DNA of 64,000 bases from Deltaproteobacteria bacterium (GTDB lineage Bacteria; Desulfobacterota; GWC2-55-46; JADFVP01). The DNA lies in assembly GCA_029262515.1 (NCBI GenBank), contig JAJCZH010000003.1, positions 62,001 to 126,000 on the forward strand, read 5' to 3'. Both the position numbers and the translations under genes were made by a program. The first letter of the stretch is position 1. The number at the start of each line of letters is the position of its first letter. Below are positions 1-64,000 of the stretch, in pieces. Under the pieces are notes generated by a model. That model saw nothing but the letters and a program-made list of their open reading frames with translations, was not told where the DNA came from and ran no database searches.

Positions 1-749
1 CTCAAGTAGAGGGCGCCTTTTTTCTTCAGTTTATGCCGTTTTACCGTGCCATCCTCTATACCTTTGATTGCATCGACCATTAAAGAGATCCCTATCTTAA
101 CCACCTTTACGTACAGGCTCTCATGGTTGTCATCGGGTGATATCTCAGGGCGGCCCTGAAAGATAATATCACCTTCGTCGATATTTTTATTTATGTGGTG
201 GACGGTAGCGCCTACATATTCTGGCTCGCTGTTATATATTGCCCACATGGTCGTCCAGACGCCTCTGTACTGTTGAGACAGGCCGCCGTGCAGGTTGAGT
301 ATGCCGAGCCTCGGGATCTCTATTACGGGGTTTTTCAGTATGGAGGCACCGCAGACTGCGATAATGTCAGGATCCATCCTTCTAATGATCTCTACATTCC
401 GGGGCGCATTTATATCCCTTACGCCTTCGGTATGAACGATTCTTACTCCGTCCTTCTCGGAAACAGCGAGCCCCTCGTCACCGAAACCATCATAATTGAT
501 TTTTGCCGCCTTATCGAGATAAGCTTTAGAGGCTGACGAACTTCTAAGCTTCCTGACCAGTCCAACAGGGTTTTTTAATCTTCTTACAAGTTTATTGAAC
601 TTTTCAAGAGTACTTGATGCTCTGTGTTGCGTCTCTACAACAACGCCCACGACATTGACAGCCTTCATCAACTGGTTTGCAAAATAGATGTCGGATATGT
701 CGGAACTGACGATTACGACCACTTTTGCCCTGTCGTTCATATTAGTCAT
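1..749 (-). CDS. Formyltransferase-family protein (3' end outside window)
   Basis: The reading frame opens at ATG 749 and is still open at the window edge (249 codons seen). Residues 140-195 match the formyltransferase catalytic core: LNLHGGLSQQYRG (Asn152, His154) followed by DEGDII (Asp194), the Asn-His-Asp triad used by Fmt, GART and sugar formyltransferases with N10-formyl-THF. The N-terminus (KVVVIVSS) fits the first strand of the fold. It starts 4 nt after the radical SAM stop, so it belongs to the EPS operon and probably formylates an amino sugar or other amine of the polysaccharide or of an exported product. Methionyl-tRNA formyltransferase is less likely, because the N-terminal half is divergent and the context is EPS. 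Substrate unknown. Confidence 0.8.
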   Translation of the reverse strand, partial: MTNMNDRAKVVVIVSSDISDIYFANQLMKAVNVVGVVVETQHRASSTLEKFNKLVRRLKNPVGLVRKLRSSSASKAYLDKAAKINYDGFGDEGLAVSEKDGVRIVHTEGVRDINAPRNVEIIRRMDPDIIAVCGASILKNPVIEIPRLGILNLHGGLSQQYRGVWTTMWAIYNSEPEYVGATVHHINKNIDEGDIIFQGRPEISPDDNHESLYVKVVKIGISLMVDAIKGIEDGTVKRHKLKKKGALYL

Positions 750-753
750 CGAT

Positions 754-1893
754 TCACCATAACTTCGAAAGAGCCCTTTTAAAGTAGTAGCTCAGGACTT
801 GCCCGACGCCTGAATAATAGAGGTTAAGGTTACAATTCTTGCAGATCATGATCTGCTTATTTCTCTGGCTCTTTATAAAGAGCTTGTGCCGATCGTTGTT
901 CCATATCTCGGAGACCTTCTCCGTAAGCAGGTTACCAATATGGTAATTATTATACATTAGACACGGTGATACGTTACCTACGGGGTCGACCGTTATAACT
1001 GTAGTACACAACCTGCACTTGGGGATCGAGTGGCTTCCTTTTGTCAAGACTTCATTTGTGATGGTCAGCGGGGCCATATAGTTGACATAGACAGATTTAT
1101 CCGTGCTTTTCATATTTCGCTTGATAACTCTCCAGAACTCCTTTGCCTGTGCTTCCGACATCAGGTTGGAGACATCATCGGTTGGCGTAAAGTAAGGCTC
1201 CGGCAATACTCCGTCAACTGCCGAGGCGTCGATATTCGCCTGGCTGTACTCCTCCATAACGCGCGGGTAGACCGCGTCCACCGGGTAGTTACCCGAGAAG
1301 TCAATAATGTCATCCAGGCTGTCGAAGTTGTTCTTTGATATCGTATTGCAGATGACCACCTTGGTTCTTTTGTCACCGCTGTTCAGTTCTGAGATACTCT
1401 TTATGGCATCCTGCACAAGATTGAAGCCGCCATCTTTACCGCGTATCTCATCATGCTTTGACCCGACGTTGTCGAGTGAGAAGTAGATGGTATCGAGCCC
1501 CGAATCAACAAACCTCTTTACTGTTTCATGGTCTATAGAGATAGAGTTTGTCGGGAAATATGTGCCTATGCCGTTATCTGTACAGAACTGTATTATATCG
1601 AAGATAATATCTTTTCTGAGCAGGGCGTCACCGCCGAATATCTCAATGCTCTTTATTCCATAATCTCTTAGATTGGTCAGTATCTTCTTCCAGTCCTCCC
1701 ACTCAAGTTCAGCGGTCTTATCCGTAACCTCATTTCTCTTCCAGATATTACATGTTTTACACCGGCTCGTGCAGCGATAGGTGAGGTAGATAATAGCGTC
1801 TATTGCATGAACGTCACTTGAACAGGCATCTCTGTGCCTGGCATGAGACAAATTATTGTAAATCTCGGTTATTATACTCATACTCTTTTTCAC
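754..1893 (-). CDS. Radical SAM/SPASM-domain protein
   Basis: This 379-aa protein carries the radical SAM cluster motif CTSRCKTC (Cys41, Cys45, Cys48), the three ligands of the SAM-binding 4Fe-4S cluster. A C-terminal cysteine-rich region (residues about 290-360, including CRLC, PCLM and CKNC) is typical of SPASM domains with auxiliary Fe-S clusters. SPASM enzymes modify peptides, proteins or sugars by radical chemistry. The GTG start at 1893 overlaps the preceding stop by 4 nt (GTGA), which indicates translational coupling; an ATG four codons later (1881) is possible. It sits between a FemAB-like acyltransferase and the formyltransferase, which points to a tailoring role in the exosortase/EPS locus. 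Substrate unknown. Confidence 0.85.
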   Translation of the reverse strand: MKKSMSIITEIYNNLSHARHRDACSSDVHAIDAIIYLTYRCTSRCKTCNIWKRNEVTDKTAELEWEDWKKILTNLRDYGIKSIEIFGGDALLRKDIIFDIIQFCTDNGIGTYFPTNSISIDHETVKRFVDSGLDTIYFSLDNVGSKHDEIRGKDGGFNLVQDAIKSISELNSGDKRTKVVICNTISKNNFDSLDDIIDFSGNYPVDAVYPRVMEEYSQANIDASAVDGVLPEPYFTPTDDVSNLMSEAQAKEFWRVIKRNMKSTDKSVYVNYMAPLTITNEVLTKGSHSIPKCRLCTTVITVDPVGNVSPCLMYNNYHIGNLLTEKVSEIWNNDRHKLFIKSQRNKQIMICKNCNLNLYYSGVGQVLSYYFKRALSKLW

Positions 1894-3062
1894 TTCGCAG
1901 ATATTGCTTTATCTGTCCTCTTTATAAAGAGCCTCTTTACGGCAGGTGAGATCTTCGTGTCAATAAGATGCAAGAGCCTGCCGCAGAGGTTATTGTTGTA
2001 AGCTACTATGTTCACATACCTGTTCGCCTCTTTAGTCCAGTTCTTCTTATAGAAACTGTCTCCGCATCCGAGATCGTATACAGAGTCGGGTTCCTCGAAT
2101 TTACTCTTAACTATATTGAAATCGAGTATCGATCCCGGTGAAAGGTTTCTGTACTCGGTATCGTAATCGGCTGTTATTCCGTAGGTAATGTTGTCGTACT
2201 TGATATGGTACTCATAGGCAACAGGGGTGCCGTCTAAAGCAAGAACCCAGATGTTGACATTATGATGCCCTTTAGAGTCATCCGTAAGCGCAGTATAGAA
2301 CCGGTTGTTACCGTTCTCGCTCGCGATGGAATTGTTTATCTGATGCTTCCACCCTTTTCTGGCAAGCTCCATTACCGAGGAAATTATCTGTTTCAATTCA
2401 GCGGCAGTACTGTATAAGCTGACTTCGGTATTGCCGGTTTTTTTTATCTTGTTCTGCTTGTTCCGTAGCGCCTTTTTAAAACGCGTACTCCTTTCGGCAT
2501 AAAAAGTATCCCAATCGGAGTCTATTGACAGGTAAGGGGAGTTTGCCGAAGACAATTTACTGTACTTGATACTACTCTTACCGAAAAGCTCTTCTACTGT
2601 ACTTATGGCTTTAGATTCCTCCGGTAAACAGCCGAGTTCCATAACCGTCCATTTAAGCTCAATTAGGTAATGGACTATCCTGCTCAGCACGACATCTTTT
2701 TTACCTATGATTATGAAGTTACCGGTAGTCCATGTAGGGTCTCCGATAAAAGATATCTTCTTGAATGAGAGCCCGTACCGTTTGGCGCAACTCACCATCA
2801 TGGGGGCGGCGCCTATTAAGATACCGTTCTCCCTTATGGTTATAACCATAAGGGTATTTTTGGACTCGTGGTAACTGCGCCACCAATTGCTCAGCCACTC
2901 ATGGGTAAGAAAGAGGGAATTGGCTGAACTCCTTTCGAGTAAACCGTTCCATTCATCAGCCATATCCATGAAGGACTCTATACTCTCTATACATTCGAGT
3001 TTCATATTCGTAACGATCTCAAGGTGCTGCTTTCCATTGTCATTAAGAAGTTGCTGTCCCAA
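1890..3062 (-). CDS. FemAB-like GNAT acyltransferase, second copy
   Basis: A 390-aa protein of the FemAB/CelD-type acyltransferase group (Acetyltransf_6) that recurs in XrtA/PEP-CTERM loci. Hallmarks are the N-terminal ADEWNGLL and HEWLSNWW segments and the C-terminal half LSPGSILDFNIV followed by YDLGCGDSFYKKNWTKE. Members transfer acyl or aminoacyl groups to peptidoglycan or polysaccharide. It is a diverged paralogue of the gene just upstream (3043-4197), which it overlaps by 20 nt. The TTG start at 3062 has GAGGG just upstream; an ATG at 3005 would give an N-terminus that aligns better with the paralogue, so the true start is uncertain. Confidence 0.8.
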   Translation of the reverse strand: MGQQLLNDNGKQHLEIVTNMKLECIESIESFMDMADEWNGLLERSSANSLFLTHEWLSNWWRSYHESKNTLMVITIRENGILIGAAPMMVSCAKRYGLSFKKISFIGDPTWTTGNFIIIGKKDVVLSRIVHYLIELKWTVMELGCLPEESKAISTVEELFGKSSIKYSKLSSANSPYLSIDSDWDTFYAERSTRFKKALRNKQNKIKKTGNTEVSLYSTAAELKQIISSVMELARKGWKHQINNSIASENGNNRFYTALTDDSKGHHNVNIWVLALDGTPVAYEYHIKYDNITYGITADYDTEYRNLSPGSILDFNIVKSKFEEPDSVYDLGCGDSFYKKNWTKEANRYVNIVAYNNNLCGRLLHLIDTKISPAVKRLFIKRTDKAISAK

Positions 3063-4197
3063 GGTCCCTCTGTCTTAAAAAATCTATAAAAAACTTTACT
3101 TTAATTTCCATTCTCTTTAGTGCCTTCATCAGTCCGGGGCGGGCAAGGTAGATATCGCACAGAAAGCGACTCTCTTTTGCCAATCTCTTTTTATACTGAT
3201 CAGTAGAGCCCATCATGAGAAAATCGTACTCCTCAATTCCTGCATCTATTGCTTCATGTATAGCATTATCGTGCAGAAGCAGGCCAGGGGATAGACCCGG
3301 GGCAACCTCTGTGTTGAGACCTGACTGAAAAAAAGATATTTTATTATTATACCTGATATTGAATACCGCTGCTGCAGGGCGTCCCGATACCTCGCAGAAA
3401 TAAAGATCGAGATCACCGTTCTTCAACATCTCAATCGCTATTGACTTAAGAAAACCCTTAAAGCGTCCTGTTTCGAACGAACCTGGCTGGCTTCGGCTTT
3501 TCCAACGAACGGTATGGAGTTTTACAAACTCTTTAAAATCCGTGTCCAGCTCCTCTGCGTTACTTGTCCTTCTGTAACGGACGGTATTACTCTCGGCAAT
3601 ACGCCTCTGGTCACGCCTTATTTTCGACCTTGTTGATGAGCCGAGCTGCATCATGTACTCTTTATAAGTACCGGGAAGCTTGATGTAAGGACTTTCAAAC
3701 TCTCTGCTCTTCATATAGAGGATACTCTCTTTTGCAGCGCACTCTTTTAACAAAAGGGTAGATTCGGATGAGGTATCGACCTTGTGAAGAAGGAGGTCAT
3801 CAGAGAGGTCTTCAGCTATTACGGTCTCAAGTACGCTCTCTACTACAAGCAATTTATCCTTCTTTGTTGAAATAATATCCTGAAATTCCGATACCAGGCT
3901 CTTTTCATCGCTGCCGATAAAAAGCATCCTTCTGTAAGTAAATAGCTTTTTCCACTCTTTTGTTATTCGGTAGAAAGGCGCAATGCCTATTATTTCATCG
4001 GCCCTGTATATAAGAATAATCGAGAGCGATGTCTTGTCGGTGCCGTAGGTATTCCACCATAACCAGAGCCATTCCCAGGTCATACATACGACGTTTGAAT
4101 CGGACTGCCGCAACAACCCGTTCCACTGCTCTTTCAACTTACCAAATTCCTCTTTCGTGGTAAGCACCTCTGTTCTTATATTACCTTTTTCTGGCAT
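3043..4197 (-). CDS. FemAB-like GNAT acyltransferase, first copy
   Basis: A 384-aa member of the same acyltransferase group as its downstream neighbour. It shares KEQWNGLL and WEWLWLWW near the N-terminus and PGLSPGLLLHDNAI plus YDFLMMGSTDQYKKRLAKE near the C-terminus. It starts 8 nt after the exosortase stop. FemAB-like proteins are known partners of exosortase A loci, where their exact substrate is not established; acylation of the EPS or of cell-wall peptide is the usual proposal. Two tandem copies suggest two acceptors or sequential additions. Confidence 0.8.
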   Translation of the reverse strand: MPEKGNIRTEVLTTKEEFGKLKEQWNGLLRQSDSNVVCMTWEWLWLWWNTYGTDKTSLSIILIYRADEIIGIAPFYRITKEWKKLFTYRRMLFIGSDEKSLVSEFQDIISTKKDKLLVVESVLETVIAEDLSDDLLLHKVDTSSESTLLLKECAAKESILYMKSREFESPYIKLPGTYKEYMMQLGSSTRSKIRRDQRRIAESNTVRYRRTSNAEELDTDFKEFVKLHTVRWKSRSQPGSFETGRFKGFLKSIAIEMLKNGDLDLYFCEVSGRPAAAVFNIRYNNKISFFQSGLNTEVAPGLSPGLLLHDNAIHEAIDAGIEEYDFLMMGSTDQYKKRLAKESRFLCDIYLARPGLMKALKRMEIKVKFFIDFLRQRDLGTATS

Positions 4198-4205
4198 AAG
4201 GGGTG

Positions 4206-5735
4206 TTATAACCGGTTCAGCACTTCTTTTATGAATGTTTCAACTTCACCCTGCTTGCTCATAGGGTCTTTATTTTCTTCTATATCGATTGTGACCATTA
4301 TAAGAGCTCCGTTGGTCTGCCTGTCTATGAGTGAGTGCCAAGACAGGTAGAGCTTGGATAAAAACCGATCGGCTACGGTTTTACCGTTCATCTCGTACCA
4401 GAAGTATGTAAGACTCTTGCCGGTACTTGTTTCTGTTACTACTCTATTGACCTCTATAGGCTCGTGCGCCGAAGAGGTCTCCGTAAAAAGCTTGATCTTT
4501 GTAGCTCCTTCATGCAGATGATCTAAGTTATAAGAGACAATTTCCTTGCCTTGTACCTGGTATGAATAGTAAGCGACATAGAGACGTACGACTCTGTTGC
4601 GGTAATTTCTAAAAGTCCGCAAAAGTTCCTCATCAACACCACTAAGTCTTACTGGCATCGATTTGTCGCCGGTAGGTATCTCTAACCACCCGGGCAGGTT
4701 AGAGTAGGCAGTAGCGAGCGGAGTAGCGGGGGGAACGGGCAGTGGTGTGTGAAAGTTGACTATAGTACCGAGGATGAAGAGCCCGGCAAGCGCTACTATG
4801 TAAGGGAGCCTTGGGTACGGCTTGCCCGTACTCTGCCTGTTTGTGCTGTCCGTAGGCTCGACGGTCTCCGCTTCTCTGCTCTTTCTTTTGTCAGATAGAA
4901 CCCATACACCGATGAACAGAAATATATAACCTGCAACCGCAACAAACATGGCATGTAGCGTGTGGAGCGGCCCATGAAGATCTCCCGACAGGTCGTAATA
5001 AGCCAAGGTACCTATCAGCGCAACGCGAACACCGTTTGCAATAACAGCCATTATCAGCCCATAGACAATGAGAAGAATCCGTCTTTTCCAGCTATTTAAA
5101 GCTATATAAGCGAGTGGAATCCCTATAGCGGCAACAGCGATAAGGTAGTTTACACCGCTACAGACCTTTGCAACCTCAAGCGTAATATTCGGTAGTTCGA
5201 TATAGATCGCCTCTCTGTAAGCCGCTATTCCGATGAATTGCATTAGCTCGGTGCCTATATAAGCTGAAATGTACTGAAACGGCTCATGCAGTCTCTGAGT
5301 GAGGAGATCCCAGGAGGTAAGCATAAATAGCATATAGAGAACGGGAAAGAGCAGGGTCAATAGAAACTCGGTGCCGAGTAACAGAAGCAGTGTTCCGTTA
5401 AGGGCCACGATAAGCGAAAGCTCTTGCAAGGCGAGCAGGCCGCCGAGATTACCTGCAAGGTATAACAGAAGTGAGAATAACAGCAGCGGAGCCCCGGCAC
5501 AAAGGTTTGGCGAGGTTTGAATCCTGGCTAACCTGTGCCTCCGGTCCCATATAAGGTAGCCGCTTATGATTAGAACCAAAATGCCGTGGGAGTAACTCGC
5601 ATTGCCGTACCACGATTTTAACAGGCTGAACAGGACCCCGGCAAAAGAGTAGATGAAGAAGACGGCAACAACAAAGGAGGCTAACAAAAACCTCCTGTGC
5701 GATTCAATTAGATAAGGGGGCCTTAGTGTACTCAT
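4206..5735 (-). CDS. xrtA: Exosortase A fused to EpsI domain
   Basis: A 509-aa polytopic membrane protein. Residues 15-285 are hydrophobic with many helices and contain the exosortase catalytic residues: Cys192 in VCSGV, Arg237 in NGVRV and His258/His261 in LHTLHAM. The C-terminal part (about 310-509) is a periplasmic EpsI-type domain, the normal architecture of XrtA. Exosortases cleave PEP-CTERM signals on exported proteins, by analogy with sortases. The ATG at 5735 overlaps the deacetylase stop (ATGA). Its neighbours (deacetylase, FemAB, Wzz, TIGR03013-type transferase) are the standard XrtA companions. No protein with a C-terminal PEP-CTERM signal is encoded in the window, so its substrates must lie elsewhere. 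Confidence 0.93.
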   Translation of the reverse strand: MSTLRPPYLIESHRRFLLASFVVAVFFIYSFAGVLFSLLKSWYGNASYSHGILVLIISGYLIWDRRHRLARIQTSPNLCAGAPLLLFSLLLYLAGNLGGLLALQELSLIVALNGTLLLLLGTEFLLTLLFPVLYMLFMLTSWDLLTQRLHEPFQYISAYIGTELMQFIGIAAYREAIYIELPNITLEVAKVCSGVNYLIAVAAIGIPLAYIALNSWKRRILLIVYGLIMAVIANGVRVALIGTLAYYDLSGDLHGPLHTLHAMFVAVAGYIFLFIGVWVLSDKRKSREAETVEPTDSTNRQSTGKPYPRLPYIVALAGLFILGTIVNFHTPLPVPPATPLATAYSNLPGWLEIPTGDKSMPVRLSGVDEELLRTFRNYRNRVVRLYVAYYSYQVQGKEIVSYNLDHLHEGATKIKLFTETSSAHEPIEVNRVVTETSTGKSLTYFWYEMNGKTVADRFLSKLYLSWHSLIDRQTNGALIMVTIDIEENKDPMSKQGEVETFIKEVLNRL

Positions 5736-6589
5736 ATGCTCCCCCTGATCGATTCGATCTCTTGTGCGTAAACTACTTTTACCGGTGCAAAATCGAAGCT
5801 GCCCACAAGGTTCTTCAGCTTCTGTTCCGTATTCTTAATATTCACATGATGCCTGAAGACAGACAGCTTGCTGCCGTTTATACGGGGCTGACCCGGGTCG
5901 AGCTCCCAAGGATGGAGATATATAATCGCAGGCCTGTTTTCTTTTCTGTTTATGGAGCCTATACCCCACTTGATAAATCTAAGCGGTAGAAGTCTCAAGT
6001 AACCGCCTCCGGCAATTGGCAGGTTGCGCCCAATGAGCCGAACTGTAGAGAGCGGTAACTCCACAATCCTTTGAGAGTTTTGTAATTCAACTACCTTGCT
6101 GAATCGGTCGAACTCGTGATAACCGTACCGGTCATGCCGTATCGGAAAGATACTCGAGTCGTAAAGAAAACCCTCTTCCGCCAAAATATCTAAAGCCCAC
6201 AATGAGCGCTTTGTTACCGAATAGCTTGCAGCCCTGTACCCTATAATCTCGGCGCCGATCACATCCTCAATTATCTTCTTGGTCGTCCGGGTATCTTCCT
6301 TGAAGACCTCGGGAGTGAGATCATAGACGAGGCGATGAGAATAGCCGTGAGAAGCGAGTTCATGCCCTCTGTCGAATATCTTTCTTATAAGAGAAGGGTA
6401 ACGCTCCGCTATCCAGCCGAGCGTAAAGAAGGTAGCTTTTGTTTCATACTCATCTAGCAGGTCGAGAAGCAGCTCGGTATTCCTCTCTACGCGGGATTCG
6501 TATTGCGACCACTCTTCGATCTTTACGATTCCGGCAAAGGCCGAGACCATAAAGTAATCTTCAACGTCTATAGTAAGCGCATTATGCAT
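5732..6589 (-). CDS. XrtA-associated polysaccharide deacetylase
   Basis: This 285-aa NodB-fold deacetylase opens with the typical XrtA-locus N-terminus ALTIDVEDYF (metal-binding Asp in motif 1). It has the metal-binding HxxxH (SHGYSH, His81 and His85), GYRAASYS as motif 3, and a DUF3473-type C-terminus with YLHPWELDPGQPR. It would remove N-acetyl groups from the EPS during or after export. It is translationally coupled to xrtA (ATGA overlap). A 179-nt gap separates it from the NusG-like gene upstream; no clear Shine-Dalgarno is visible before the ATG at 6589. Confidence 0.9.
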   Translation of the reverse strand: MHNALTIDVEDYFMVSAFAGIVKIEEWSQYESRVERNTELLLDLLDEYETKATFFTLGWIAERYPSLIRKIFDRGHELASHGYSHRLVYDLTPEVFKEDTRTTKKIIEDVIGAEIIGYRAASYSVTKRSLWALDILAEEGFLYDSSIFPIRHDRYGYHEFDRFSKVVELQNSQRIVELPLSTVRLIGRNLPIAGGGYLRLLPLRFIKWGIGSINRKENRPAIIYLHPWELDPGQPRINGSKLSVFRHHVNIKNTEQKLKNLVGSFDFAPVKVVYAQEIESIRGSI

Positions 6590-6768
6590 TATAAATGGGT
6601 GTAATAGATTACCAGGTCGTCTACGCCGGGCGGGCTGCCGCCATTCAGGTACACTTTAGGAGCAGCGCCTGTGAAAGATGTGAATTCAATTGTAGCTCTC
6701 AGATACAAAAAACGTCTGCAAGAAGAGCTTCTCTTTCTATAATTGAACTGCGGCAATACGAATATATC

Positions 6769-7257
6769 TTATATTCTGCCTAGCAGTGCGGGGTCTATAA
6801 CTACCCGTGCGTCAATCTCTTTTAAAAGAATGCTTACTCGCTCCATGCCGGATAGACCGGCTACGAAGACTCCGCTCAGGCCGAAGAAAGGGCCGCCCTT
6901 AACCTCAACCTCTTCACCCGATGCAAACTCCACAGGGGAGGTGGTGAGTTCTCCGCTCTCCATACGGTTCTTTATGCTCTCGATAATACTATGATCTACC
7001 GGCGCAGGCGCTTCTTCGAACCCGACAATTTTACTAACCCCCCTGGCATACTTCACCAGACGATGGTTTTCCATAAGGTCGAATTTCACAAAGAGATAAT
7101 TCGGGAATAGAGGTGAGACGACTTCTTTTGCTCTGCGCCTGAGTGTCTTGCGTTCCCGTAGTTTCGGGTTAAAAACCTCAAGACCAAACTCCGCGAGTCT
7201 ATCGGCAACAAGGTCCTCCTGCTTAGGTTTTGTATATATTAGGTACCAGTTAAGCAT
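6769..7257 (-). CDS. NusG paralogue (specialised antiterminator)
   Basis: A 162-aa protein from the ATG at 7257, chosen because the sequence from MLNWYLIYTKP matches the conserved beginning of NusG/RfaH proteins; the frame stays open further upstream to 7350 but that extension has no family similarity. Residues 2-95 form the NGN domain that contacts RNA polymerase. About residues 105-150 form a KOW domain (FASGEEVEVKGGPFFGLSG). Specialised NusG paralogues (RfaH, LoaP, UpxY) occur in polysaccharide loci and allow transcription of long operons. Its place inside the EPS locus suggests it promotes elongation through the downstream deacetylase-xrtA-FemAB-rSAM genes. Confidence 0.85.
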   Translation of the reverse strand: MLNWYLIYTKPKQEDLVADRLAEFGLEVFNPKLRERKTLRRRAKEVVSPLFPNYLFVKFDLMENHRLVKYARGVSKIVGFEEAPAPVDHSIIESIKNRMESGELTTSPVEFASGEEVEVKGGPFFGLSGVFVAGLSGMERVSILLKEIDARVVIDPALLGRI

Positions 7258-7538
7258 AATATATTGCCGATCTGATTTATTAACACAACCCGTATTGTCG
7301 CCGTATGGCATCGAAAGGGAGAGCCTGATTAAATATGAAATTAGTGTCACAAGCCGGTTCTAATCCGGTAGTAATTACTTCGGCATAACCGTGTAAAACT
7401 GTACCTGTGGTGGTGTAATAATGATAGAGAGTTTGGTGTCGTGAAGCGGGTTTTTTTACTGTAGGTATTCTAAAGGGTTATGCTTGTTGTGACGTTCTTT
7501 TTAACGACAGTTGGAGCCGTTATGCAAAGGCAGTTCGG
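7258..7538 (-). other. 281-nt untranslated gap before the NusG-like gene
   Basis: This is the largest gap inside the EPS locus, between the sugar transferase stop and the NusG-like start. No gene with a believable ribosome binding site is visible. It contains a short CCGG...CCGG inverted repeat at about 7354-7368 and no convincing terminator with a T-run on the minus strand. It may hold a promoter or a leader RNA for the NusG-like gene. I found no match to the E. coli ops or JUMPstart elements by eye. Confidence 0.4.
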
Positions 7539-8933
7539 TTACCTTGCGCCCGAGCCTGAAAAAACAACCTTAATAGTCCAGAAGATGATCATCGCATCGA
7601 GAAGCGGAGACATGTTTTTAATGTAATAGATATCGAACTGGAGCTTCTCGAGGGCATCCTGCACAGAGGCGCCGTACGGGTATTTAATCTGCGCCCAGCC
7701 TGTGATTCCAGGCTTTGTAACCGAGCGCATTTCGTAGTACGGTATTACCTCCTTGAGTTTATTTACAAAGTAAGGCCTCTCAGGTCTCGGCCCAACGAAG
7801 CTCATGTCTCCTTTTATTACGTTAATAAGCTGCGGCAACTCATCTATACGTGTCTTTCTAATAAACCTTCCAACTCTCGTTACCCGGTCGTCTGCTGAGC
7901 CAGCCCATACAGGGCCGGTGCCCTCCTCAGCATCCTGACGCATTGAACGGAACTTATAAATATCAAAGAGCTTGCTGTTTTCACCTACACGCTCCTGTTT
8001 GAAGATAACAGGTCCCTTGGATTCGAGTTTAATAATAATTGCCGCAATCACCATTATCGGTACAGCAACGATAAAGACAAAAGCCGAAAGTGTGATATCA
8101 AAAAAGCGCTTTAATATTTTCCGGCTGCGGAGCGACTTAAAGCCGTCGGAAAAGACCATCCAGCTCGGTTTGAGATGGTCGAGGGGAATCTTGCCTGTCG
8201 CGCGCTCTCTAAATGTTTCTCCCTCCTCAACCGTAATACCGCGCAGTTTACAGTCGAGCAGCGCGGACATCGGCAGCTTCGCTCTTCTGTCATTGAGGGC
8301 TATTATAATCCGGTCTATACGCTCGCTTGCAGCAACTCGCGCAATATCTCCGTAACCTCCGACAACGCCGGGGTTAACAACCGAGGTTCCGAGTTTCGCA
8401 GGATCGTCGTCGATAAAACCGATAAGCTGCATGCCATGAACATTCTGCTTATAAATGTCGAAACCGATATTCTTGGCAAGCTCTCCCGAGCCGATTATCA
8501 GCACCCGGTTACTCGGCAGTTCAACCGATATGTATCTTGAAAATATCATTCTCCAGAAGAAGATTACCAGAGGCAGAAATATTGCGGTACCCAGCTGTAT
8601 TCCTCTCCATGCTTTAAGGGAGGGCAGGATATAAAAGAGACAGAAGAGAATAATCGTGGCTACCACTGTTGCCTTTATCAGACGGTAGACCATGTGCCTG
8701 TTTGGGTGGTAGAACTCTGGCGCGTACATGTTGAAATAGTAGTAGGTAAGCGAGTACGTTACCGTCAACACGATAGTCTTTATGAACTGGGGATCATAGG
8801 AAAAGATCGCATCGCCTGCAAAGCTGAACCTAAGTGCCGTGATCAGCATAACGCTCAGGAATAAGAGTACAGTCTCGGAGATAAAGATAAAGACCGTCTT
8901 TGCTGAGAAGTACCTGTTAAAAAAATGGAACAC
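7539..8933 (-). CDS. Undecaprenyl-phosphate sugar phosphotransferase (XrtA type)
   Basis: A 464-aa initiating glycosyltransferase of the polyprenyl glycosylphosphotransferase family, most like the XrtA-associated TIGR03013 group. N-terminal transmembrane helices (residues 10-130) are followed by a Rossmann-like domain (RVLIIGSGELAKNIG) and the C-terminal bacterial sugar transferase domain with RFFDITLS, GPVIFKQERVG, YKFRSM and RTRIDELPQL-like RKTRIDELPQL. The enzyme loads the first sugar phosphate onto undecaprenyl phosphate at the inner membrane to start EPS synthesis. It lies 10 nt after the BY-kinase gene, in the same transcript. Confidence 0.9.
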   Translation of the reverse strand: MFHFFNRYFSAKTVFIFISETVLLFLSVMLITALRFSFAGDAIFSYDPQFIKTIVLTVTYSLTYYYFNMYAPEFYHPNRHMVYRLIKATVVATIILFCLFYILPSLKAWRGIQLGTAIFLPLVIFFWRMIFSRYISVELPSNRVLIIGSGELAKNIGFDIYKQNVHGMQLIGFIDDDPAKLGTSVVNPGVVGGYGDIARVAASERIDRIIIALNDRRAKLPMSALLDCKLRGITVEEGETFRERATGKIPLDHLKPSWMVFSDGFKSLRSRKILKRFFDITLSAFVFIVAVPIMVIAAIIIKLESKGPVIFKQERVGENSKLFDIYKFRSMRQDAEEGTGPVWAGSADDRVTRVGRFIRKTRIDELPQLINVIKGDMSFVGPRPERPYFVNKLKEVIPYYEMRSVTKPGITGWAQIKYPYGASVQDALEKLQFDIYYIKNMSPLLDAMIIFWTIKVVFSGSGAR

Positions 8934-8943
8934 AGCAAAACCC

Positions 8944-9936
8944 CTAATAGTAGTAATTTTTCATCGGCATATCGGCTCCGTTTAGCACGGTTCCGATTAT
9001 GTTACTGTTATTGATCGAAGCTGTAGCTTTTGTGACTATGTCCTTTGGTGTCTTGCCTGCACGCACCACCAGTATCAGGCCGTCTACCACGCGGCTTATA
9101 ATGCCCATATCCGCAAGCGGCATTATCGGCGGGGAATCGAGCAGTATGTAGTCGAACTGGGACTTAAGTATCTTTATCATATTGCTGAGGCGCTGAGAGC
9201 CGAGCAGCTTGGTAGAGTTCTCCTGATGCTTACGTGCCGGCATAATATAGAGGCCGGTCTCTTCAACCTGAATAAGCGAGTTCATAGGGTCGGCTTCGCC
9301 GTTTAGCACATCAACCGTTCCGGTGCCTGTATTCTGTATATTGAGGTACGAGATAAGCGTAGGGCGTCTGAGGTCGCACTCTACGATCAAGACCTTCTTT
9401 CTAAAGTCATTTGCCATTACGTAACCGATATTGAGAGATGTAACGGTCTTGCCCTCACCCTTGACCGAACTGGTAATGGCGAAACACTTGTATGAATTTT
9501 TCAGACTCAGGTGCTCGAGTTTAGTATAGAGCACCCTGTATTGCTCTCCGATCAGCGGATTCTGTTCATCCATGGTAACAGGGGGCATCTTGAGGCTCAC
9601 CTGCGGTATTAACTGGTGTACCTCTACATCTTTTTTGAAAGTATCGGCCGTTGTTGTAGCACGAGGAGGCACATAGTTTGAGTCCTCCTGGGCCGCTACA
9701 CTCAGAGCCGCATCGTACGCCTCCCGCTTCGACTCATGCGACAAGGTTGCATATGCTTCATTAATCTCTTCGAGTATAATGTCCTTCTCATCATCACTGT
9801 ACAGAGAGTAGAGCGCGACCGAACTCTCACCATAAGTCGCCTTGGCACGCTTAAACGCGGCATCTACCTCTTCAGCAGTTGCGTCCGGCATTATATCGAG
9901 CAGATCGTAAAAGTTTTTCCTGTTCTTATTCGACAT
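8944..9936 (-). CDS. BY-kinase with N-terminal J-like domain
   Basis: A 330-aa protein when started at ATG 9936, which has AAAGG eight bases upstream; the longer open frame to 10002 lies inside the preceding gene. Residues 8-75 (FYDLLDIMPDATAEEVDAAF to SKREAYD) resemble a J-domain-like helical module. The rest is a bacterial tyrosine kinase: Walker A KGEGKT, Walker A' VECDLRRP, Walker B LLDSPP, and a C-terminal tyrosine cluster (NYYY). BY-kinases work with Wzz-type proteins to set EPS chain length; the Wzz homologue is two genes upstream and lacks its own kinase domain. The J-like extension is unusual compared with standard CpsD/EpsG kinases. Confidence 0.85.
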   Translation of the reverse strand: MSNKNRKNFYDLLDIMPDATAEEVDAAFKRAKATYGESSVALYSLYSDDEKDIILEEINEAYATLSHESKREAYDAALSVAAQEDSNYVPPRATTTADTFKKDVEVHQLIPQVSLKMPPVTMDEQNPLIGEQYRVLYTKLEHLSLKNSYKCFAITSSVKGEGKTVTSLNIGYVMANDFRKKVLIVECDLRRPTLISYLNIQNTGTGTVDVLNGEADPMNSLIQVEETGLYIMPARKHQENSTKLLGSQRLSNMIKILKSQFDYILLDSPPIMPLADMGIISRVVDGLILVVRAGKTPKDIVTKATASINNSNIIGTVLNGADMPMKNYYY

Positions 9937-9950
9937 CACATATACCTTTA

Positions 9951-10961
9951 TTACAGCGCCATGACCTGGCGCCGTACGTTTAACAACAGCCTCTGCAAGC
10001 ATGAGGATAACGACTGCGCAGCAGGCGTACCATTATTATGCACAACCAGAGGTATCCTGTTTCTTATCGACTCGGTCACCGATTTATCGGAAAAGATAAA
10101 ACCGAGATACCCGACTTCGATATCAAAGTAATCCTGGCAGCCTCTCTTAATGAGTGGGCCCAGGCGCTTATCTTCGGCATGCGTACAGTTGTTCAATATT
10201 ATTGAAATACCATTATGCTCCATTGCAGCCCTCAAGTACTCCTCCTGTTCGGAACTGAGGTTGTGGAGGGCGGTGAAGATATCGCTGAACTTCTTTACCT
10301 CAAAAGAAGAGGATGGGCTGAAGACCGTAGAAAGAAGCTTCTCGACTACGCCACTCTCCTGGTTCCTCATTACTCGCCTCATTTTTCTTAAGAATAGGCA
10401 CTTCATTATCCGATACGTATTTTCAATTGCTGTAGGCTCTCCATTAGTTACCAGTATCGTCTCTTCGGCTGAGAGCAACATGTCGAGTTGAGCCGGAGAG
10501 GTACCCGGGCCCGTATCGAGCAGAACATAATCGTAGTCTACATGACGTAATCCCTCACGAAGCCGTTCTGCTTTGCTGGGTGTAAAGGAGCCCGAATCGA
10601 GAGAATCCTTATCGCCGGAAACTATATCCAGGTTCGGTATGGGCGTCTTTGCGACTACTCTACGGAACTCGCTAACGGTACCTGAGAGATAAGAACTGAG
10701 TGGAACGCGCGCACTCTCTGCGCCTACAAGCGTGTGAAGGTTGGCGGCTCCAAGATCGGCATCGACAACAAGAACCTTCTTCCCCATCTGGGTAAGAAGT
10801 ACGCCAAGGTTTGCCGTGACAAAGCTTTTACCAACTCCGCCCTTACCACCGCCTATTGCCCATACGGTGGTCTGCAAGCCAGGGTATTTTAATACATTAC
10901 CTCTTGAAACGCGCTTCTTCAGGTCTGTCCCTGAACTCTTTTGGTCGGTCTGTACCGTCAT
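9951..10961 (-). CDS. MinD/ParA-family ATPase
   Basis: A 336-aa deviant-Walker ATPase: KGGVGKS (Lys40 and Lys45), VVDADLG as the switch I/A' region and LLDTGPG as Walker B. It resembles FlhG/MinD-type positioning ATPases rather than BY-kinases, and it lacks a terminal tyrosine cluster. It overlaps the Wzz-like gene by 4 nt at its start and ends 14 nt before the BY-kinase start. In this setting it may position the EPS export complex or regulate the kinase. This is inferred from context only. Confidence 0.8.
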   Translation of the reverse strand: MTVQTDQKSSGTDLKKRVSRGNVLKYPGLQTTVWAIGGGKGGVGKSFVTANLGVLLTQMGKKVLVVDADLGAANLHTLVGAESARVPLSSYLSGTVSEFRRVVAKTPIPNLDIVSGDKDSLDSGSFTPSKAERLREGLRHVDYDYVLLDTGPGTSPAQLDMLLSAEETILVTNGEPTAIENTYRIMKCLFLRKMRRVMRNQESGVVEKLLSTVFSPSSSFEVKKFSDIFTALHNLSSEQEEYLRAAMEHNGISIILNNCTHAEDKRLGPLIKRGCQDYFDIEVGYLGFIFSDKSVTESIRNRIPLVVHNNGTPAAQSLSSCLQRLLLNVRRQVMAL

Positions 10962-12535
10962 TCCCGGTTCACCTTTTTCTTGTTTTTAATAACTTTCAGT
11001 TTTCTTACCTGAGCAGTAGCCGCGGTTATCTTAAAGTCAGGTATAGTGGTCAACACCGGCAGGTTTAACACTCCGGTAAAATCTTCAGGTTTTCTGAAGG
11101 CAGGATTGAGAAACTCAAGCAGTAGAATGAGTCCGAATCCTACACTGCCCCCGGCCATAAATCCTACCATAAGTATCTTCTTTTTGTCTGGTTTATATGG
11201 CATCTCCGGAAGATTGGCCGGATCGATTACCCTGAACCTGGCACCCTTCTGTTTCTTTTCGAGGTTTGCAGCCAGCCTTGCATTCAGTTTCTTCTCAAGC
11301 AGTGATCTGTAGTTCTGGAGCGAGATGTCGTAATCCCTGCGAATATCAGCCAGCTTCTGCTCATTGGCCGGGGTCATTTCAACCCTGTGCTCATACTTTT
11401 TTATTTCGTCTCTTACCTCTTCTTCTCTCTGTATATAGTTGGCGATCTTGGATTTCAGAGTCGATAACTCGGCCATCACACTCAAGTCTCTTCCATCTAA
11501 AATGTCGAGTTCCACATCATGCTGACCCATCTCATCAATAGAGTCCTCATAATACGACTCATCTGACATCTGGGAGGTTATTTCCTTTATCCTGTTTTTG
11601 GTTATTATAACATCAGGGTAATTATCGCTATAGATTGAGAGTAAACTTTTAAGATCACTTTCGAGTTGAGACAGTTCCTGCTCAAGCGGCTTGCTTGAAG
11701 TATCACTTGAACGGCCTGTGGTAAGATCCAGCTGCCTCTCATACATTGCAAGTTGGTTATTGCCGCTCTGCAAGATCTCCTGTATGCTCTGAAGTTTTAA
11801 CTGCAACCTGTCGAGGGTTCTTAAATTGGCCTCAAGTTGCTCGGGCAGGCTTCCCATGTGCTTCTCTTTAAACCTCCTTAACGTACCTTCCTGTACCTCG
11901 AGATCCATTTTTGCCTTGTCAAGTTCGCTCTGGAGAAATTCCGTAGTGCCTTCCGCGTATTGCTCACGTACCTTAAGGTTCTCTTCTATAAAGAGCGAGG
12001 CTATGGTGCCCGTAACCTGCTGGGTGATGCTCGGGTCCGTACCAACGTAACTTATGCTAAAGGCCTCTCCACCAGAACCGCTCCGTTTCTTATTAAGTAT
12101 ATTAACATCTATATCACGACGCATATTTCTTGTTACGGCCTCTTTGCTTATCTTACCCGTAGACGAGTCTTTAAGGCCAATACGAGACAGGATTTTATCT
12201 ATTGCCCCCTGGTCACTACTGCTCTTGTAGAGGTTAAAGTCCATTGCGATCTTTTCAAGGCGCGTACGGCTCATAATCTGTTGACTGAGCGTATTGAGCC
12301 TGCTTCCTATAGGAGTTCTATCAGTAGGCTCAACATAACTCTCAGAGACCTGCTGCTCCTCTATAAGTATCATCGTAGTGGAACGGTAGTACGATGGAAG
12401 ATTGATAGCAACGGCTCCGGCAATTACCACCCCGGCAACCATAGGCAACACAAGAATCCATTTGCGCCTGAGAAAGATTTCCACATATTCATAAACATTT
12501 TTCCCGGGATTGTTCATACCGCTCAAAGCCTCCAC
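10958..12535 (-). CDS. Wzz/GumC-like chain-length determinant
   Basis: A 525-aa polysaccharide co-polymerase of the XrtA-associated chain-length family (TIGR03007-like). It has an N-terminal transmembrane helix (residues about 28-50), a long periplasmic section rich in coiled coil (about 170-400), the PxxP-containing ANLPEMPYKPDKKK segment, and a second transmembrane helix near 455-478. A short basic cytosolic tail ends in KNKKKVNRE. It controls EPS chain length and bridges the inner-membrane polymerase to the outer-membrane exporter, together with the separately encoded BY-kinase. It overlaps both neighbours (13 nt and 4 nt). Confidence 0.9.
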   Translation of the reverse strand: MEALSGMNNPGKNVYEYVEIFLRRKWILVLPMVAGVVIAGAVAINLPSYYRSTTMILIEEQQVSESYVEPTDRTPIGSRLNTLSQQIMSRTRLEKIAMDFNLYKSSSDQGAIDKILSRIGLKDSSTGKISKEAVTRNMRRDIDVNILNKKRSGSGGEAFSISYVGTDPSITQQVTGTIASLFIEENLKVREQYAEGTTEFLQSELDKAKMDLEVQEGTLRRFKEKHMGSLPEQLEANLRTLDRLQLKLQSIQEILQSGNNQLAMYERQLDLTTGRSSDTSSKPLEQELSQLESDLKSLLSIYSDNYPDVIITKNRIKEITSQMSDESYYEDSIDEMGQHDVELDILDGRDLSVMAELSTLKSKIANYIQREEEVRDEIKKYEHRVEMTPANEQKLADIRRDYDISLQNYRSLLEKKLNARLAANLEKKQKGARFRVIDPANLPEMPYKPDKKKILMVGFMAGGSVGFGLILLLEFLNPAFRKPEDFTGVLNLPVLTTIPDFKITAATAQVRKLKVIKNKKKVNRE

Positions 12536-13674
12536 TCATTTGGTGTGTAGGTAAGGCCTATGTAAACCTGGTCTCTGAGCAGGCTGCTCGCCGTGGATTT
12601 ATCGACCCACTGGTTGTATCTGCTAATGTTTAAAGCAAGATTTAGTTTACTGTTGAGTTTCCACTCTGCACCGACTTCGGTACTTAGAGTCTCAAGGTCG
12701 ACTGCCTCACCCGGTTCGGAACGAATATGAGAGAACGTAGAGCCGGCATTCAAGGTTAAACTCTGCTTATATCTGTATTTGCCTGAAAGCGATACGGTAT
12801 TATTGATTACAACCTCGTTGTCAAGACCTGATGAGTCATTAACGTTCCGAGAGTAATCGATAGATGCGTCGTACTTATCGGTGCTCTTGTTCAACTTAGC
12901 GCCAAGGGACCAGTCGAAGTCGCTAGAGAAGTTGTTGGAGTAGAGTATTCCGCCGGACAGGGAGCCGGTCAGTGTCGGAGAGATTTCCCTATTGACTCCT
13001 ATAGAGAGATTATGGACCTCGCGCGCGCTCTTCACTCCTGAAGAGTCGAAGTTGTACCGCGAGAAGGTGTATGTTGAAGTAATGTCTGTTGTTTTGTTAA
13101 GTTCGTAGTCTGAGTCTAACGTGGCGATGTCGGTAACAGAATCTATAAGGGTAGGATCGTCGTACTCGGTTCTGCTGTCGGTCGCCGTAAGAGAGAACGA
13201 CCAATACTTGCCGTACTCGGTAGATAATCCTAAAGACAAGGTATTGTACTTTATAGTCGAGCGGGAGAGGTGTACGCCAACACCTGCATCGGTTAAAGAA
13301 GCTCCCTTGTTGAGAGAATAGTTGTCGGATATTGAGATGGAGGACCTTTTTCCGACATCAAGGCGTGCGCTCAACGCTGCCGTATGAGCTTCATAGTCGA
13401 GAGCAGGCCTGTCGTGATGATAGGTCGTGTTCAAGGTATACGACCCGGTAAGGTTGTACGACTTACCGACGTTGACTAGAGATAACGCAGGAGTAACCGT
13501 ACTCTTGAACAATCCGTCTACTCCTGCGCTTTCAGGCTTAAGATCCGGGTTGCTGTCGTAAACCTCTTTCAATCCGAGCGAAGGCTGAAGCGTCCATGCG
13601 GCTTGTGCACTGGCACTTCCGAATAGAATGATCAGCGATACGGCAAGATATATTTTACAGGCTCTATGGAACAA
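12523..13674 (-). CDS. Outer-membrane beta-barrel protein of EPS locus
   Basis: A 383-aa protein with a signal peptide (about residues 1-25, ending ASAQA) and then repeated alternating amphipathic strands ending near the C-terminus (YIGLTYTPNEWRL), as expected for a beta-barrel. This position, between the Wza-like export protein and Wzz, is the usual one for the TIGR03016-like barrel of XrtA loci. It may serve as an accessory outer-membrane channel or anchor for the EPS. Start and stop overlap the adjacent genes by 11 and 13 nt, so it is tightly co-translated. Confidence 0.8.
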   Translation of the reverse strand: MFHRACKIYLAVSLIILFGSASAQAAWTLQPSLGLKEVYDSNPDLKPESAGVDGLFKSTVTPALSLVNVGKSYNLTGSYTLNTTYHHDRPALDYEAHTAALSARLDVGKRSSISISDNYSLNKGASLTDAGVGVHLSRSTIKYNTLSLGLSTEYGKYWSFSLTATDSRTEYDDPTLIDSVTDIATLDSDYELNKTTDITSTYTFSRYNFDSSGVKSAREVHNLSIGVNREISPTLTGSLSGGILYSNNFSSDFDWSLGAKLNKSTDKYDASIDYSRNVNDSSGLDNEVVINNTVSLSGKYRYKQSLTLNAGSTFSHIRSEPGEAVDLETLSTEVGAEWKLNSKLNLALNISRYNQWVDKSTASSLLRDQVYIGLTYTPNEWRL

Positions 13675-14311
13675 AGATAGTGTCTCCCGGTCTCAATAAA
13701 TACTTGTTATTCTGTTTCGACCCTACTTTAACGAGGTCGTCGAAACGTATGCGAATCTTTTCTGCGCCTTTACCAGCTTCGTTTATGGTCTCTTCTCTAA
13801 CGAGCACCATCTTGTTCTTGGATGCATACTGCGTGAACCCGCCGGCAATAGCTATTGCCTGAAGTACCGATGTACGCCTCTTTAAGGTATAACTGCCCGG
13901 TTTTGCAACCTCGCCGAGTATAAAGACATTCAAGCTATTGACTTCCAGGACAATGACTGAAACGACAACGGTCTCCTGAAACTCTTTTAGATGGTCTACG
14001 ATACTGTCTCTTAGCTCGCTTGGTGTAAGGCCTGCGGCCTTTATGTCGCCAACAAGTGGAAGGGAGAGTACACCGTCCGGGCGAACGGTTACGACTTTGG
14101 AGAGATCATCGTTGCGCCAGACCGATATCTCAAGCACATCTTCCGGGCCAACCGTATACCGGTAACCGCTCTCTTTTACAACTGGATTGACAGGCGGCTT
14201 AACTGCCTCTTGTGCCTCTGTTACCGTAGATACGAAACCTGAAAAAAGTAAGAACAGAAGCAGGTACCCGAATACTGTCACACTTTTTGTGTTTGATAAA
14301 ATCATTCTCAA
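13664..14311 (-). CDS. Polysaccharide export protein (Wza-like)
   Basis: A 215-aa periplasmic/outer-membrane export protein (TIGR03027-like). It has a signal sequence (residues 1-35, hydrophobic LLLFLLFSGF), a polysaccharide export domain (YTVGPEDVLEISVWRNDDLS and VRPDGVLSLPLVGDI), and an SLBB-like segment (VFILGEVAKPGSYTLKR) ending in LRPGDTIFVP. It forms or gates the outer-membrane exit for the EPS. It is short compared with E. coli Wza (379 aa) and lacks the C-terminal outer-membrane helix, so the adjacent barrel protein may supply the pore. It follows the zinc-ribbon/PilZ gene by 29 nt. Confidence 0.9.
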   Translation of the reverse strand: MRMILSNTKSVTVFGYLLLFLLFSGFVSTVTEAQEAVKPPVNPVVKESGYRYTVGPEDVLEISVWRNDDLSKVVTVRPDGVLSLPLVGDIKAAGLTPSELRDSIVDHLKEFQETVVVSVIVLEVNSLNVFILGEVAKPGSYTLKRRTSVLQAIAIAGGFTQYASKNKMVLVREETINEAGKGAEKIRIRFDDLVKVGSKQNNKYLLRPGDTIFVP

Positions 14312-14340
14312 TGCTCTCTGTTAATTGTCTAAAATTATTA

Positions 14341-14691
14341 CTACTTTAAAAGTAGTAATCCGGAAGAACAGGTACCTCTTGAGACTTTTGTGCTCCACAT
14401 TGTTTTGGCTGTAACCTCTATCCCGAGTTCATCAACAACAAGGTTCAAGACCGTATTCTCGCTCAGCAGCTTACCTTTATAGACTATGCGGGCGCCCGAA
14501 TCTGAAAAGTCCTTCAATTTCGCAGGAACCTCATGTCCCTGCAGCTCAAAGTTGAAGTCACAATCCGCACTGCACCTGCCACCATGCCTGCGGTCGAATA
14601 TTATAAAACCGCAGTACTGGCATACAAGAGAGTCAGCGTCCCTCAAGGCATAAAAGGCCTTATTGCATTCAGGGCATATTCGTATTTCCAT
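14341..14691 (-). CDS. Zinc-ribbon plus PilZ-domain protein
   Basis: This 116-aa cytosolic protein has an N-terminal zinc ribbon (CPEC at residues 7-10 and CQYC at about 24-27) followed by a PilZ-like domain. The PilZ c-di-GMP signature is visible as RHGGR (RxxxR) and DFSDSG ([D/N]xSxxG). It is the first gene before the export protein and probably co-transcribed with it, so c-di-GMP may control EPS export or expression through this protein. Zinc ribbons can contact nucleic acid or protein, so it could act on transcription or on the secretion complex. I do not recognise a named family for the combination. Confidence 0.75.
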   Translation of the reverse strand: MEIRICPECNKAFYALRDADSLVCQYCGFIIFDRRHGGRCSADCDFNFELQGHEVPAKLKDFSDSGARIVYKGKLLSENTVLNLVVDELGIEVTAKTMWSTKVSRGTCSSGLLLLK

Positions 14692-15017
14692 AACAGAATT
14701 CAGATCCTGAAGTCTCGTGTGGATATTATATTATAAAACTACTATCGCGGATACGGTATGTGGTGCAGATGTACCATGCATTAATAGTAATTATATAATT
14801 ATTACAAAGGTTAAACAATACATCGTTGGTATATTTCTTTATAAAAAAGCACTAAGCTAATAGTATACCGTAAGTATACAACTAAAGTCGTACACCGAAA
14901 GTCTTTTTCTGTTTTTACAGTGGGGATTTTAAAGTGCACTCAATGAGTACATGAATGGCAACGTAGGGTGGGGTACTGCAGGCGAAACCACACTCAAGCT
15001 CCGTTAGTACAGGAGGC
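14692..15017 (-). promoter_or_regulatory. Regulatory region upstream of the EPS operon
   Basis: This 326-nt AT-rich gap holds no believable gene. Two overlapping perfect TATAAT boxes on the minus strand (14730-14735 and 14725-14730) lie about 35 nt before the zinc-ribbon/PilZ start, but no good -35 box is seen 16-18 nt upstream, which suggests an activator-dependent promoter. Two GTATAC hexamers at 14863-14868 and 14874-14879 are 11 bp apart, one helical turn, and may be an operator. A symmetric TAATTATATAATTA lies near 14793. The regulator gene 15018-15653 directly upstream is a candidate activator. Confidence 0.5.
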
Positions 15018-15653
15018 CTACAGAAAGTTACCCCCCATGTCCCGCTTCTTGATTGCGAAGGTTATCAGTTCCGATCGGTTCTTCATGTCAAGCTTCCTGA
15101 AGATTCTATACAGGTGGGTCTTTACCGTGGGCTCCGAAATGTTGAGTTGCTGGGCTATCTCTTTATTCCTGAAACCCTTACCGATAAGGTCCACAACATT
15201 CTGCTCTCTGTTGGTCAGTTGCGTTGACTTTTCTCTGCTGAGGGCGTTTAGGCCGTAAACAAGGTTCTTTACCGTCTTCTTGTCAATCCAGATATCCCCG
15301 CCGGCCACGGCACGAATCGCTCTGTGCATCAATTTAGATGTTGAGTTCCCGAGCAGTATTCCGCTTACGTGCTTTTTCAGTATTGCCGTTACGATATTTT
15401 CTTTACCGCAATTCGTATCGACAAGAATAAAAGGAAGTTTCGTCTCTTCGGGGGAGATGTTACCGAAAGAGTTGTAGAGACAGGTCATATCGGTAAGGAT
15501 GACGTCGGGGCTGACCCTTACCCACTCTTTTACACTGAACTCGGTACCGGCTTTAAGAATATGAACAACTTCAACTCTCTTCTCGTCCTGAAAGAGTCTC
15601 TCCATTGCCTCGGAGATGAGCATATTGCTGAAGGCGAGCATTACTTTGATCAT
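15018..15653 (-). CDS. LuxR/NarL-type regulator with degenerate receiver
   Basis: A 211-aa protein. The C-terminal HTH (residues about 145-200, LTNREQNVVDLIGKGF and PTVKTHLYRIFRKL) is a standard LuxR-type DNA-binding domain. The N-terminal receiver keeps the phosphoacceptor position (Asp55 in LTDMT) but lacks the acidic pair (Phe8-Ser9 in place of Asp-Asp), and Gly102 occupies the conserved Lys position (ILLGNS). It is therefore probably an atypical receiver that is not activated by ordinary phosphorylation. It lies upstream of the EPS operon in the same direction and divergent from the efflux operon, so it could control either. No partner kinase is adjacent. Confidence 0.85.
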   Translation of the reverse strand: MIKVMLAFSNMLISEAMERLFQDEKRVEVVHILKAGTEFSVKEWVRVSPDVILTDMTCLYNSFGNISPEETKLPFILVDTNCGKENIVTAILKKHVSGILLGNSTSKLMHRAIRAVAGGDIWIDKKTVKNLVYGLNALSREKSTQLTNREQNVVDLIGKGFRNKEIAQQLNISEPTVKTHLYRIFRKLDMKNRSELITFAIKKRDMGGNFL

Positions 15654-16201
15654 ATTTTATCTCGTATGTACTACATTGCCGAATATGTAAAAAAGTTTAT
15701 CTGAGATAACAGATTGACAGTAGAAAAGTTACGCTCTGTACAGAACAGTTGATCGGAAAAGCGATAATTAACTTTAGTGCTTCTTCTCTCACCAACATGA
15801 CAAGAGCATAACGACTTTAGTCTTTATAACTGAGGAGAACCGACCGCTCTGTCTATTGGTACACTGAAGTTCGTCACTCGAAAAACACAAAACTCTTTGT
15901 GCAAAAGTCACATCTAAAGAGACTCGTTCAGGAGTATAATTCTTAGGCATCGAAAAAAAAGCAGTCGTCGGAGAGTGTTGCCTGTTTAGTGAAGCTATAC
16001 CACAGTCCGGCTGCATGTGCAACTCTCTTAGCCTGCCAAAATACCCTATATAAACTACCGGTAAGTAGTGTACAGAGGTGTATCAGTTTTATGCATCTTG
16101 ACTTCGCACTGCCGGTGGATGTAAAGTGTCATAATATTCTATGCCATGTTAACCTACTTCAATTTTGACCTCAATACCTCCAACATTTAGGAGTAAGGCC
16201 G
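15654..16201. other. 548-nt divergent intergenic region
   Basis: No convincing gene is visible between the divergent regulator and tolC-like genes; the one 77-codon minus-strand frame (15789-16022) has no ribosome binding site or family similarity. AGGAG stands just before the tolC-like ATG. TTGACA at 15716-15721 and TTGACT at 16103-16108 are possible -35 boxes on the plus strand, but neither has a strong -10 at 16-18 nt. The region probably carries both promoters and regulator sites. Confidence 0.4.
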
Positions 16202-17542
16202 ATGAAGCGTACAAGAAACACGTGCTTATTCCACCGTCTTTTATATACTGCATGCCTGCCATCCGGTATAGCCATAATGCTTTTTGTACTGCTCGTACCA
16301 GTCCCCGGCAGCGTTTTTGCCGGTACCGTTACTATTGAAGAGGCCTCCAGGCTCTCTATTACCGGCCATGAAGATGTCAGAATAGCGAGGCAAGGGGTGG
16401 TAGCCGCTGAGAGTTCGGTCTCCAAGGCAACCTCTTATATGCTGCCGTCTCTTAAAGCCGAGGGAACTTTCACCCGTTTTTCCGAGCAGAAGAGCGTAGG
16501 CAGCACGCTGCTTCAACCCGATGACAGCGCCAATGTTACGGTAAGTCTCTCGCAGTCGCTCTTTTCGGGAGGTTCGAGATGGAGCGCCAGAAGGGGCGCC
16601 AAGTTCGGGGTCATGAAGAGCCGCCATTCTCTCGATGCAACCAGAGAGACGGTACTGCTTGCTACTAAACGCGCATACTTCAACGCGCTTAAGGCCACAC
16701 GGGATCTTGAGCTGAAGCAGGCGGCTGTAAAGAGGGCGATTGAGCGCAAAAGGGTTGCTACGGCCCGCTTTAGCGTTGGCGAGGTAGTAAAGAGTGCGGT
16801 TCTACGGGCCGAGGCCGAGGTTGCAGGCGCTGAGGCCGAGTTCATAAAAGCGAATACCGCGCTTATAGACAGTAAGAACCGGCTCAAAAGAATAATTGGC
16901 ATAAGCGGGGAGATTGAGCTTGTTGAGCCGGAGTTCGACACAATACTCAAAGAGGATGTAGAGGAACTGATAAAACTCGCACTCAAACGGCGGCTAGACT
17001 ATAAAGCGAACCTGCTTGATAGAAAAATCGCCTCAGAAGGCGTCAGGGAGGTAAGGGGAGCTTTTATGCCCTCTTTAGCCTTGCAAGGACTCTATACCTG
17101 GAACGACAAGAACCCGCAAACGGCCTTTTTACTCGATGAAACCGTCTCTGCCTCAGTGGTTCTCTCTTACCCTCTGTTTGAAGGCGGATTGAGGCGTGCG
17201 GAACTGAAAGAGGCGAAGAGCAGAGTACACGTGGCCGAGCTTGAGCTGATAGCCGCCACGCACGATATTGAACTCGAAGTGCGCGAGGCATACAACCGCA
17301 TGGAAGCGGCTTCAGCCGTCATCGAGTCGTACAGAAGGCAACTCTCCTTTGCCGAGGAGGATTACAAGATGGTATTCGAACAGTTCAAGTTCGGCCTCGC
17401 AACCACGGTTGATGTAATCGACTCGGACACAGAACTGCTCGACGCTGAGCGGGCCCTTATGAACTCTACCTATGACATGCAGGTGGATATACTGGAGCTT
17501 AAGTACGCTGTAGGCACGCTTCTCGATAACTATTCCAAGTAG
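16202..17542 (+). CDS. TolC-family outer-membrane efflux protein
   Basis: A 446-aa outer-membrane factor. It has an N-terminal signal peptide (ending VFAG, about residue 40) and two repeated OEP halves of long alpha-helical coiled coil with short strands (for example YMLPSLKAEGTFTRF in the first half and AFMPSLALQGLYTW in the second), ending with a helical region YAVGTLLDNY. It forms the trimeric exit duct for the adaptor and RND pump encoded downstream on the same strand. A ribosome binding site (AGGAG) precedes the ATG. The substrate cannot be read from the sequence. Confidence 0.9.
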   Translation: MKRTRNTCLFHRLLYTACLPSGIAIMLFVLLVPVPGSVFAGTVTIEEASRLSITGHEDVRIARQGVVAAESSVSKATSYMLPSLKAEGTFTRFSEQKSVGSTLLQPDDSANVTVSLSQSLFSGGSRWSARRGAKFGVMKSRHSLDATRETVLLATKRAYFNALKATRDLELKQAAVKRAIERKRVATARFSVGEVVKSAVLRAEAEVAGAEAEFIKANTALIDSKNRLKRIIGISGEIELVEPEFDTILKEDVEELIKLALKRRLDYKANLLDRKIASEGVREVRGAFMPSLALQGLYTWNDKNPQTAFLLDETVSASVVLSYPLFEGGLRRAELKEAKSRVHVAELELIAATHDIELEVREAYNRMEAASAVIESYRRQLSFAEEDYKMVFEQFKFGLATTVDVIDSDTELLDAERALMNSTYDMQVDILELKYAVGTLLDNYSK

Positions 17543-17632
17543 TATTTGTGCCTAGCTATTTTGACTGATGCCGCTTTGACCTGAGGGTGGCAATCGATAG
17601 ACCAACAATACGTAAGCCGGAGGTTTTATCTG

Positions 17633-18760
17633 ATGAGACGTTTTTTTACAACCATTACCGTTTGTATGGTTTTACTGCTCTTTAACGCGCTTGCGACTCA
17701 CTCGGAAGCAGAGAATAAGGAACATAAAGCCAGTTCCGGCGGACCTCCTCCCGCCCATGTAGTGACAGCCAGGGCCCAGACGGCAATGGTTGCGCCTGAA
17801 AACGAATACATAGGCAGCGTCTTTTTTCAGGAGGTCTCTGAAATAGCCTCAGAGGTCAAGGGTAGAATAGAGACCGTCAACTTCGAAGAAGGACAGAGGA
17901 TCAAGTCCGGGTTCAAGCTCATACAGATCGATTCAGAGATCCTCGAAAGCTCTCTTCTTGCCACCCATGCCACATACGGGCAGGTAGCGGCGAATCTCGA
18001 AAAGGCGCATATAGACTTCAAACGCGTCAAGAGACTCTACGAAAAAGAGCTTGTGAGCGGAAAAGATTATGATGAATACAGGTTCAGGGTCAAGGTACTC
18101 GAAAAGCAGCTCGCAGCGCTAAGAGCCGAAGTAGCGCAGATTAAGGCCGAGTTGAACAAGAAGTCGATCCGGGCTCCTTTTGGCGGCGTAATACTTAAAA
18201 AGAACGTTGACAGAGGGGAGTGGTTGTCACCGGGCTCTCCGGTGGCCACCCTTGCCAAGGACGATATAGTTGAGATTATCGTAAACGTGCCCGAAAAGGT
18301 GGTAACGTACTCCAGTGTAGGTCTTGTTGTTAATGTTGATGTGGCTGGCCGCTCATTAAAAGGGGTTATTGCCGCAATAATTCCAAGAGGTGACGTCTCC
18401 ACCCGTACCTTCCCTGTAAAGATCCGCATCGATAACCGCTACATGCTTATTGAAGGCATGGCTGCCAAGGTCCGTTTACCTAGAGACGAAAGGGTCGAGG
18501 CAACGGTGGTTGACAGGGACGCTGTTATAAACTACATGGGCTCTCAGGTAGTCTGGGCCGTGAGAGACAGAAAAGCGACAGTAGTGCCGGTAAGGGTCAT
18601 AGGGTATGACGGAAGTATGGTTGGAGTTTCTGCCGCAGGTCTCGGCAACGGTGACGAGGTCGTAATAAAAGGCAATGAGCGGTTAAGACCCGACCAGCCA
18701 GTTAAGGTCGTCGGGGGTGTGGTGGAAACGACGAAAAAGAAAGAGCATAAAGCAGAGTAG
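17633..18760 (+). CDS. RND efflux periplasmic adaptor (MFP/HlyD family)
   Basis: A 375-aa membrane-fusion protein. After a signal peptide (about 1-26) it has the lipoyl half-motif (SEVKGRIETVNFEEGQRIK), a coiled-coil hairpin (about 110-165), the second lipoyl half (IRAPFGGVI), a beta-barrel domain and a membrane-proximal domain. There is no lipobox Cys, so it is probably a soluble or signal-anchored adaptor rather than a lipoprotein. GGAGG precedes the ATG. It links the TolC-like gene before it and the RND pump after it. The C-terminal tail is Lys-rich (TTKKKEHKAE). Confidence 0.92.
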   Translation: MRRFFTTITVCMVLLLFNALATHSEAENKEHKASSGGPPPAHVVTARAQTAMVAPENEYIGSVFFQEVSEIASEVKGRIETVNFEEGQRIKSGFKLIQIDSEILESSLLATHATYGQVAANLEKAHIDFKRVKRLYEKELVSGKDYDEYRFRVKVLEKQLAALRAEVAQIKAELNKKSIRAPFGGVILKKNVDRGEWLSPGSPVATLAKDDIVEIIVNVPEKVVTYSSVGLVVNVDVAGRSLKGVIAAIIPRGDVSTRTFPVKIRIDNRYMLIEGMAAKVRLPRDERVEATVVDRDAVINYMGSQVVWAVRDRKATVVPVRVIGYDGSMVGVSAAGLGNGDEVVIKGNERLRPDQPVKVVGGVVETTKKKEHKAE

Positions 18761-18886
18761 AATATCTTTAAGATTGAGCATTATAAAAATATTATAACAT
18801 TCTTTAATTTAAAGATTTTTATCATCAACTGCCTAACAATTTAGATTGTAATATTGAGGCAGTTTCCCGAACCGAAAGAACCGGGC

Positions 18887-21800
18887 ATGAACTTAGTAGA
18901 GTATTCAATTAAAAAACCTGTAACGGTAATAGTCGGAGTAATCCTTCTGGTTCTCTTTGGCGTTATCGGGCTCTTCAGCATGCCTTACCAGTTGAGCCCA
19001 ACCGTTACCGAGCCGGAGATTACCGTTACGACCATCTGGCCGGGCGCGACCCCGTATGAAATAGAGCGCGACATTATCGAACCGCAAGAGCAGGTATTGA
19101 AGGGAATACCCGGACTTGTACAGATGGAGTCTTCCTCTTTTAACAACCAGGGCAGTATCACGTTGCGCTTCAAGGTCGGCACAGACCTCGACGCTGCGCT
19201 TCTCAGGGTTTCAAACAAGGTTAACGAGGTACCCGACTACCCGGAGAATGTCGAAAAACCCTTCATCAACGCCACGGGTGCGGCGTCGAGCCCGGTTATA
19301 TGGATGATCTTCAGGGCGCGTCCCGACAACCCTACCCCTATTGCAACCTACAGGACCTTCTTTGAAGACGAGATTCGTCAGCATATAGAGCGTGTCGACG
19401 GCGTTGCCGACCTCTTCATCTCCGGAGGCACGGAAAAAGAGATGCATATAGTCGTAGACCCGGAGAAGCTCGCCGCCTACGACCTCTCTATCAGCGAGAT
19501 CATGTCAGTCCTGCGTAGTGAAAACGTCAATATCTCTGCCGGAACCATGGGGCTTGGGCGCAGAAACTACAGGATTAGAACAGTCAGTGAGCTCAAATCC
19601 CCAGAAGAAATCGGCTCAATAGTATTGAAGTCCACAGGACAGAGGCGCGTAAAACTCTCTAACGTCGCAGAAATCGGTTTCGGTTACGAAACACCTGCCA
19701 CCGCAATGATGCACAATATGACAGACGGCATAGCGGTTGGCGTAAAACCGGAGCCGGGCACCAACATACTGGAGCTTACCGAGAGTGTTGAAGAGGTGGT
19801 TAATGAAGTGAACGCGAACCGGCTTGAGGGCGTCGGCGTCTACCTCGACTGGGTCTACGACCAACGCCCGTATATTAACGGCGCCATAAACCTTGTTCGC
19901 CAGAATATAATAATCGGCGGTGTTCTGGCCATAATCGTACTTATTCTCTTTCTTAGAAGCGCCGCTTCCACGCTTGTGGTTGCCGTAGCCATACCTATAA
20001 GTATATTCGGTACATTCATTGTCATGAACGGTCTCGGACGGAACCTTAACGTCGTAAGTCTCGCCGGAATCTCTTTTGCCGTCGGTATGCTTGTCGATAA
20101 CGCAATTGTGGTGCTCGAAAATATCGACCGTCACAGGCAGATGGGTAAAACCCCTTTTCAGGCCGCCTACGAGGGCACTACAGAGGTATGGGGCGCTATT
20201 TTAGCCTCTACCGTGACTACAGTAGCCGTATTCCTGCCGGTTGTCTTTATAAAAGATGAGGCAGGCCAGCTCTTTCAGGATATTGCCATTGCGATAACGG
20301 TCTCGGTCGTTTTAAGCCTCATTGTCTCAATTACCGTTATTCCAATGCTCTCGAAGCTCCTCTTTTCACTCGGCAACAAGGGCGATAAAGAGGACGCAAA
20401 GAGTATAGATGAAGACATCAAAAAACAGAACCGGATAGAGCAGTTCGGCAAAAGAGTAGTAACTATCTATATGAACCTTCTAGGTACGGTTCTTAAAACC
20501 AGCACAACGCGGTTAGTAACGGTGGGCATACTCGTTCTCTTTGCAGTAGGTTCTACAATACTGCTGATGCCTAAGATGGAGTACCTGCCTCAGGGTAATA
20601 GAAACCTTGTGATAAATATACTTATTCCGCCTCCCGGACTCTCTTACAATGAGCGCAAGGATATAGGCGAACATATATTTAAAGCCGCCGAGCCGCATAT
20701 TAATGCTGAACATGACGGTCTGCCTGCTATTGAGAATATGTTCTACGTAGGTGGAGAGCGTATGATGCTCTTCGGGGCCACTTCAGAGAGCATAAGCCGG
20801 GCCAAGGAGTACATACCTTTCTTCACCCGTGTCATTTACTCTATTCCGGGCATGTTCGGCATAAGCATGCAGGCCGGTATCTTCCAGAGCAGTCTCGGCA
20901 GAGGAAGAACCATAGATATTGATATAAGCGGAGGCGACATCAACCAGATAGTGCGCGTAGCCGGCACGATGTTTGGCATGCTGAAACAGAGCATGCCTAC
21001 GGCTCAGATTCGGCCCGTACCCTCTCTTGAGCTTCTATACCCGGAGGTCCGCCTTCTGCCGGAACGCGACAGGTTAAAGGCCGCGGGAATGAGCTCGAGC
21101 GATCTCGGTATCTTCTTAGACGTCTTGATGGACGGGCGCAAGATAGGGGACTTTAAAGAAGAGGGCAGAAAGAAGATCGATCTTATACTCAAGACCTCAA
21201 GGAACGACATACAGACGCCTGAGGATCTATACAACGCCCCTGTGGTTACGCCGCGCTCTGCTATCGTTCCGGCCTCGTCTCTTTCAACGCTCGTGCGCAC
21301 CACCGGTATCTCCCAGATTCGCCACCTCGAACGGCAGAGGACCGTTACGCTTGAAATCACGCCGCCGGAATACCTGGCGCTTCAGAGCGCTATGGAGAGC
21401 ATAAGAGACGAAATAATACCGGGTATTGAAGCCCAGGGCATTACTACCGGTATAGAGATTAAGTTGAGCGGGGCAGCCGGAAAACTTACCGAGACGCGCC
21501 GGGCGCTGCAGTGGAACTTCCTGCTTGCCGCCGTAATTGTCTACCTCTTGATGTCGGCCATGTTCGCCAATTTTATCTATCCCGTTATCATTCTCTTTAC
21601 GGTGCCTTTGGCCGCTGCCGGCGGTTTCATCGGGCTAAAACTCGTAAACCTTCTTCTTACGCCCCAGCCGCTCGATATTCTGACCATGCTCGGTTTCGTT
21701 ATCCTTATTGGCGTGGTAGTAAACAATGCCATCCTTATAATACATCAGGCGCTCAACAATATAAGACACAAGGGCATGGAGCACGCGGAAGCGATTCGTA

Positions 21801-22033
21801 CTTCGACGCGATCGCGTCTGAGGCCGATCTACATGAGTGCGTTTACCAGTATTTTCGGTATGTTGCCCCTTGTTTTAGCGCCCGGACCGGGTAGCGAACT
21901 CTACCGTGGGCTCGGTAGCGTGGTGCTCGGCGGCCTCGCAGTCTCAACCATCTTTACCGTCTTTATTATTCCGGCCCTGCTCTTGTTCGTCATTAAACGC
22001 GAACAGAGAAGAACAGATAATGAAGACGAATAA
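18887..22033 (+). CDS. RND efflux pump, HAE-1/AcrB-like
   Basis: A 1048-aa inner-membrane transporter started at ATG 18887, where the family-typical N-terminus MNLVEYSIKKPVTVIVGV begins; the TTG at 18854 would add 11 atypical residues. It has the RND layout: TM1, a large periplasmic loop, TM2-TM7, a second loop and TM8-TM12. The TM4 proton-relay motif reads GMLVDNAIVVLENI, with Asn where AcrB has its second Asp. It forms a tripartite drug or metabolite exporter with the two genes upstream. The 126-nt gap before it is very AT-rich, with a CTTTAA/TTAAAG palindrome at 18802-18814 that may modulate expression. Confidence 0.92.
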   Translation: MNLVEYSIKKPVTVIVGVILLVLFGVIGLFSMPYQLSPTVTEPEITVTTIWPGATPYEIERDIIEPQEQVLKGIPGLVQMESSSFNNQGSITLRFKVGTDLDAALLRVSNKVNEVPDYPENVEKPFINATGAASSPVIWMIFRARPDNPTPIATYRTFFEDEIRQHIERVDGVADLFISGGTEKEMHIVVDPEKLAAYDLSISEIMSVLRSENVNISAGTMGLGRRNYRIRTVSELKSPEEIGSIVLKSTGQRRVKLSNVAEIGFGYETPATAMMHNMTDGIAVGVKPEPGTNILELTESVEEVVNEVNANRLEGVGVYLDWVYDQRPYINGAINLVRQNIIIGGVLAIIVLILFLRSAASTLVVAVAIPISIFGTFIVMNGLGRNLNVVSLAGISFAVGMLVDNAIVVLENIDRHRQMGKTPFQAAYEGTTEVWGAILASTVTTVAVFLPVVFIKDEAGQLFQDIAIAITVSVVLSLIVSITVIPMLSKLLFSLGNKGDKEDAKSIDEDIKKQNRIEQFGKRVVTIYMNLLGTVLKTSTTRLVTVGILVLFAVGSTILLMPKMEYLPQGNRNLVINILIPPPGLSYNERKDIGEHIFKAAEPHINAEHDGLPAIENMFYVGGERMMLFGATSESISRAKEYIPFFTRVIYSIPGMFGISMQAGIFQSSLGRGRTIDIDISGGDINQIVRVAGTMFGMLKQSMPTAQIRPVPSLELLYPEVRLLPERDRLKAAGMSSSDLGIFLDVLMDGRKIGDFKEEGRKKIDLILKTSRNDIQTPEDLYNAPVVTPRSAIVPASSLSTLVRTTGISQIRHLERQRTVTLEITPPEYLALQSAMESIRDEIIPGIEAQGITTGIEIKLSGAAGKLTETRRALQWNFLLAAVIVYLLMSAMFANFIYPVIILFTVPLAAAGGFIGLKLVNLLLTPQPLDILTMLGFVILIGVVVNNAILIIHQALNNIRHKGMEHAEAIRTSTRSRLRPIYMSAFTSIFGMLPLVLAPGPGSELYRGLGSVVLGGLAVSTIFTVFIIPALLLFVIKREQRRTDNEDE

Positions 22034-22148
22034 CTGGAAAATTCCTAAAATTTATTGATCGAAATCATCGATTATGTTAATACCTTTTGATATACTCGAT
22101 TAAATAGAAGCGTATTAATTGACCGTACTTGCTGAGGGAGAAAGAGTT

Positions 22149-22364
22149 ATGGATATAGAAGATATCAGTGGAGATATGACTACAGGCGTAGTGACCGAGA
22201 CCTGGCCCGCAACTAAAGAGGTCTTTAGCAGACACTTCGGCACCGGCTGTTTCACATGCCCGGCCTTCGGAGACGAACCGATTTCAATGGCATGCGCAAT
22301 GCACTCAACCGATCTCGATACGTTCGTAGGCGAGCTGAAAGAGGCGGCAGGGCAGGGCGCTTAG
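22149..22364 (+). CDS. DUF1858-type small protein
   Basis: A 71-aa protein started at ATG 22149, which has GAGGGAG eight bases upstream; a TTG at 22119 would add ten residues. It matches the DUF1858/ScdA-N-like family: an N-terminal WPATKEVFSRHFGTGCFTCP segment with a CxxC, then ACAMHSTDLDTFVGEL. These small proteins accompany hybrid-cluster proteins, YtfE/ScdA-like iron proteins or nitrate/sulfur enzymes; their biochemical role is not firmly known. It follows the RND gene by 115 nt and ends in a strong hairpin, so it may be its own unit. Confidence 0.75.
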   Translation: MDIEDISGDMTTGVVTETWPATKEVFSRHFGTGCFTCPAFGDEPISMACAMHSTDLDTFVGELKEAAGQGA

Positions 22365-22440
22365 CAGCTTCTGTTCTTTTGTAATTGCAGAAATCCATAC
22401 CGGTTGTCATGCTCAATACTTAACAATAACCGCCATTGCT

Positions 22441-22478
22441 ATAAATACGGCCTGCTATCTTTGACAGGCCGTATTTAT
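22441..22478 (+). terminator. Hairpin terminator after DUF1858 gene
   Basis: A perfect 14-bp stem (22441-22454 pairing with 22465-22478) with a 10-nt loop, ending in a short T-rich run. It lies 77 nt after the DUF1858 stop and before the tRNA promoter. The T-tract is modest, so termination efficiency is uncertain. Confidence 0.6.
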
Positions 22479-22513
22479 TTGATTCTACGCCCGCACACAA
22501 CCCAAGTCTACCC

Positions 22514-22542
22514 TTGACTAATATCGCCCTTCTGCGTATACT
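22514..22542 (+). promoter_or_regulatory. Sigma-70 promoter of tRNA-Arg
   Basis: TTGACT (22514-22519) and TATACT (22537-22542) separated by exactly 17 nt, 11 nt before the tRNA 5' end. This is a near-consensus housekeeping promoter. Confidence 0.8.
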
Positions 22543-22553
22543 TTACAGTTCTT

Positions 22554-22629
22554 GCCCCCGTAGCTCAGGGGATAGAGCAATGGATTCCTAATCCATGTGT
22601 CGGACGTTCGAATCGTCTCGGGGGCACCA
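22554..22629 (+). tRNA. tRNA-Arg(CCU)
   Basis: The 76-nt sequence folds as a cloverleaf: a 7-bp acceptor stem (GCCCCCG/CGGGGGC), D-stem GCTC/GAGC, anticodon stem ATGGA/TCCAT around loop TTCCTAA giving anticodon CCT (reads AGG), T-arm with TTCGAAT loop, and an encoded CCA end at 22627-22629. It has its own promoter and terminator, so it is monocistronic. Confidence 0.95.
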
Positions 22630-22637
22630 ATAAATTT

Positions 22638-22677
22638 AAGGGGTTACAGGCATACTGCCTGTAACCCCTTTTCTTTT
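22638..22677 (+). terminator. Rho-independent terminator of tRNA-Arg
   Basis: A 15-bp perfect stem (22638-22652 with 22656-22670) and a 3-nt loop, followed by TTCTTTT. It starts 8 nt after the tRNA. Confidence 0.85.
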
Positions 22678-22679
22678 AA

Positions 22680-22952
22680 TGATACATCTATTCCAAACCT
22701 CTTCCCAAACACTGGGTAGTTACATGATGATCATCGAATGTATGAAAAACCGACACATCACAAAGACTTTTACGTTTTAGACCCCCAACGCTATTTAATT
22801 GAAAAAAACCGTTTTTTTCTGTTTTGTCCAGTACCATTACCTGTTTTAATGCTATTTGCACATCTATCGTTTTTTGCAATTTATATTGACTTATTGTTGA
22901 CTTACAGGTCCATTGTCTAAAAAATGTATAGCCTTCTATATATATAAAAGCC
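22680..22952. other. AT-rich gap after the tRNA, no gene seen
   Basis: This stretch holds only short open frames without ribosome binding sites. It is visibly more AT-rich than its neighbours. A 10-bp palindrome GATGATCATC at 22726-22735 is flanked by TACAT and AATGTA, and could be a regulator site. I found no second copy of the tRNA 3' end that would mark an integrated element. Confidence 0.4.
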
Positions 22953-22980
22953 TTGACCTCATTTAGATATCAACTATAAT
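22953..22980 (+). promoter_or_regulatory. Sigma-70 promoter abutting an unknown gene
   Basis: TTGACC (22953-22958) and a perfect TATAAT (22975-22980) separated by 16 nt. The next start codon (22990) lies only 9 nt after the -10 box and has no Shine-Dalgarno sequence, so the transcript would start within a few bases of the ATG. Confidence 0.75.
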
Positions 22981-22989
22981 AGTACTATT

Positions 22990-23442
22990 ATGGATAAGAC
23001 AACAGACAAATACTATCTCGTTTCTCCAGGCGATGAACGCCTTAAAAAGCTGAGGGACGGAGCTCAACGCTACCTCTGGATGCGTGAAGACGGTGGGCAA
23101 TGGGTTCGTATAGTCAACCAGAGCTGGAGAGAGCAGCATAAAGACGATATTATTAAACTCTGCTCCATTGTCGAAAGCCCTCTGTTGCTAGACTGGTCAA
23201 GCGCCTACCTCCACAACAACGGCTATCAGTCGGGCTGGCTCAACCGTAACGGCCGCTTTTACGGCTGTCCTGAAAATTATCACGATAAACTTGCATACTT
23301 TGTGCTCGGTATACAGGTCGGTGAACTGGAGCAGACCGGCTGGGTCAGAGTTAATAATCCCGTGTATTATACTCATGTGAAAAGACTGAGTGAAGAGCAG
23401 AAAAACTGGCTCTCCTCCAACGGGCATAAGGTCTACGATTGA
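22990..23442 (+). CDS. Unrecognised 150-aa protein, probably leaderless
   Basis: I do not recognise a named family. The protein is cytosolic by appearance (no signal peptide or membrane segment) and rich in Trp, Tyr and Asn. Residues about 88-118 contain a GWLNRNGRFYGCPENYHDKL element (Gly-Trp, Gly, Tyr, Cys, His), followed by GELEQTGWVRV and LSEEQKNWLSSNGHKVYD. This layout recalls small uncharacterised proteins seen in phages and Firmicutes (from memory, not checked). The gene follows a strong promoter with almost no 5' leader. It stands alone, in AT-rich DNA downstream of a tRNA gene, so acquisition by transfer is possible but not shown. Confidence 0.7.
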   Translation: MDKTTDKYYLVSPGDERLKKLRDGAQRYLWMREDGGQWVRIVNQSWREQHKDDIIKLCSIVESPLLLDWSSAYLHNNGYQSGWLNRNGRFYGCPENYHDKLAYFVLGIQVGELEQTGWVRVNNPVYYTHVKRLSEEQKNWLSSNGHKVYD

Positions 23443-23597
23443 TACTCTCTTTATCGCTTTGGAAACAGAACTGCTTACACCCTCCCCCGAAACACATAAT
23501 TTCTTTCATCAATAAAAAAAAGTGGTACAGTTTTTTTACATAAGGCTGATATAAGTAATATACATCGGCAAATATATAGGAGATAAGTCATATTGAT

Positions 23598-23945
23598 ATG
23601 AGCTTACAGGAACCGCACAGCATTAATAAGCGTAATTATTACAGGGTTGAATACCCTGTAAGAGAACGGCCTCGTTTTATTTCTGAGGATAATGTTGTGT
23701 ACTGCGTGCTCAATATCTCGGAAAGAGGCATCTGTTTGCTAAAAAACCCTGACACGCCTCTCGCACTAGGCTCTATTTTGCAGGGAACCGTTAACCTTCA
23801 CCAGAACGGTAAAGTAAATATCTCCGGCAAGATAATACGTGATGCCGAAGATAACCTCGGGGTTTTCTTGAGCGTAGGCATACAGTTCAGTCTGATAATA
23901 AACGAACAACAGTACCTGCAGCAGTTAAACAAGTATATCGATTAA
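23598..23945 (+). CDS. PilZ-domain protein
   Basis: A 115-aa single-domain PilZ protein: KRNYYRVEYP supplies RxxxR near residue 12 and NISERG supplies [D/N]xSxxG, with FLSVGIQF as the last strand. It would bind c-di-GMP and act on an unknown partner. The AGGAG at 23578-23582 lies 15 nt before the ATG, which is too far for normal use. An ATT two codons upstream of the ATG (23592) would sit at a better distance, so the start is uncertain. It stands alone between the unknown gene and a convergent rubrerythrin-receiver gene. Confidence 0.85.
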   Translation: MSLQEPHSINKRNYYRVEYPVRERPRFISEDNVVYCVLNISERGICLLKNPDTPLALGSILQGTVNLHQNGKVNISGKIIRDAEDNLGVFLSVGIQFSLIINEQQYLQQLNKYID

Positions 23946-24021
23946 ACGCTTCAATTCCGTATGATCCTTTCCAAATTACTTCATAACCATTTAGTCTCAC
24001 TTATCCGGTCTTTGAAGGATA

Positions 24022-24915
24022 TCAGTGCTTAATGGAATTCTTCAGTAGCTTGTCTATCGCACCGATTATTACTTTTATGCTCGCAGGTTTTTGCAGATAA
24101 TCGACCCCGTTTTCCATAAAGAAAGCCTCCCGTTCCGGGGTGATTAATCCGGTAAAAAAGAGAAATCTGTCTTTAATACCGGGGTTGATCTGTTTGATTC
24201 GGTTATAAAAATCTATTCCGTTCATTTCAGGCATATCTATATCCGAGATAGTCGCATCGTAATATTTGCTATTGAACAGTTCTAGCGCCTCTTTTCCGTT
24301 GCACGCGATATCGACAACCCCTTTCGATTCGAGCAGAGCCTTCAGCAGGTTGACCAACTTATAATCGTCTTCTACGACGAGAAGAAAACGGTCGCACCAG
24401 AGGTCGGGCAGGCGCCCTATGCTGGCAATAAGCCCTGCAGCTTCGGGCATATCGCCAAACCTGCTCAAGTAGTTCTCAATACGCCCTTTATGGTGACTCA
24501 TCTTCTCGGGAACGGTTGCAAACTCCTCAAAAGTACCCTTAACTGAGTTTACCACGTAGAGAAGGTAGCTGTTCCACTCGGAGTACTCGGCCTCAATAAT
24601 AGTCTCAAGAAACTGCCTCTTTGTAGCGTCGCCTGAGTTGAACTTCTGCTCCAGGTCGCCGAACAAAGCATCGAACCTTTTCCTCGACTCTATGTCAATC
24701 TTAACAAGGGTGGCCGAAGGTACATCCTCTGGCGTCAACTCTGCGTAGTGCTTTGCCGCCCTGGTTATAATCTCGGCATGCCATATCTCATCCCCCGCCA
24801 TCTCGCTTGCCAGTCTCGCAAGTTCAACGTCATCGGAGAAGTACTCCGAGGCCCTGATATAAAATTTTGAGGCCCGGTCCTCAAAAGCAACAAGCCAGTC
24901 AATTATCTCTTGCAT
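24022..24915 (-). CDS. Ferritin-like (rubrerythrin) domain fused to receiver
   Basis: A 297-aa protein with two parts. Residues 1-160 form a rubrerythrin-type four-helix domain with carboxylate/His ligands (Glu12 in AFEDRAS, GDEIWHAE giving E43xxH46, and a second set near EAEYSEWNSY and EKMSHHKGR). Residues about 178-293 form an intact response-regulator receiver (VVEDD pocket, Asp in SDIDMPEMNG, FFTG, LQKP). There is no rubredoxin domain or output domain after the receiver. The combination suggests that a diiron, peroxide- or oxygen-responsive domain and phosphorylation are linked in one protein. No kinase gene is adjacent. Confidence 0.8.
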   Translation of the reverse strand: MQEIIDWLVAFEDRASKFYIRASEYFSDDVELARLASEMAGDEIWHAEIITRAAKHYAELTPEDVPSATLVKIDIESRKRFDALFGDLEQKFNSGDATKRQFLETIIEAEYSEWNSYLLYVVNSVKGTFEEFATVPEKMSHHKGRIENYLSRFGDMPEAAGLIASIGRLPDLWCDRFLLVVEDDYKLVNLLKALLESKGVVDIACNGKEALELFNSKYYDATISDIDMPEMNGIDFYNRIKQINPGIKDRFLFFTGLITPEREAFFMENGVDYLQKPASIKVIIGAIDKLLKNSIKH

Positions 24916-25038
24916 ATATGCTCTCCTGTAACACTCTCACCAAAGCCACACGTATAACATTCATATCCAGAACACTTTATTAAACTATAACAGGTTTTAT
25001 CCCGATTGCCACAAACACGGACTCAGATCCAGAGCGGC

Positions 25039-25067
25039 TTGACAGAGCGTAATTCTGCGTATAGACT
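25039..25067 (+). promoter_or_regulatory. Sigma-70 promoter of msrA
   Basis: A consensus TTGACA (25039-25044) and TAGACT (25062-25067) with 17-nt spacing, about 55 nt before the msrA start. Confidence 0.65.
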
Positions 25068-25128
25068 TTAAATAATTACAAAAAATAACTTTCCATCACT
25101 TTTAATGCAAAATTCAGACGAGGAGAGT

Positions 25129-25587
25129 ATGGAGAAGGCTACTTTCGCGGCAGGTTGTTTCTGGGGTATTGAGACGGCATTTGCCGGTATCGACGGCGTA
25201 GAATCAACTACAGTAGGTTATACCGGCGGATGGTTTAAAGATCCGACTTACGAAGACGTCTGTTCAGAGGGAACGGACCACGCCGAAGCCGTAGAGGTGA
25301 CCTTTGACCCCGATAAGGTCGATTATGAGGCCCTATTAGACCTCTTCTGGAAGATACACGACCCGACTCAGCTCAACAGGCAGGGCCTGGACTACGGTAC
25401 CCAGTACCGCTCCGCGGTCTTCTACCACTCGGATGAGCAGAAAGAGGCTGCAATTGCCTCTAAAGAGGCGAGGCAGGAGAAGAAATCAAAAAAAATAGTT
25501 ACCGAGATTACTGAGGCCAGCCACTTCTACAGGGCTGAAGAGTATCACCAGAAATACCTTAAGAAACGCGGACAGTCCGCATGCTGA
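25129..25587 (+). CDS. msrA: Peptide methionine-S-sulfoxide reductase
   Basis: A 152-aa MsrA started at ATG 25129, which has GAGGAG directly upstream; an ATG at 25105 would add eight residues. The catalytic GCFWG motif is near the N-terminus, with [20 protein letters not shown] and [11 protein letters not shown]. The enzyme reduces methionine-S-sulfoxide in oxidised proteins. It has a C-terminal Cys (QSAC) that could act as the resolving residue. It has its own promoter and is not fused to MsrB. Confidence 0.95.
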
Positions 25588-25615
25588 ACGCGAACTGAGT
25601 GGGCATAGTTTAAAG

Positions 25616-25936
25616 CTACCTGTAAAAGATGGCCCAGAGTATTAGACCCAGGAAGAAACCGAGCGCTATACGTAAGTATAACCCGGAATTTACTTTGCTG
25701 GATTCTCCGGTTGCCTTGCAATGAGGACATTCGTGATCTTCAGGAGCAACAGGTTTGCCGCAGTTAAAACAGGCTTTAGTGCGTCTTGTCTTGCGCATCT
25801 TACCATCTTTTTTCTCACCCTCGGCACTCTGCTCGGCTGAAGAGCTTCCCTCGGTGTCCGACTCGGACACGGTCTCCCGGCTCTCTTTTATCTCTTCGCT
25901 TGCTTCTTTATTCTCTTCAATGCTCTTTTTGCTCAT
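25616..25936 (-). CDS. Zinc-ribbon protein with C-terminal membrane anchor
   Basis: A 106-aa protein of unknown function. The first 50 residues are highly charged and Ser/Glu-rich (probably disordered). A zinc ribbon follows (CFNCGKP at about 56-62 and CPHC at about 70-73). It ends in one transmembrane helix (LYLRIALGFFLGLILWAIFY). This is a tail-anchored zinc-ribbon layout. It is convergent with msrA. Confidence 0.65.
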   Translation of the reverse strand: MSKKSIEENKEASEEIKESRETVSESDTEGSSSAEQSAEGEKKDGKMRKTRRTKACFNCGKPVAPEDHECPHCKATGESSKVNSGLYLRIALGFFLGLILWAIFYR

Positions 25937-26129
25937 CTTTCCCTCTGGTTATATATCTTTCAGGACCGCCTATAAGTCCCTCGGCATTTTGATCAGAGTA
26001 GCATAAAGGGGGTTTAAACAGAAGAGATCTCTTCAGACTACCGTAGTAATCCAGTTCTGTTTATCTGCTCAACCAGAGTATAAAATGTGCTAGAATAGTA
26101 AAAACAGACAGAGATGGAGTGAGAGTGAG

Positions 26130-27608
26130 ATGAATAAACGCAGGTCGAGCCTGGTCGTGCCGAACGACCTCGCCTACATAGACGGGGTGGTTACCTATAC
26201 CAAGTTTATTGCCAGAAGGGCAGGGCTTACGGCACAAGAGGCTTCAGAGCTCTCGCTCGCTGTGGGTGAGGCGTGCATGAACGTGGTAACCCACGCATTC
26301 GACTCTGAGGATGACGAATCGTATACGATCAGCTTCGAACTTATTACCGGAGGCGTTAAGGTCGTCATTGAAGAGATGGGTCTTCCTTTTGTCTTTAACT
26401 CGAAATCCGGTGAGGCCGAAGCGCCGGGGCTTCACGCCATAAGAACCAATGTAGACAGGGTAACCTTTATAAACCGCGGCAAACTGGGCAAGAAGCTGAT
26501 AATGTGCAAGTACAGCTCCGGACCGCACATATCCGAACTCTTCTCGGACACTGATCTTACGGCATACAAAAGTTGCCCCTTGCCGTCTAAAGAGGTGGAG
26601 TACGACATACACATAATGAGGCCGGAAGAGGCCGGTGAGGTCTCAAGGAGTATATACCGGGCATATAGGTATACGTACCTTAAGGAGGATCTCTACTTCC
26701 CTGAGCGTATAGTAAGAATGAACAAAAGCTCCCAGATGATCTCAGCCGTTGCGACAGTTCAAGGAGATAATGGACCGGAGGTAATAGCCCACTTTGCCCT
26801 GCTTCCTGCGGAAAACAGAGAGGTAGCCGAGATAGGGGTCGCTATAGTCGTACCGCAGTACCGTGGGCGCGGCATTATGAAAGCGATGCTCGCATTTCTT
26901 ATCGAATACGCCAAGGAGCACTCTTTTACGGCCCTTTACGGCAATGCCTACAGCATGCACAAGTTAAGCCAGAAGACCAACCTCAAGTTCGGTTTCCATG
27001 AAACCGCCATACAGCTGGGCCGTTTTCCTCCATCTGCCATAAGTACGATGAAAGAGAAGGGACTGAAGGGCTCGGGCCACGTAATCACCTCTTTTAAATT
27101 CCTTGCGCACGGGCAACCGAAGAGGGTCTACGTACCGGTACGCCATAAGGCTATAATTGAGGAGATCTATAAAAAACTCGGCGCCAACAGAATAGTGGAG
27201 GACTCTGCCCCTGCCGGGCTTGAACCTCTTCGCGACGAATCGGCCTTGAAGTTGAGCATAAAACGGAGCCACCAGACCGCGACCATTTCAATAGAAAGCG
27301 TCGGCTGCGATCTTGGTGAAAGGGTAAACGCAAAACGGGTTGAGCTTGAAAACCAGGGGGTTAATGCCATCTATATAGATCTTCTACTCAAAGACCCGCA
27401 TACTCCGAGGGCCGCAGCCGAGGTAGAGTCGCGCGGTTTCTGTTTTTCAGGTTTACTGCCAAACTATACCGACGGAGACGTCTTGAGGCTCCAACGGTAT
27501 TCAACGCCCGTTGAGTACGACGAGCTTGAAACGGAGAGCGATTTTGCGCAGAGGCTTAAAGAGTATATCCAGGGACTAGACCCGAGGTACAAGGCACTCC
27601 ACCCATAG
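26130..27608 (+). CDS. RsbW-like ATPase domain fused to GNAT domain
   Basis: A 492-aa protein. Residues 1-135 form a GHKL ATPase domain of the anti-sigma RsbW type (HATPase_c_2) with an N-box in ELSLAVGEACMNVVTHAF. From about residue 155 there is a GNAT acetyltransferase domain (VVPQYRGRGIMKAMLAFLIE is the acetyl-CoA binding segment). The last 150 residues are less clear and may be a second, degenerate acyltransferase-like fold. The fusion suggests stress-type regulatory control linked to acetylation. No anti-sigma antagonist or sigma factor gene is adjacent. Confidence 0.8.
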   Translation: MNKRRSSLVVPNDLAYIDGVVTYTKFIARRAGLTAQEASELSLAVGEACMNVVTHAFDSEDDESYTISFELITGGVKVVIEEMGLPFVFNSKSGEAEAPGLHAIRTNVDRVTFINRGKLGKKLIMCKYSSGPHISELFSDTDLTAYKSCPLPSKEVEYDIHIMRPEEAGEVSRSIYRAYRYTYLKEDLYFPERIVRMNKSSQMISAVATVQGDNGPEVIAHFALLPAENREVAEIGVAIVVPQYRGRGIMKAMLAFLIEYAKEHSFTALYGNAYSMHKLSQKTNLKFGFHETAIQLGRFPPSAISTMKEKGLKGSGHVITSFKFLAHGQPKRVYVPVRHKAIIEEIYKKLGANRIVEDSAPAGLEPLRDESALKLSIKRSHQTATISIESVGCDLGERVNAKRVELENQGVNAIYIDLLLKDPHTPRAAAEVESRGFCFSGLLPNYTDGDVLRLQRYSTPVEYDELETESDFAQRLKEYIQGLDPRYKALHP

Positions 27609-27740
27609 AACAATTTTAACCACTGCATCCCCCCCCATTACTTACTATTCTGCTTTATTTTAATATCAGTATGTTATACTCTAAATTACTAAAGCAGTTG
27701 AAATACGTATGAAACCAATTGACCCGGAGGCGTAGTCAAG

Positions 27741-28844
27741 ATGCTCACCCGTACTTTTCTTTTCATGGCTCTACTGATTGCACTGATACCCCTGAACTCT
27801 GCGTACTCGGCTTCACCCGACAGATATTCAGACTTCTTCAGTCCTCTTTCGAGAAGGGCCGATAGTCTTAAAAACCCGCTCAACCCTCCCAAGGTCACTC
27901 TAGGCAAGATGCTCTTTTTCGACCCCAGACTCTCAAGAAGCGGAGTAATCAGCTGCAATACCTGCCACGCACTCTCTACTGGGGGCGTAGACAACATGCC
28001 GTTCTCCATAGGGCACGGCTGGCAGGCCGGCGGCAGAAATTCACCTACCGTCTTTAACGCCGCAATTCTCGGATCGCAATTCTGGGACGGAAGGGCAGCA
28101 GACGTAGAAGAGCAGGCCGGTGGACCGATACTCAACCCGATTGAGATGGCCTCGACCGAGGAACTCGCAGTTGAGACGATAAAATCGATACCCGGTTACG
28201 TATCTCTCTTTAAAAAAGCGTATGTGAACGACCGTGACCCGGTCAGCTTCGAAAACATAACCAAGGCGATAGCAGCCTTTGAGCGTACCCTGCTAACACC
28301 GTCGCGCTTCGACCGTTACCTTTCCGGCAAAAAAGGCGGGCTCAGGTCAGATGAGATTAAAGGACTCGACCTCTTCGTCTCAAAAGGCTGCGCGCAGTGC
28401 CATAACGGTATGGGCATTGGCGGAGGCAGTTTGCAGAAATTCAACTACGGCAGCGACGAGGGACGCTTCAATATTACCGGTAACGAGAACGACAGGAAGG
28501 TATTTCGGGTACCCTCGCTCAGAAACGTAGAACGCACCTACCCGTACTTTCACGACGGTAGCGTCTGGAACCTGGATCAAGCTGTAAAGATTATGGGACG
28601 CAAACAGCTCGGTACCGAACTGAGCGATGAAGAGACTGGCCTCATAGTAAAGTTTTTACGCTCGCTGACCGCTACCAGGCTGACTATAAAACTCCCGGTG
28701 CTTCCGCCGTCATCTGCAACGACTCCGAGGCCTGACCCGCACTGGAGCCCGGAGCCGATAGAAAATTCTCCAGTAGAGACTCCAACAGAGAGTGAGACGA
28801 CTTCGGAACCAGCAGCCGAACAGCAGCAAATACCGTCGATGTAG
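27741..28844 (+). CDS. Dihaem cytochrome c peroxidase (MauG/CcpA family)
   Basis: A 367-aa periplasmic protein with a signal peptide (about 1-23) and two haem-binding CxxCH motifs (Cys72-His76 and Cys217-His221), with SRSGVISCNTCH, SQFWDGRA, GPILNPIEM and FRVPSLRNVERTYPYFHDGS typical of bacterial dihaem peroxidases. It would reduce hydrogen peroxide in the periplasm with electrons from small cytochromes. The last 47 residues are a Pro/Thr/Glu/Ser-rich tail not usual in the family. GGAGG precedes the ATG. No cytochrome gene is adjacent. Confidence 0.92.
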   Translation: MLTRTFLFMALLIALIPLNSAYSASPDRYSDFFSPLSRRADSLKNPLNPPKVTLGKMLFFDPRLSRSGVISCNTCHALSTGGVDNMPFSIGHGWQAGGRNSPTVFNAAILGSQFWDGRAADVEEQAGGPILNPIEMASTEELAVETIKSIPGYVSLFKKAYVNDRDPVSFENITKAIAAFERTLLTPSRFDRYLSGKKGGLRSDEIKGLDLFVSKGCAQCHNGMGIGGGSLQKFNYGSDEGRFNITGNENDRKVFRVPSLRNVERTYPYFHDGSVWNLDQAVKIMGRKQLGTELSDEETGLIVKFLRSLTATRLTIKLPVLPPSSATTPRPDPHWSPEPIENSPVETPTESETTSEPAAEQQQIPSM

Positions 28845-28925
28845 TTCACGGCTTATACTCTATCCGATTGTACTCTTTTGCTCACAGCAAGCAGATACTC
28901 TTGCGTTACAATATAATAACAACAG

Positions 28926-28981
28926 GTGCTTTACCGACTATCCGGGTTAAATGAGTTTGATAGACGGAAAGCACTTTTTTA
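28926..28981 (+). terminator. Terminator after peroxidase gene
   Basis: Left arm 28926-28936 pairs with 28965-28974 (GTGCTTT..CCG with CGG..AAGCAC), extended by an inner CTATC/GATAG pairing, and is followed by a run of T from 28975. It lies about 80 nt after the peroxidase stop. Confidence 0.7.
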
Positions 28982-29064
28982 TTTAAGTAATTATTAAAAC
29001 CCCCGAAGAGTAAAGAAATTTTATATACACTATCTTTTAGAAATAAACTTAACGGGAGGTCATT

Positions 29065-30216
29065 TTGAAGAGAAAAATGTTCAGTATACTTAGTTGTACC
29101 TGCTCGGCTTTTCTGCTCGGCTCTTTTGTGACACTCGCTCTACCTGCCGTCTCGAGCGCCGCAAGCGAGAGCAAAACCATAGCGATGTTAAGCGACAGCA
29201 AAACCATAAGGATGTTAAAAGAGAAGCTCGACAAGGTTGAGAAGAATCAGGCCGAGTTATACCACTCTCTCGAAGAGAAGAAGAGTCCGGGGCTTATGTC
29301 CAAAGTTACGGACAAGATCACGCTCGGTGGTATTATCGAGCTTGAGGCCTCTATCGATAGTAACGATAAAGACGGCGATACCTCGGACATCGTGCTCGCC
29401 ACCGCCTCATTGGGGGTAGAGGCGGACATTAATGAGCATGTCTCCGGCGTTATTACTCTACTCTATGAAGAGGATGACACCCCTCTTGAGGTAGATGAAG
29501 GCACGATAACCGTCACTTCGCCCTCTAACTTCAGCGCCACGGGCGGAAAGTTCTACATACCTTTCGGTGTCTATAATAGCCACTTCGTCTCCGACCCTGT
29601 TACGCTCAAGCTCGGAGAGACTAACGAGTCCGCAGCCATGGTCTCATACGCAAAAGAGGGACTTCCTTTAGAGTTCTCCGCCGGTATCTTTAACGGGGCC
29701 ATGGACGAGACAGGAGACAAGAACAAGATTGACGACTTCTTCGCTTCAATTACCGCAACCCCGATAGAGGGGCTTACCGTAGGGGTTTACTACCTCAGCG
29801 ACTTTGCCGAGACAGCCCGTATGGAGGCTCTTGTAGCAACGAGAACCAAGACCGTGGCAGGGCAGGGCGCCTTCTTCTACTACGAATACAACAAACTCAG
29901 CTTCATAGGCGAATACATTACCGCTGCCGAAGAGTACAATGTAGCTGATCTCGATGCAAACTCTGATGGTGTTGGTGACGAACCGAGCGCTTACGACCTT
30001 GAGATAGCTTATCATTACAACGACGCCGCAGAGATCGCTCTCAGGCTCGAAGGAAGTTCGGACTTCTTCGACTGGCCGCAGAGACAGTACGGTGTCGCTG
30101 TCGGGTACGGCATTTATGAAAATGTCGCACTCGCATTCGAAGTTTTAACAGGTGAGTTCGACGCGTCTGACGTTAAAAGAACCCTTGCTACAGCACAGAT
30201 CGCAATAGAGTTCTAG
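29065..30216 (+). CDS. LbtU-family siderophore porin
   Basis: A 383-aa outer-membrane protein. The start is a TTG at 29065 with GGGAGG five bases upstream. A signal peptide (1-32) is followed by a short coiled coil (about residues 40-70) and a beta-barrel. LGGIIELEASI, LLYEEDDTPLEVDE, GKFYIPFGVY and SDPVTLKLGETNESA are typical of LbtU-family porins, first described for legiobactin uptake in Legionella. It probably takes up a ferric siderophore without TonB. A 27-bp tandem duplication lies in the 5' part (29170-29217). A Fur-box match was not clear. Confidence 0.85.
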   Translation: MKRKMFSILSCTCSAFLLGSFVTLALPAVSSAASESKTIAMLSDSKTIRMLKEKLDKVEKNQAELYHSLEEKKSPGLMSKVTDKITLGGIIELEASIDSNDKDGDTSDIVLATASLGVEADINEHVSGVITLLYEEDDTPLEVDEGTITVTSPSNFSATGGKFYIPFGVYNSHFVSDPVTLKLGETNESAAMVSYAKEGLPLEFSAGIFNGAMDETGDKNKIDDFFASITATPIEGLTVGVYYLSDFAETARMEALVATRTKTVAGQGAFFYYEYNKLSFIGEYITAAEEYNVADLDANSDGVGDEPSAYDLEIAYHYNDAAEIALRLEGSSDFFDWPQRQYGVAVGYGIYENVALAFEVLTGEFDASDVKRTLATAQIAIEF

Positions 30217-30236
30217 TTTCAGGAAAAAACCTTGTT

Positions 30237-30274
30237 AAAAACCCCCTGAGAGCCTCTTCTCAGGGGGGTTTTCT
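30237..30274 (+). terminator. Terminator after siderophore porin gene
   Basis: CCCCCTGAGA (30242-30251) pairs with TCTCAGGGGG (30258-30267), flanked by A-rich and T-rich runs (AAAA before, GTTTT after). It lies 20 nt past the stop. Confidence 0.85.
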
Positions 30275-30530
30275 ATTTGAATGATCATTGCTATATTTTG
30301 CTGCTGGTTGTCATTTCACCTTAGTATCGTCTGTTTTCTACACTCATACTGACTTATAAGAACCAAAGATTAAAGAAAGATTAAAGAAGGTTGATCGATT
30401 TTCCGAAGTAATACTTACATGCTTCTTGAATAGACCATAAAAAAGTTTCTCTTTCAGATTTAGACAGAACCACACCGGCATGTGCCGGAACCAGTTCAAC
30501 CTAACCAGCTTTGTTCTAAGGAGACGACTA
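30275..30530 (+). other. Leader region of chemosensory pair
   Basis: With the preceding terminator, this makes a gap of 314 nt without a gene. It is AT-rich and has no good -10/-35 pair. A CCGGCA-TG-TGCCGG inverted repeat at 30475-30488 lies about 42 nt before the ATG and could fold in the 5' leader. Confidence 0.35.
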
Positions 30531-31052
30531 ATGAGAAAGAAGATATTCTGGTCAGTACTGTTTGCATCTGCTTTAACACTGTCCTTATTAGCACCGGCCT
30601 CGGCCATGGATACGGGCACATACAAGAAAATCGCCAACAGTACGATTCAAACAGTACTCAGCGGATCTGTCAGCAATGTCGATGCACTGATTGCCGATCA
30701 GGAGAAACTTATCGCAATAGGTATAGCGGGCTGTAAGGAGTATGCTAAACAAGACCCAAAACATGCGAAGCTTATGAAACTCGTAGTAGATAATGCAGAT
30801 AATATGAAGGCAATGACTCTTGACGAGATAGAACCGGCCTGGCACGACGGTGAATTCGTAAACGAAAGCGGAATCGATTTTGACGCTATCGACCATTTTA
30901 GTCCGGCTCTAAGCCACATGGATTCCGTGCTCCATCCGGCCACCGCGATTATAGCACTTAGAGACTACAAAGGTAGCGGAGACGCGGATCTGCTCGAGCA
31001 GGTAAAAGATGAACTCTCCGAGGTTCTTAAGCATATTGAACACGTAAAGTAA
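30531..31052 (+). CDS. Small secreted protein preceding an MCP
   Basis: A 173-aa protein started at ATG 30531 (AAGGAG seven bases upstream; an earlier in-frame start at 30480 has no such site). A signal peptide (residues 1-25, ending ASA) indicates export to the periplasm. The mature part is helical and contains several His (HFSPALSHMDSVLH near the middle, KHIEHVK at the end) and one Cys. I do not recognise a named family. The chemoreceptor gene starts 27 nt downstream, so it may be a binding protein or sensory partner for that receptor. Confidence 0.65.
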   Translation: MRKKIFWSVLFASALTLSLLAPASAMDTGTYKKIANSTIQTVLSGSVSNVDALIADQEKLIAIGIAGCKEYAKQDPKHAKLMKLVVDNADNMKAMTLDEIEPAWHDGEFVNESGIDFDAIDHFSPALSHMDSVLHPATAIIALRDYKGSGDADLLEQVKDELSEVLKHIEHVK

Positions 31053-31079
31053 TACCGGCAAACAACAAGGAGATGTAAA

Positions 31080-33161
31080 ATGATTTGGAGCCTCAAGAAC
31101 AAGCTTCTAGTCGGTTTTATGGGCGTTGCCATGCTGGTCGTCGTGGCTGGTGTGACCGGCATGGTAATGATTCGCGGTGTCGTAGACTCCACAAAGACTA
31201 TAGTTGAAGAGGTTGTGCCTGTAAAGAACGCATCTATAGAGGCACTGCTTGCTCTTGAGACCGCTATATCCGGGTCGAGAGAGTACGTAAATAGTAGCAC
31301 AGGGCTTCAGGCAACTAGCTCGGAGATAGCCGTTTCACTTGAAACCTTCGATAAGAGGGTTCAGTATCTGGGAAAAAATAACCACGACGACGTTAAAAAC
31401 CTTGCTGAAAAGGCGAAAGCTGAGGGTGAACAATTCAAACAAGCCACCAATGAGCTTATAAGCGTTCACAATGTAAAAGCTGATTATATCTTTAAATACA
31501 ACAGTATAGAGTACAACCTTAAGACTTTTCTTTATTATACCGGAATACAGCTTGCCGCCTGGATAGATGCATTAGAGGAGTCTAGCAAATTTAACGTCGC
31601 CTTCAAGGGCAGCACAGACGCCTCGAAGAGCGATTTTGCAATCTGGTACAAGGAGTTCACCACAAGCGACCCAAAGCTTGCTAAAATGCTCAAGAAGTAC
31701 AACGCACTCAATATTAAGGCTCATAAGTCCGCGCTCAGGATAGACAAAGCCGACGCGAGCAAGAAAGAGGCTTACTTTACGAGGGCTAAATCGAGGCATT
31801 TTAACAATGCCAAGAAGCAGGTAGATCAGCTCCAGAAATACGTAGCTCCGATAATTGATAAAATTAACGCGCAAGAACTTAAAGACCTTGAAAAGATGGA
31901 GATATCAAGTGCCGAAATCCGCTCTACGCTCTTTCAACTCGGCGCTTCCGTAGATGCTATTATGGCCGAGGCAAAGGAATCGGCGCTCTCTGCACAAAAA
32001 ACCTCTAACCTCGTTCTTCTACTCGTCATAGCAGTCTCTTTAGTTGCTTCCGTTTTTATCGCACTCTTTAGCGCGCGTATTATTACCGGCCCAATCGGTT
32101 ATGCGGTAAAAGTCGCCAATAAACTCGGAGAAGGGGATCTTACTGTAAAAATAGTGAACAACAGAAAAGATGAAGCAGGACAACTCTTAACGGCTATGCA
32201 GAATATGGTCGAAAACCTGCATGAACTGATAACCGGTGTATCGGCTACTACTTCACACCTATCAACCGCGGCCGTGCAATTATCATCAAGTGCTGATGAA
32301 CTCTCCAAGGGTGTTGTTACGCAGGAAGAGCAGACGAACCAGGTCTCTACAGCTACCGAAGAGATGAGTGCAACGGCAGTAGCAATCAGTCAGAACATTC
32401 ATAACAACGCTACACATGCTCAAAAGGGTGCTGACCTTGCCGCTGAAGGCGGCAGGGTAGTTGAAGAGACTAGAAATGTAATTTCACGAATATCAGACGA
32501 GGTAAACACCTTTGCAAGCTCTATCAAGGAACTAGGAGAATCGAGTGGAAAGATTGGTGAAATAATCAGTGTCATAAATGATATAGCCGACCAGACAAAC
32601 CTGCTGGCCCTAAATGCCGCCATTGAGGCCGCAAGGGCCGGAGAACAGGGTCGAGGTTTTGCCGTAGTTGCCGACGAGGTGAGAAAACTTGCCGAAAGAA
32701 CAAGTTCCGCTACAGGGGAGATTGCCGGCATGATCACTACTATACAGCACGATACAGAAGAGGCGGTAAACGCAATGGACAAGAGCCTCGATATGGTTGA
32801 GACTGGAGTCAATATGGCTGATAAAGCCGGTGAAAGCCTCAAACAGATCGTGCAAACTGGTCAGGAAATGGGAGGCATGGCTGCCCAGGTTGCCACTGCA
32901 GCCGAACAGCAATCGGCCACCACAGAAGAGATAATGCAATCTGTAGAGAGTATTGCCAATATAACGGCTCAATCATCAGCCGGAATAGATCAGACGGTAT
33001 TAGCTTGTCAGGGGCTTTCCAACCTTGCTAACGATCTTAATATTATGGTATCAAAGTTCAAACTTACCGACGATCAGGAGAGTCTGTGCCATAGTACTGA
33101 CAATTACAGTGAAGCAGGCGAGTCTGAAGAACAGAAACTCAGGCTGGTTGCTAACGACTAA
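31080..33161 (+). CDS. Methyl-accepting chemotaxis protein
   Basis: A 693-aa chemoreceptor: TM1 (about 8-32), a periplasmic sensor region (35-305), TM2 (about 312-335), a HAMP domain ([20 protein letters not shown]) and the signalling domain with the hairpin tip ([38 protein letters not shown]). The sensor region at residues 150-222 resembles a CZB zinc-binding domain but lacks most zinc ligands (Trp161 and Trp189 are kept, with Ser184 and Asn211 where Cys and His are expected). AAGGAG lies just upstream of the ATG. It probably forms an operon with the small secreted protein before it. Confidence 0.93.
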
Positions 33162-33179
33162 CTGCTTACAAATTTTGTT

Positions 33180-33224
33180 AAAGCGCCTCCAGAGAGTTGA
33201 ATATATCGCTCTTTGGGGGCGTTT
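33180..33224 (+). terminator. Imperfect terminator after MCP gene
   Basis: A 16-bp stem with G-U pairs (33181-33196 with 33209-33224) and a 12-nt loop, followed by a pyrimidine-rich tail. It starts about 20 nt after the MCP stop. The rest of this 362-nt gap, to 33523, holds no gene, only the promoter listed next. Confidence 0.6.
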
Positions 33225-33465
33225 CCTTCTCATACCAGAATACCAGCCATGTCGCATAATGGATATTATGTCAAATTTCATATTCACAATTCCTATTCTC
33301 ATATCCCCACCCGCCCCACCCAGCCTATAGAGCAAAAACAGTCTAATTATGAGCGTATGCGCAGTATAAAGTTATCACTCTAATCAGTTAAGTTCTCGAA
33401 CTTATTTGGTCTTCACATGATATCTTCTTCACTATAATAATCAGTATTCCCCTTTCCGATTATGC

Positions 33466-33494
33466 TTGACAAAAGAATACCTGAGAGCTTAAAT
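33466..33494 (+). promoter_or_regulatory. Sigma-70 promoter of zinc-ribbon gene
   Basis: A consensus TTGACA (33466-33471) and TTAAAT (33489-33494) with 17-nt spacing, 29 nt before the downstream ATG. Confidence 0.65.
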
Positions 33495-33523
33495 TATAGT
33501 AAAGAGAAGGAGGAGTTATCCAT

Positions 33524-33862
33524 ATGCATTTCAACTGTGTGCAGTGCCATAAACACATACATGTAGCAGAGAGATTCATCGGTATGGCAACAACCTGTAA
33601 GGCGTGCGGCGCTGAAAACTCTTCTGAAGAGTTATCAGACTTCCATCCGCACTACTTTTACATAAAAGGCTCAAAATGCGGCGAGAGTAAAGAGGACGAT
33701 ATATACCTTGCTCAGTGCCCCAACCCCGAGTGCCCGGGCCACAAGTACTGTATGGAAGGGCCATCCTACTCCACTCCAGAAATGAGCGTCTGCCCCGAAT
33801 GCGGCAATATGGAGCGTCCGCTCTACAGGGTCAGGCCTGAAGATAAACCCTGGGATAAATAG
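33524..33862 (+). CDS. Cys-rich multi-zinc-ribbon protein
   Basis: A 112-aa cytosolic protein with ten Cys, mostly in CxxC-type pairs: CVQC and CKAC in the N-terminal ribbon, then Cys52, CPNPEC, a single Cys and CPEC further on. It probably binds two or three zinc ions. AAGGAGGAG gives a strong ribosome binding site, and the gene has its own promoter and a terminator. I do not recognise a named family or a partner. Confidence 0.6.
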   Translation: MHFNCVQCHKHIHVAERFIGMATTCKACGAENSSEELSDFHPHYFYIKGSKCGESKEDDIYLAQCPNPECPGHKYCMEGPSYSTPEMSVCPECGNMERPLYRVRPEDKPWDK

Positions 33863-33910
33863 CTGTCTTTAAACAGTATTGTAGGTATTTGCCGGATTTC
33901 CGTGACAAAG

Positions 33911-34810
33911 TCACCCCCTGGGGTGTCTTTTTTTATGGATAGACTTCAGACGAGCCGTAGTTACATGGGTATAGATCTGTGTGGAAGAGATGTCGGCGTG
34001 GCCTAACATTGCCTGAACGACCCTGAGATCGGCCCCTCTTTCGAGCAGATGCGTTGCGAAGCAGTGCCTCAGGATATGCGGTTTTATATCTGTCTTTATC
34101 GATGCCAACAGCGCCATCTTCTTTATAATTACCCAAAAATTTTGCCTCGTCATACCCTTACCGCGCGAGGTAAGGAAGAGGTCTCTTGAGCCTTTTTTTG
34201 CAAAACCCCTGCGCGAACCGTCCATATACCGCTTTACCCAGAGCATGGCAGACTCCCCGAGCGGCACTAACCTCTCCTTGGAGCCCTTTCCGAAAGCAAT
34301 AATAGAACCGCGTTGCAGATCTATCGAGTCTACCTTAAGAGTCACAAGCTCCGATACCCTTAACCCTGTTGCATAGAGAAGCTCAATCATCGCTTTGTTT
34401 CTAAGCCCTATAGGCGTAGAGACGTCGGAAACTTCGAGTAACCTGTCTACCTCATCCATACTGAGCACTTCAGGCAGGTGTGCCGGAAGTTTAGGCATAT
34501 CGATATCAGCGCACGGAGACTCCGTAACCTCTTTATTTATAAGAAGAAATTTATAGAGCCCCCTAACCGCAACAAGCGTACGGGAGTACGACCTTACCGA
34601 GAGGCCGGACCTGCTGAGCGAGAGCAGAAAGGCCGAGATATCTTGCCTCTTTGCACTCACAACCTCTCTATTGACCTTGTTTAGATAGGCGCTCAATTTA
34701 GCAAGGTCTCTCTGGTATGCGGCGTGAGTATTGGACGCAAGTCCCCTCTCCACTACAAGGTGGTCGAGGTATCTCTTTATAGCGGACGATTCAATCATAT
34801 ACCCCTGCAT
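33911..34810 (-). CDS. xerD: Tyrosine recombinase XerD
   Basis: A 299-aa site-specific recombinase with an N-terminal SAM-like DNA-binding domain (residues 5-90) and the catalytic residues of the family: Arg in ATGLRVSEL, Lys in GKGSKER, HILRH (His-x-x-Arg), LGHADIS (His) and the nucleophile Tyr in STQIYTHV. It resolves chromosome dimers at dif with XerC; a XerC assignment cannot be excluded without comparison. The start at 34810 or an ATG at 34798 are both possible. It follows glnD by 15 nt. It is not next to an integron or phage, so this is the housekeeping enzyme. Confidence 0.88.
   Translation of the reverse strand: MQGYMIESSAIKRYLDHLVVERGLASNTHAAYQRDLAKLSAYLNKVNREVVSAKRQDISAFLLSLSRSGLSVRSYSRTLVAVRGLYKFLLINKEVTESPCADIDMPKLPAHLPEVLSMDEVDRLLEVSDVSTPIGLRNKAMIELLYATGLRVSELVTLKVDSIDLQRGSIIAFGKGSKERLVPLGESAMLWVKRYMDGSRRGFAKKGSRDLFLTSRGKGMTRQNFWVIIKKMALLASIKTDIKPHILRHCFATHLLERGADLRVVQAMLGHADISSTQIYTHVTTARLKSIHKKRHPRG
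33912..33934 (+). terminator. Terminator after zinc-ribbon gene, inside xerD end
   Basis: CACCC/GGGTG stem (33912-33925) followed by seven T (33928-33934) on the plus strand. The hairpin DNA also encodes the last codons and stop of the convergent xerD gene. Confidence 0.55.
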
Positions 34811-34825
34811 AGAAAGAGCTGCCGC

Positions 34826-37483
34826 TTAAGCGAGGCCTTCTGATCGCTCGGTCACCTGGCGACAGAGTTCCTCTTTTATCTCATTAAGGCGCTCTTTATA
34901 GTAGATTTTCTGGCCGAAAATATCTTTCACATAGAATATATCCGAAGCCTCTTCGCCTTTTGTTGAAATCATGGCAATACGGATAAAGAGGCCAAGTGAA
35001 TTAAGAATCGTCGAGATGTCGTAGAGCAGCCCTACCCTGTTAGGGGCAAAAAGATCTATTACGGTATAGGTCTCGGAGACATCATTATCGATATTTACCC
35101 TCACCTGTACGTCAGGTGTCGGTTTACTGTCGAGAATAGAGGCTTTTTTGTGCAGACCTGCAAGCTTGTCAACTGAAACCTTGCCTGTTATCACGCTCTC
35201 AAGATCACTCTCTACCTTGCGAAGCCGTCTTTCACTCATAAGCAGATCACCTTGATGAGTGGTAACCTGTAACACATCGAGCACGATGCCGTTTCTGAGC
35301 GTATTTATCTCGGCTCCATGTATATCCACACCGTTTGAAGCCAAAACTCCGGTTATCATCGAAAATAGACCGTGTACGTCATGAGTGCATATAACAAGCT
35401 CGGTAAAGACCCTGTAGGTATCGTGGCGAATATTCATAACAAAAGCCTTGCTGCCTAGGCTGTTCAATACCCGGATATGGCGCGCTATGAACTCATGCGG
35501 CGTGGAGAGGAAGTACTTTTGCGGCAGCATACGGAAGTATTTTTTAACCACTACAGGCGCTATTCCGGTTGGTTCGAGCAGTTCTATTACATGCTTTCGT
35601 ATCCTTTGTACTCGTGGAGCCGCCTCTTCTATTTCGAATGTACCTCGCTCCAGCACACTCAGTGCCTTGAAGTATAACTCCTGAAAGAGCGCTCCCTTCC
35701 ATGAGGTCCAGACTTCGGGCCCTACTGCGCGTACATCGGCGAAAGTAAGCAGAAAGAGCATCTTCAACCGCTTTATATCGCCTACCTTGCGTGCAAAATC
35801 GATAATCAGCTGTTCGTCATAGATGTCTCTGTACTGCGCGGTATTGGCTAGTATCAGGTGTTCTCTGACCAGAAAGCGAACAGTGCCCATATCGACTTCC
35901 GAAAGATGGAGTCTGGCGCACAGTTCCGGCATCATCTCGGCCCCCTTCTCCGCGTGCCCCTTACCGTGCGACTTGCCTATGTCATGGAATATAACCCCTA
36001 AAACAAGCAGTTCTGGTCTTGAAAGCTCTTCGTAAATAGTCGCATAGAGAGGGAATTCGATCTGATACTCTGCCGTAGTAAGCCTCTCTAGTTCGCGCAC
36101 AGCAAAGAGCGTATGGACGTCAACCGTGTAGACATGGTAGAGGTCGTGCTGCACCCTGCACCTTATGTCATCCAACTCAGGTATGTAGGCCTCAAGAAAA
36201 CGGAGCGCATGCATCTCGTTCAGTATGCGGTACGGTTTTCTGCTCTTGAGTATATCCAAAAAAGAGCGGCCAGCCTCTTTTGAGCTGCGCATTTCTTCGA
36301 TAGAGTGCTCCGAGAGCGCAAGTATGGAGTCTTTAAGCTCAATACTCATCTCCAAAACATGCTTATGCGCATACTCAAAAGCCTTCATGGCAGACTCAGG
36401 CCTCTCACTTAGAGCCTCCGGCCTCTTAAGAGAGAGCCGCCCGGCCTCTGTCGTAAACTCATCATCAGACAGGTCGAAACCGCCTGACGATACAGAGGCG
36501 CGAGTCCTGTTCCTGCTCAAAAAACGGGAGAGTATAAGCTTAGAGCAATGGCTTATATTACCTGCATGGTGGTAGTAGAGCTGCATGAACGATTCAACGG
36601 CAAGGCTCTCCGCATCTGAAGAGTGGCCCAGCACCTCGGCTATATCCTCCTGGTGATCGAAGGTGAGTTGGTCGTACTTTCTGTTGGCCGAGAAGTGTAA
36701 CTCATTTCTTACCCATAGTAAAAAATCTATCGCCTCATAAAGCTCCGCCCTGTCTTTCTCGGACGTAAGCCCTAAAGAGAAAGGTTTAATCGAGCGAGCT
36801 CCTCGTGCGTTTATTATCCAGCGTGCGGCGTGCATGTCCCGAAGCCCGCCCTCGCCCTCCTTTACATTAGGTTCGAGGATAAATATCGAACCGCCGAAAC
36901 GGACGTGCCTCTCTCTGTTCTCTTCAAGTTTCTCCTCAATAAAAATGTTTGTACCCTTGTTGTCGAACAGTTCGCGCTGGACAATGGTATTGAGTTCATT
37001 ATAGAGATACTCATCACCCGAAAGAAAACGGCGGTCGAGCAGCGCGGTCATGGTCTTATGGTCTTCTCTGGCGAGTTCAAGACATTCGCTAACGGAGCGG
37101 ATACTGAAACCCATGTCGAGCCCGGTGTCCCAGAGGATCGTAAGCAGTTGCTGAGTAAGCTCTTCAATCTCCGGGGTGATACTCTTTTTATAGAGAAGCA
37201 TCAAGTCGATATCGCTTCTTATATTGAGTTCGCCTCTGCCGTAACCGCCAAGCGCGACCATTGCCGTAGAGGCTCCGCACTTAAGCTGCGCCTTTTTTAA
37301 GGCATAAAGAGTCTTCAAGAGCGTATCTATGGTCCCGGCATACGAAGTACAGAGCTCTATCCCTCTGGGACTTTTCCTGTGCCCGGCCCTTAGCTCTTCT
37401 TCTATACGCTTCAGATAGGACTTGACCTGAGGAGTAATTGAAGACTCGGGGTCGATAAACGATTTAAGAACTGTCTCTTCCAT
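34826..37483 (-). CDS. glnD: Bifunctional uridylyltransferase/uridylyl-removing enzyme GlnD
   Basis: An 885-aa protein with the nucleotidyltransferase motif (GGYGRGELNIRSDIDLML, about residues 78-95), a central HD domain (VIFHDIGKSHGKGH, about 505) and two C-terminal ACT domains (about 690 onward, THDVHGLFSMITGVL and APNRVGLLYDISTIL). It uridylylates PII proteins under nitrogen limitation and removes UMP when glutamine is plentiful. Length and domain order are normal. No glnB gene is in the window. It is 27 nt after the amidase stop. Confidence 0.95.
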   Translation of the reverse strand: MEETVLKSFIDPESSITPQVKSYLKRIEEELRAGHRKSPRGIELCTSYAGTIDTLLKTLYALKKAQLKCGASTAMVALGGYGRGELNIRSDIDLMLLYKKSITPEIEELTQQLLTILWDTGLDMGFSIRSVSECLELAREDHKTMTALLDRRFLSGDEYLYNELNTIVQRELFDNKGTNIFIEEKLEENRERHVRFGGSIFILEPNVKEGEGGLRDMHAARWIINARGARSIKPFSLGLTSEKDRAELYEAIDFLLWVRNELHFSANRKYDQLTFDHQEDIAEVLGHSSDAESLAVESFMQLYYHHAGNISHCSKLILSRFLSRNRTRASVSSGGFDLSDDEFTTEAGRLSLKRPEALSERPESAMKAFEYAHKHVLEMSIELKDSILALSEHSIEEMRSSKEAGRSFLDILKSRKPYRILNEMHALRFLEAYIPELDDIRCRVQHDLYHVYTVDVHTLFAVRELERLTTAEYQIEFPLYATIYEELSRPELLVLGVIFHDIGKSHGKGHAEKGAEMMPELCARLHLSEVDMGTVRFLVREHLILANTAQYRDIYDEQLIIDFARKVGDIKRLKMLFLLTFADVRAVGPEVWTSWKGALFQELYFKALSVLERGTFEIEEAAPRVQRIRKHVIELLEPTGIAPVVVKKYFRMLPQKYFLSTPHEFIARHIRVLNSLGSKAFVMNIRHDTYRVFTELVICTHDVHGLFSMITGVLASNGVDIHGAEINTLRNGIVLDVLQVTTHQGDLLMSERRLRKVESDLESVITGKVSVDKLAGLHKKASILDSKPTPDVQVRVNIDNDVSETYTVIDLFAPNRVGLLYDISTILNSLGLFIRIAMISTKGEEASDIFYVKDIFGQKIYYKERLNEIKEELCRQVTERSEGLA

Positions 37484-37510
37484 AGATTTCTCTCATCTAT
37501 ATATTACGGA

Positions 37511-38719
37511 TCAGGCGCCTTTGACGTACTTGACGACTCCGTCGGAGATGCCTTTGACCATTGTGCCTAAATACTTGTCGCTTCTAAGCCGTTTTTCATC
37601 GCGTGAATTGGAGATAAAAGAGAGCTCAAGCAGAACAGCCGGCATGCGCGTGCCTACTAGCACATAGAACGGGGCTTGCTTAACACCGTTGCTCTTTACC
37701 CCCCTGTACTTCTTCTTGACGCTGCTGATGAGGCTCGTATGAACTATATTGGCCAGCACCACAGAGTCGTTGGTCTTGACCTTGCTGATAAGGTCGTTCA
37801 GTATAAATTCGAGATCGCTCAGGTCTTCCACACTGGTCGAGTTCTCTCGGGCGGCCAGACGCTTCGATTCCGCATCTTCACTGACATTGAGTATGTAACT
37901 CTCTATTCCGGTGGCCTTTCGTTTGCGGCTGGCATTAATGTGGATAGATATAAAGAGATCGGCCCCTTCTCTGTTGGCTATCGCTGTGCGTTCTTCTAGC
38001 GGTACATAAACGTCGCGAGTACGCGTCATTACTACCTTTGCGTCCGTCTTTTTTCTCAACGATTCGCGCAGCATCTTGCCTATCTTTAGCGTTACGTCCT
38101 TCTCCTTAAGTCCGCGCCTTCCTGTAGCTCCAGGGTCTCTGCCGCCGTGCCCTGGGTCTATTACTATGGTAAGTCTCTTCTTAACGCGCGGCTTTGTTAT
38201 GACCGTCTTCTTGGCGCTCCTTACGGGTGGAGTTATTGCCGCGACACTGCTGCCGTTGCCACCTTTGCCAGAAACGTCTATTACGATCCTGTACGGATTG
38301 GACAGCGCAAAAACCTTGTAATCATCGATAGACTCTATATCGAGCACAACCCTTACCGTCTTTGGATTGTACTGCCCGGCGCGCGCCTTTTTTAAAAGAC
38401 CGTCGTTTATATTAATAGTCTTCTTTATTTCGGATCCGAGCACCGCGCCATCGATATCGACGTAGAAACGGCGAGGTTTCTTTATAGAGACGTCTTTTCT
38501 AAGAAGGTGCGATTTATAGGTGCTCTTTCGGTCTAGTTGAATAACGACTCTTGTGTACGACGGATTGGACCAGTGGCGAACCGAAGTGACCTTTGAGCGT
38601 GCCGAAGTGCCGGACTCGGCACTCGTTACCAGAAGGAGCGGAGCCAATAGGGTTAGCAGGATCAGGAGATGCCCTACAACTCTTAACATCACACTTATTC
38701 CGGCGGAATAGATATTCAT
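37511..38719 (-). CDS. N-acetylmuramoyl-L-alanine amidase with AMIN domain
   Basis: A 402-aa periplasmic AmiC-like amidase. A signal segment (about 1-34) is followed by an AMIN domain (residues 40-145, YTRVVIQLDRKSTYKSHLL) and an amidase_3 catalytic domain (about 180-398) with zinc ligands in IDPGHGGRDPGA and SIHINA and the catalytic Glu in LLELSFISN. It cleaves the stem peptide from MurNAc in septal peptidoglycan. The AMIN domain targets it to the division site or secretion apparatus. It overlaps mutS by 4 nt, so the two are co-translated. Confidence 0.92.
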   Translation of the reverse strand: MNIYSAGISVMLRVVGHLLILLTLLAPLLLVTSAESGTSARSKVTSVRHWSNPSYTRVVIQLDRKSTYKSHLLRKDVSIKKPRRFYVDIDGAVLGSEIKKTININDGLLKKARAGQYNPKTVRVVLDIESIDDYKVFALSNPYRIVIDVSGKGGNGSSVAAITPPVRSAKKTVITKPRVKKRLTIVIDPGHGGRDPGATGRRGLKEKDVTLKIGKMLRESLRKKTDAKVVMTRTRDVYVPLEERTAIANREGADLFISIHINASRKRKATGIESYILNVSEDAESKRLAARENSTSVEDLSDLEFILNDLISKVKTNDSVVLANIVHTSLISSVKKKYRGVKSNGVKQAPFYVLVGTRMPAVLLELSFISNSRDEKRLRSDKYLGTMVKGISDGVVKYVKGA

Positions 38720-41343
38720 TCGTCTACCATACTCTTTAACCTGTCGAGCAGACTCATCGCCTCCAATGGAGTCAGCCGCTCAAGTTCAATTTCTCTGATC
38801 TGTTCACGCAGCAGGTCCTTTTTTCCTAACAGGTTTAATTGCTGAGGATCGTGCGGATTCTCGTCACCGGCGCTCTGAGATACGGCAACGCGTGGGTCAC
38901 CGGACTCGTTCAGCTCCCCTGCCTCGAGGTTCTTTAAAATCTCCCCTGCTCTTTCAACCACCGCTTCGGGCAGCCCGGCCAGTTTCGCCACCTGGATACC
39001 GTAACTTCTGCTGCTGCCACCGGGCAGAACCTTGCGCAGAAATACCACGCGGTCACTCCACTCGGTTACCGCCATATTGTAGTTCTTTACACGCTCCTTC
39101 GTAAGCGTCAGCTCAGTAAGCTCGTGGTAATGCGTGGCAAAGAGGGTCCGCGCTTTAAGACCGGGACAGTCGTGCAAATACTCTATAACCGACCACGCAA
39201 TGCTCAGTCCGTCGAAAGTGGAAGTACCGCGACCGATTTCGTCGAGAATAATAAGACTCTTCTCCGTTGCATTATTCAAGATATTGGCCGTCTCGTTCAT
39301 CTCAACCATAAAGGTTGACTGGCCGCGCGACAGATCGTCGGAGGCGCCGATACGGGTGAATATCCTGTCTACTATGCCGATTGAGGCGCTCGTTGCCGGC
39401 ACGAACGAACCGATCTGCGCCATGAGAACAATCAGCGCGTTCTGACGCAGGTAGGTGGATTTACCCGCCATATTCGGCCCTGTCAATATGAGTACCTGGT
39501 CCGAGGTCGTCGATACGTCGAGGTCGTTCGGCACAAAGTCACCTGGCTGTTTTTTCTCCACAACCGGGTGGCGCCCCGCTTCAATACGCAGAGTGCCACC
39601 GGCTTTTACTTCCGGTTTCACATAACCGTTCTCAGCAGCAACATGAGCGAGACTCAAAAGCGAGTCTAGCGTCGCAAGCGCATCTGCGCTTCTTAAAACC
39701 CGATCAGCCTCTTTCGACAGCAGGCCCAGCACCTCGGCGTAAAGAGAAGACTCTAGGGCCTTTGCTCTCTCTTCGGCCCCGAGGATCTTCTCCTCCCACT
39801 CCTTCAGCTCCGGCGTAATGTATCGCTCGGCATTTACCAAAGTCTGCTTTCGGATATACTCATCAGGCACAGTGTGGGACTTGTTCTTTGAGACAGTTAT
39901 ATAGTAACCGAAGACTCTGTTGTAACCGATCTTAAGGGTTGATATGCCTGTCCGCTCCTGCTCCTTCGACTCAAGCGCAGCGATCCATTCCTTGCCACCC
40001 GAAGTAATAGAACGAAGTTCATCAAGTTCAACGTTGTAACCCTCGTTGATTACCCCGCCGTCGCGAATCGTCTGCGGAGGGGTCTCGGTAATAGCCGACT
40101 GAATCAGTTCAACCGTCTCGGTGACACAGTCTATACTTGCCTCGCACTCCGTAAGCATGCCAGAAATGAGGCGCGCGACTGTCTCTTTAATTTGAGGCAA
40201 TAGAGAGATCGACTCCTTGAGGGCCACAAGATCGCGCGGGGCGGCAATCCTGAGCGTAACCTTTACGATCAACCTTTCCAGATCGTATACAATCGCAAGC
40301 TGTTCTTTTAGCGAAACGCGGATCCGGATAGAGTCTATAAGCTCTTCGACTGAATTTAGACGTTGAACTATTTTAGAGATATCTACAAGCGGGTAGAGCA
40401 GCCACGACTTGAGCCTTCTGGCCCCCATAGCGGTTTTTGTGGAATCGAGCAACCCGAGCAGCGAGCCCTTTACGGTTGCAGGAGAGCCTGCCTCTATGAC
40501 CTCAAGGTTTCTCAAGGTCGAGTGGTCGAGCTGAAGGTACTCGCCCGACCAGTACGGCTGGAGGCTACTAACGTGTTCGAGTCCGGAGCGTTGCGTCTCT
40601 TTTATATAAGAGAGCAGAGCACCGGCTGCGCTTACCCCTTCGTCAAGGTTCGTCACACCGAAGCCGTCGAGCGAATGAGTAGAGAAGTGTCTCTCCAGAG
40701 TTGCGGTCGCATTTCTTAAGTCGAAGCTGAAGGGACTGAGATCAGTTACCTTCTTTACTTCAATACCTTCGGGCAGCTTTGTGCCCTCTTCTATCAATAC
40801 TTCGGTAGGGTTAATGCGCCTGATCTCTTCGGCAAGTTGATCTTTAGACGCAACAACGGTCAAACGGAACTCCCCGGTGCTTACGTCCATATATGCAAGA
40901 CCGCAGCTCTGCTTGCCTGCTTTATTTACTTTACCGAGAATGATGGCGGTTATAAAATTATTGACTCCGGGTGTGAGAAGCTCGGTATCTAAGACCGTGC
41001 CCGGCGTTACGATCCGTTGTACCGCCCTCTTGACCGGCCCCTTGCTTGCACCCGGGGCCTCTACCTGTTCGCATACGGCTACCTTGTGCCCAGCATCGAT
41101 CATCTTGCCGATATACCCTTGAGCCGCATGGTACGGAAACCCGCACATCGGTATTTCTTTACCCTTGCTCCTCGAAGTAAGCGCAATACCGAGCACACGC
41201 GCTGAGAGAACGGCATCGTCGAAGAACATCTCGTAGAAATCGCCCATCCTGAAGAAGAGTACCGAATCCGGGTTTTCGGTCTTTATCTCCATGTACTGTC
41301 GCATTGCGGGAGTCAGGTTGGCTGTAAAAAGAGTTTCATTCAC
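38716..41343 (-). CDS. mutS: DNA mismatch repair protein MutS
   Basis: An 875-aa MutS with the mismatch-binding N-terminus (FFRMGDFYEMFFDDA, containing the Phe-x-Glu reader), core and clamp domains, and the ABC-type ATPase (Walker A TGPNMAGKST, STFMVEM, Walker B LIILDEIGRGTS, ATHYHEL). The length matches the family (about 850-880). It recognises mismatches and recruits MutL. It starts 60 nt after the GH57 stop and is coupled with the downstream amidase. Confidence 0.97.
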   Translation of the reverse strand: MNETLFTANLTPAMRQYMEIKTENPDSVLFFRMGDFYEMFFDDAVLSARVLGIALTSRSKGKEIPMCGFPYHAAQGYIGKMIDAGHKVAVCEQVEAPGASKGPVKRAVQRIVTPGTVLDTELLTPGVNNFITAIILGKVNKAGKQSCGLAYMDVSTGEFRLTVVASKDQLAEEIRRINPTEVLIEEGTKLPEGIEVKKVTDLSPFSFDLRNATATLERHFSTHSLDGFGVTNLDEGVSAAGALLSYIKETQRSGLEHVSSLQPYWSGEYLQLDHSTLRNLEVIEAGSPATVKGSLLGLLDSTKTAMGARRLKSWLLYPLVDISKIVQRLNSVEELIDSIRIRVSLKEQLAIVYDLERLIVKVTLRIAAPRDLVALKESISLLPQIKETVARLISGMLTECEASIDCVTETVELIQSAITETPPQTIRDGGVINEGYNVELDELRSITSGGKEWIAALESKEQERTGISTLKIGYNRVFGYYITVSKNKSHTVPDEYIRKQTLVNAERYITPELKEWEEKILGAEERAKALESSLYAEVLGLLSKEADRVLRSADALATLDSLLSLAHVAAENGYVKPEVKAGGTLRIEAGRHPVVEKKQPGDFVPNDLDVSTTSDQVLILTGPNMAGKSTYLRQNALIVLMAQIGSFVPATSASIGIVDRIFTRIGASDDLSRGQSTFMVEMNETANILNNATEKSLIILDEIGRGTSTFDGLSIAWSVIEYLHDCPGLKARTLFATHYHELTELTLTKERVKNYNMAVTEWSDRVVFLRKVLPGGSSRSYGIQVAKLAGLPEAVVERAGEILKNLEAGELNESGDPRVAVSQSAGDENPHDPQQLNLLGKKDLLREQIREIELERLTPLEAMSLLDRLKSMVDE

Positions 41344-41403
41344 TGGCAGACCTCGGATATGAACAGGTCTTGGATAGAGGACATTAACCTGCGTTCGGAC
41401 AAA

Positions 41404-43665
41404 TCAGACAATCCAGTTTTCAAGCTCAAAATTTTCATCAGGCAGGTCGAAGATATAAAAGCCCTTCGAGGGCCATCTAAGTATACCGTCTGTTCCGGCA
41501 TCAATATTGATAAAGAGATGAAGCTCATTTGCATCTTCACCGCCCGTAAGCTGGCTAAGCGGAACCGCCATCTCGACAACGTTCTTTGAGGCGATCTCAT
41601 ATACCGTAGCCTCTACAGACCACTGACCGTCCTCGCCCTTTCTTCTAAGGATATTGAAAGAGGCCTCGGGGCCGTTTACTTTCGCCTCTATACAGAGCTC
41701 TATCGGGTGGATAAAGTTTATATGCAGGGTCCACTCATTATCGTACGGAAGTTTCTCTTCGAGGTAATCGAGCCTGAAGTACAATCTCTCGGTGGAGAAA
41801 CCGTAGACGATGGAATTTATCAGAAAACCGGTCTCGATCTCTTTGTGCATACTCGAACCCTTGAAACCGCGATACAGCTCACCTGACGAGAGCCACTCAA
41901 AGTAGTTCGTCATCTCACCGTCTATTACCGGGTCGAGGTAGGCCGTAGGCGTACTCGTAGGACGTACCCCTTTCTCGGTCGTAATAATCGGTATGTCGAG
42001 GCAGACCGGTGGCTGTGCACCGATCTGCGTATAGACGTTCTTTACATAACGTCTGAAGAGCAGGTCGAAGTCCGAGTCGTTCATGGAGCTGTGTTCGTCA
42101 CCGTACCACCAGAACCAGTCACTACCCTCGGCCGCATAGATAGACGTCCATGCCGCTTTTATAGCCCCTTTTTTCCTCTCGATCTCCTCTTCATTTCCGG
42201 GCTCTTTACCAGCCTTCTCTTCACCCTCGACCTCTTTCTCATACTCTACAAGCGCGCTTCTAGCCTCTGAGATATAGTCCCAGGCTATATTGTCCTCATG
42301 GTGGCCTATCCAAACATGAAAATCGTGCCCGATCCACGAACCCGGCCATATCCAGTCAAGCTTTTCCCTCGACTCTGTCTTGTCAAGAAACTCGCTTACC
42401 GTAACAGACCTGAAACGGTTGTCTTCGCTCAGGCGCGAATAAAGGCATGTAAGAAAGTCCCGCCCGTCGTTTGAGTAAGTCTCCCATGCGTTCTCACCGT
42501 CGAGTATGATGCTGACTATATGCTCCTCAGGGTTGTCGACAAGATGGTAGATATGGCCGAGACGCCTTAAAAAATCGTTTGCGGCGTCCTCCGGAGCCAT
42601 CCGTGCGTAATCGAAGCCGATGAGGTCGGAGAGCGTGTGGTCTCTAAATATTATAGAGAGTCTCTTACCGTCACTCTCGAATTCAAAAGGCCTGTAGAGG
42701 AATGTATCGAAGGAGTTGCCGGAACCGTCTCTTCTGATCGGCCTCTTGAGCGTATGGGAGAGTATCTCCTCGTCGGTGGCTATCCAGGAGATACCGTGTG
42801 AGGCGATAATTGGCAGTACGTCGACCGAGACCGAGCCTTCCGAGGGCCACATGCCTACAGGAGCTCTGCCAAAGGTATCGGTGTACGACTTGACCGCAAG
42901 CTCTATCTGGGTCACGACGTCTTCCGGGTGGTTAAACCGAATATTAGGAAGCGTTGCATGCGGCATTGCCGTCTTTGCCGAGTCGGAATCGTAGAGTAAC
43001 GGCATTATCGGATGGTAGTACGGCGTGGTAGAGACCTCGATTATGCCGCGCTCCATGAGTTCCGCATACTTAGGTATTACTTTGCCTACAATCGATATCT
43101 GCTTATCGAGAAGCTCAAGTTTCTCTGTCTCGGTAAAACCCCTGCCCTTGGCCCTCAGCCTCTTTAAAAAAGGATCGGCCTCAACAAGCGTGGGGTCGAT
43201 CCAGACAAGGTTAAAGAGTACCTGAAGGTCGGTAAAGTCGGCATCCGTATAGTACCGGAGGCTTGCGCGTATCTCATCAGGCGAGTTGGAAAGGCCCCTC
43301 TTCTTCAGCAGCTCCCAGTACCTCGGTAGCGGCCTGATCATATTCTCCCAGTTACTATGGAAGAAGTTGGTCAGTATAAAGATCTTCTCCTCGTCGGTAA
43401 GGATGTCAGCCTCTTTGAGTGCAACTATTCTAAAGGTATCGAGTGCGGTACCCGAGGCGTACTCCTCTAGCTGTTCGACCAGTGAAGGAACCATGTTAAA
43501 GGTCTGGTGGATATTCGGATACTCTTCGAGCAGGGCAGCCATGTCGTAGTAATCCTTCGTTCCGTGCAGCAGAACCCAGGGCATTATATACTCACCCGAA
43601 AAAGGATCTTTATAGATCGGCTGGTGCATGTGCCAGACGAAGGCTATGTTGAGCTTGTTTTGCAT
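41404..43665 (-). CDS. Glycoside hydrolase family 57 protein
   Basis: A 753-aa GH57 enzyme. The N-terminal barrel has the family motif FVWHMHQPIY, the nucleophile Glu in GMWPSEGSVS and the acid Asp in ILDGENAWETY. After residue about 580 a domain of unknown function follows (probably a beta-rich carbohydrate-binding domain, ending FENWIV-like LENWIV). GH57 enzymes act on alpha-glucans (alpha-amylase, 4-alpha-glucanotransferase, branching). No signal peptide is seen, so it is probably cytosolic and involved in glycogen metabolism. It follows the lipoprotein gene with 1 nt between them. Confidence 0.92.
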   Translation of the reverse strand: MQNKLNIAFVWHMHQPIYKDPFSGEYIMPWVLLHGTKDYYDMAALLEEYPNIHQTFNMVPSLVEQLEEYASGTALDTFRIVALKEADILTDEEKIFILTNFFHSNWENMIRPLPRYWELLKKRGLSNSPDEIRASLRYYTDADFTDLQVLFNLVWIDPTLVEADPFLKRLRAKGRGFTETEKLELLDKQISIVGKVIPKYAELMERGIIEVSTTPYYHPIMPLLYDSDSAKTAMPHATLPNIRFNHPEDVVTQIELAVKSYTDTFGRAPVGMWPSEGSVSVDVLPIIASHGISWIATDEEILSHTLKRPIRRDGSGNSFDTFLYRPFEFESDGKRLSIIFRDHTLSDLIGFDYARMAPEDAANDFLRRLGHIYHLVDNPEEHIVSIILDGENAWETYSNDGRDFLTCLYSRLSEDNRFRSVTVSEFLDKTESREKLDWIWPGSWIGHDFHVWIGHHEDNIAWDYISEARSALVEYEKEVEGEEKAGKEPGNEEEIERKKGAIKAAWTSIYAAEGSDWFWWYGDEHSSMNDSDFDLLFRRYVKNVYTQIGAQPPVCLDIPIITTEKGVRPTSTPTAYLDPVIDGEMTNYFEWLSSGELYRGFKGSSMHKEIETGFLINSIVYGFSTERLYFRLDYLEEKLPYDNEWTLHINFIHPIELCIEAKVNGPEASFNILRRKGEDGQWSVEATVYEIASKNVVEMAVPLSQLTGGEDANELHLFINIDAGTDGILRWPSKGFYIFDLPDENFELENWIV

Positions 43666-43666
43666 T

Positions 43667-44908
43667 CTACTTTGAAGTATAAAGGCTCAAAAGGCCGTCG
43701 TTTCTAAGAAACGCAAGGGCCCCGTGCCCCGCAGATGCTCCGCCCGTTACCGTTCCTCTCAGTCTTCTGCCCCATAGCGAGTTACCGTTTTCCAAAGAGA
43801 GCAGTTCCACATAACCGCGCTCGGTAGCCAGAAATCCGATACCAATCGGTTCGTATTCGTAAGAGGAGAGCACCACTACCTTGTCTCCGGCAATAAAGAG
43901 CGTAGAGATATCTCCCCGCTCTATCTTTCTTTTCCACAGTGTCTTTGCAGCAGTGCGGTCCAGTAGCGTAAGAGTGTTTTTATCGACAACCAGCAACCTG
44001 TTGCCACTCAAGACTATATCGGTTGCATTGAGAGTTCTGTCAATATCAATTTCCGTACCGTCTTCAGCGCTCAGAGCTAAAATAGAAGCTTCACCATCTA
44101 TAACATAGAGTCTCTTACCGGAAAGTATAGGTGTACGACGCGCAATGGTCGCCGCCCCGAAGTCCTTGATGACGCTCTTTTCCCAGAGTAGCTTGCCTGT
44201 GGCGGCATCGAGGGCCGAAAGAGTACCGTCGGAGAAGAGCTGGTATACCCTCTTGCCCTCGTCATCCATTGCCGGGGAGCTGATTATACGCCGCGAGACG
44301 GTAAAGAAGGGTACACGGTTATAGACCCAGACCCTCTCGCCTGTTCTGCTGTTGAGGGCATAAAGCCTGTCATCCGAAGAGTATAGGTAGATCAGTTCAT
44401 TTGAAATGAGCGCGGAGCCGATTATCTCGGACTTTGCCTGAAAACTCCATAACTCGCGTCCCTCTGCCCTGTCGAGGCACCTGAAGAGCCCGTCTACAGA
44501 ACCGAAGCAGACCAATTTGCCGGTTATGGTCGGCGACGACTCGATAATACCCCCGGCGTTGAACTTCCAGAGCCTTTTGCCGGTAGCGAGATCGAATGCA
44601 TATAACCTTTTATCGGTAGAACCGACATATAAGACCTTGTCCGATATGGCCGGTGAAGAGAACTGTAACCTGCCCACTCCCTGACTTACCGAAACCGGGG
44701 CTATGTCTTTTTCCCACAGCGGCACGAGTGCGGAACCGAGCCCATCCGGTGTGCTATTGGTGCGACCCTTGTCATGAAATGCGGTTGTCCAGTCCTGCGT
44801 AGAAGACGACACCGGGTTTAGATTGGCGCAACCAGCAACTATTACAGCTAATGCCGCAATGAGCAGGCAGTCCTTAATCGAGCGCTTTGGCGCAAATTTT
44901 CTCAGCAT
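43667..44908 (-). CDS. PQQ-repeat (BamB-like) lipoprotein
   Basis: A 413-aa protein with a lipoprotein signal (ALAVIVAGC, Cys about 27) and a beta-propeller of PQQ-type repeats, recognised by the recurrent pattern of Ala-x-Asp plus TGKxLWxF (for example AFDLATGKRLWKF, ALNSRTGERVWVY and ALDAATGKLLWEK). BamB in the BAM complex has this fold, and other PQQ-repeat lipoproteins are scaffolds. It is not next to bamA/der, so a BAM role is not certain. It overlaps the end of the PHP gene by 35 nt. Confidence 0.85.
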   Translation of the reverse strand: MLRKFAPKRSIKDCLLIAALAVIVAGCANLNPVSSSTQDWTTAFHDKGRTNSTPDGLGSALVPLWEKDIAPVSVSQGVGRLQFSSPAISDKVLYVGSTDKRLYAFDLATGKRLWKFNAGGIIESSPTITGKLVCFGSVDGLFRCLDRAEGRELWSFQAKSEIIGSALISNELIYLYSSDDRLYALNSRTGERVWVYNRVPFFTVSRRIISSPAMDDEGKRVYQLFSDGTLSALDAATGKLLWEKSVIKDFGAATIARRTPILSGKRLYVIDGEASILALSAEDGTEIDIDRTLNATDIVLSGNRLLVVDKNTLTLLDRTAAKTLWKRKIERGDISTLFIAGDKVVVLSSYEYEPIGIGFLATERGYVELLSLENGNSLWGRRLRGTVTGGASAGHGALAFLRNDGLLSLYTSK

Positions 44909-45524
44909 TCCCCTTCATCTTTCTAAAATCTGTTCTGTTCAGGTTGGCGCCCAGTGCAACTCTCAGCGCTTTTTCATCATCTATCAGGTCGCCGGGAGCG
45001 TGGGCGTCTGAATTCAAGAGCATGGCAACACCGTACTTCTTGGCCATAGCCGCCACATGACCGTTGGTCAGGCTGTGCCCGCCCCTCGAAGTTATCTCAA
45101 AGTGCACCCCTTTGCCGGCGGCCAGTTGAGCCTCCTTAGCGGTTACCAGTCCGGGATGCGCCAATATATCGACCCCGGCGCTTATATAAGCGCCGTTTGT
45201 CCCGGGGGCCACGGGCTCGGCAATCGACTCACCGTGACCAACCACAATCTGGGCTCCGAGTTCCCTGGCGCGTGCCACAAGGCCTTTTATATGGCGCGGA
45301 GGTATATGGGTAAGTTCTATGCCAGCGATAACTCTGATTCCCCCGAGCCTGTTCAGAGTCTTTGCAACACTCTTTAACTGATACAACAGACTCTCTAAAT
45401 TGGCCGCATCCGCATGATCGGTAATGGCAATAGCCTTGTAACCCTTCACCTCAGCCCTTCTTACAAGCTCTGAAGGAACCAAGGTTCCGTCGCTTAAAAA
45501 AGTATGGGTATGCAGGTCGATCAT
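44874..45524 (-). CDS. PHP-domain phosphoesterase
   Basis: A 216-aa PHP (polymerase and histidinol phosphatase) protein. Metal-binding motifs are visible as DLHTHTFLSDG, TDHAD, VGHGE and NSDAHAPG. It is a stand-alone domain, similar to a histidinol-phosphatase-like family found in many anaerobes. AAAGGA lies five bases before the ATG, and a TATAAT on the minus strand (45595-45600) may be the -10 box. Histidine biosynthesis genes are not nearby, so the substrate is unknown. Confidence 0.85.
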   Translation of the reverse strand: MIDLHTHTFLSDGTLVPSELVRRAEVKGYKAIAITDHADAANLESLLYQLKSVAKTLNRLGGIRVIAGIELTHIPPRHIKGLVARARELGAQIVVGHGESIAEPVAPGTNGAYISAGVDILAHPGLVTAKEAQLAAGKGVHFEITSRGGHSLTNGHVAAMAKKYGVAMLLNSDAHAPGDLIDDEKALRVALGANLNRTDFRKMKGNAEKICAKALD

Positions 45525-45637
45525 AAGTGTCCTTTCAGATGAAATTCAGAGTTTACGCCATAAAGAGCAGATGTAGAAAATACAGGGTAATTCTATTATA
45601 AAAACGGCTACTTTGCAATAGCGGAGTACTGAGCCAT

Positions 45638-47143
45638 TCAGGCGAGAAGTCCGGCAAAGAGCTTTCTGAAGATGTTGACAATAAGCTCCGGAGAGTCGGT
45701 ATCAAAGTCCATAATGGTGTCGTCCGAGTCGAGCGAGAGGCTCTGTTTAAACTCTTTTAGCCCTTGCGCCCTGTCGCGAGCAGCACAGAGGTGCAGTACC
45801 GGTACGTCTTTGTCTTCAACAAGGCAATCACGCTCTAATAGAAGCTCTTCGAGCCGCTCACTCTCCGTTGTATCGGTCATCAACAGTATACCTGTAATGT
45901 CGCAAGAAAACGCCCTTAGCAGCGGTCCCATACTATGTACAACCGGTACCGAGAAGAGCAGCACCTCCATGCCCGTGGTCAACTCAAGCGTTGCCACCTC
46001 CCCGAATCCGTCATCAGGTGATGTACTGGAAAGAGTTTCGGAACGGACCTTAAAGTCAGACATAAGAATGCATAACTCCAGAAAACTCTCAACCAGCTTT
46101 TTTGAGGTGGAGAGTATAAAGACTTTTACCGTATCCGGGTATGCGTCACTCGCAGTTCGTGTCGAGAGTCTCTCGCTGATATGAAGTGACTCTTCAATAC
46201 TAAAGATACCATTATTCGTCTGTACACTCTCATGATCTATCTCTACGAATCCTCTGTTTATAAGGGCCGTAATGGCACTGTAGACCTCAAAGTCGGGGTA
46301 TGTGCTGCGATTGATCAATTCAGAGACCCTCTTGTAATGCTTCAGGTGCCTTAGCAGTTCATACGCCGCCGGGTGGAGCCCATCCGGCAAAGACTCTCTC
46401 TTTTGCACCTTAAGGTTCTCTTTCGGGTCCGGAAGAGAGTTGATGGAGCGGTTATACTCGTCTATCTGCCTCATACCCTCCATAAGCAGGGTAGAGGATG
46501 AGGCGCGAATCTTTCTTGCGACCAGTACCATACACGGCACGAACTCGAACTCCCCGTCACTCCAGCTAAGCATCCTGTAGAGCGCCTTCTCCTTTTCCGA
46601 CTCTTCAAGCACGGCATTCAGTATCTCGCCGTTCTGTATATATACTATGCCGCGCCTCCCGCCTCTCGTGACCCTCAGTTCCCCGTCTCTACTATTCATG
46701 TTGAGAAACTGCAGTATATCCGGCAGGCCCATCTGGTTGAGTTTACCTATAATCTCCCTCTCGCCGGTCCTTCTGCCGGAACGGCTCTCAATGCTGCGGG
46801 TAAAGCGCGAGAGCACCTCCTCGGCGTTAAGCGGGCGGAGCAGGAAGGTGTCGATGCCCGGTTTAAAACCGGAGATATCGAGTGCGCTGTCTGAGATGAA
46901 GAAGAAAGGAATAGAGGCGCTCTGGGTATTATGCCTCAAGATAGAGAGCACCTTCTCGGCCGCTATCAATTTAAGATCCATATCGGTTACTATAACAGCC
47001 GGCAGTTCTTTAATGGCCCTCTCAATTACCCCTGCACCGTCTTTAACGATTATCGCCTCTATATCTAGCGGACGAAGCACCGTTTCAAGTTTTACCCGCT
47101 CGACGTTGTCACTGAGCGCAAAGAGTATCTTAGGCCTCTCCAT
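45638..47143 (-). CDS. Receiver-PATAN protein with degenerate GTPase-like end
   Basis: A 501-aa signalling protein. The N-terminal receiver (1-120) keeps the phosphoacceptor Asp54 (IVTDMD), but the conserved Lys is Arg103 (LLRPLN) and the acidic pocket is reduced (FALSDN). A PATAN/DUF4388 domain follows (about 128-210, IGKLNQMGLPDILQFLNMN). The last 170 residues (VKVFILSTSKK onward) have the strand-helix pattern of a small GTPase-like fold without a P-loop, which is my inference. The ATG overlaps the stop of the GGDEF-like gene by one base (TAATG), so the two proteins are probably made together. Confidence 0.75.
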   Translation of the reverse strand: MERPKILFALSDNVERVKLETVLRPLDIEAIIVKDGAGVIERAIKELPAVIVTDMDLKLIAAEKVLSILRHNTQSASIPFFFISDSALDISGFKPGIDTFLLRPLNAEEVLSRFTRSIESRSGRRTGEREIIGKLNQMGLPDILQFLNMNSRDGELRVTRGGRRGIVYIQNGEILNAVLEESEKEKALYRMLSWSDGEFEFVPCMVLVARKIRASSSTLLMEGMRQIDEYNRSINSLPDPKENLKVQKRESLPDGLHPAAYELLRHLKHYKRVSELINRSTYPDFEVYSAITALINRGFVEIDHESVQTNNGIFSIEESLHISERLSTRTASDAYPDTVKVFILSTSKKLVESFLELCILMSDFKVRSETLSSTSPDDGFGEVATLELTTGMEVLLFSVPVVHSMGPLLRAFSCDITGILLMTDTTESERLEELLLERDCLVEDKDVPVLHLCAARDRAQGLKEFKQSLSLDSDDTIMDFDTDSPELIVNIFRKLFAGLLA

Positions 47144-48150
47144 TAAAGTTGCTCCTGTAACGAATATTCGCGTTGAAACTTATTGATAAGACCTTCCACG
47201 AGATACATGTCCGAGGTATGAAAACAGGAGTAAACCTCCCCCCAGTTCTCGCGCGTAACAAACGCGTAACCGTAGTCCTCATTGAGAAAGAGGGTAAAGT
47301 AAGTCTCCTTGAGCCTCGGGTCGTCTAAGTAGATAGGCAGGCAACTGCCGACATTAACCTCCTCTTCTTTCAACTCTCCGGCCAGAAAAACCTTTGTCCT
47401 GCTCATGCCCATGTCAGCAAGGGCCTGAACCAGCGGTAGGTCTTGAATCACTCTGCCGGTAGATAAGTAGAGGATGCCGCTACGTCTTGGTGTTCTCTTT
47501 ATTTCATTAATTACAAGTTGATTGAGCCTGTCGATAAAAAGCTTGCTCAGTTCATATCCCTTTCCGGCATCGAAGTTGGAATTATAGACGTCGGAATAGT
47601 TTTCAGTAAAGAGCCCCCCTATTATCTCCCAGAAGAGCTTGCTTTCAAGGTCGAGTTTGCTCCAGAGCGAGAGACTCTGTTCAATAGCTTTTTTCTCCGC
47701 ACTTTTAGTCAACTCATTGTACGTACGGCCATCAACACCGGAAGTCGCATGGGTATACAAGACCGATACCCCTTTATTTAAAGCGCAGAACCGCTCCATG
47801 CTCTTTTTTAATTTGCGTATGAGAACGAATGCGCCAAAGTAATCGGTTTGGGGCAGAAGAGCAATCAGACGGTTTTTGCTGAGAGCAACAATATCGCAGT
47901 CGCGAAGGGAGCTGAGTATAATTGAGATGAACTTCTTGGCCATCCGGCCCTCGGCAGTATCGTTCTTCTTGCCGCTTTGAGCGTCAAGCTCTATACCCGT
48001 GGGATCTATAAAAAGAATGGAATAGACGGAATTGAAGCGCATAGAGCGCGAAGATTCTACCCTGCCGTACTCCTCAATGAATGAGGCGCCGTACAGTTTT
48101 TTCAGCGGCTTATCCGCTACGCTCTTTTTACTGCCTTGAGAGGGTACCAA
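47143..48150 (-). CDS. GGDEF-like protein without GGDEF motif
   Basis: A 335-aa protein. Residues about 35-125 have the strand-helix pattern of a diguanylate cyclase GGDEF domain (SRSMRFNSVYSILFIDPTG, RDCDIVALSKNRLIALLPQT), but the motif itself is KNRLI (residues 92-96), so catalytic activity is not expected. The rest (about 190-330) is a domain I do not recognise. The start is TTG at 48150 without a good ribosome binding site; no better in-frame start keeps the domain complete. It may bind c-di-GMP or a protein partner as an effector and act with the coupled PATAN protein. Confidence 0.65.
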   Translation of the reverse strand: MVPSQGSKKSVADKPLKKLYGASFIEEYGRVESSRSMRFNSVYSILFIDPTGIELDAQSGKKNDTAEGRMAKKFISIILSSLRDCDIVALSKNRLIALLPQTDYFGAFVLIRKLKKSMERFCALNKGVSVLYTHATSGVDGRTYNELTKSAEKKAIEQSLSLWSKLDLESKLFWEIIGGLFTENYSDVYNSNFDAGKGYELSKLFIDRLNQLVINEIKRTPRRSGILYLSTGRVIQDLPLVQALADMGMSRTKVFLAGELKEEEVNVGSCLPIYLDDPRLKETYFTLFLNEDYGYAFVTRENWGEVYSCFHTSDMYLVEGLINKFQREYSLQEQL

Positions 48151-48214
48151 GAGGTTCAGTGGGGTTCAGTTAACTGCTTCTGTTTAGAGACGGATATAAC
48201 GAGCGCGTTCTGAC

Positions 48215-48715
48215 CTACATCTTGTACTTGCCGAACTCTTCCGGCTCGAACTCTTCGAGCATATTGAGGAGTTCTTCAGGTGTTTCAGCTGTCTGAACCA
48301 TGTCATTCGTTCTCATATCAATCGACTTCGACTTGTCGAGCACCTTGGTATCTACGAAAATAGCAGAGTCGGTCCTGAGCGCAATAGCAATCGCGTCACT
48401 AGGGCGCGCATCAAGCACCATCGGCCCCGAGTCTGACTCCATAAATATTCTGGCATAGAAGACATTCTCATGCATATCGTTTACTTCTATCTTCTCTACC
48501 CTCACCCCGACCATCTTCAGTATCTTTGTGATAAGGTCGTGTGTCATCGGGCGCGAGAACTCGACATTTTCAAGCTCAGAGGTTATGGCGCTCGCCTCTA
48601 AAGCGCCTATCCAGACAGGAAGCGCATTCTTGTCTTTGAGATCCTTTAAGATAACAATAGGACCATTCGTAAACGGGTCTACCGTAAGCGCGAACACCTT
48701 CATTTCTACGAGCAT
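48215..48715 (-). CDS. Bifunctional nuclease family protein (DUF151)
   Basis: A 166-aa member of the bifunctional nuclease/DUF151 family: VFALTVDPFTNGPIVILKD, LPVWIGALEASAI, FYARI and LDARPSDAIAIALRTDSAIFV are the family signature segments. The family is widespread and often follows miaB. DNase/RNase activity was reported for a plant homologue; the bacterial role is unclear. It overlaps miaB by 10 nt. Confidence 0.9.
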   Translation of the reverse strand: MLVEMKVFALTVDPFTNGPIVILKDLKDKNALPVWIGALEASAITSELENVEFSRPMTHDLITKILKMVGVRVEKIEVNDMHENVFYARIFMESDSGPMVLDARPSDAIAIALRTDSAIFVDTKVLDKSKSIDMRTNDMVQTAETPEELLNMLEEFEPEEFGKYKM

Positions 48716-50085
48716 AACAGACCCCTTTCGTGATAAGTACCCCTGAGTGAGTTCGGATAGACATCGGTAATAAGAAGCTCAACCAGGTCGCCGACCTCTA
48801 CATTGAAGTCGGGTAAATCTGAAAAATTCACAACCCTGTTGCAAGGCGTACGTCCGGACTTTTCTTCTGAATCGCCTTTGCTCGGCCCCTCTACAAGAAC
48901 CTCAATGTAACTCCCTTTTAGGGCCATCGAGTTCTCTGCTGATATCTCCCGCTGCCTCTTCTGTAGAATCTGCAACCGCTCTGAGGCAACTTCTGCCTCT
49001 ACCTGCTCTTCAAAGAGAGCGGCCCGCGTCCCCGGTCGAGGTGAATACTTAAAAGAGAAGAGGTTATCGTATCTGACCTCTTCGATCAGGGCCATTGTCG
49101 CGGCAAAATCCTTATCTGTCTCACCCGGAAAACCGACAATAATATCGGAAGACAGGGATATACCGCGGCTTGCGTTCTTTAATAACTTTACCTTACTCAG
49201 ATACTCCGAAGCCGTGTACCCCCTGCCCATAAGCTCCAGTATGCGGTCTGAACCGGACTGGACCGGCAGGTGCAGGCTTGAGACTATTTTAGGCTCAGAG
49301 CCGAAGAGCCGTATCAATCTCTTAGATATGTCCTTCGGGTGCGAAGTAACAAAACGTATCCTCTCTAAACCGTCGATACAGGCGACCTCTTCGAGCAGGC
49401 CGGCAAAATCCGTATAAGGCTCAGTCTCTCTCGGTCTAAACGGCGCGTAAGAGTTGACATTCTGCCCGATAAGCGTAACCTCTTTGACACCTCTGAATAC
49501 CATACCGCTGATCTCGCCTACTATCTCTGCTGCGCCCCTGCTAACCTCACGGCCACGCGTATAAGGCACTATGCAGTAGGAGCAGAAGTTATTGCAGCCG
49601 CGCATTATAGGAACAAATGCCTTGGGGCCATCGACACTGGCAGGCGCCGTGTACTCGTCCGCCTCTATTGTTTCGGACTGCTCTGTGGCAACAACTCTCT
49701 CGGAGCCGTCCTTTACGGTCTCTATTAAGTCACCTAAGCGGTGTAGGTTCTGAGGCCCGACAACCATATCGAGAAACGGAACCCGTTTCAGGAGTTCAAC
49801 ACCCTGCTGCTGGGCAACGCAACCGAGAACGGCAATCACAAGTGAAGGCCTCTCGGACTTAAGTTTCCTGAACCTGCCGAGCAGCGAGTAGACCTTCTGC
49901 TCGGCCTTGTCCCGAACAGTGCAAGTATTGAGAAGAATCAGTTCGGAGTTTTCGGGCACTTGCGTCTCGACATAACCTATCGAAGTCAGCAAAGATCGCA
50001 CCCTGTCAGAGTCGTTCTCGTTCATCTGACAACCGAATGTCTCTATATATACGCGCTTTGAAGCGTAACTGCCTGAACTCTGCAT
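48706..50085 (-). CDS. miaB: tRNA-2-methylthio-N6-dimethylallyladenosine synthase MiaB
   Basis: A 459-aa methylthiotransferase: UPF0004 domain with Cys19 (ETFGCQMN), Cys in NTCTVR and LGCVAQ; radical SAM core with RGCNNFCSYC (CxxxCxxC); C-terminal TRAM domain (about 395-455). It adds a methylthio group to i6A37 of tRNAs, using two 4Fe-4S clusters. The ATG at 50085 is the only sensible start; it has no Shine-Dalgarno, and a -10-like box lies only six bases upstream. Confidence 0.95.
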   Translation of the reverse strand: MQSSGSYASKRVYIETFGCQMNENDSDRVRSLLTSIGYVETQVPENSELILLNTCTVRDKAEQKVYSLLGRFRKLKSERPSLVIAVLGCVAQQQGVELLKRVPFLDMVVGPQNLHRLGDLIETVKDGSERVVATEQSETIEADEYTAPASVDGPKAFVPIMRGCNNFCSYCIVPYTRGREVSRGAAEIVGEISGMVFRGVKEVTLIGQNVNSYAPFRPRETEPYTDFAGLLEEVACIDGLERIRFVTSHPKDISKRLIRLFGSEPKIVSSLHLPVQSGSDRILELMGRGYTASEYLSKVKLLKNASRGISLSSDIIVGFPGETDKDFAATMALIEEVRYDNLFSFKYSPRPGTRAALFEEQVEAEVASERLQILQKRQREISAENSMALKGSYIEVLVEGPSKGDSEEKSGRTPCNRVVNFSDLPDFNVEVGDLVELLITDVYPNSLRGTYHERGLLCS

Positions 50086-50091
50086 AGGGGT

Positions 50092-50121
50092 ATTTTAAAA
50101 TTTTTAAACCTCAACAGTCAA
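50092..50121 (-). promoter_or_regulatory. Possible promoter directly upstream of miaB
   Basis: TTGACT (50121-50116) and TAAAAT (50097-50092) on the minus strand with 18-nt spacing. The -10 box ends 6 nt before the miaB ATG, so transcription would start at or next to the start codon (leaderless mRNA). Confidence 0.5.
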
Positions 50122-50215
50122 GGTATTTCGACACCTTAGGCTCAACGGGTAAGGTTATGAGGAAGTTTTGTTTATAAATAGTATCTGAGTGTGCTAGAGC
50201 TTCATTTAGTTGCGA

Positions 50216-50887
50216 TTATTTCTTTATATTCGCTGATATTTCATCCCACTGCGGCCTTACGGGCCACGGTTTGCTCGGCAACCTCAGTTTAACACCGAGC
50301 TTTTCCCCGAACTTTATCGCATCCTCCCTTGTAGTAAAGAAACCAACCCTGACCCGGTACCACCTGACGCTGCCCTTTAAAAAATCGGTAACGTACGTAT
50401 TGTACCCGACCTTACGAAGCTCTTCAGCAAGGGCCAGGGCCGGGGCTTTTTTAGAGAAAGAGGCAACGTTTATGGCCCATGGCTTCTTACCACCCGGAAC
50501 CGCAGCCTTTATCTCCGTTGGAGTAGGCAACTTCGTCTCGGCTACTTTAGCCGGTTTTTTAACTGCCGGAGCCTCGGTACCACTCTTTTGACTCACACTT
50601 TTTACAGGAGCTTTATCAACACGCTTAACAGGTACCGGTTTCTTTATCGGCTTTGACGCTGGTGTTGAAATCTTCTTTACCGGTTTTTTCACAACCGGAC
50701 TGCCTGCCTTCTGGTACATTCCCTTCATGTCTACCTTTGCCCTTTTGGATGAAATGACCATGGGGCCGGAATCAATTTCAGTCGGCTTCTCTGCAGAGAG
50801 ATAGATCAGTACTGCCGCCACTATCACAAGAGTAAGGAGAAGAACAATGACCGATTTTACTGAATTAGCGGACTTGGCAGAAGCCAT
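50216..50887 (-). CDS. SPOR-domain inner-membrane protein
   Basis: A 223-aa protein with one transmembrane helix (residues 12-32), a Lys/Pro-rich flexible linker (about 60-130) and a C-terminal SPOR domain (about 138-210, WAINVASFSKKAPALALAEEL and WYRVRVGFFTTREDA). SPOR domains bind denuded septal glycan strands, so the protein probably localises to the division site. AAAGGTAGG precedes the ATG. It lies 92 nt after the 31-codon membrane peptide and may belong to the end of the pilus operon. Confidence 0.88.
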   Translation of the reverse strand: MASAKSANSVKSVIVLLLTLVIVAAVLIYLSAEKPTEIDSGPMVISSKRAKVDMKGMYQKAGSPVVKKPVKKISTPASKPIKKPVPVKRVDKAPVKSVSQKSGTEAPAVKKPAKVAETKLPTPTEIKAAVPGGKKPWAINVASFSKKAPALALAEELRKVGYNTYVTDFLKGSVRWYRVRVGFFTTREDAIKFGEKLGVKLRLPSKPWPVRPQWDEISANIKK

Positions 50888-50979
50888 AAAAAACCTACCT
50901 TTATTTAGATATTACAAAGACTTAAAGAGTTAACTCACTACACGGCATCAAGTATTAAGCAGATGTTCAACTCAGCACC

Positions 50980-51075
50980 TTATGAAAAGACTGCCACTAT
51001 AATGCCGAGAACAGCTGCCACAAACCCGTAAAGTATAAAGCTCTTGCTCTCTCTCAGATAATCTTTATAGTTCAA
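50980..51075 (-). CDS. 31-residue single-pass membrane peptide, overlapping secretin stop
   Basis: A 31-aa open frame from TTG 51075 to TAA 50980 on the minus strand. It begins NYKDYLRESKSF and continues with a hydrophobic stretch (about residues 13-30, ending AVFS) long enough for one membrane helix. A GGTGG stands about five bases before the TTG, and its TTG overlaps the secretin TGA (TTGA), which is the arrangement expected for translational coupling. No family is known to me. A role in secretin or pilus assembly is inferred only from position. Confidence 0.55.
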   Translation of the reverse strand: MNYKDYLRESKSFILYGFVAAVLGIIVAVFS

Positions 51076-52394
51076 TTTACCACCTTCTTCTGTTTAATTA
51101 TACGGGGTGTAATAAAGACCAGCAGTTCTTCATTCTGCTGCGTACTTGCGCTGCTCTTAAAGAGGTACCCAAGCAGTGGAATTCTAGAGAGTCCCGGAAC
51201 CTTCTTATGATCGTCGGAGTTGATGGTCTTGTAAAGGCCGCCTATTACTACGGTCTCTCCGTCTTTGACCAGTATATTGGTGCTTGCGCTCTTTTCAGAA
51301 ACTCCGGGTATGCCGTCGACCGTATGTGTATAATCTGGATCGCTCTTATTGGTCTTTATATCGAGCATCACAAAGTCGTCTGAAGATATCTGCGGGGTTA
51401 CCATGAGGTCTATTCCTGTCTTGATCTCCTCCAGGCCTGATGTGGAGTCCGTTGTTGTGGTGCTGCCGGTGGACGCCTGAGAGAGTTTTACCCTGAAGGT
51501 CAGACCGCTGTGTATCGTCGCCGTCTTGTTGTGGATCGTTGAAATCTTGGGGCTTGATATGATCTTCAATTCGCCTCTCGACTCGGCAGCGGATATCTCG
51601 ATATCAAGAGCCAGGGAATTAGCCAGGGAGCCTAACACTATACCGAGGCCCGCATTGGCATTCGGTGACGGCATATTTACCGCATACTTACGGCCACCGG
51701 GTGAGTCAGGCAAAAGAGCGCTACCGGTAATTATATCCCCTGAGCTTGAATATGTACCGCCCCACTGAACGCCTATCTCATTTGTAAAAGAGCTCGACGC
51801 CTCTACGATACGGGCCTCGATAACCACCTGTGCGGCCTGTATGTCCATAAGTTTGAGGAGCGCCTTGGCCTTCGCGATATTTACGCCAAAGTCCTTCAAT
51901 ATAACGGAGCTCGTCCTGTCATCAAACTCGACGCTGCCGCTCTTGGAAAGACTGCTCTTTAACCTGTCGGCCATGGAGCCGGGAGTGGCGTAGTTAAGGC
52001 GTACCACCTCGGTAACGATGTCACCTGTATGATCGACCTTCTTGCCGACCCAGAAAACGTTATTCTTGATCGTATAAGAGAGGGAGTTTGCCTCGATAAT
52101 TATCTCCAGAGCGTTCTTGAAGCTGATGTCTGAAAAACTGAGCGTAATCTTCCCGGTAACCCCCTCACCAAAGATAATGTTAAAGCCGCTTTGCTGTGCG
52201 AGCGCTCTTAGCACGTCACCGACTTCGGCATCCCTTATCTCCATGGAGAAGAGGCGCTTGTCGTTCTCTATTCTTGTCTTGATATCATACGGCTCCGCTT
52301 CAGCCATCTGAACCGAAACAAGAATCAGGAGAGGTAACAGAAGAGCCGCAAGGGCCTTTTTTATCTTATTGCCCTGTTTCATGAGCCTTTTCAT
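51072..52394 (-). CDS. pilQ: Type IV pilus secretin (PilQ/MshL-like)
   Basis: About 440 aa from ATG 52394 (another ATG at 52382); the longer frame to 52490 lies inside the preceding gene. It has a signal peptide (LLLPLLILVSVQMAEA), an N0/STN domain (IRDAEVGDVLRALAQQSG, KITLSFSDISFKNALEII), one N1 domain (IVTEVVRLNYATPGSMADRL) and the secretin pore domain (about 230-435, VVIEARIVE, VQWGG, EKSASTNILVKDGETVVIGGLY, VPGLSRIPLLGYLF). It lacks AMIN domains and has a single N1, as in short MshL-type secretins. It forms the outer-membrane channel for the pilus. Confidence 0.9.
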   Translation of the reverse strand: MKRLMKQGNKIKKALAALLLPLLILVSVQMAEAEPYDIKTRIENDKRLFSMEIRDAEVGDVLRALAQQSGFNIIFGEGVTGKITLSFSDISFKNALEIIIEANSLSYTIKNNVFWVGKKVDHTGDIVTEVVRLNYATPGSMADRLKSSLSKSGSVEFDDRTSSVILKDFGVNIAKAKALLKLMDIQAAQVVIEARIVEASSSFTNEIGVQWGGTYSSSGDIITGSALLPDSPGGRKYAVNMPSPNANAGLGIVLGSLANSLALDIEISAAESRGELKIISSPKISTIHNKTATIHSGLTFRVKLSQASTGSTTTTDSTSGLEEIKTGIDLMVTPQISSDDFVMLDIKTNKSDPDYTHTVDGIPGVSEKSASTNILVKDGETVVIGGLYKTINSDDHKKVPGLSRIPLLGYLFKSSASTQQNEELLVFITPRIIKQKKVVN

Positions 52395-52824
52395 ATACCG
52401 GCGAAACCGGATGTTCTGAGGTTGCAGGAAGTTTCGATAAGCTGGCAATCTCAAGAATAATCCGCCCCGAGATACCCTGAAGTATAACATGCGTCTTGCC
52501 TATATCAACAACTTTTTGCCCCCCTACAATGCTCTCTTTGTAGACTATGTCCCCGTTTATAATTGCCGACGGGCTCAACTCGTTAAAAAAGATCGCAGTC
52601 AACTTCACCTTGGCGGTACCTGCGCCATTAATAAGCGGGACAAAAGGGTCACGTCCCCAGTGAACTGCCGCTACCGGAGGCGCAGGCAGGTCGGCCATAA
52701 AGGTCAGCGATTCCGTTACCCCGGCGTCCGGCTCTTTGGAATAGACGGCGGATGAGGCAAATAAGAGCAATATGGCAACTAGAGCTAAAACAGATTCCAC
52801 TATGAGTATTTTTCTGTCCGACAT
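52366..52824 (-). CDS. pilP: Pilus assembly protein PilP/MshK-like
   Basis: A 152-aa protein started at ATG 52824 (GAGGTG upstream; a TTG at 52854 would add ten residues). One N-terminal transmembrane helix (about 7-25) is followed by a small beta domain with WGRDPFVPLIN and LTAIFFNELSPSAIINGDIV, typical of PilP/GspC/MshK. PilP links PilN/PilO to the secretin. It overlaps the secretin start. Confidence 0.8.
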   Translation of the reverse strand: MSDRKILIVESVLALVAILLLFASSAVYSKEPDAGVTESLTFMADLPAPPVAAVHWGRDPFVPLINGAGTAKVKLTAIFFNELSPSAIINGDIVYKESIVGGQKVVDIGKTHVILQGISGRIILEIASLSKLPATSEHPVSPVYEKAHETGQ

Positions 52825-52860
52825 ATCTCCACACCTCTTTTTTTCTTTTGCCAATACCGG

Positions 52861-53502
52861 TTATTTGATTGGTCCGAGTATATAAGCGCTGAGATAGACC
52901 TGTGAGACCAGTCCGGGTTTTCCAAACTCACCGCCGGCAGCACCGGCGGTTGGATCGCCATCAGGGGACTCAAGTTTAAAGTTCTCTATGACCATAACCC
53001 GTTCCAGGTTTTCAAGCCTCTCCACATAATTCCCGAATGAGAAGAACCCGGCTTCCAGATTGATCTGAAAAGGCAACCTTATCAGTTCTCCCTTCTCCTC
53101 AACCGCCATCGGTTTGATCGATCTTATCTTTATCTTGTCCCCGCGCCTCTCGCCTGAGAGTTCGGCCAGAAGCTGGGATATCTGTTTCGTTGACGGAAGG
53201 CGCTCTTTAAGGCTATTGAGCCGAGCCTTTTCCCGCTCAAGCTTATTGGTCGAATCTTTTACGGATTTTTTCAATCCTGCAATAGACTTGCTCTTCGCCT
53301 CAGCCGTTACGATTTCCGCCTTCTTTGCAACTATCTGCGCCTTAAGGGAGGCGAACTCCACCTGTTCTCCTTTGTAGATAGAGTTATAAAAGAAAAGAAC
53401 GCCGACCAGCATTATCGCCGCTCCGAGCAACTCTACCCGGTAAGCTCCCAGGACCTTAAAATCCGGGATCTTGAGCTTTTTTAAAAGTTCGTTACCATCC
53501 AT
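52861..53502 (-). CDS. pilO: Pilus assembly protein PilO
   Basis: A 213-aa protein with one transmembrane helix (about 22-45), a periplasmic coiled coil (about 48-105) and a ferredoxin-like PilO domain (IKIRSIKPMAVEEKG, INLEAGFFSFGNYVERLENLERVMVI). It forms a heterodimer with PilN in the inner-membrane alignment complex. Its start overlaps pilN by 11 nt. Confidence 0.88.
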   Translation of the reverse strand: MDGNELLKKLKIPDFKVLGAYRVELLGAAIMLVGVLFFYNSIYKGEQVEFASLKAQIVAKKAEIVTAEAKSKSIAGLKKSVKDSTNKLEREKARLNSLKERLPSTKQISQLLAELSGERRGDKIKIRSIKPMAVEEKGELIRLPFQINLEAGFFSFGNYVERLENLERVMVIENFKLESPDGDPTAGAAGGEFGKPGLVSQVYLSAYILGPIK

Positions 53503-54112
53503 AGATACCCTCGACTCCCTTTTTCAGCCTCACCTGTACCTCAAAATCGTAAACAGTACCGGACTCAAGCTCCTTCTTCTGAGTATAAGCGAGCTGCACA
53601 TTATTAAAATAGCCGGAGTTTTCAAGAGTGAAGATCAGGTCAGAGACAGCGCTGTTAGTAAGACCGCTGCCGAGCAACCGTACCTGCTTGACTCCACCAC
53701 CGCTTTCTTTTGTTGCAGCACCTATATCCGACGTTGTCATACTCTTTAACCAGACGCCGCCTGGCAGATCGTTACTCATACGCTTTAAGACAGTGGACCA
53801 GATTACGCGGTCGCGCGTCAGCCCGCTTGACAGGTCGAGCCGTCTCTTCATATCCTGTTCTTTCGCCGTTACACCGGTAAGTTGCGCCTTAAGGCTTAAG
53901 TACTCTCTACCCTGTCGCTCCAGAACCATACGTCTCTGTTCAAGCTCAACCAGCTTGTCTCTCTTGGCAACCACCGCAGAATGGTTAATATAGTAGAGTG
54001 CCCCGAGCAGGACCACATAGAGCACAGCACAGGCATAGAAGACGACTCTTACCTGTCGTCTTCTCCAACCCTTCTGTATTTCGAGCGGTATAAGGTTTAT
54101 GCTTTTAATCAT
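53492..54112 (-). CDS. pilN: Pilus assembly protein PilN
   Basis: A 206-aa protein with the PilN N-terminus IKSINLIPLEIQ (the cytosolic motif that binds PilM), one transmembrane helix (about 22-43), a coiled coil and a periplasmic ferredoxin-like domain (GVWLKSMTT, DLIFTLENSGYFNNVQLAYTQ). It overlaps pilM by 4 nt. Confidence 0.9.
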   Translation of the reverse strand: MIKSINLIPLEIQKGWRRRQVRVVFYACAVLYVVLLGALYYINHSAVVAKRDKLVELEQRRMVLERQGREYLSLKAQLTGVTAKEQDMKRRLDLSSGLTRDRVIWSTVLKRMSNDLPGGVWLKSMTTSDIGAATKESGGGVKQVRLLGSGLTNSAVSDLIFTLENSGYFNNVQLAYTQKKELESGTVYDFEVQVRLKKGVEGIYGW

Positions 54113-55143
54113 CTCTGCCTGCTTAGCGCCAGCCCTGTTGCTATGTTTAATGATGGTGCGATAGCCCTTACCGCCTCCGAGTCGAGTGAAGAGCCTATCT
54201 TAATATTCTTAAACGGGTCATGCCTAAAACACGAGATTCCGATTGTTTCGGCTATAAAGTCATCTATTCCAATAATCAAAGAGCTGCCGCCGGTAATATA
54301 AATGGTCGATACAGGGCCTCCTTTGAACTGCGCCTGATAGTAGTCTATCGATCTATAAATCTCAACACAGAGCCTCTCTACCAAAGATCGCATGGCAACC
54401 CCAACCGTCTCTGCGTCTTCGGTTGGTACTTCGAGACCGTAACGCTTCTTATACTCTTCAGCCTCGACACTGTCTTTACGAATACCCGCCGCAACGGTGC
54501 GCGTTATATCTTCACCGCCAAAGGTTATCTCGCGCACAAAAAGGATCTTTCCTTGCGATGCGATTACCAATGTGCTCGTTTTATCCGCAATTGCCAGAAG
54601 CGCGTAATTGACACCCTTCTCCCAGGTATTATTATGGTTAAAGACCGTGAGCAGCGCAGACGACGTCACGCTCAGCAACCTCAGTTCCAATCCTGCATCC
54701 TTAAACAGCGAGATCATGGAGTGAGCTTCTGTTTTTCTCGAAGCGAATGCCGCTACAGAGAGCTTGTTATCTATACTCGAAGCCGACGACACCATATAAT
54801 CGATAACAAGTTCTTCAGCAGGTATACCGGTCTCCTTCCTCATCTCCCAGATCACTGCCTCTCTCAGATCTTTGTCAGGCATCACAGGCAGGCTCAATTG
54901 CCTGGAAATAAGAGCGTGTCCGGCTAAGATAGTCGCAGCCCTCTTTCCTTTAATTTTATGCGCCTTCAACCCGTCTCTTATAAGAGTTGCCGTCTCGGCC
55001 ATCTCTGCCCGCTCTTGTGGAACTTGTACTGTAAAGGCCGCGCTGAGCACGGGCGTACCCGCACCGGTCTTCAACTTCACGACCTTTAGCGAGTGAGACC
55101 CGATATGCACACCTACCAGACTCTTATCAGCAAGTAAACCCAT
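54109..55143 (-). CDS. pilM: Pilus assembly ATPase-like protein PilM
   Basis: A 344-aa actin/FtsA-fold protein: VGVHIGSHSLKVVKLK (phosphate 1 motif), VREITFGGEDIT, ITGGSSLI (phosphate 2 region). PilM binds the N-terminus of PilN on the cytosolic side. It is directly followed by pilN (4-nt overlap) and preceded by the TPR gene with no gap. Confidence 0.92.
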   Translation of the reverse strand: MGLLADKSLVGVHIGSHSLKVVKLKTGAGTPVLSAAFTVQVPQERAEMAETATLIRDGLKAHKIKGKRAATILAGHALISRQLSLPVMPDKDLREAVIWEMRKETGIPAEELVIDYMVSSASSIDNKLSVAAFASRKTEAHSMISLFKDAGLELRLLSVTSSALLTVFNHNNTWEKGVNYALLAIADKTSTLVIASQGKILFVREITFGGEDITRTVAAGIRKDSVEAEEYKKRYGLEVPTEDAETVGVAMRSLVERLCVEIYRSIDYYQAQFKGGPVSTIYITGGSSLIIGIDDFIAETIGISCFRHDPFKNIKIGSSLDSEAVRAIAPSLNIATGLALSRQR

Positions 55144-55932
55144 CTACTCGGCTACCCTCAATTCTTCAATCCGTTTCATTACCCGTGCCCTCTCCTTGAC
55201 AGGAGCTGCTTTCAGATACTCGGTATACTCCAACCTAGCCTCTTTGTACTTGCCGTTCTTCTCATACTCGACGGCAATATTGTAGTGCGCCTCTGCCAGA
55301 AGCGGTTTTACCTCCAGCGCCCTGGTGTATAACCTTATAGCCTCCCGGCCCTTTCCTTCCGAGGCGAGCAAAGACCCGTAGTTGCTCATAACCTCTGCAT
55401 AACCAGGATTTATCGAGAGTGCTTTTTCAAAGTGTTCCTGCGCCTGCGCTCTTTTACCTGACTGAAAATAGACGAGCCCCAGGTTGTTATAGAGTACGGG
55501 GTCTTCAGGACTCTTCTTCAATTGTGCCATGAGAGCCAAAACAGCCTCATCGTACTTACCGTCTCTGTACAATGCGATACCGTTAGCAGGTGGCTCTATC
55601 TCCTGACTGCTCTGCATAGAGACATCTTTGACAGGTATCGCGCCATTATCGGCCGCAGAGCCGCTTGTAGTTGCAGCAGCCCGGTCCGACGGGCCGTTAT
55701 CGATATTAATGGGGTGGGCATTCCCCGACGTCCCTGCCGGACCGGTCTTGGTGGTGTACTTCTGGGTAAAAACAACAACAAAAAAGAGTATAGAAAAAAG
55801 CATTAGCACGAACAGGACCTTTTTTCGCCTGTTGCTTCCGTTTGCCGCTGATTTCGATGCCGATCCGGAACTCTGCAAAGGACCGTTATTGCTACTATCC
55901 AGTTTTTTAAGGGCTTGGTGTATTAGACTCAT
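55144..55932 (-). CDS. TPR protein, MshN/GspB-like
   Basis: A 262-aa protein. The N-terminus MSLIHQALKKLD is typical of GspB/ExeB- and MshN-like proteins, followed by a transmembrane helix (about 38-56), a Ser/Gly/Ala-rich linker and three or four TPR motifs (about 105-245). It probably works with the ExeA-type ATPase directly upstream (6 nt away) in inserting or guiding the secretin through the cell wall, as in ExeA-ExeB. Confidence 0.8.
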   Translation of the reverse strand: MSLIHQALKKLDSSNNGPLQSSGSASKSAANGSNRRKKVLFVLMLFSILFFVVVFTQKYTTKTGPAGTSGNAHPINIDNGPSDRAAATTSGSAADNGAIPVKDVSMQSSQEIEPPANGIALYRDGKYDEAVLALMAQLKKSPEDPVLYNNLGLVYFQSGKRAQAQEHFEKALSINPGYAEVMSNYGSLLASEGKGREAIRLYTRALEVKPLLAEAHYNIAVEYEKNGKYKEARLEYTEYLKAAPVKERARVMKRIEELRVAE

Positions 55933-55938
55933 AGTTCC

Positions 55939-56898
55939 TCAGGGCAGTACGAGCCCGAAGCCCGTTTTTGCTATTATTACAGGTCCCCAGTAGAAACCCG
56001 CACCGAATGCACTGGCAAAGCTGGCCAGCGCTATGTACGGCGTTACACGCTTCAGTACGCCTACATGCCCCTTTGCCGGTTGTGAGAAGTAACCGTCGCC
56101 CGTAAGCTCTTCTACGGCTTCCGCAACCTCCTCCACGCCTATCTCCCTCTTCGTCTTTATGAATGCTGCGGTCAATGAACGGTCGCAGAGTATATTTATC
56201 ATCCTCGGGATACCGCCAGTTGCTTCATAAACCGCATCCACGGCGCTCTCGCCAAACTCTACGGAACCGGATCCGCCCGCTACAAAAAGCCTGCTCTGTA
56301 TATAGGCGCCAGTCTCTTTTCTGTCGAGCGGAGCGAGGTCATACCTTACAATGATCCTCTGGTTGAGCTGCCTCAGTTCGCGGGTACCGAGTTTATCCTT
56401 CAACTCGGGCTGGCCTACCAGGATTATCTGTACGAGTTTATCCTTCTCGGTCTCGAGATTCGATATAAGCCTCAGCATCTCAAGCGCTTTGGCGCTCAGG
56501 TTCTGCGCCTCGTCTATTATCACAACCGCATTGCCTTTGTGCTCCGTAACGTCCAGCAAAAAAGTATTGAGAACATCGAGGTGTGACTTCACGCTCTGCT
56601 CATCGCTACTGAGGCCGAGATCGCTTGTTACGGTCCTTAGAAGCTCATCGGGGCCGAGTAGCGGATTGAGTATCAGGGCTGTCTCGACATTATCCGCAAG
56701 GTTTTCCAGAAGGGCCCTGCATATCGTGGTCTTTCCGGTACCGACCTCCCCGGTCAAAACGATAAAACCCTTGCGTTTGTTTATCCCGTACCGGAGCAGC
56801 TCAATAGCCTCGCGGTGTTTGGTGCCGAGGTAGAGAAATTTCGGGTCCGGCGTAACATGGAAGGGCATCTCTTTTAAATAGAAGAACTTCTGGTACAT
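55939..56898 (-). CDS. ExeA/MshM-type AAA ATPase
   Basis: A 319-aa AAA+ ATPase with Walker A GEVGTGKTT (about residues 51-59), Walker B VVIIDEAQNL, arginine-rich sensor regions and a C-terminal transmembrane helix (about 285-305). MYQKFFYLKEMPFHVTPDPKFLYL is the typical ExeA/TIGR03015-like opening, and it is cut short here to keep the motif clear: MYQKFFYLKEMPFHVTPD. It belongs to the secretin-linked ATPases that act on peptidoglycan passage. It follows the MerR gene with 4 nt between them. Confidence 0.88.
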   Translation of the reverse strand: MYQKFFYLKEMPFHVTPDPKFLYLGTKHREAIELLRYGINKRKGFIVLTGEVGTGKTTICRALLENLADNVETALILNPLLGPDELLRTVTSDLGLSSDEQSVKSHLDVLNTFLLDVTEHKGNAVVIIDEAQNLSAKALEMLRLISNLETEKDKLVQIILVGQPELKDKLGTRELRQLNQRIIVRYDLAPLDRKETGAYIQSRLFVAGGSGSVEFGESAVDAVYEATGGIPRMINILCDRSLTAAFIKTKREIGVEEVAEAVEELTGDGYFSQPAKGHVGVLKRVTPYIALASFASAFGAGFYWGPVIIAKTGFGLVLP

Positions 56899-56902
56899 AA
56901 CC

Positions 56903-57184
56903 TCAGCACCTCTTCTTTCTCTTTGCGCTTACGCCCTTGTTACCGTTATCGCTCGAAACGGCCTTTATCTCTTCGGTAGCTTTGGCATGGGCCATCTTGT
57001 GCTTGAAGCCCATCTGAAGGTACTTCCATAGAATCTCAACCATATGAAAGTCCTTCTTCGAGTACTCCCTGATCTCATGATCTCCGGCCTGAACCCTGCG
57101 CGGTTTTATGTAACCCTTCTGCTCAAGGTAGTAGAGCTTATGGCGCGGGATGCCGGTTTTTTCTAAAATCTGCGACGTCTTCAT
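56903..57184 (-). CDS. MerR-family small regulator
   Basis: A 93-aa protein with a MerR-type winged helix: TSQILEKTGIPRHKLYYLEQ, KGYIKPRR and EYSKKDFHMVEILWKYLQMG. No effector-binding domain follows. The C-terminus is Lys/Arg-rich (SAKRKKRC). It is the first gene of the pilus assembly operon, about 120 nt behind its promoter, so it may control its own operon. Confidence 0.8.
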   Translation of the reverse strand: MKTSQILEKTGIPRHKLYYLEQKGYIKPRRVQAGDHEIREYSKKDFHMVEILWKYLQMGFKHKMAHAKATEEIKAVSSDNGNKGVSAKRKKRC

Positions 57185-57305
57185 CGTACTAAACTCCTGT
57201 TTTTTTCTAAGCTATAGAATCGATGATATGCTTTATTAACAATAATATCGGTATGTATAAAAACAGACTTAAATTTATTTATATTTATGAAAATATTTTT
57301 CTACA

Positions 57306-57334
57306 CTTTTAGCCGCATTTACCCCTTCTGTCAA
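57306..57334 (-). promoter_or_regulatory. Sigma-70 promoter of pilus assembly operon
   Basis: On the minus strand, a consensus TTGACA (57334-57329) and TAAAAG (57311-57306) with 17-nt spacing. The merR start is about 120 nt downstream, which leaves a leader of roughly 110-115 nt. Confidence 0.7.
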
Positions 57335-57384
57335 GTACTTTTATTTTTTTATTATTTTATTTAGCTTGAGAAAAGAGAGACCGG

Positions 57385-59844
57385 TCAGCGCATCTCATGC
57401 CACTCGATGACATCGACCGTCGAGGCGCCGCAGCTTCCACCAACAGTGACCGTATCGGTAACGCTGCGGTACTGGTCGTTCGTGCCGCCGTCAGAGAAGA
57501 ACAGCCCGCTCTCCGGCGGAGGCGTAGAGTTGGCTGCAGGGGTATATGAGCCTACCAGAAAAGAGGAGTCTACTGCTACGGCGTTAAACTGCAGGTTGGT
57601 TACCGTTGTGTTGGCCGGTATCGTAGTCGGGGTCGTAAGGTTTGCCACATACGTTGCCCCTCCCCCGGCTGAAGAGTCATTAAAAGAGAAGTATGTTAAG
57701 GCATCGAGGTTCATAGAGAGGGTCGGGTGTACATTCCTTACACTCATCGTAAAAGCAGCAGACGCGCCGCAATTTACCGTTGTAGGCATAAGCGAGCCCC
57801 AGTACTGTATATTAGGCTTGTTCCAGCCGGTAAAACTTACCGTATCGGTGGCAGTAGCTGTGAAGTACGTTGCTGTAACGTCTACCGTTGTATCGACACT
57901 GGAGCTCGGCGCCGTCAGGATAACCGTAGCCGCTCCCAGCGAGTCGGTAACGGCAGTAGTGGAACTGAGCGTACCGTCGGTGATAGAGAACGTAACCGTT
58001 TTGCCTGATAGCGGAGTACCGCCCGAAGTGAGCGTTGCGGTCATCGTATAGGTAGAGGTGCCGTCGGCGAAAATCGGACCAACGGGTGAGTGCGTAAGCG
58101 TTACCGAATCGAGAGTCAGGGTCAAGAAGCTGCTGAGGTAGACCTTCTCGCCGCCGCACCTGAGCCTGACCGGAAACTCTACGGTCGTGTCCACGGTAAC
58201 GGTCTCTGTGGTGCTGAACGTTATACCGAACAAATTTGAACCCCCGGACGGGATATTGTTCGGATTACCTCCCGACTTGAACTTGACCTTGTCCTGACAC
58301 GATGCGCTCCAGCCAGATGGCGGCGACACCGACGAGCAGTTCCAGTCTCCTCCGTTTTCAGGAGTCTCAATCCTGACCTCGTCAACCGTGCAGCCGCTTC
58401 CGTTGTAGACTAACCAGTTGAACGCCTGGTTGGTCGAACCGCTCGGGATAACGGACGGTGAAAGCGTAACAGTGTACTCTGATATGGTACCGGTATTCGA
58501 AGTGTCCGTATTGGTCGTGGCCGCACCGTCTGCCGTTGCATAACCGCTCATGCAGTAGAGATCACCAATAGAGCCGGTTACCTGATAAGTCCAGTTGAAT
58601 ACCGTAGACGCGCCGGGAGCGAGCGAAGAGACCAATGAAGGGGATGGGCCCGAGACTAATGACTCCGTAGCCCCGCCCGCGCATCCGGTCAAAGAAGAAG
58701 GCGCCACATTTATTAAAGTGCTTGAGCCGTTGTTCTTGACATCCATCTGCACCGCCACGCTCTTGCCTGTAAGGGAGTAGACCGGCGTTACTGTAAGCAA
58801 TGCCGTAAAGTCACCGATAATAACCGTGTTAGAACTGGTACTGATCGATTTCGCCGTACCCGATCCACTGGTAGCCCTTGCGGTAAAGTAGACCGTACCA
58901 GTACTGTCGGCACTGTATGTCCATGTAACCGTGCCGGTTGCGCCTGCGGCCAGAGAGAACGGGGTGAGATCATAGGTTAAAGAGTTATCGAGGTGAGTAG
59001 CCGCTGTAGTGAGGTTGCAGCCCCGCGTAATACCTGTCAAGGTGGTGGCAGTAGTTCCGGTGTAACATATTTCTTCAGAGCCGATCTTGATACTGCCTAT
59101 GGCCGGAAAGCCGGTGGTAGAGTCTACAGTAATCGTAGTGGATGCCGCCGTATGGTCGCCGTTTAAGAGCGTGCTGCCGTAGTAAGGCCCACCGGTGTTG
59201 GTCACGATCGCACTCGAAGCGGTTGGCGGGGCCGGAGTAGAGGTTATACTGCTATGCGTTGCGGTCGAGCGGTTAATGACCTGCATAATAAGGGTTACCT
59301 CGTCCCCTACACCAACCGAATCAGGGCTTGCGACCATGGTAGTCTCAAAAGACCTTCTGGTCCAGGTAGGCAGAGAGCCCGTGATCTTTATCTTGTCGTC
59401 CTCCTTAATCTTGATCTCGTCGAGGGTATCTCCGAATACGTCGGCGGCAGCAGCGACAGGTATGATCCTTATGTTGAAGAGAAGCGTGCCTCCGGGCGGG
59501 ATCTCGCTGCCGGTTGTATTCTTCTTGCAGTCTCCATTAGGTTGGGTCAACTTGAACTTTATCTTGTCATCCTCCACCTTGTCTATGCACCAACCGGCCG
59601 GAGCAACGGTGAATTGGCTGAAATCATACTGCGAAGTAAAACCCTTGATCTCGATCTCGGAGATGCTCCTGCCGCTACTGTTGTTGGTTATGGTAATCGG
59701 AAGCAGAGAGTTCGGGTCCTGCATTGTCGTCTCCGTGCCTGCCGGAACCGTAGCTGTAAAGGTGTCGGCGGCATAGAGAGGCACGGTTGGAGACAACACC
59801 AACAGGGTTAGAAAAAAAAGGATTATTCGAGATAGGTTACTCAC
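57385..59844 (-). CDS. Large secreted Ig-like protein (MshQ position)
   Basis: An 819-aa secreted protein. A signal peptide (1-25, ending YAAD) is followed by a domain (27-135) that recurs around residues 455-565, several CARDB/Ig-like units (about 165-455), and a Big_1-like invasin/intimin repeat (about 580-680, PVGPIFADGTSTYTMTATLT). A module of about 75 residues (222-296, with TITVDSTTGFPAIGSIKIG and LTGITRGC) sits inside one Ig-like unit. It has no C-terminal PEP-CTERM or sorting signal. It follows the PilX-like gene by 48 nt, in the place MshQ has in MSHA loci, so it may be a pilus-tip adhesin. Confidence 0.75.
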   Translation of the reverse strand: MSNLSRIILFFLTLLVLSPTVPLYAADTFTATVPAGTETTMQDPNSLLPITITNNSSGRSISEIEIKGFTSQYDFSQFTVAPAGWCIDKVEDDKIKFKLTQPNGDCKKNTTGSEIPPGGTLLFNIRIIPVAAAADVFGDTLDEIKIKEDDKIKITGSLPTWTRRSFETTMVASPDSVGVGDEVTLIMQVINRSTATHSSITSTPAPPTASSAIVTNTGGPYYGSTLLNGDHTAASTTITVDSTTGFPAIGSIKIGSEEICYTGTTATTLTGITRGCNLTTAATHLDNSLTYDLTPFSLAAGATGTVTWTYSADSTGTVYFTARATSGSGTAKSISTSSNTVIIGDFTALLTVTPVYSLTGKSVAVQMDVKNNGSSTLINVAPSSLTGCAGGATESLVSGPSPSLVSSLAPGASTVFNWTYQVTGSIGDLYCMSGYATADGAATTNTDTSNTGTISEYTVTLSPSVIPSGSTNQAFNWLVYNGSGCTVDEVRIETPENGGDWNCSSVSPPSGWSASCQDKVKFKSGGNPNNIPSGGSNLFGITFSTTETVTVDTTVEFPVRLRCGGEKVYLSSFLTLTLDSVTLTHSPVGPIFADGTSTYTMTATLTSGGTPLSGKTVTFSITDGTLSSTTAVTDSLGAATVILTAPSSSVDTTVDVTATYFTATATDTVSFTGWNKPNIQYWGSLMPTTVNCGASAAFTMSVRNVHPTLSMNLDALTYFSFNDSSAGGGATYVANLTTPTTIPANTTVTNLQFNAVAVDSSFLVGSYTPAANSTPPPESGLFFSDGGTNDQYRSVTDTVTVGGSCGASTVDVIEWHEMR

Positions 59845-59892
59845 GGCATCTCCTTAATAAAACACATATAGCATATAACAGCTTACCGTTGC

Positions 59893-60660
59893 TTAACGGC
59901 TGAAACCTGCAAAGATCTCTCTTCGCGCATTATAACTCCTGCCGAGCGAAATTATAGCCCTGTCGCACTTTTCGTTTGGGGGGGCAACCGGCGCGCCACA
60001 GCTAGTAGCCGCACTAAAGGCAGTCTCGTCAGGGTGAGCTATGCGGAGCTGGTAGACATCACCCGGGGTACCGGTAACACGGGCGGTATAAGTGTACGCT
60101 GCAACGGGAGCCGTAATACGGTACCGGACGGTCTCTGCCATCTCGGTAGTCAAAGAGCTCGCTATAAGCGTGCCGGAAAGCGTGGGGTTGGCACAGTCGG
60201 CCACATTTGCATCGTAGAGTTCTAACCCCATGTTTGTTGCCCCCTGCCACGAAAGCGTAATATAAACGGTACGCGCCGGGTTTGTCACTCCTGTTATTAA
60301 ATTTGAGAGAAAGGGCTCACAGGCCGAGGTCGAAACAAGGGTAGAGTCGCGCGACTCGTACTGTAGCACCTCTACGTCAACGCTGCCCCCTCCTAAACTT
60401 TTATTGAGATAACCGCCGTTCCAGACCCAGTTGGTGCTGACAGGGCTTGCATTCAGGTGGCCAAGAGCAGCCTCGCGCCCGCCCTCGGCAATGTAAAAAG
60501 CTCGCGACGAGGTGAGCGCGCCCGACGACTCCTCAACAGAGGTTGAAAAGAGCGAAGAGAAGACAACCCCTATGGAGGTCAGGAGCGCGAGCATCAAGAT
60601 GACCGCAATTACGGAAGCGCCCCTGTTATTGGAAAATATTATCTCTCTTAAAAAACTCAA
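59893..60660 (-). CDS. PilX/MshP-like pilin-associated protein
   Basis: A 255-aa protein with an N-terminal hydrophobic segment preceded by Asn-Arg-Gly (NNRGASVIAVILMLALLTSIG, 19-residue core NRGASVIAVILMLALLTSI), typical of PilX/MshP, which lack the usual Phe-Thr-Leu after the cleavage Gly. The C-terminal part (about 100-255) is a beta-rich globular domain with one cysteine pair (ADCAN, SCGAP, EKCDR). Minor pilins of this kind act at the pilus tip. The start overlaps the PilW-like stop by 4 nt. Confidence 0.8.
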   Translation of the reverse strand: MSFLREIIFSNNRGASVIAVILMLALLTSIGVVFSSLFSTSVEESSGALTSSRAFYIAEGGREAALGHLNASPVSTNWVWNGGYLNKSLGGGSVDVEVLQYESRDSTLVSTSACEPFLSNLITGVTNPARTVYITLSWQGATNMGLELYDANVADCANPTLSGTLIASSLTTEMAETVRYRITAPVAAYTYTARVTGTPGDVYQLRIAHPDETAFSAATSCGAPVAPPNEKCDRAIISLGRSYNARREIFAGFSR

Positions 60661-61247
60661 CGGAAACTCCTCGGGTGGACCGCCGCCCTGTAATTGATCG
60701 TCTCGCCATCTTTTGTGAATGCAAGATCAACGACGATGGTCCAAATGGTGGTTACAGAGGCGGCAACAGTGCCGTCATTCTGAAGATAACTGAACGTTAC
60801 CGCACTCAGGTTGGAGGCTAACAGGTCTTCTGTATCCGTTGCTCCAGAACCGCGCCTAAGCAGAAGGTCGGCACCTGAAAACCTCAAGCCCCTGCCCTCA
60901 TACTCCGTGGTAACAAACCTGAGCTCGGAAGCGGTCCAGGTATTTATATCGGTAAGGGCCGCAGTAGGGGTACATGCGTTGCCGACGGTGGTACAACGGA
61001 TACGCCTCAGCTCTCTTGAGATACGTTCGGTAGCGAGCACACCTTCGGCACGAAGCGCGGAACGCGTATCCATGCTCTTAAAGGCGCTCGTTCCCTGAAA
61101 CATCAACATGCCTACGGTCAGGCCGATAATACCGACAATAACTATTACCATTATTATCTCTATCAGCGTGAAACCGGCATCGGCTCTTCCTAACTTGAGG
61201 CCGGAAAAAGACTGATCTGGCCTGCTCATGTAACGCCACTTTATCAT
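60657..61247 (-). CDS. PilW/MshO-like prepilin
   Basis: A 196-aa prepilin. The class III cleavage site is DAGFTLIEIIMVIVIVGIIG (about residues 23-42), with Glu at +5. The C-terminal part has the beta-rich fold seen in PilW/GspJ-like minor pilins and a Cys pair (RCTTVGNACTP). It lies 13 nt after the PilV-like gene. Confidence 0.88.
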   Translation of the reverse strand: MIKWRYMSRPDQSFSGLKLGRADAGFTLIEIIMVIVIVGIIGLTVGMLMFQGTSAFKSMDTRSALRAEGVLATERISRELRRIRCTTVGNACTPTAALTDINTWTASELRFVTTEYEGRGLRFSGADLLLRRGSGATDTEDLLASNLSAVTFSYLQNDGTVAASVTTIWTIVVDLAFTKDGETINYRAAVHPRSFR

Positions 61248-61260
61248 AAGATAAAAACCC

Positions 61261-61713
61261 TTAATGGTTAGAGATAAGGCTCACTATGTCGAACGTCTTG
61301 CTGCCCCAGCTTACTACTACCCTTACCCGCTTGGAGCTTATATCCGAGTCGTTACACTGCGGCATGGTACCGCCGGTTATGTCGAGATCGACCTCATCCA
61401 CGCAGATAACCTCTACGGTGGTTGAAAAACGGCTGTACGGCGCAGCGAGCGGGGTTGCGACTTCGGCTACTATCGAGTTAAAACCGTTAGCCTTGGAGTC
61501 CGCTATAATACGCTCCATCTTCTCACCTGCCAGCCTTCCGGCCTGAGTTTCGAGCACTGGATCGGAGCTCGAACCGACGCCTACAAAGTACATCATGATA
61601 CCGATCCCTATAATACCGAGAACGACGATAACCATTACGCTCTCTATAAGAGTAAAACCGTGATCGAAACCGCCTGTTCGCTTCTCTCTTTTATCCATAT
61701 AGACTTTTTCCAT
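61261..61713 (-). CDS. PilV/MshD-like prepilin
   Basis: A 150-aa prepilin with the signal DHGFTLIESVMVIVVLGIIG and Glu at +5. A start at M1 (61713) or at the second Met (five codons on, 61698) gives a leader of 13-18 residues. A small C-terminal domain with two Cys (VICVDE, PQCND) follows. It lies 2 nt after the FimT-like gene, in the same operon. Confidence 0.88.
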   Translation of the reverse strand: MEKVYMDKREKRTGGFDHGFTLIESVMVIVVLGIIGIGIMMYFVGVGSSSDPVLETQAGRLAGEKMERIIADSKANGFNSIVAEVATPLAAPYSRFSTTVEVICVDEVDLDITGGTMPQCNDSDISSKRVRVVVSWGSKTFDIVSLISNH

Positions 61714-61715
61714 AA

Positions 61716-62333
61716 TTACTGTAAGAGCAATGCTCCTGTGTACGGGGTAACGGTAATCGTTCTGCTCGCCCCGCCTTTGGAAACTGTAATGTTAACCGGG
61801 GCCGTAAGCTTCGCTCCATCACTATTATACGGCACACCGAGAGTATCGAACTCGAGAGTACCAGGCTCCGCACCGCCGAAATCGGCAGTTACGGTTATTC
61901 CGGCGTAGTCGCCCGTATCGAGTTGTATGCAGAAGTACTCGCTTGCTCCCACCGGTTCACGCGCGCTCTCGACAAAAGCGGCACCGTTCGGGTTCTCTCC
62001 CCATGTGCCGTTATTATCGGCGTCGCTGACAATATTGTACTGATTCGTATAAGCGCAACTGGTATCCGCGCCATTAAAACGTATACGGTAACGGTAGGTC
62101 GGTGAAGAGATATTGGGGGTATCGAGCCTGCTGCGGTTCATAGCGAGGCTCTGCGCGTAACGGACATCGGACTGTACCTTGCGCACCATTACACCGGCCT
62201 CTATACCCGAGGAGTTACCGAAAAAGACCGGAGCGGCAACACCGGCTACTATGCCGATGAGCACGATGACCATAACCAGCTCTATCATCGTAAAGCCGCC
62301 TTGTAAGAGCTTCTCTTCCCTGACGTAAGTCAA
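61716..62333 (-). CDS. FimT/GspH-like prepilin
   Basis: A 205-aa prepilin started at TTG 62333, because GGTGGAG stands six bases upstream and the promoter at 62371-62399 would start transcription near 62364. The leader (TYVREEKLLQG) is then 11 residues before GFTMIELVMVIVLIGIVAG, a normal length. The longer open frame, up to 62438, begins upstream of the promoter and cannot be fully translated from that transcript. The C-terminal domain (ADFGGAEPGTLEFDTLGVP) is of the GspH/FimT type. It is the first gene of the minor pilin operon, comparable to MshC. Confidence 0.85.
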   Translation of the reverse strand: MTYVREEKLLQGGFTMIELVMVIVLIGIVAGVAAPVFFGNSSGIEAGVMVRKVQSDVRYAQSLAMNRSRLDTPNISSPTYRYRIRFNGADTSCAYTNQYNIVSDADNNGTWGENPNGAAFVESAREPVGASEYFCIQLDTGDYAGITVTADFGGAEPGTLEFDTLGVPYNSDGAKLTAPVNITVSKGGASRTITVTPYTGALLLQ

Positions 62334-62370
62334 TCTATCTCCACCTGTTTGAGATAACATAACAGATTCA

Positions 62371-62399
62371 ATTATATTTTCGGGCCCCGTAAAGGTCAA
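62371..62399 (-). promoter_or_regulatory. Sigma-70 promoter of minor pilin operon
   Basis: On the minus strand, TTGACC (62399-62394) and a perfect TATAAT (62376-62371) with 17-nt spacing. It lies 46-74 nt after... the glycosyltransferase stop and 38 nt before the FimT-like TTG start. Confidence 0.8.
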
Positions 62400-62444
62400 G
62401 CTGTATATAAAAACCGAGAGCTTATAAGTATCCGGCACCCACTC

Positions 62445-64000
62445 TTAAAACTTATAGATAAAGATCGAGTGACCTATTACTGCAACCGGTTCGGTCTCTT
62501 TGAATATCTTGTAAAAATCCCTTCTCGGCAGATAGACGCCCTGCAGCATCGTTGCGCTTATGGCAAACCACCCCTCCAGAGTTACCTCACTGCTAACCGC
62601 GCCGGTAGGGGGCATGTAGTAACTCGGCAGGTAGTCGTACTTTATGCCATAATACTTCGGGTCCGAGAAGCCAAAGTACGACATCTTTATACTCTCTATA
62701 TCGCGCTCTACCATAAACTCCTTTAAGGCCGGAAGGTCCTGGCCCCAATCGAGGTTCGAGTCCACAAGATACTTGTAGCCGTTGTCCGGCCCGCCAATAA
62801 ACTCGTTGAAGTAGGCGAGCTGATGAGGAAAGGTCGAAGCGGCTGATATGACATACCAGGCCACGCCGACCACAAAGAACCGTTTCGCCAGGCGTATGGA
62901 CTCGGTCCGTATGCTTGTTACCGAGCCGATAAGAACAAAGATAAAAGGATAGACCGGAAGAGCGTGCCTGAGGCCGATATTGACGTTCTGCGCGCTTATG
63001 GCGACAAAGAGCATAAGTGCAGGAAGAAAGAGCCACAGGGCGCGCACTGTTCTTTCGCTCCTTTCGCGCAGAAGATATAAAACAGAGGCGATAAAAAAGA
63101 TTAAGGCAGGTATCGGGGTCTTGATCAGGAAGGCGACAGTAAAGTAGTACCACCAGCCGTTACTGGAGTACTCGCCCATTAGAAAAGCCGCCCTGCCGGA
63201 AGAGGCCCCGGAGAGAACGCCGGCTACTCCGTAAAGGTACGATTCGGGCAGAAGTTTAAAAGAACGTATGAAATCGTATATAGGCGCGAAAGCCGAAGCC
63301 TCGAAGAGGGCCCAATCGAGAGGTACGTAGAGTGGCGAAGAGCTATGAAAACGAAAACCGTAAAAGGCCCATAGCAAAAGATAGACAACGACAAAAACCG
63401 ATAGATATAACCCGAGCGTACTCTTAATACCGGATCGTTTTAATCTGAGCAGAAAAGAGATGCCGAAGACCGGCAGCAGAAAAAGAGCCGAGTGCTTGGT
63501 CGTAAGCGCGAGGGTTATGAAAAGGGCCGCAAGAAGCGCGGTTACTATGCCGCCCTCCCCGGTTGACAACCGGTATAGAAAATAGGTCGATATAAAGAAG
63601 AAGGCCGTTATCGGCAAGTCTGTCGTGGCTAGTGCCGAGTGCGCGAGCAGGTTCGGGCTGAGCGCTGCGAAGAGTACTGACAGGAGCGCTCCTGTCGGGC
63701 CCCATAACCTGTATGCCCAGAGCCATACGAAGCACAGGAGCAGGCAGCCGGTAATTATACTGCCGATGCGCGCGCTAAAGAGTATCTTCGTACCCGGTAC
63801 ACTGTTCTCGAATAGGAACTTTAAAGAGTACGGAAAGAAGTTCGAGTCAGGGGCCCTCTCCGGTTTAACGGTATTGTCGAAGTCGAGATCATATACCAGA
63901 GAAGGAATGAGCGCCGAGATACTCCTGCCGGTTACAGGATGGTTGAGCGGAGAGAGATAATCCAACCCCTCGGTTATATAGGCGTAACCCGACAGGATAT
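62445..64000 (-). CDS. GT39/ArnT-like membrane glycosyltransferase (5' end outside window)
   Basis: The frame is open through the window edge; the first visible residues (SGYAYITEGLDYLSPLNHP) are the conserved beginning of the GT39/PMT_2 fold, so only the very N-terminus is missing. About 516 residues are seen, with many transmembrane helices, a catalytic-loop remnant at the start (HP motif), and a periplasmic C-terminal domain (DSNLDWGQDLPALKEFM, followed by YFGFSDPKYYGIKYDY). This DSNLDWGQ segment recurs in PMT_2-like proteins of many bacteria. Enzymes of this type transfer sugars from polyprenyl phosphate to protein or lipid. It lies just upstream of the minor pilin promoter, so pilin glycosylation is possible but not shown. 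Confidence 0.85.
   Translation of the reverse strand, partial: ILSGYAYITEGLDYLSPLNHPVTGRSISALIPSLVYDLDFDNTVKPERAPDSNFFPYSLKFLFENSVPGTKILFSARIGSIITGCLLLCFVWLWAYRLWGPTGALLSVLFAALSPNLLAHSALATTDLPITAFFFISTYFLYRLSTGEGGIVTALLAALFITLALTTKHSALFLLPVFGISFLLRLKRSGIKSTLGLYLSVFVVVYLLLWAFYGFRFHSSSPLYVPLDWALFEASAFAPIYDFIRSFKLLPESYLYGVAGVLSGASSGRAAFLMGEYSSNGWWYYFTVAFLIKTPIPALIFFIASVLYLLRERSERTVRALWLFLPALMLFVAISAQNVNIGLRHALPVYPFIFVLIGSVTSIRTESIRLAKRFFVVGVAWYVISAASTFPHQLAYFNEFIGGPDNGYKYLVDSNLDWGQDLPALKEFMVERDIESIKMSYFGFSDPKYYGIKYDYLPSYYMPPTGAVSSEVTLEGWFAISATMLQGVYLPRRDFYKIFKETEPVAVIGHSIFIYKF

Follow-up and report, generated by a model that had tools for sequence, protein, structure and literature searches.

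A 31-residue membrane protein starting at a secretin stop codon is probably a detached anchor of a SPOR-domain protein

The window, a stretch of 64,000 nucleotides, carries on its minus strand a set of pilus genes ending in a secretin gene, followed by a very short open reading frame and a gene for a SPOR-domain protein. The features are listed in the order of transcription.

52366 to 55143, minus strand: pilMNO and, in the PilP position, an ORF of 162 aa, all oriented like the secretin gene that follows directly; PilM, PilN and PilO recognized with Pfam/NCBIfam models.
51072 to 52490, minus strand: PilQ-type short secretin with STN, Secretin_N and Secretin domains, above the cut-off of TIGR02515.
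51080 to 51087, minus strand (boundaries approximate): Shine-Dalgarno-like GAAGGTGG within the final secretin codons, read from the sequence; motif not conserved in the related genomes G001 and G002.
51072 to 51075, minus strand: TTGA, read from the sequence, in which the peptide start overlaps the secretin stop codon TGA (51074 to 51072); the same layout opens SPOR genes in the outgroup.
50980 to 51075, minus strand: gene for a 31-aa small membrane protein with TTG start and TAA stop, a probable detached anchor on the basis of conservation in G001 and G002 and homology to the SPOR anchor of genome G003.
50888 to 50979, minus strand: untranslated gap of 92 nt between the peptide gene and the SPOR gene, poorly conserved.
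50216 to 50887, minus strand: SPOR-domain protein of 223 aa (PF05036, E 3e-14) with its own Shine-Dalgarno sequence, AAAGGTAGG.

An AMIN domain was not detected in the window secretin by Pfam/NCBIfam domain scan, and the ORF in the PilP position (52366-52854, minus strand, between pilO and the secretin gene) has no Pfam or NCBIfam match. The secretin ORF as listed is probably too long. A signal-peptide-like sequence, MKRLMKQGNKIKKALAALLLPLLILVSVQMAEA, begins about 32 codons into it; the likely start near 52394 still falls inside the 3' end of the ORF before it.

The peptide is encoded by the minus-strand frame 51075 to 50980 (TTG AAC TAT ... TCA TAA). The sequence leading into the start is AGAAGGTGGTAAA-TTG, and the product in the window ORF list and by translation is LNYKDYLRESKSFILYGFVAAVLGIIVAVFS. 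The plus strand is closed over 50980-51075, with no open frame there. As the initial annotation had described, the TTG start shares TTGA with the secretin TGA, and the 31 residues comprise a short charged N-terminus and a single hydrophobic stretch. Judged from the charges, the N-terminus is predicted to be cytoplasmic. The sequence features by which bacterial small membrane protein genes are recognized are present, namely an open frame of up to about 50 codons, one membrane helix and purifying selection. No significant family match was obtained for the peptide in Pfam, NCBIfam, PHROGs or the PDB (best E 0.02), the weak helix matches being limited to glycophorin A and a urea transporter. Membership in a known small-protein family was rejected, as the glycophorin A matches are weak and merely echo the spacing of small residues.

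The SPOR protein of the window has its own N-terminal membrane anchor, followed by the motif VISSKRAKVD and a linker leading to the SPOR domain, which scores 53.5 bits against a PF05036 gathering score of 21. Downstream lies a gene called miaB-like on the basis of its sequence. The peptide and the SPOR domain do not form one chain, since a stop follows the 31 codons and the SPOR gene is in another frame 92 nt on. The distances between the two starts are 188, 197 and 158 nt in the three genomes that carry the peptide, all of them out of frame. The gap varies in length among relatives and aligns poorly. Neither a promoter nor a terminator was found in the window gap, and an internal promoter was rejected because the promoter-like matches in relatives lie on the opposite strand at chance level. 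As an RNA element the gap is equally plain, with no Rfam match and ordinary folding energies (z -0.13, 1.10 and 0.02).

The class was sampled with 63 genomes, three of which (the window, G001 and G002) belong to the window's genus. The peptide frame occurs in 3/63 genomes, comprising 3/3 of this genus, contrary to the suggestion that such a peptide might be widely missed. It is exactly 31 codons long in the window, in G001 (L003/L046) and in G002 (L004/L045). The G001 peptide, MSYKDYLRESKSFIIYGLIAGIVGIIMAIFS, and the G002 peptide, MNYKDYLKESKSFIIYGLIAGVIGIILAIFS, both begin with ATG and are 71-74% identical to the window peptide at the protein level. The three stop codons differ (TAA/TGA/TAA). 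Other details of the start are less constant. Start and secretin stop overlap in the window and in G002, but the G001 start lies 5 nt past the stop (TAA TAGAA ATG). The GGTGG ribosome-binding site pointed out in the initial annotation is present in the window but not conserved, its place being taken by AAGGA in G002 and by only a weak match in G001.

A conserved frame with synonymous bias, which had been proposed as the check on the peptide, was found in both relatives. Synonymous change is in excess, with dN of 0.15-0.22 and dS of 0.7 to saturated. For the three pairs, of which the first is window/G001, the differences per codon position are 7/2/15, 8/4/12 and 5/4/10, and Nei-Gojobori pN is 0.13, 0.19 and 0.14 versus pS of 0.75, 0.54 and 0.46. 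When the same substitutions were placed at random in 20,000 trials, the expected amino acid identity was 15, 15 and 17 of 30, compared with 21, 22 and 25 observed (p 0.0008, 0.0002 and 0 of 20,000), and a stop was gained in 40-53% of the substituted frames. In the window/G001 comparison the peptide and the secretin have the same dN of 0.15, below the 0.37 of the SPOR gene, so that constraint on the peptide roughly equals that on the secretin. Drawn from the three genomes with a separate frame and about 90 sites, these comparisons show a frame that is restricted to the genus and under purifying selection, and most likely a genuine small gene.

Short frames of this size, about 31 codons, abound in the window, and relatives have a fused form of the SPOR gene, so the peptide could in principle be a chance frame in a short spacer or the product of an assembly error that broke a fused gene. 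We consider either very improbable. A chance frame was rejected by the random-substitution test, with p at or below 0.0008 for every pair. A broken gene was rejected because three separate MAGs agree on the same length with differing stop codons, and because the peptide and the SPOR protein start in different frames, are separated by a non-coding gap and each have an anchor of their own.

Loci from elsewhere in the class, outside the window's family, explain the position of the peptide start. In 23/24 outgroup loci with the same short secretin (21/21 in the main set and 2/3 further loci), a SPOR protein begins at a start codon that overlaps the secretin stop; one of the 21, L012, shows this only as a short frame that is open near the contig end. 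The overlap is mostly TTGA, with ATGA, GTGA or a longer overlap elsewhere, and GGAGG(T) precedes the coupled start in nearly all loci. In the coupled protein, of 200-280 aa, a short basic N-terminus leads into a single membrane helix; a VISKRVKI-like motif and a long linker then connect to the C-terminal SPOR domain. PF05036 was detected in 22/23 SPOR proteins scanned, those of the window and G003 included, and the single miss was taken to be the truncated L012. Coupling to the SPOR gene in nearly all of these loci marks the start site as an ancestral property of that gene. The window's genus differs, as the site there serves only the peptide while the SPOR gene has a separate start. The overlap on which the initial annotation had based translational coupling is therefore an old feature of the locus, but its ancestral product is the SPOR protein.

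In five loci (L007, L009, L015, L017 and L019) a lipobox-like LPSC or IPAC closes the first helix of the coupled SPOR protein. The kind of anchor on the SPOR protein, helix or lipoprotein, thus seems to vary from genus to genus.

The family's one other genus, represented by G003, has a SPOR protein (L035:1480-2130) beside and upstream of a miaB-like gene. The search used did not find a short secretin of the window type in G003. The protein reads ...LNLKKFLHTNKGFFILSLIAAILGTIASVFFGGCSKVEEQSDVIVSKRVKID, and its start, TTG-AAT-CTC, lies in the context AAAGGTGTCCTATTGA, which on our reading resembles the end of a secretin gene. Its N-terminus aligns with the peptide start to start from the TTG, with no gaps (E 0.006 in the peptide search). 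When the G003 N-terminus was scored on the 2049 candidate starts in the window that served as background, the peptide scored 64 and the next best start 20. Shuffles that preserved the composition of the N-terminus and the helix separately reached the observed score in 0 of 5000 cases. Since G003 was first found by the peptide search, the scoring and the shuffles confirm this match but are not independent of it. Weak peptide matches in four other loci of the order (L036, L037, L038 and L041) were rejected, as they lie in or beside unrelated genes.

A second comparison used the N-termini of five SPOR proteins of family f6, selected by N-terminal motif and not by peptide search. Among the 2049 starts the anchor of the window SPOR gene ranked first (26.2) and the peptide second (23.2), followed by a third start at 15.0. 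Beyond shuffles the match was p = 0.0016 for the peptide and only p = 0.09 for the anchor of the SPOR gene itself. The peptide fell to fourth of 2049 starts when all eleven outgroup N-termini were used. Hydrophobic helices are alike by composition, but the shuffles, together with the first 12 residues, speak against composition as the full explanation. The helix itself is distinctive. Small residues occupy positions 17, 20, 21, 24 and 28 in all three peptides and in the G003 anchor, spaced 3-4 apart on a single helix face, which suggests helix packing. The f6 SPOR anchors are without this pattern.

Taken together, these comparisons make it probable that the peptide is the detached ancestral anchor of the SPOR protein and a genuine gene made by secretin-coupled re-initiation. 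On the best reading it retains the ancestral start and N-terminus. The present SPOR anchor of the genus would then be either a duplicate or a replacement, and the four genomes do not separate the two. The proposal that this second anchor is a clear descendant of the peptide by tandem duplication was rejected, its similarity not going beyond composition (p = 0.08).

Restriction to one genus and a SPOR protein that has another anchor would also be expected of a decaying relic, an anchor split off recently and now being lost, with conservation reflecting short time only. We regard this as improbable. Between the window and G001 synonymous differences are near saturation whereas pN is low, and none of the three lineages has acquired a stop or frameshift. 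Near-saturation together with intact frames indicates that there was time enough for decay to show.

Somewhat more credible, though still unlikely, is a leader or relay role, in which the product is inert and translation of the 31 codons carries ribosomes toward the SPOR start or shields the mRNA. The peptide start is the ancestral coupling site, and no terminator separates it from the SPOR gene, the next one on that strand. However, the amino acid sequence is constrained beyond mere openness, which such a role explains less well. The SPOR gene has its own Shine-Dalgarno sequence, and the intervening gap, 92 nt in the window and of other lengths in relatives, shows neither conservation nor an unusual fold.

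If the peptide is a detached anchor, ribosomes ending the secretin would re-initiate at the overlapping TTG and produce a single-helix inner-membrane protein of 31 aa, with its charged N-terminus predicted to lie in the cytoplasm and its C-terminus at the periplasmic face. In G001 the absent overlap and the weak Shine-Dalgarno argue against such coupling. The ancestor would have been the N-terminal anchor of a peptidoglycan-binding SPOR protein, translated from the same start in relatives. In the window's genus the anchor would have turned into a separate gene, leaving a SPOR protein with another anchor and its own ribosome-binding site. The detached helix may pack in trans through its small-residue face (17, 20/21, 24 and 28), against itself or against membrane helices of PilN/PilO or the SPOR protein, and this packing might help keep the inner-membrane and cell-wall attachments of the secretin together. 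The SPOR gene of the genus retains an intact anchor, which means that the peptide is no plain substitute for a lost helix, and its partner is a guess. Stabilisation of the SPOR protein, the secretin or the PilNO helices by the peptide is proposed only tentatively. We are equally hesitant about the fuller version, in which the anchor, duplicated or split off, was kept as a 31-aa trans subunit for assembly or stability of a secretin-SPOR-PilMNOP envelope complex, attached by its small-residue face, and through the inherited coupled start is made in step with the secretin. The peptide had been suggested to assist assembly of the secretin or of PilMNOP. Because the SPOR protein is the ancestral user of the coupled start and its anchor corresponds to the peptide, a role in a SPOR/secretin complex seems better motivated than that of a free-standing PilMNOP factor.

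SPOR proteins of the FtsN/DamX type have an N-terminal single membrane helix, a linker and a C-terminal SPOR domain, and in gammaproteobacteria damX follows the pilMNOPQ/hofMNOPQ-aroKB genes. The window SPOR protein has a similar layout, but the NCBIfam ftsN model scores it far below cut-off (24 versus 108 bits). To our knowledge a detached anchor is not known for FtsN or DamX.

The closest published parallel to a tiny helix gene matching the fused N-terminal helix of relatives is subunit IIa (CbaD/CoxIIa) of ba3-type cytochrome oxidase, a single helix of 34-41 aa whose gene lies next to that of its partner (PMC3128077). Subunit IIa is structurally equivalent to the N-terminal helix of subunit II in relatives, for which gene fission or fusion has been proposed; it is often unannotated, and its product was found in the purified complex (PMC3128077). 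No sequence relation to the peptide is claimed. The two cases differ in that the ba3 partner lacks the detached helix whereas the SPOR protein of the window's genus keeps an anchor, and in that subunit IIa has been seen in its complex whereas the peptide is a predicted product.

Wall-binding modules linked to secretins include TsaP (LysM), the AMIN domain of PilQ, the SPOR domain of Legionella LspD, and GspA/GspB (PMC9239104, PMC5285504). The present locus resembles these in tying a wall-binding module to a secretin, here one in which no AMIN domain was detected and by way of a coupled SPOR protein. Unlike them, this class carries the module as a SPOR protein of its own, and one genus encodes the anchor separately too. 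In contrast to the TsaP, AMIN and LspD modules, the 31-aa peptide lacks any wall-binding domain. In the open literature, with most subscription journals outside the scope of the search, neither this small gene nor any SPOR protein coupled to a secretin was found described.

The origin of most tiny membrane proteins is generally unknown. Here an origin may be traced, the anchor being fused in sister families, intermediate-like in a sister genus and free-standing in the window's genus. The broader module, a SPOR protein coupled to an AMIN-less secretin across the class, is a plausible cell-wall anchor for the secretin machinery.

Four further loci, L027, L028, L030 and L031 (G048, G024, G041 and G044), have a larger secretin in a frame of about 930-1040 aa. 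Where the sequence extends far enough, the next gene is chorismate-synthase-like and not SPOR. Within the window, the ATPase gene heading the pilus genes (55939-56898, minus strand) falls just under the cut-off of the XrtA/PEP-CTERM-associated ATPase model (301 versus 324.5 bits), and on our reading of the sequence the first 15 kb hold a candidate exosortase/exopolysaccharide cluster.
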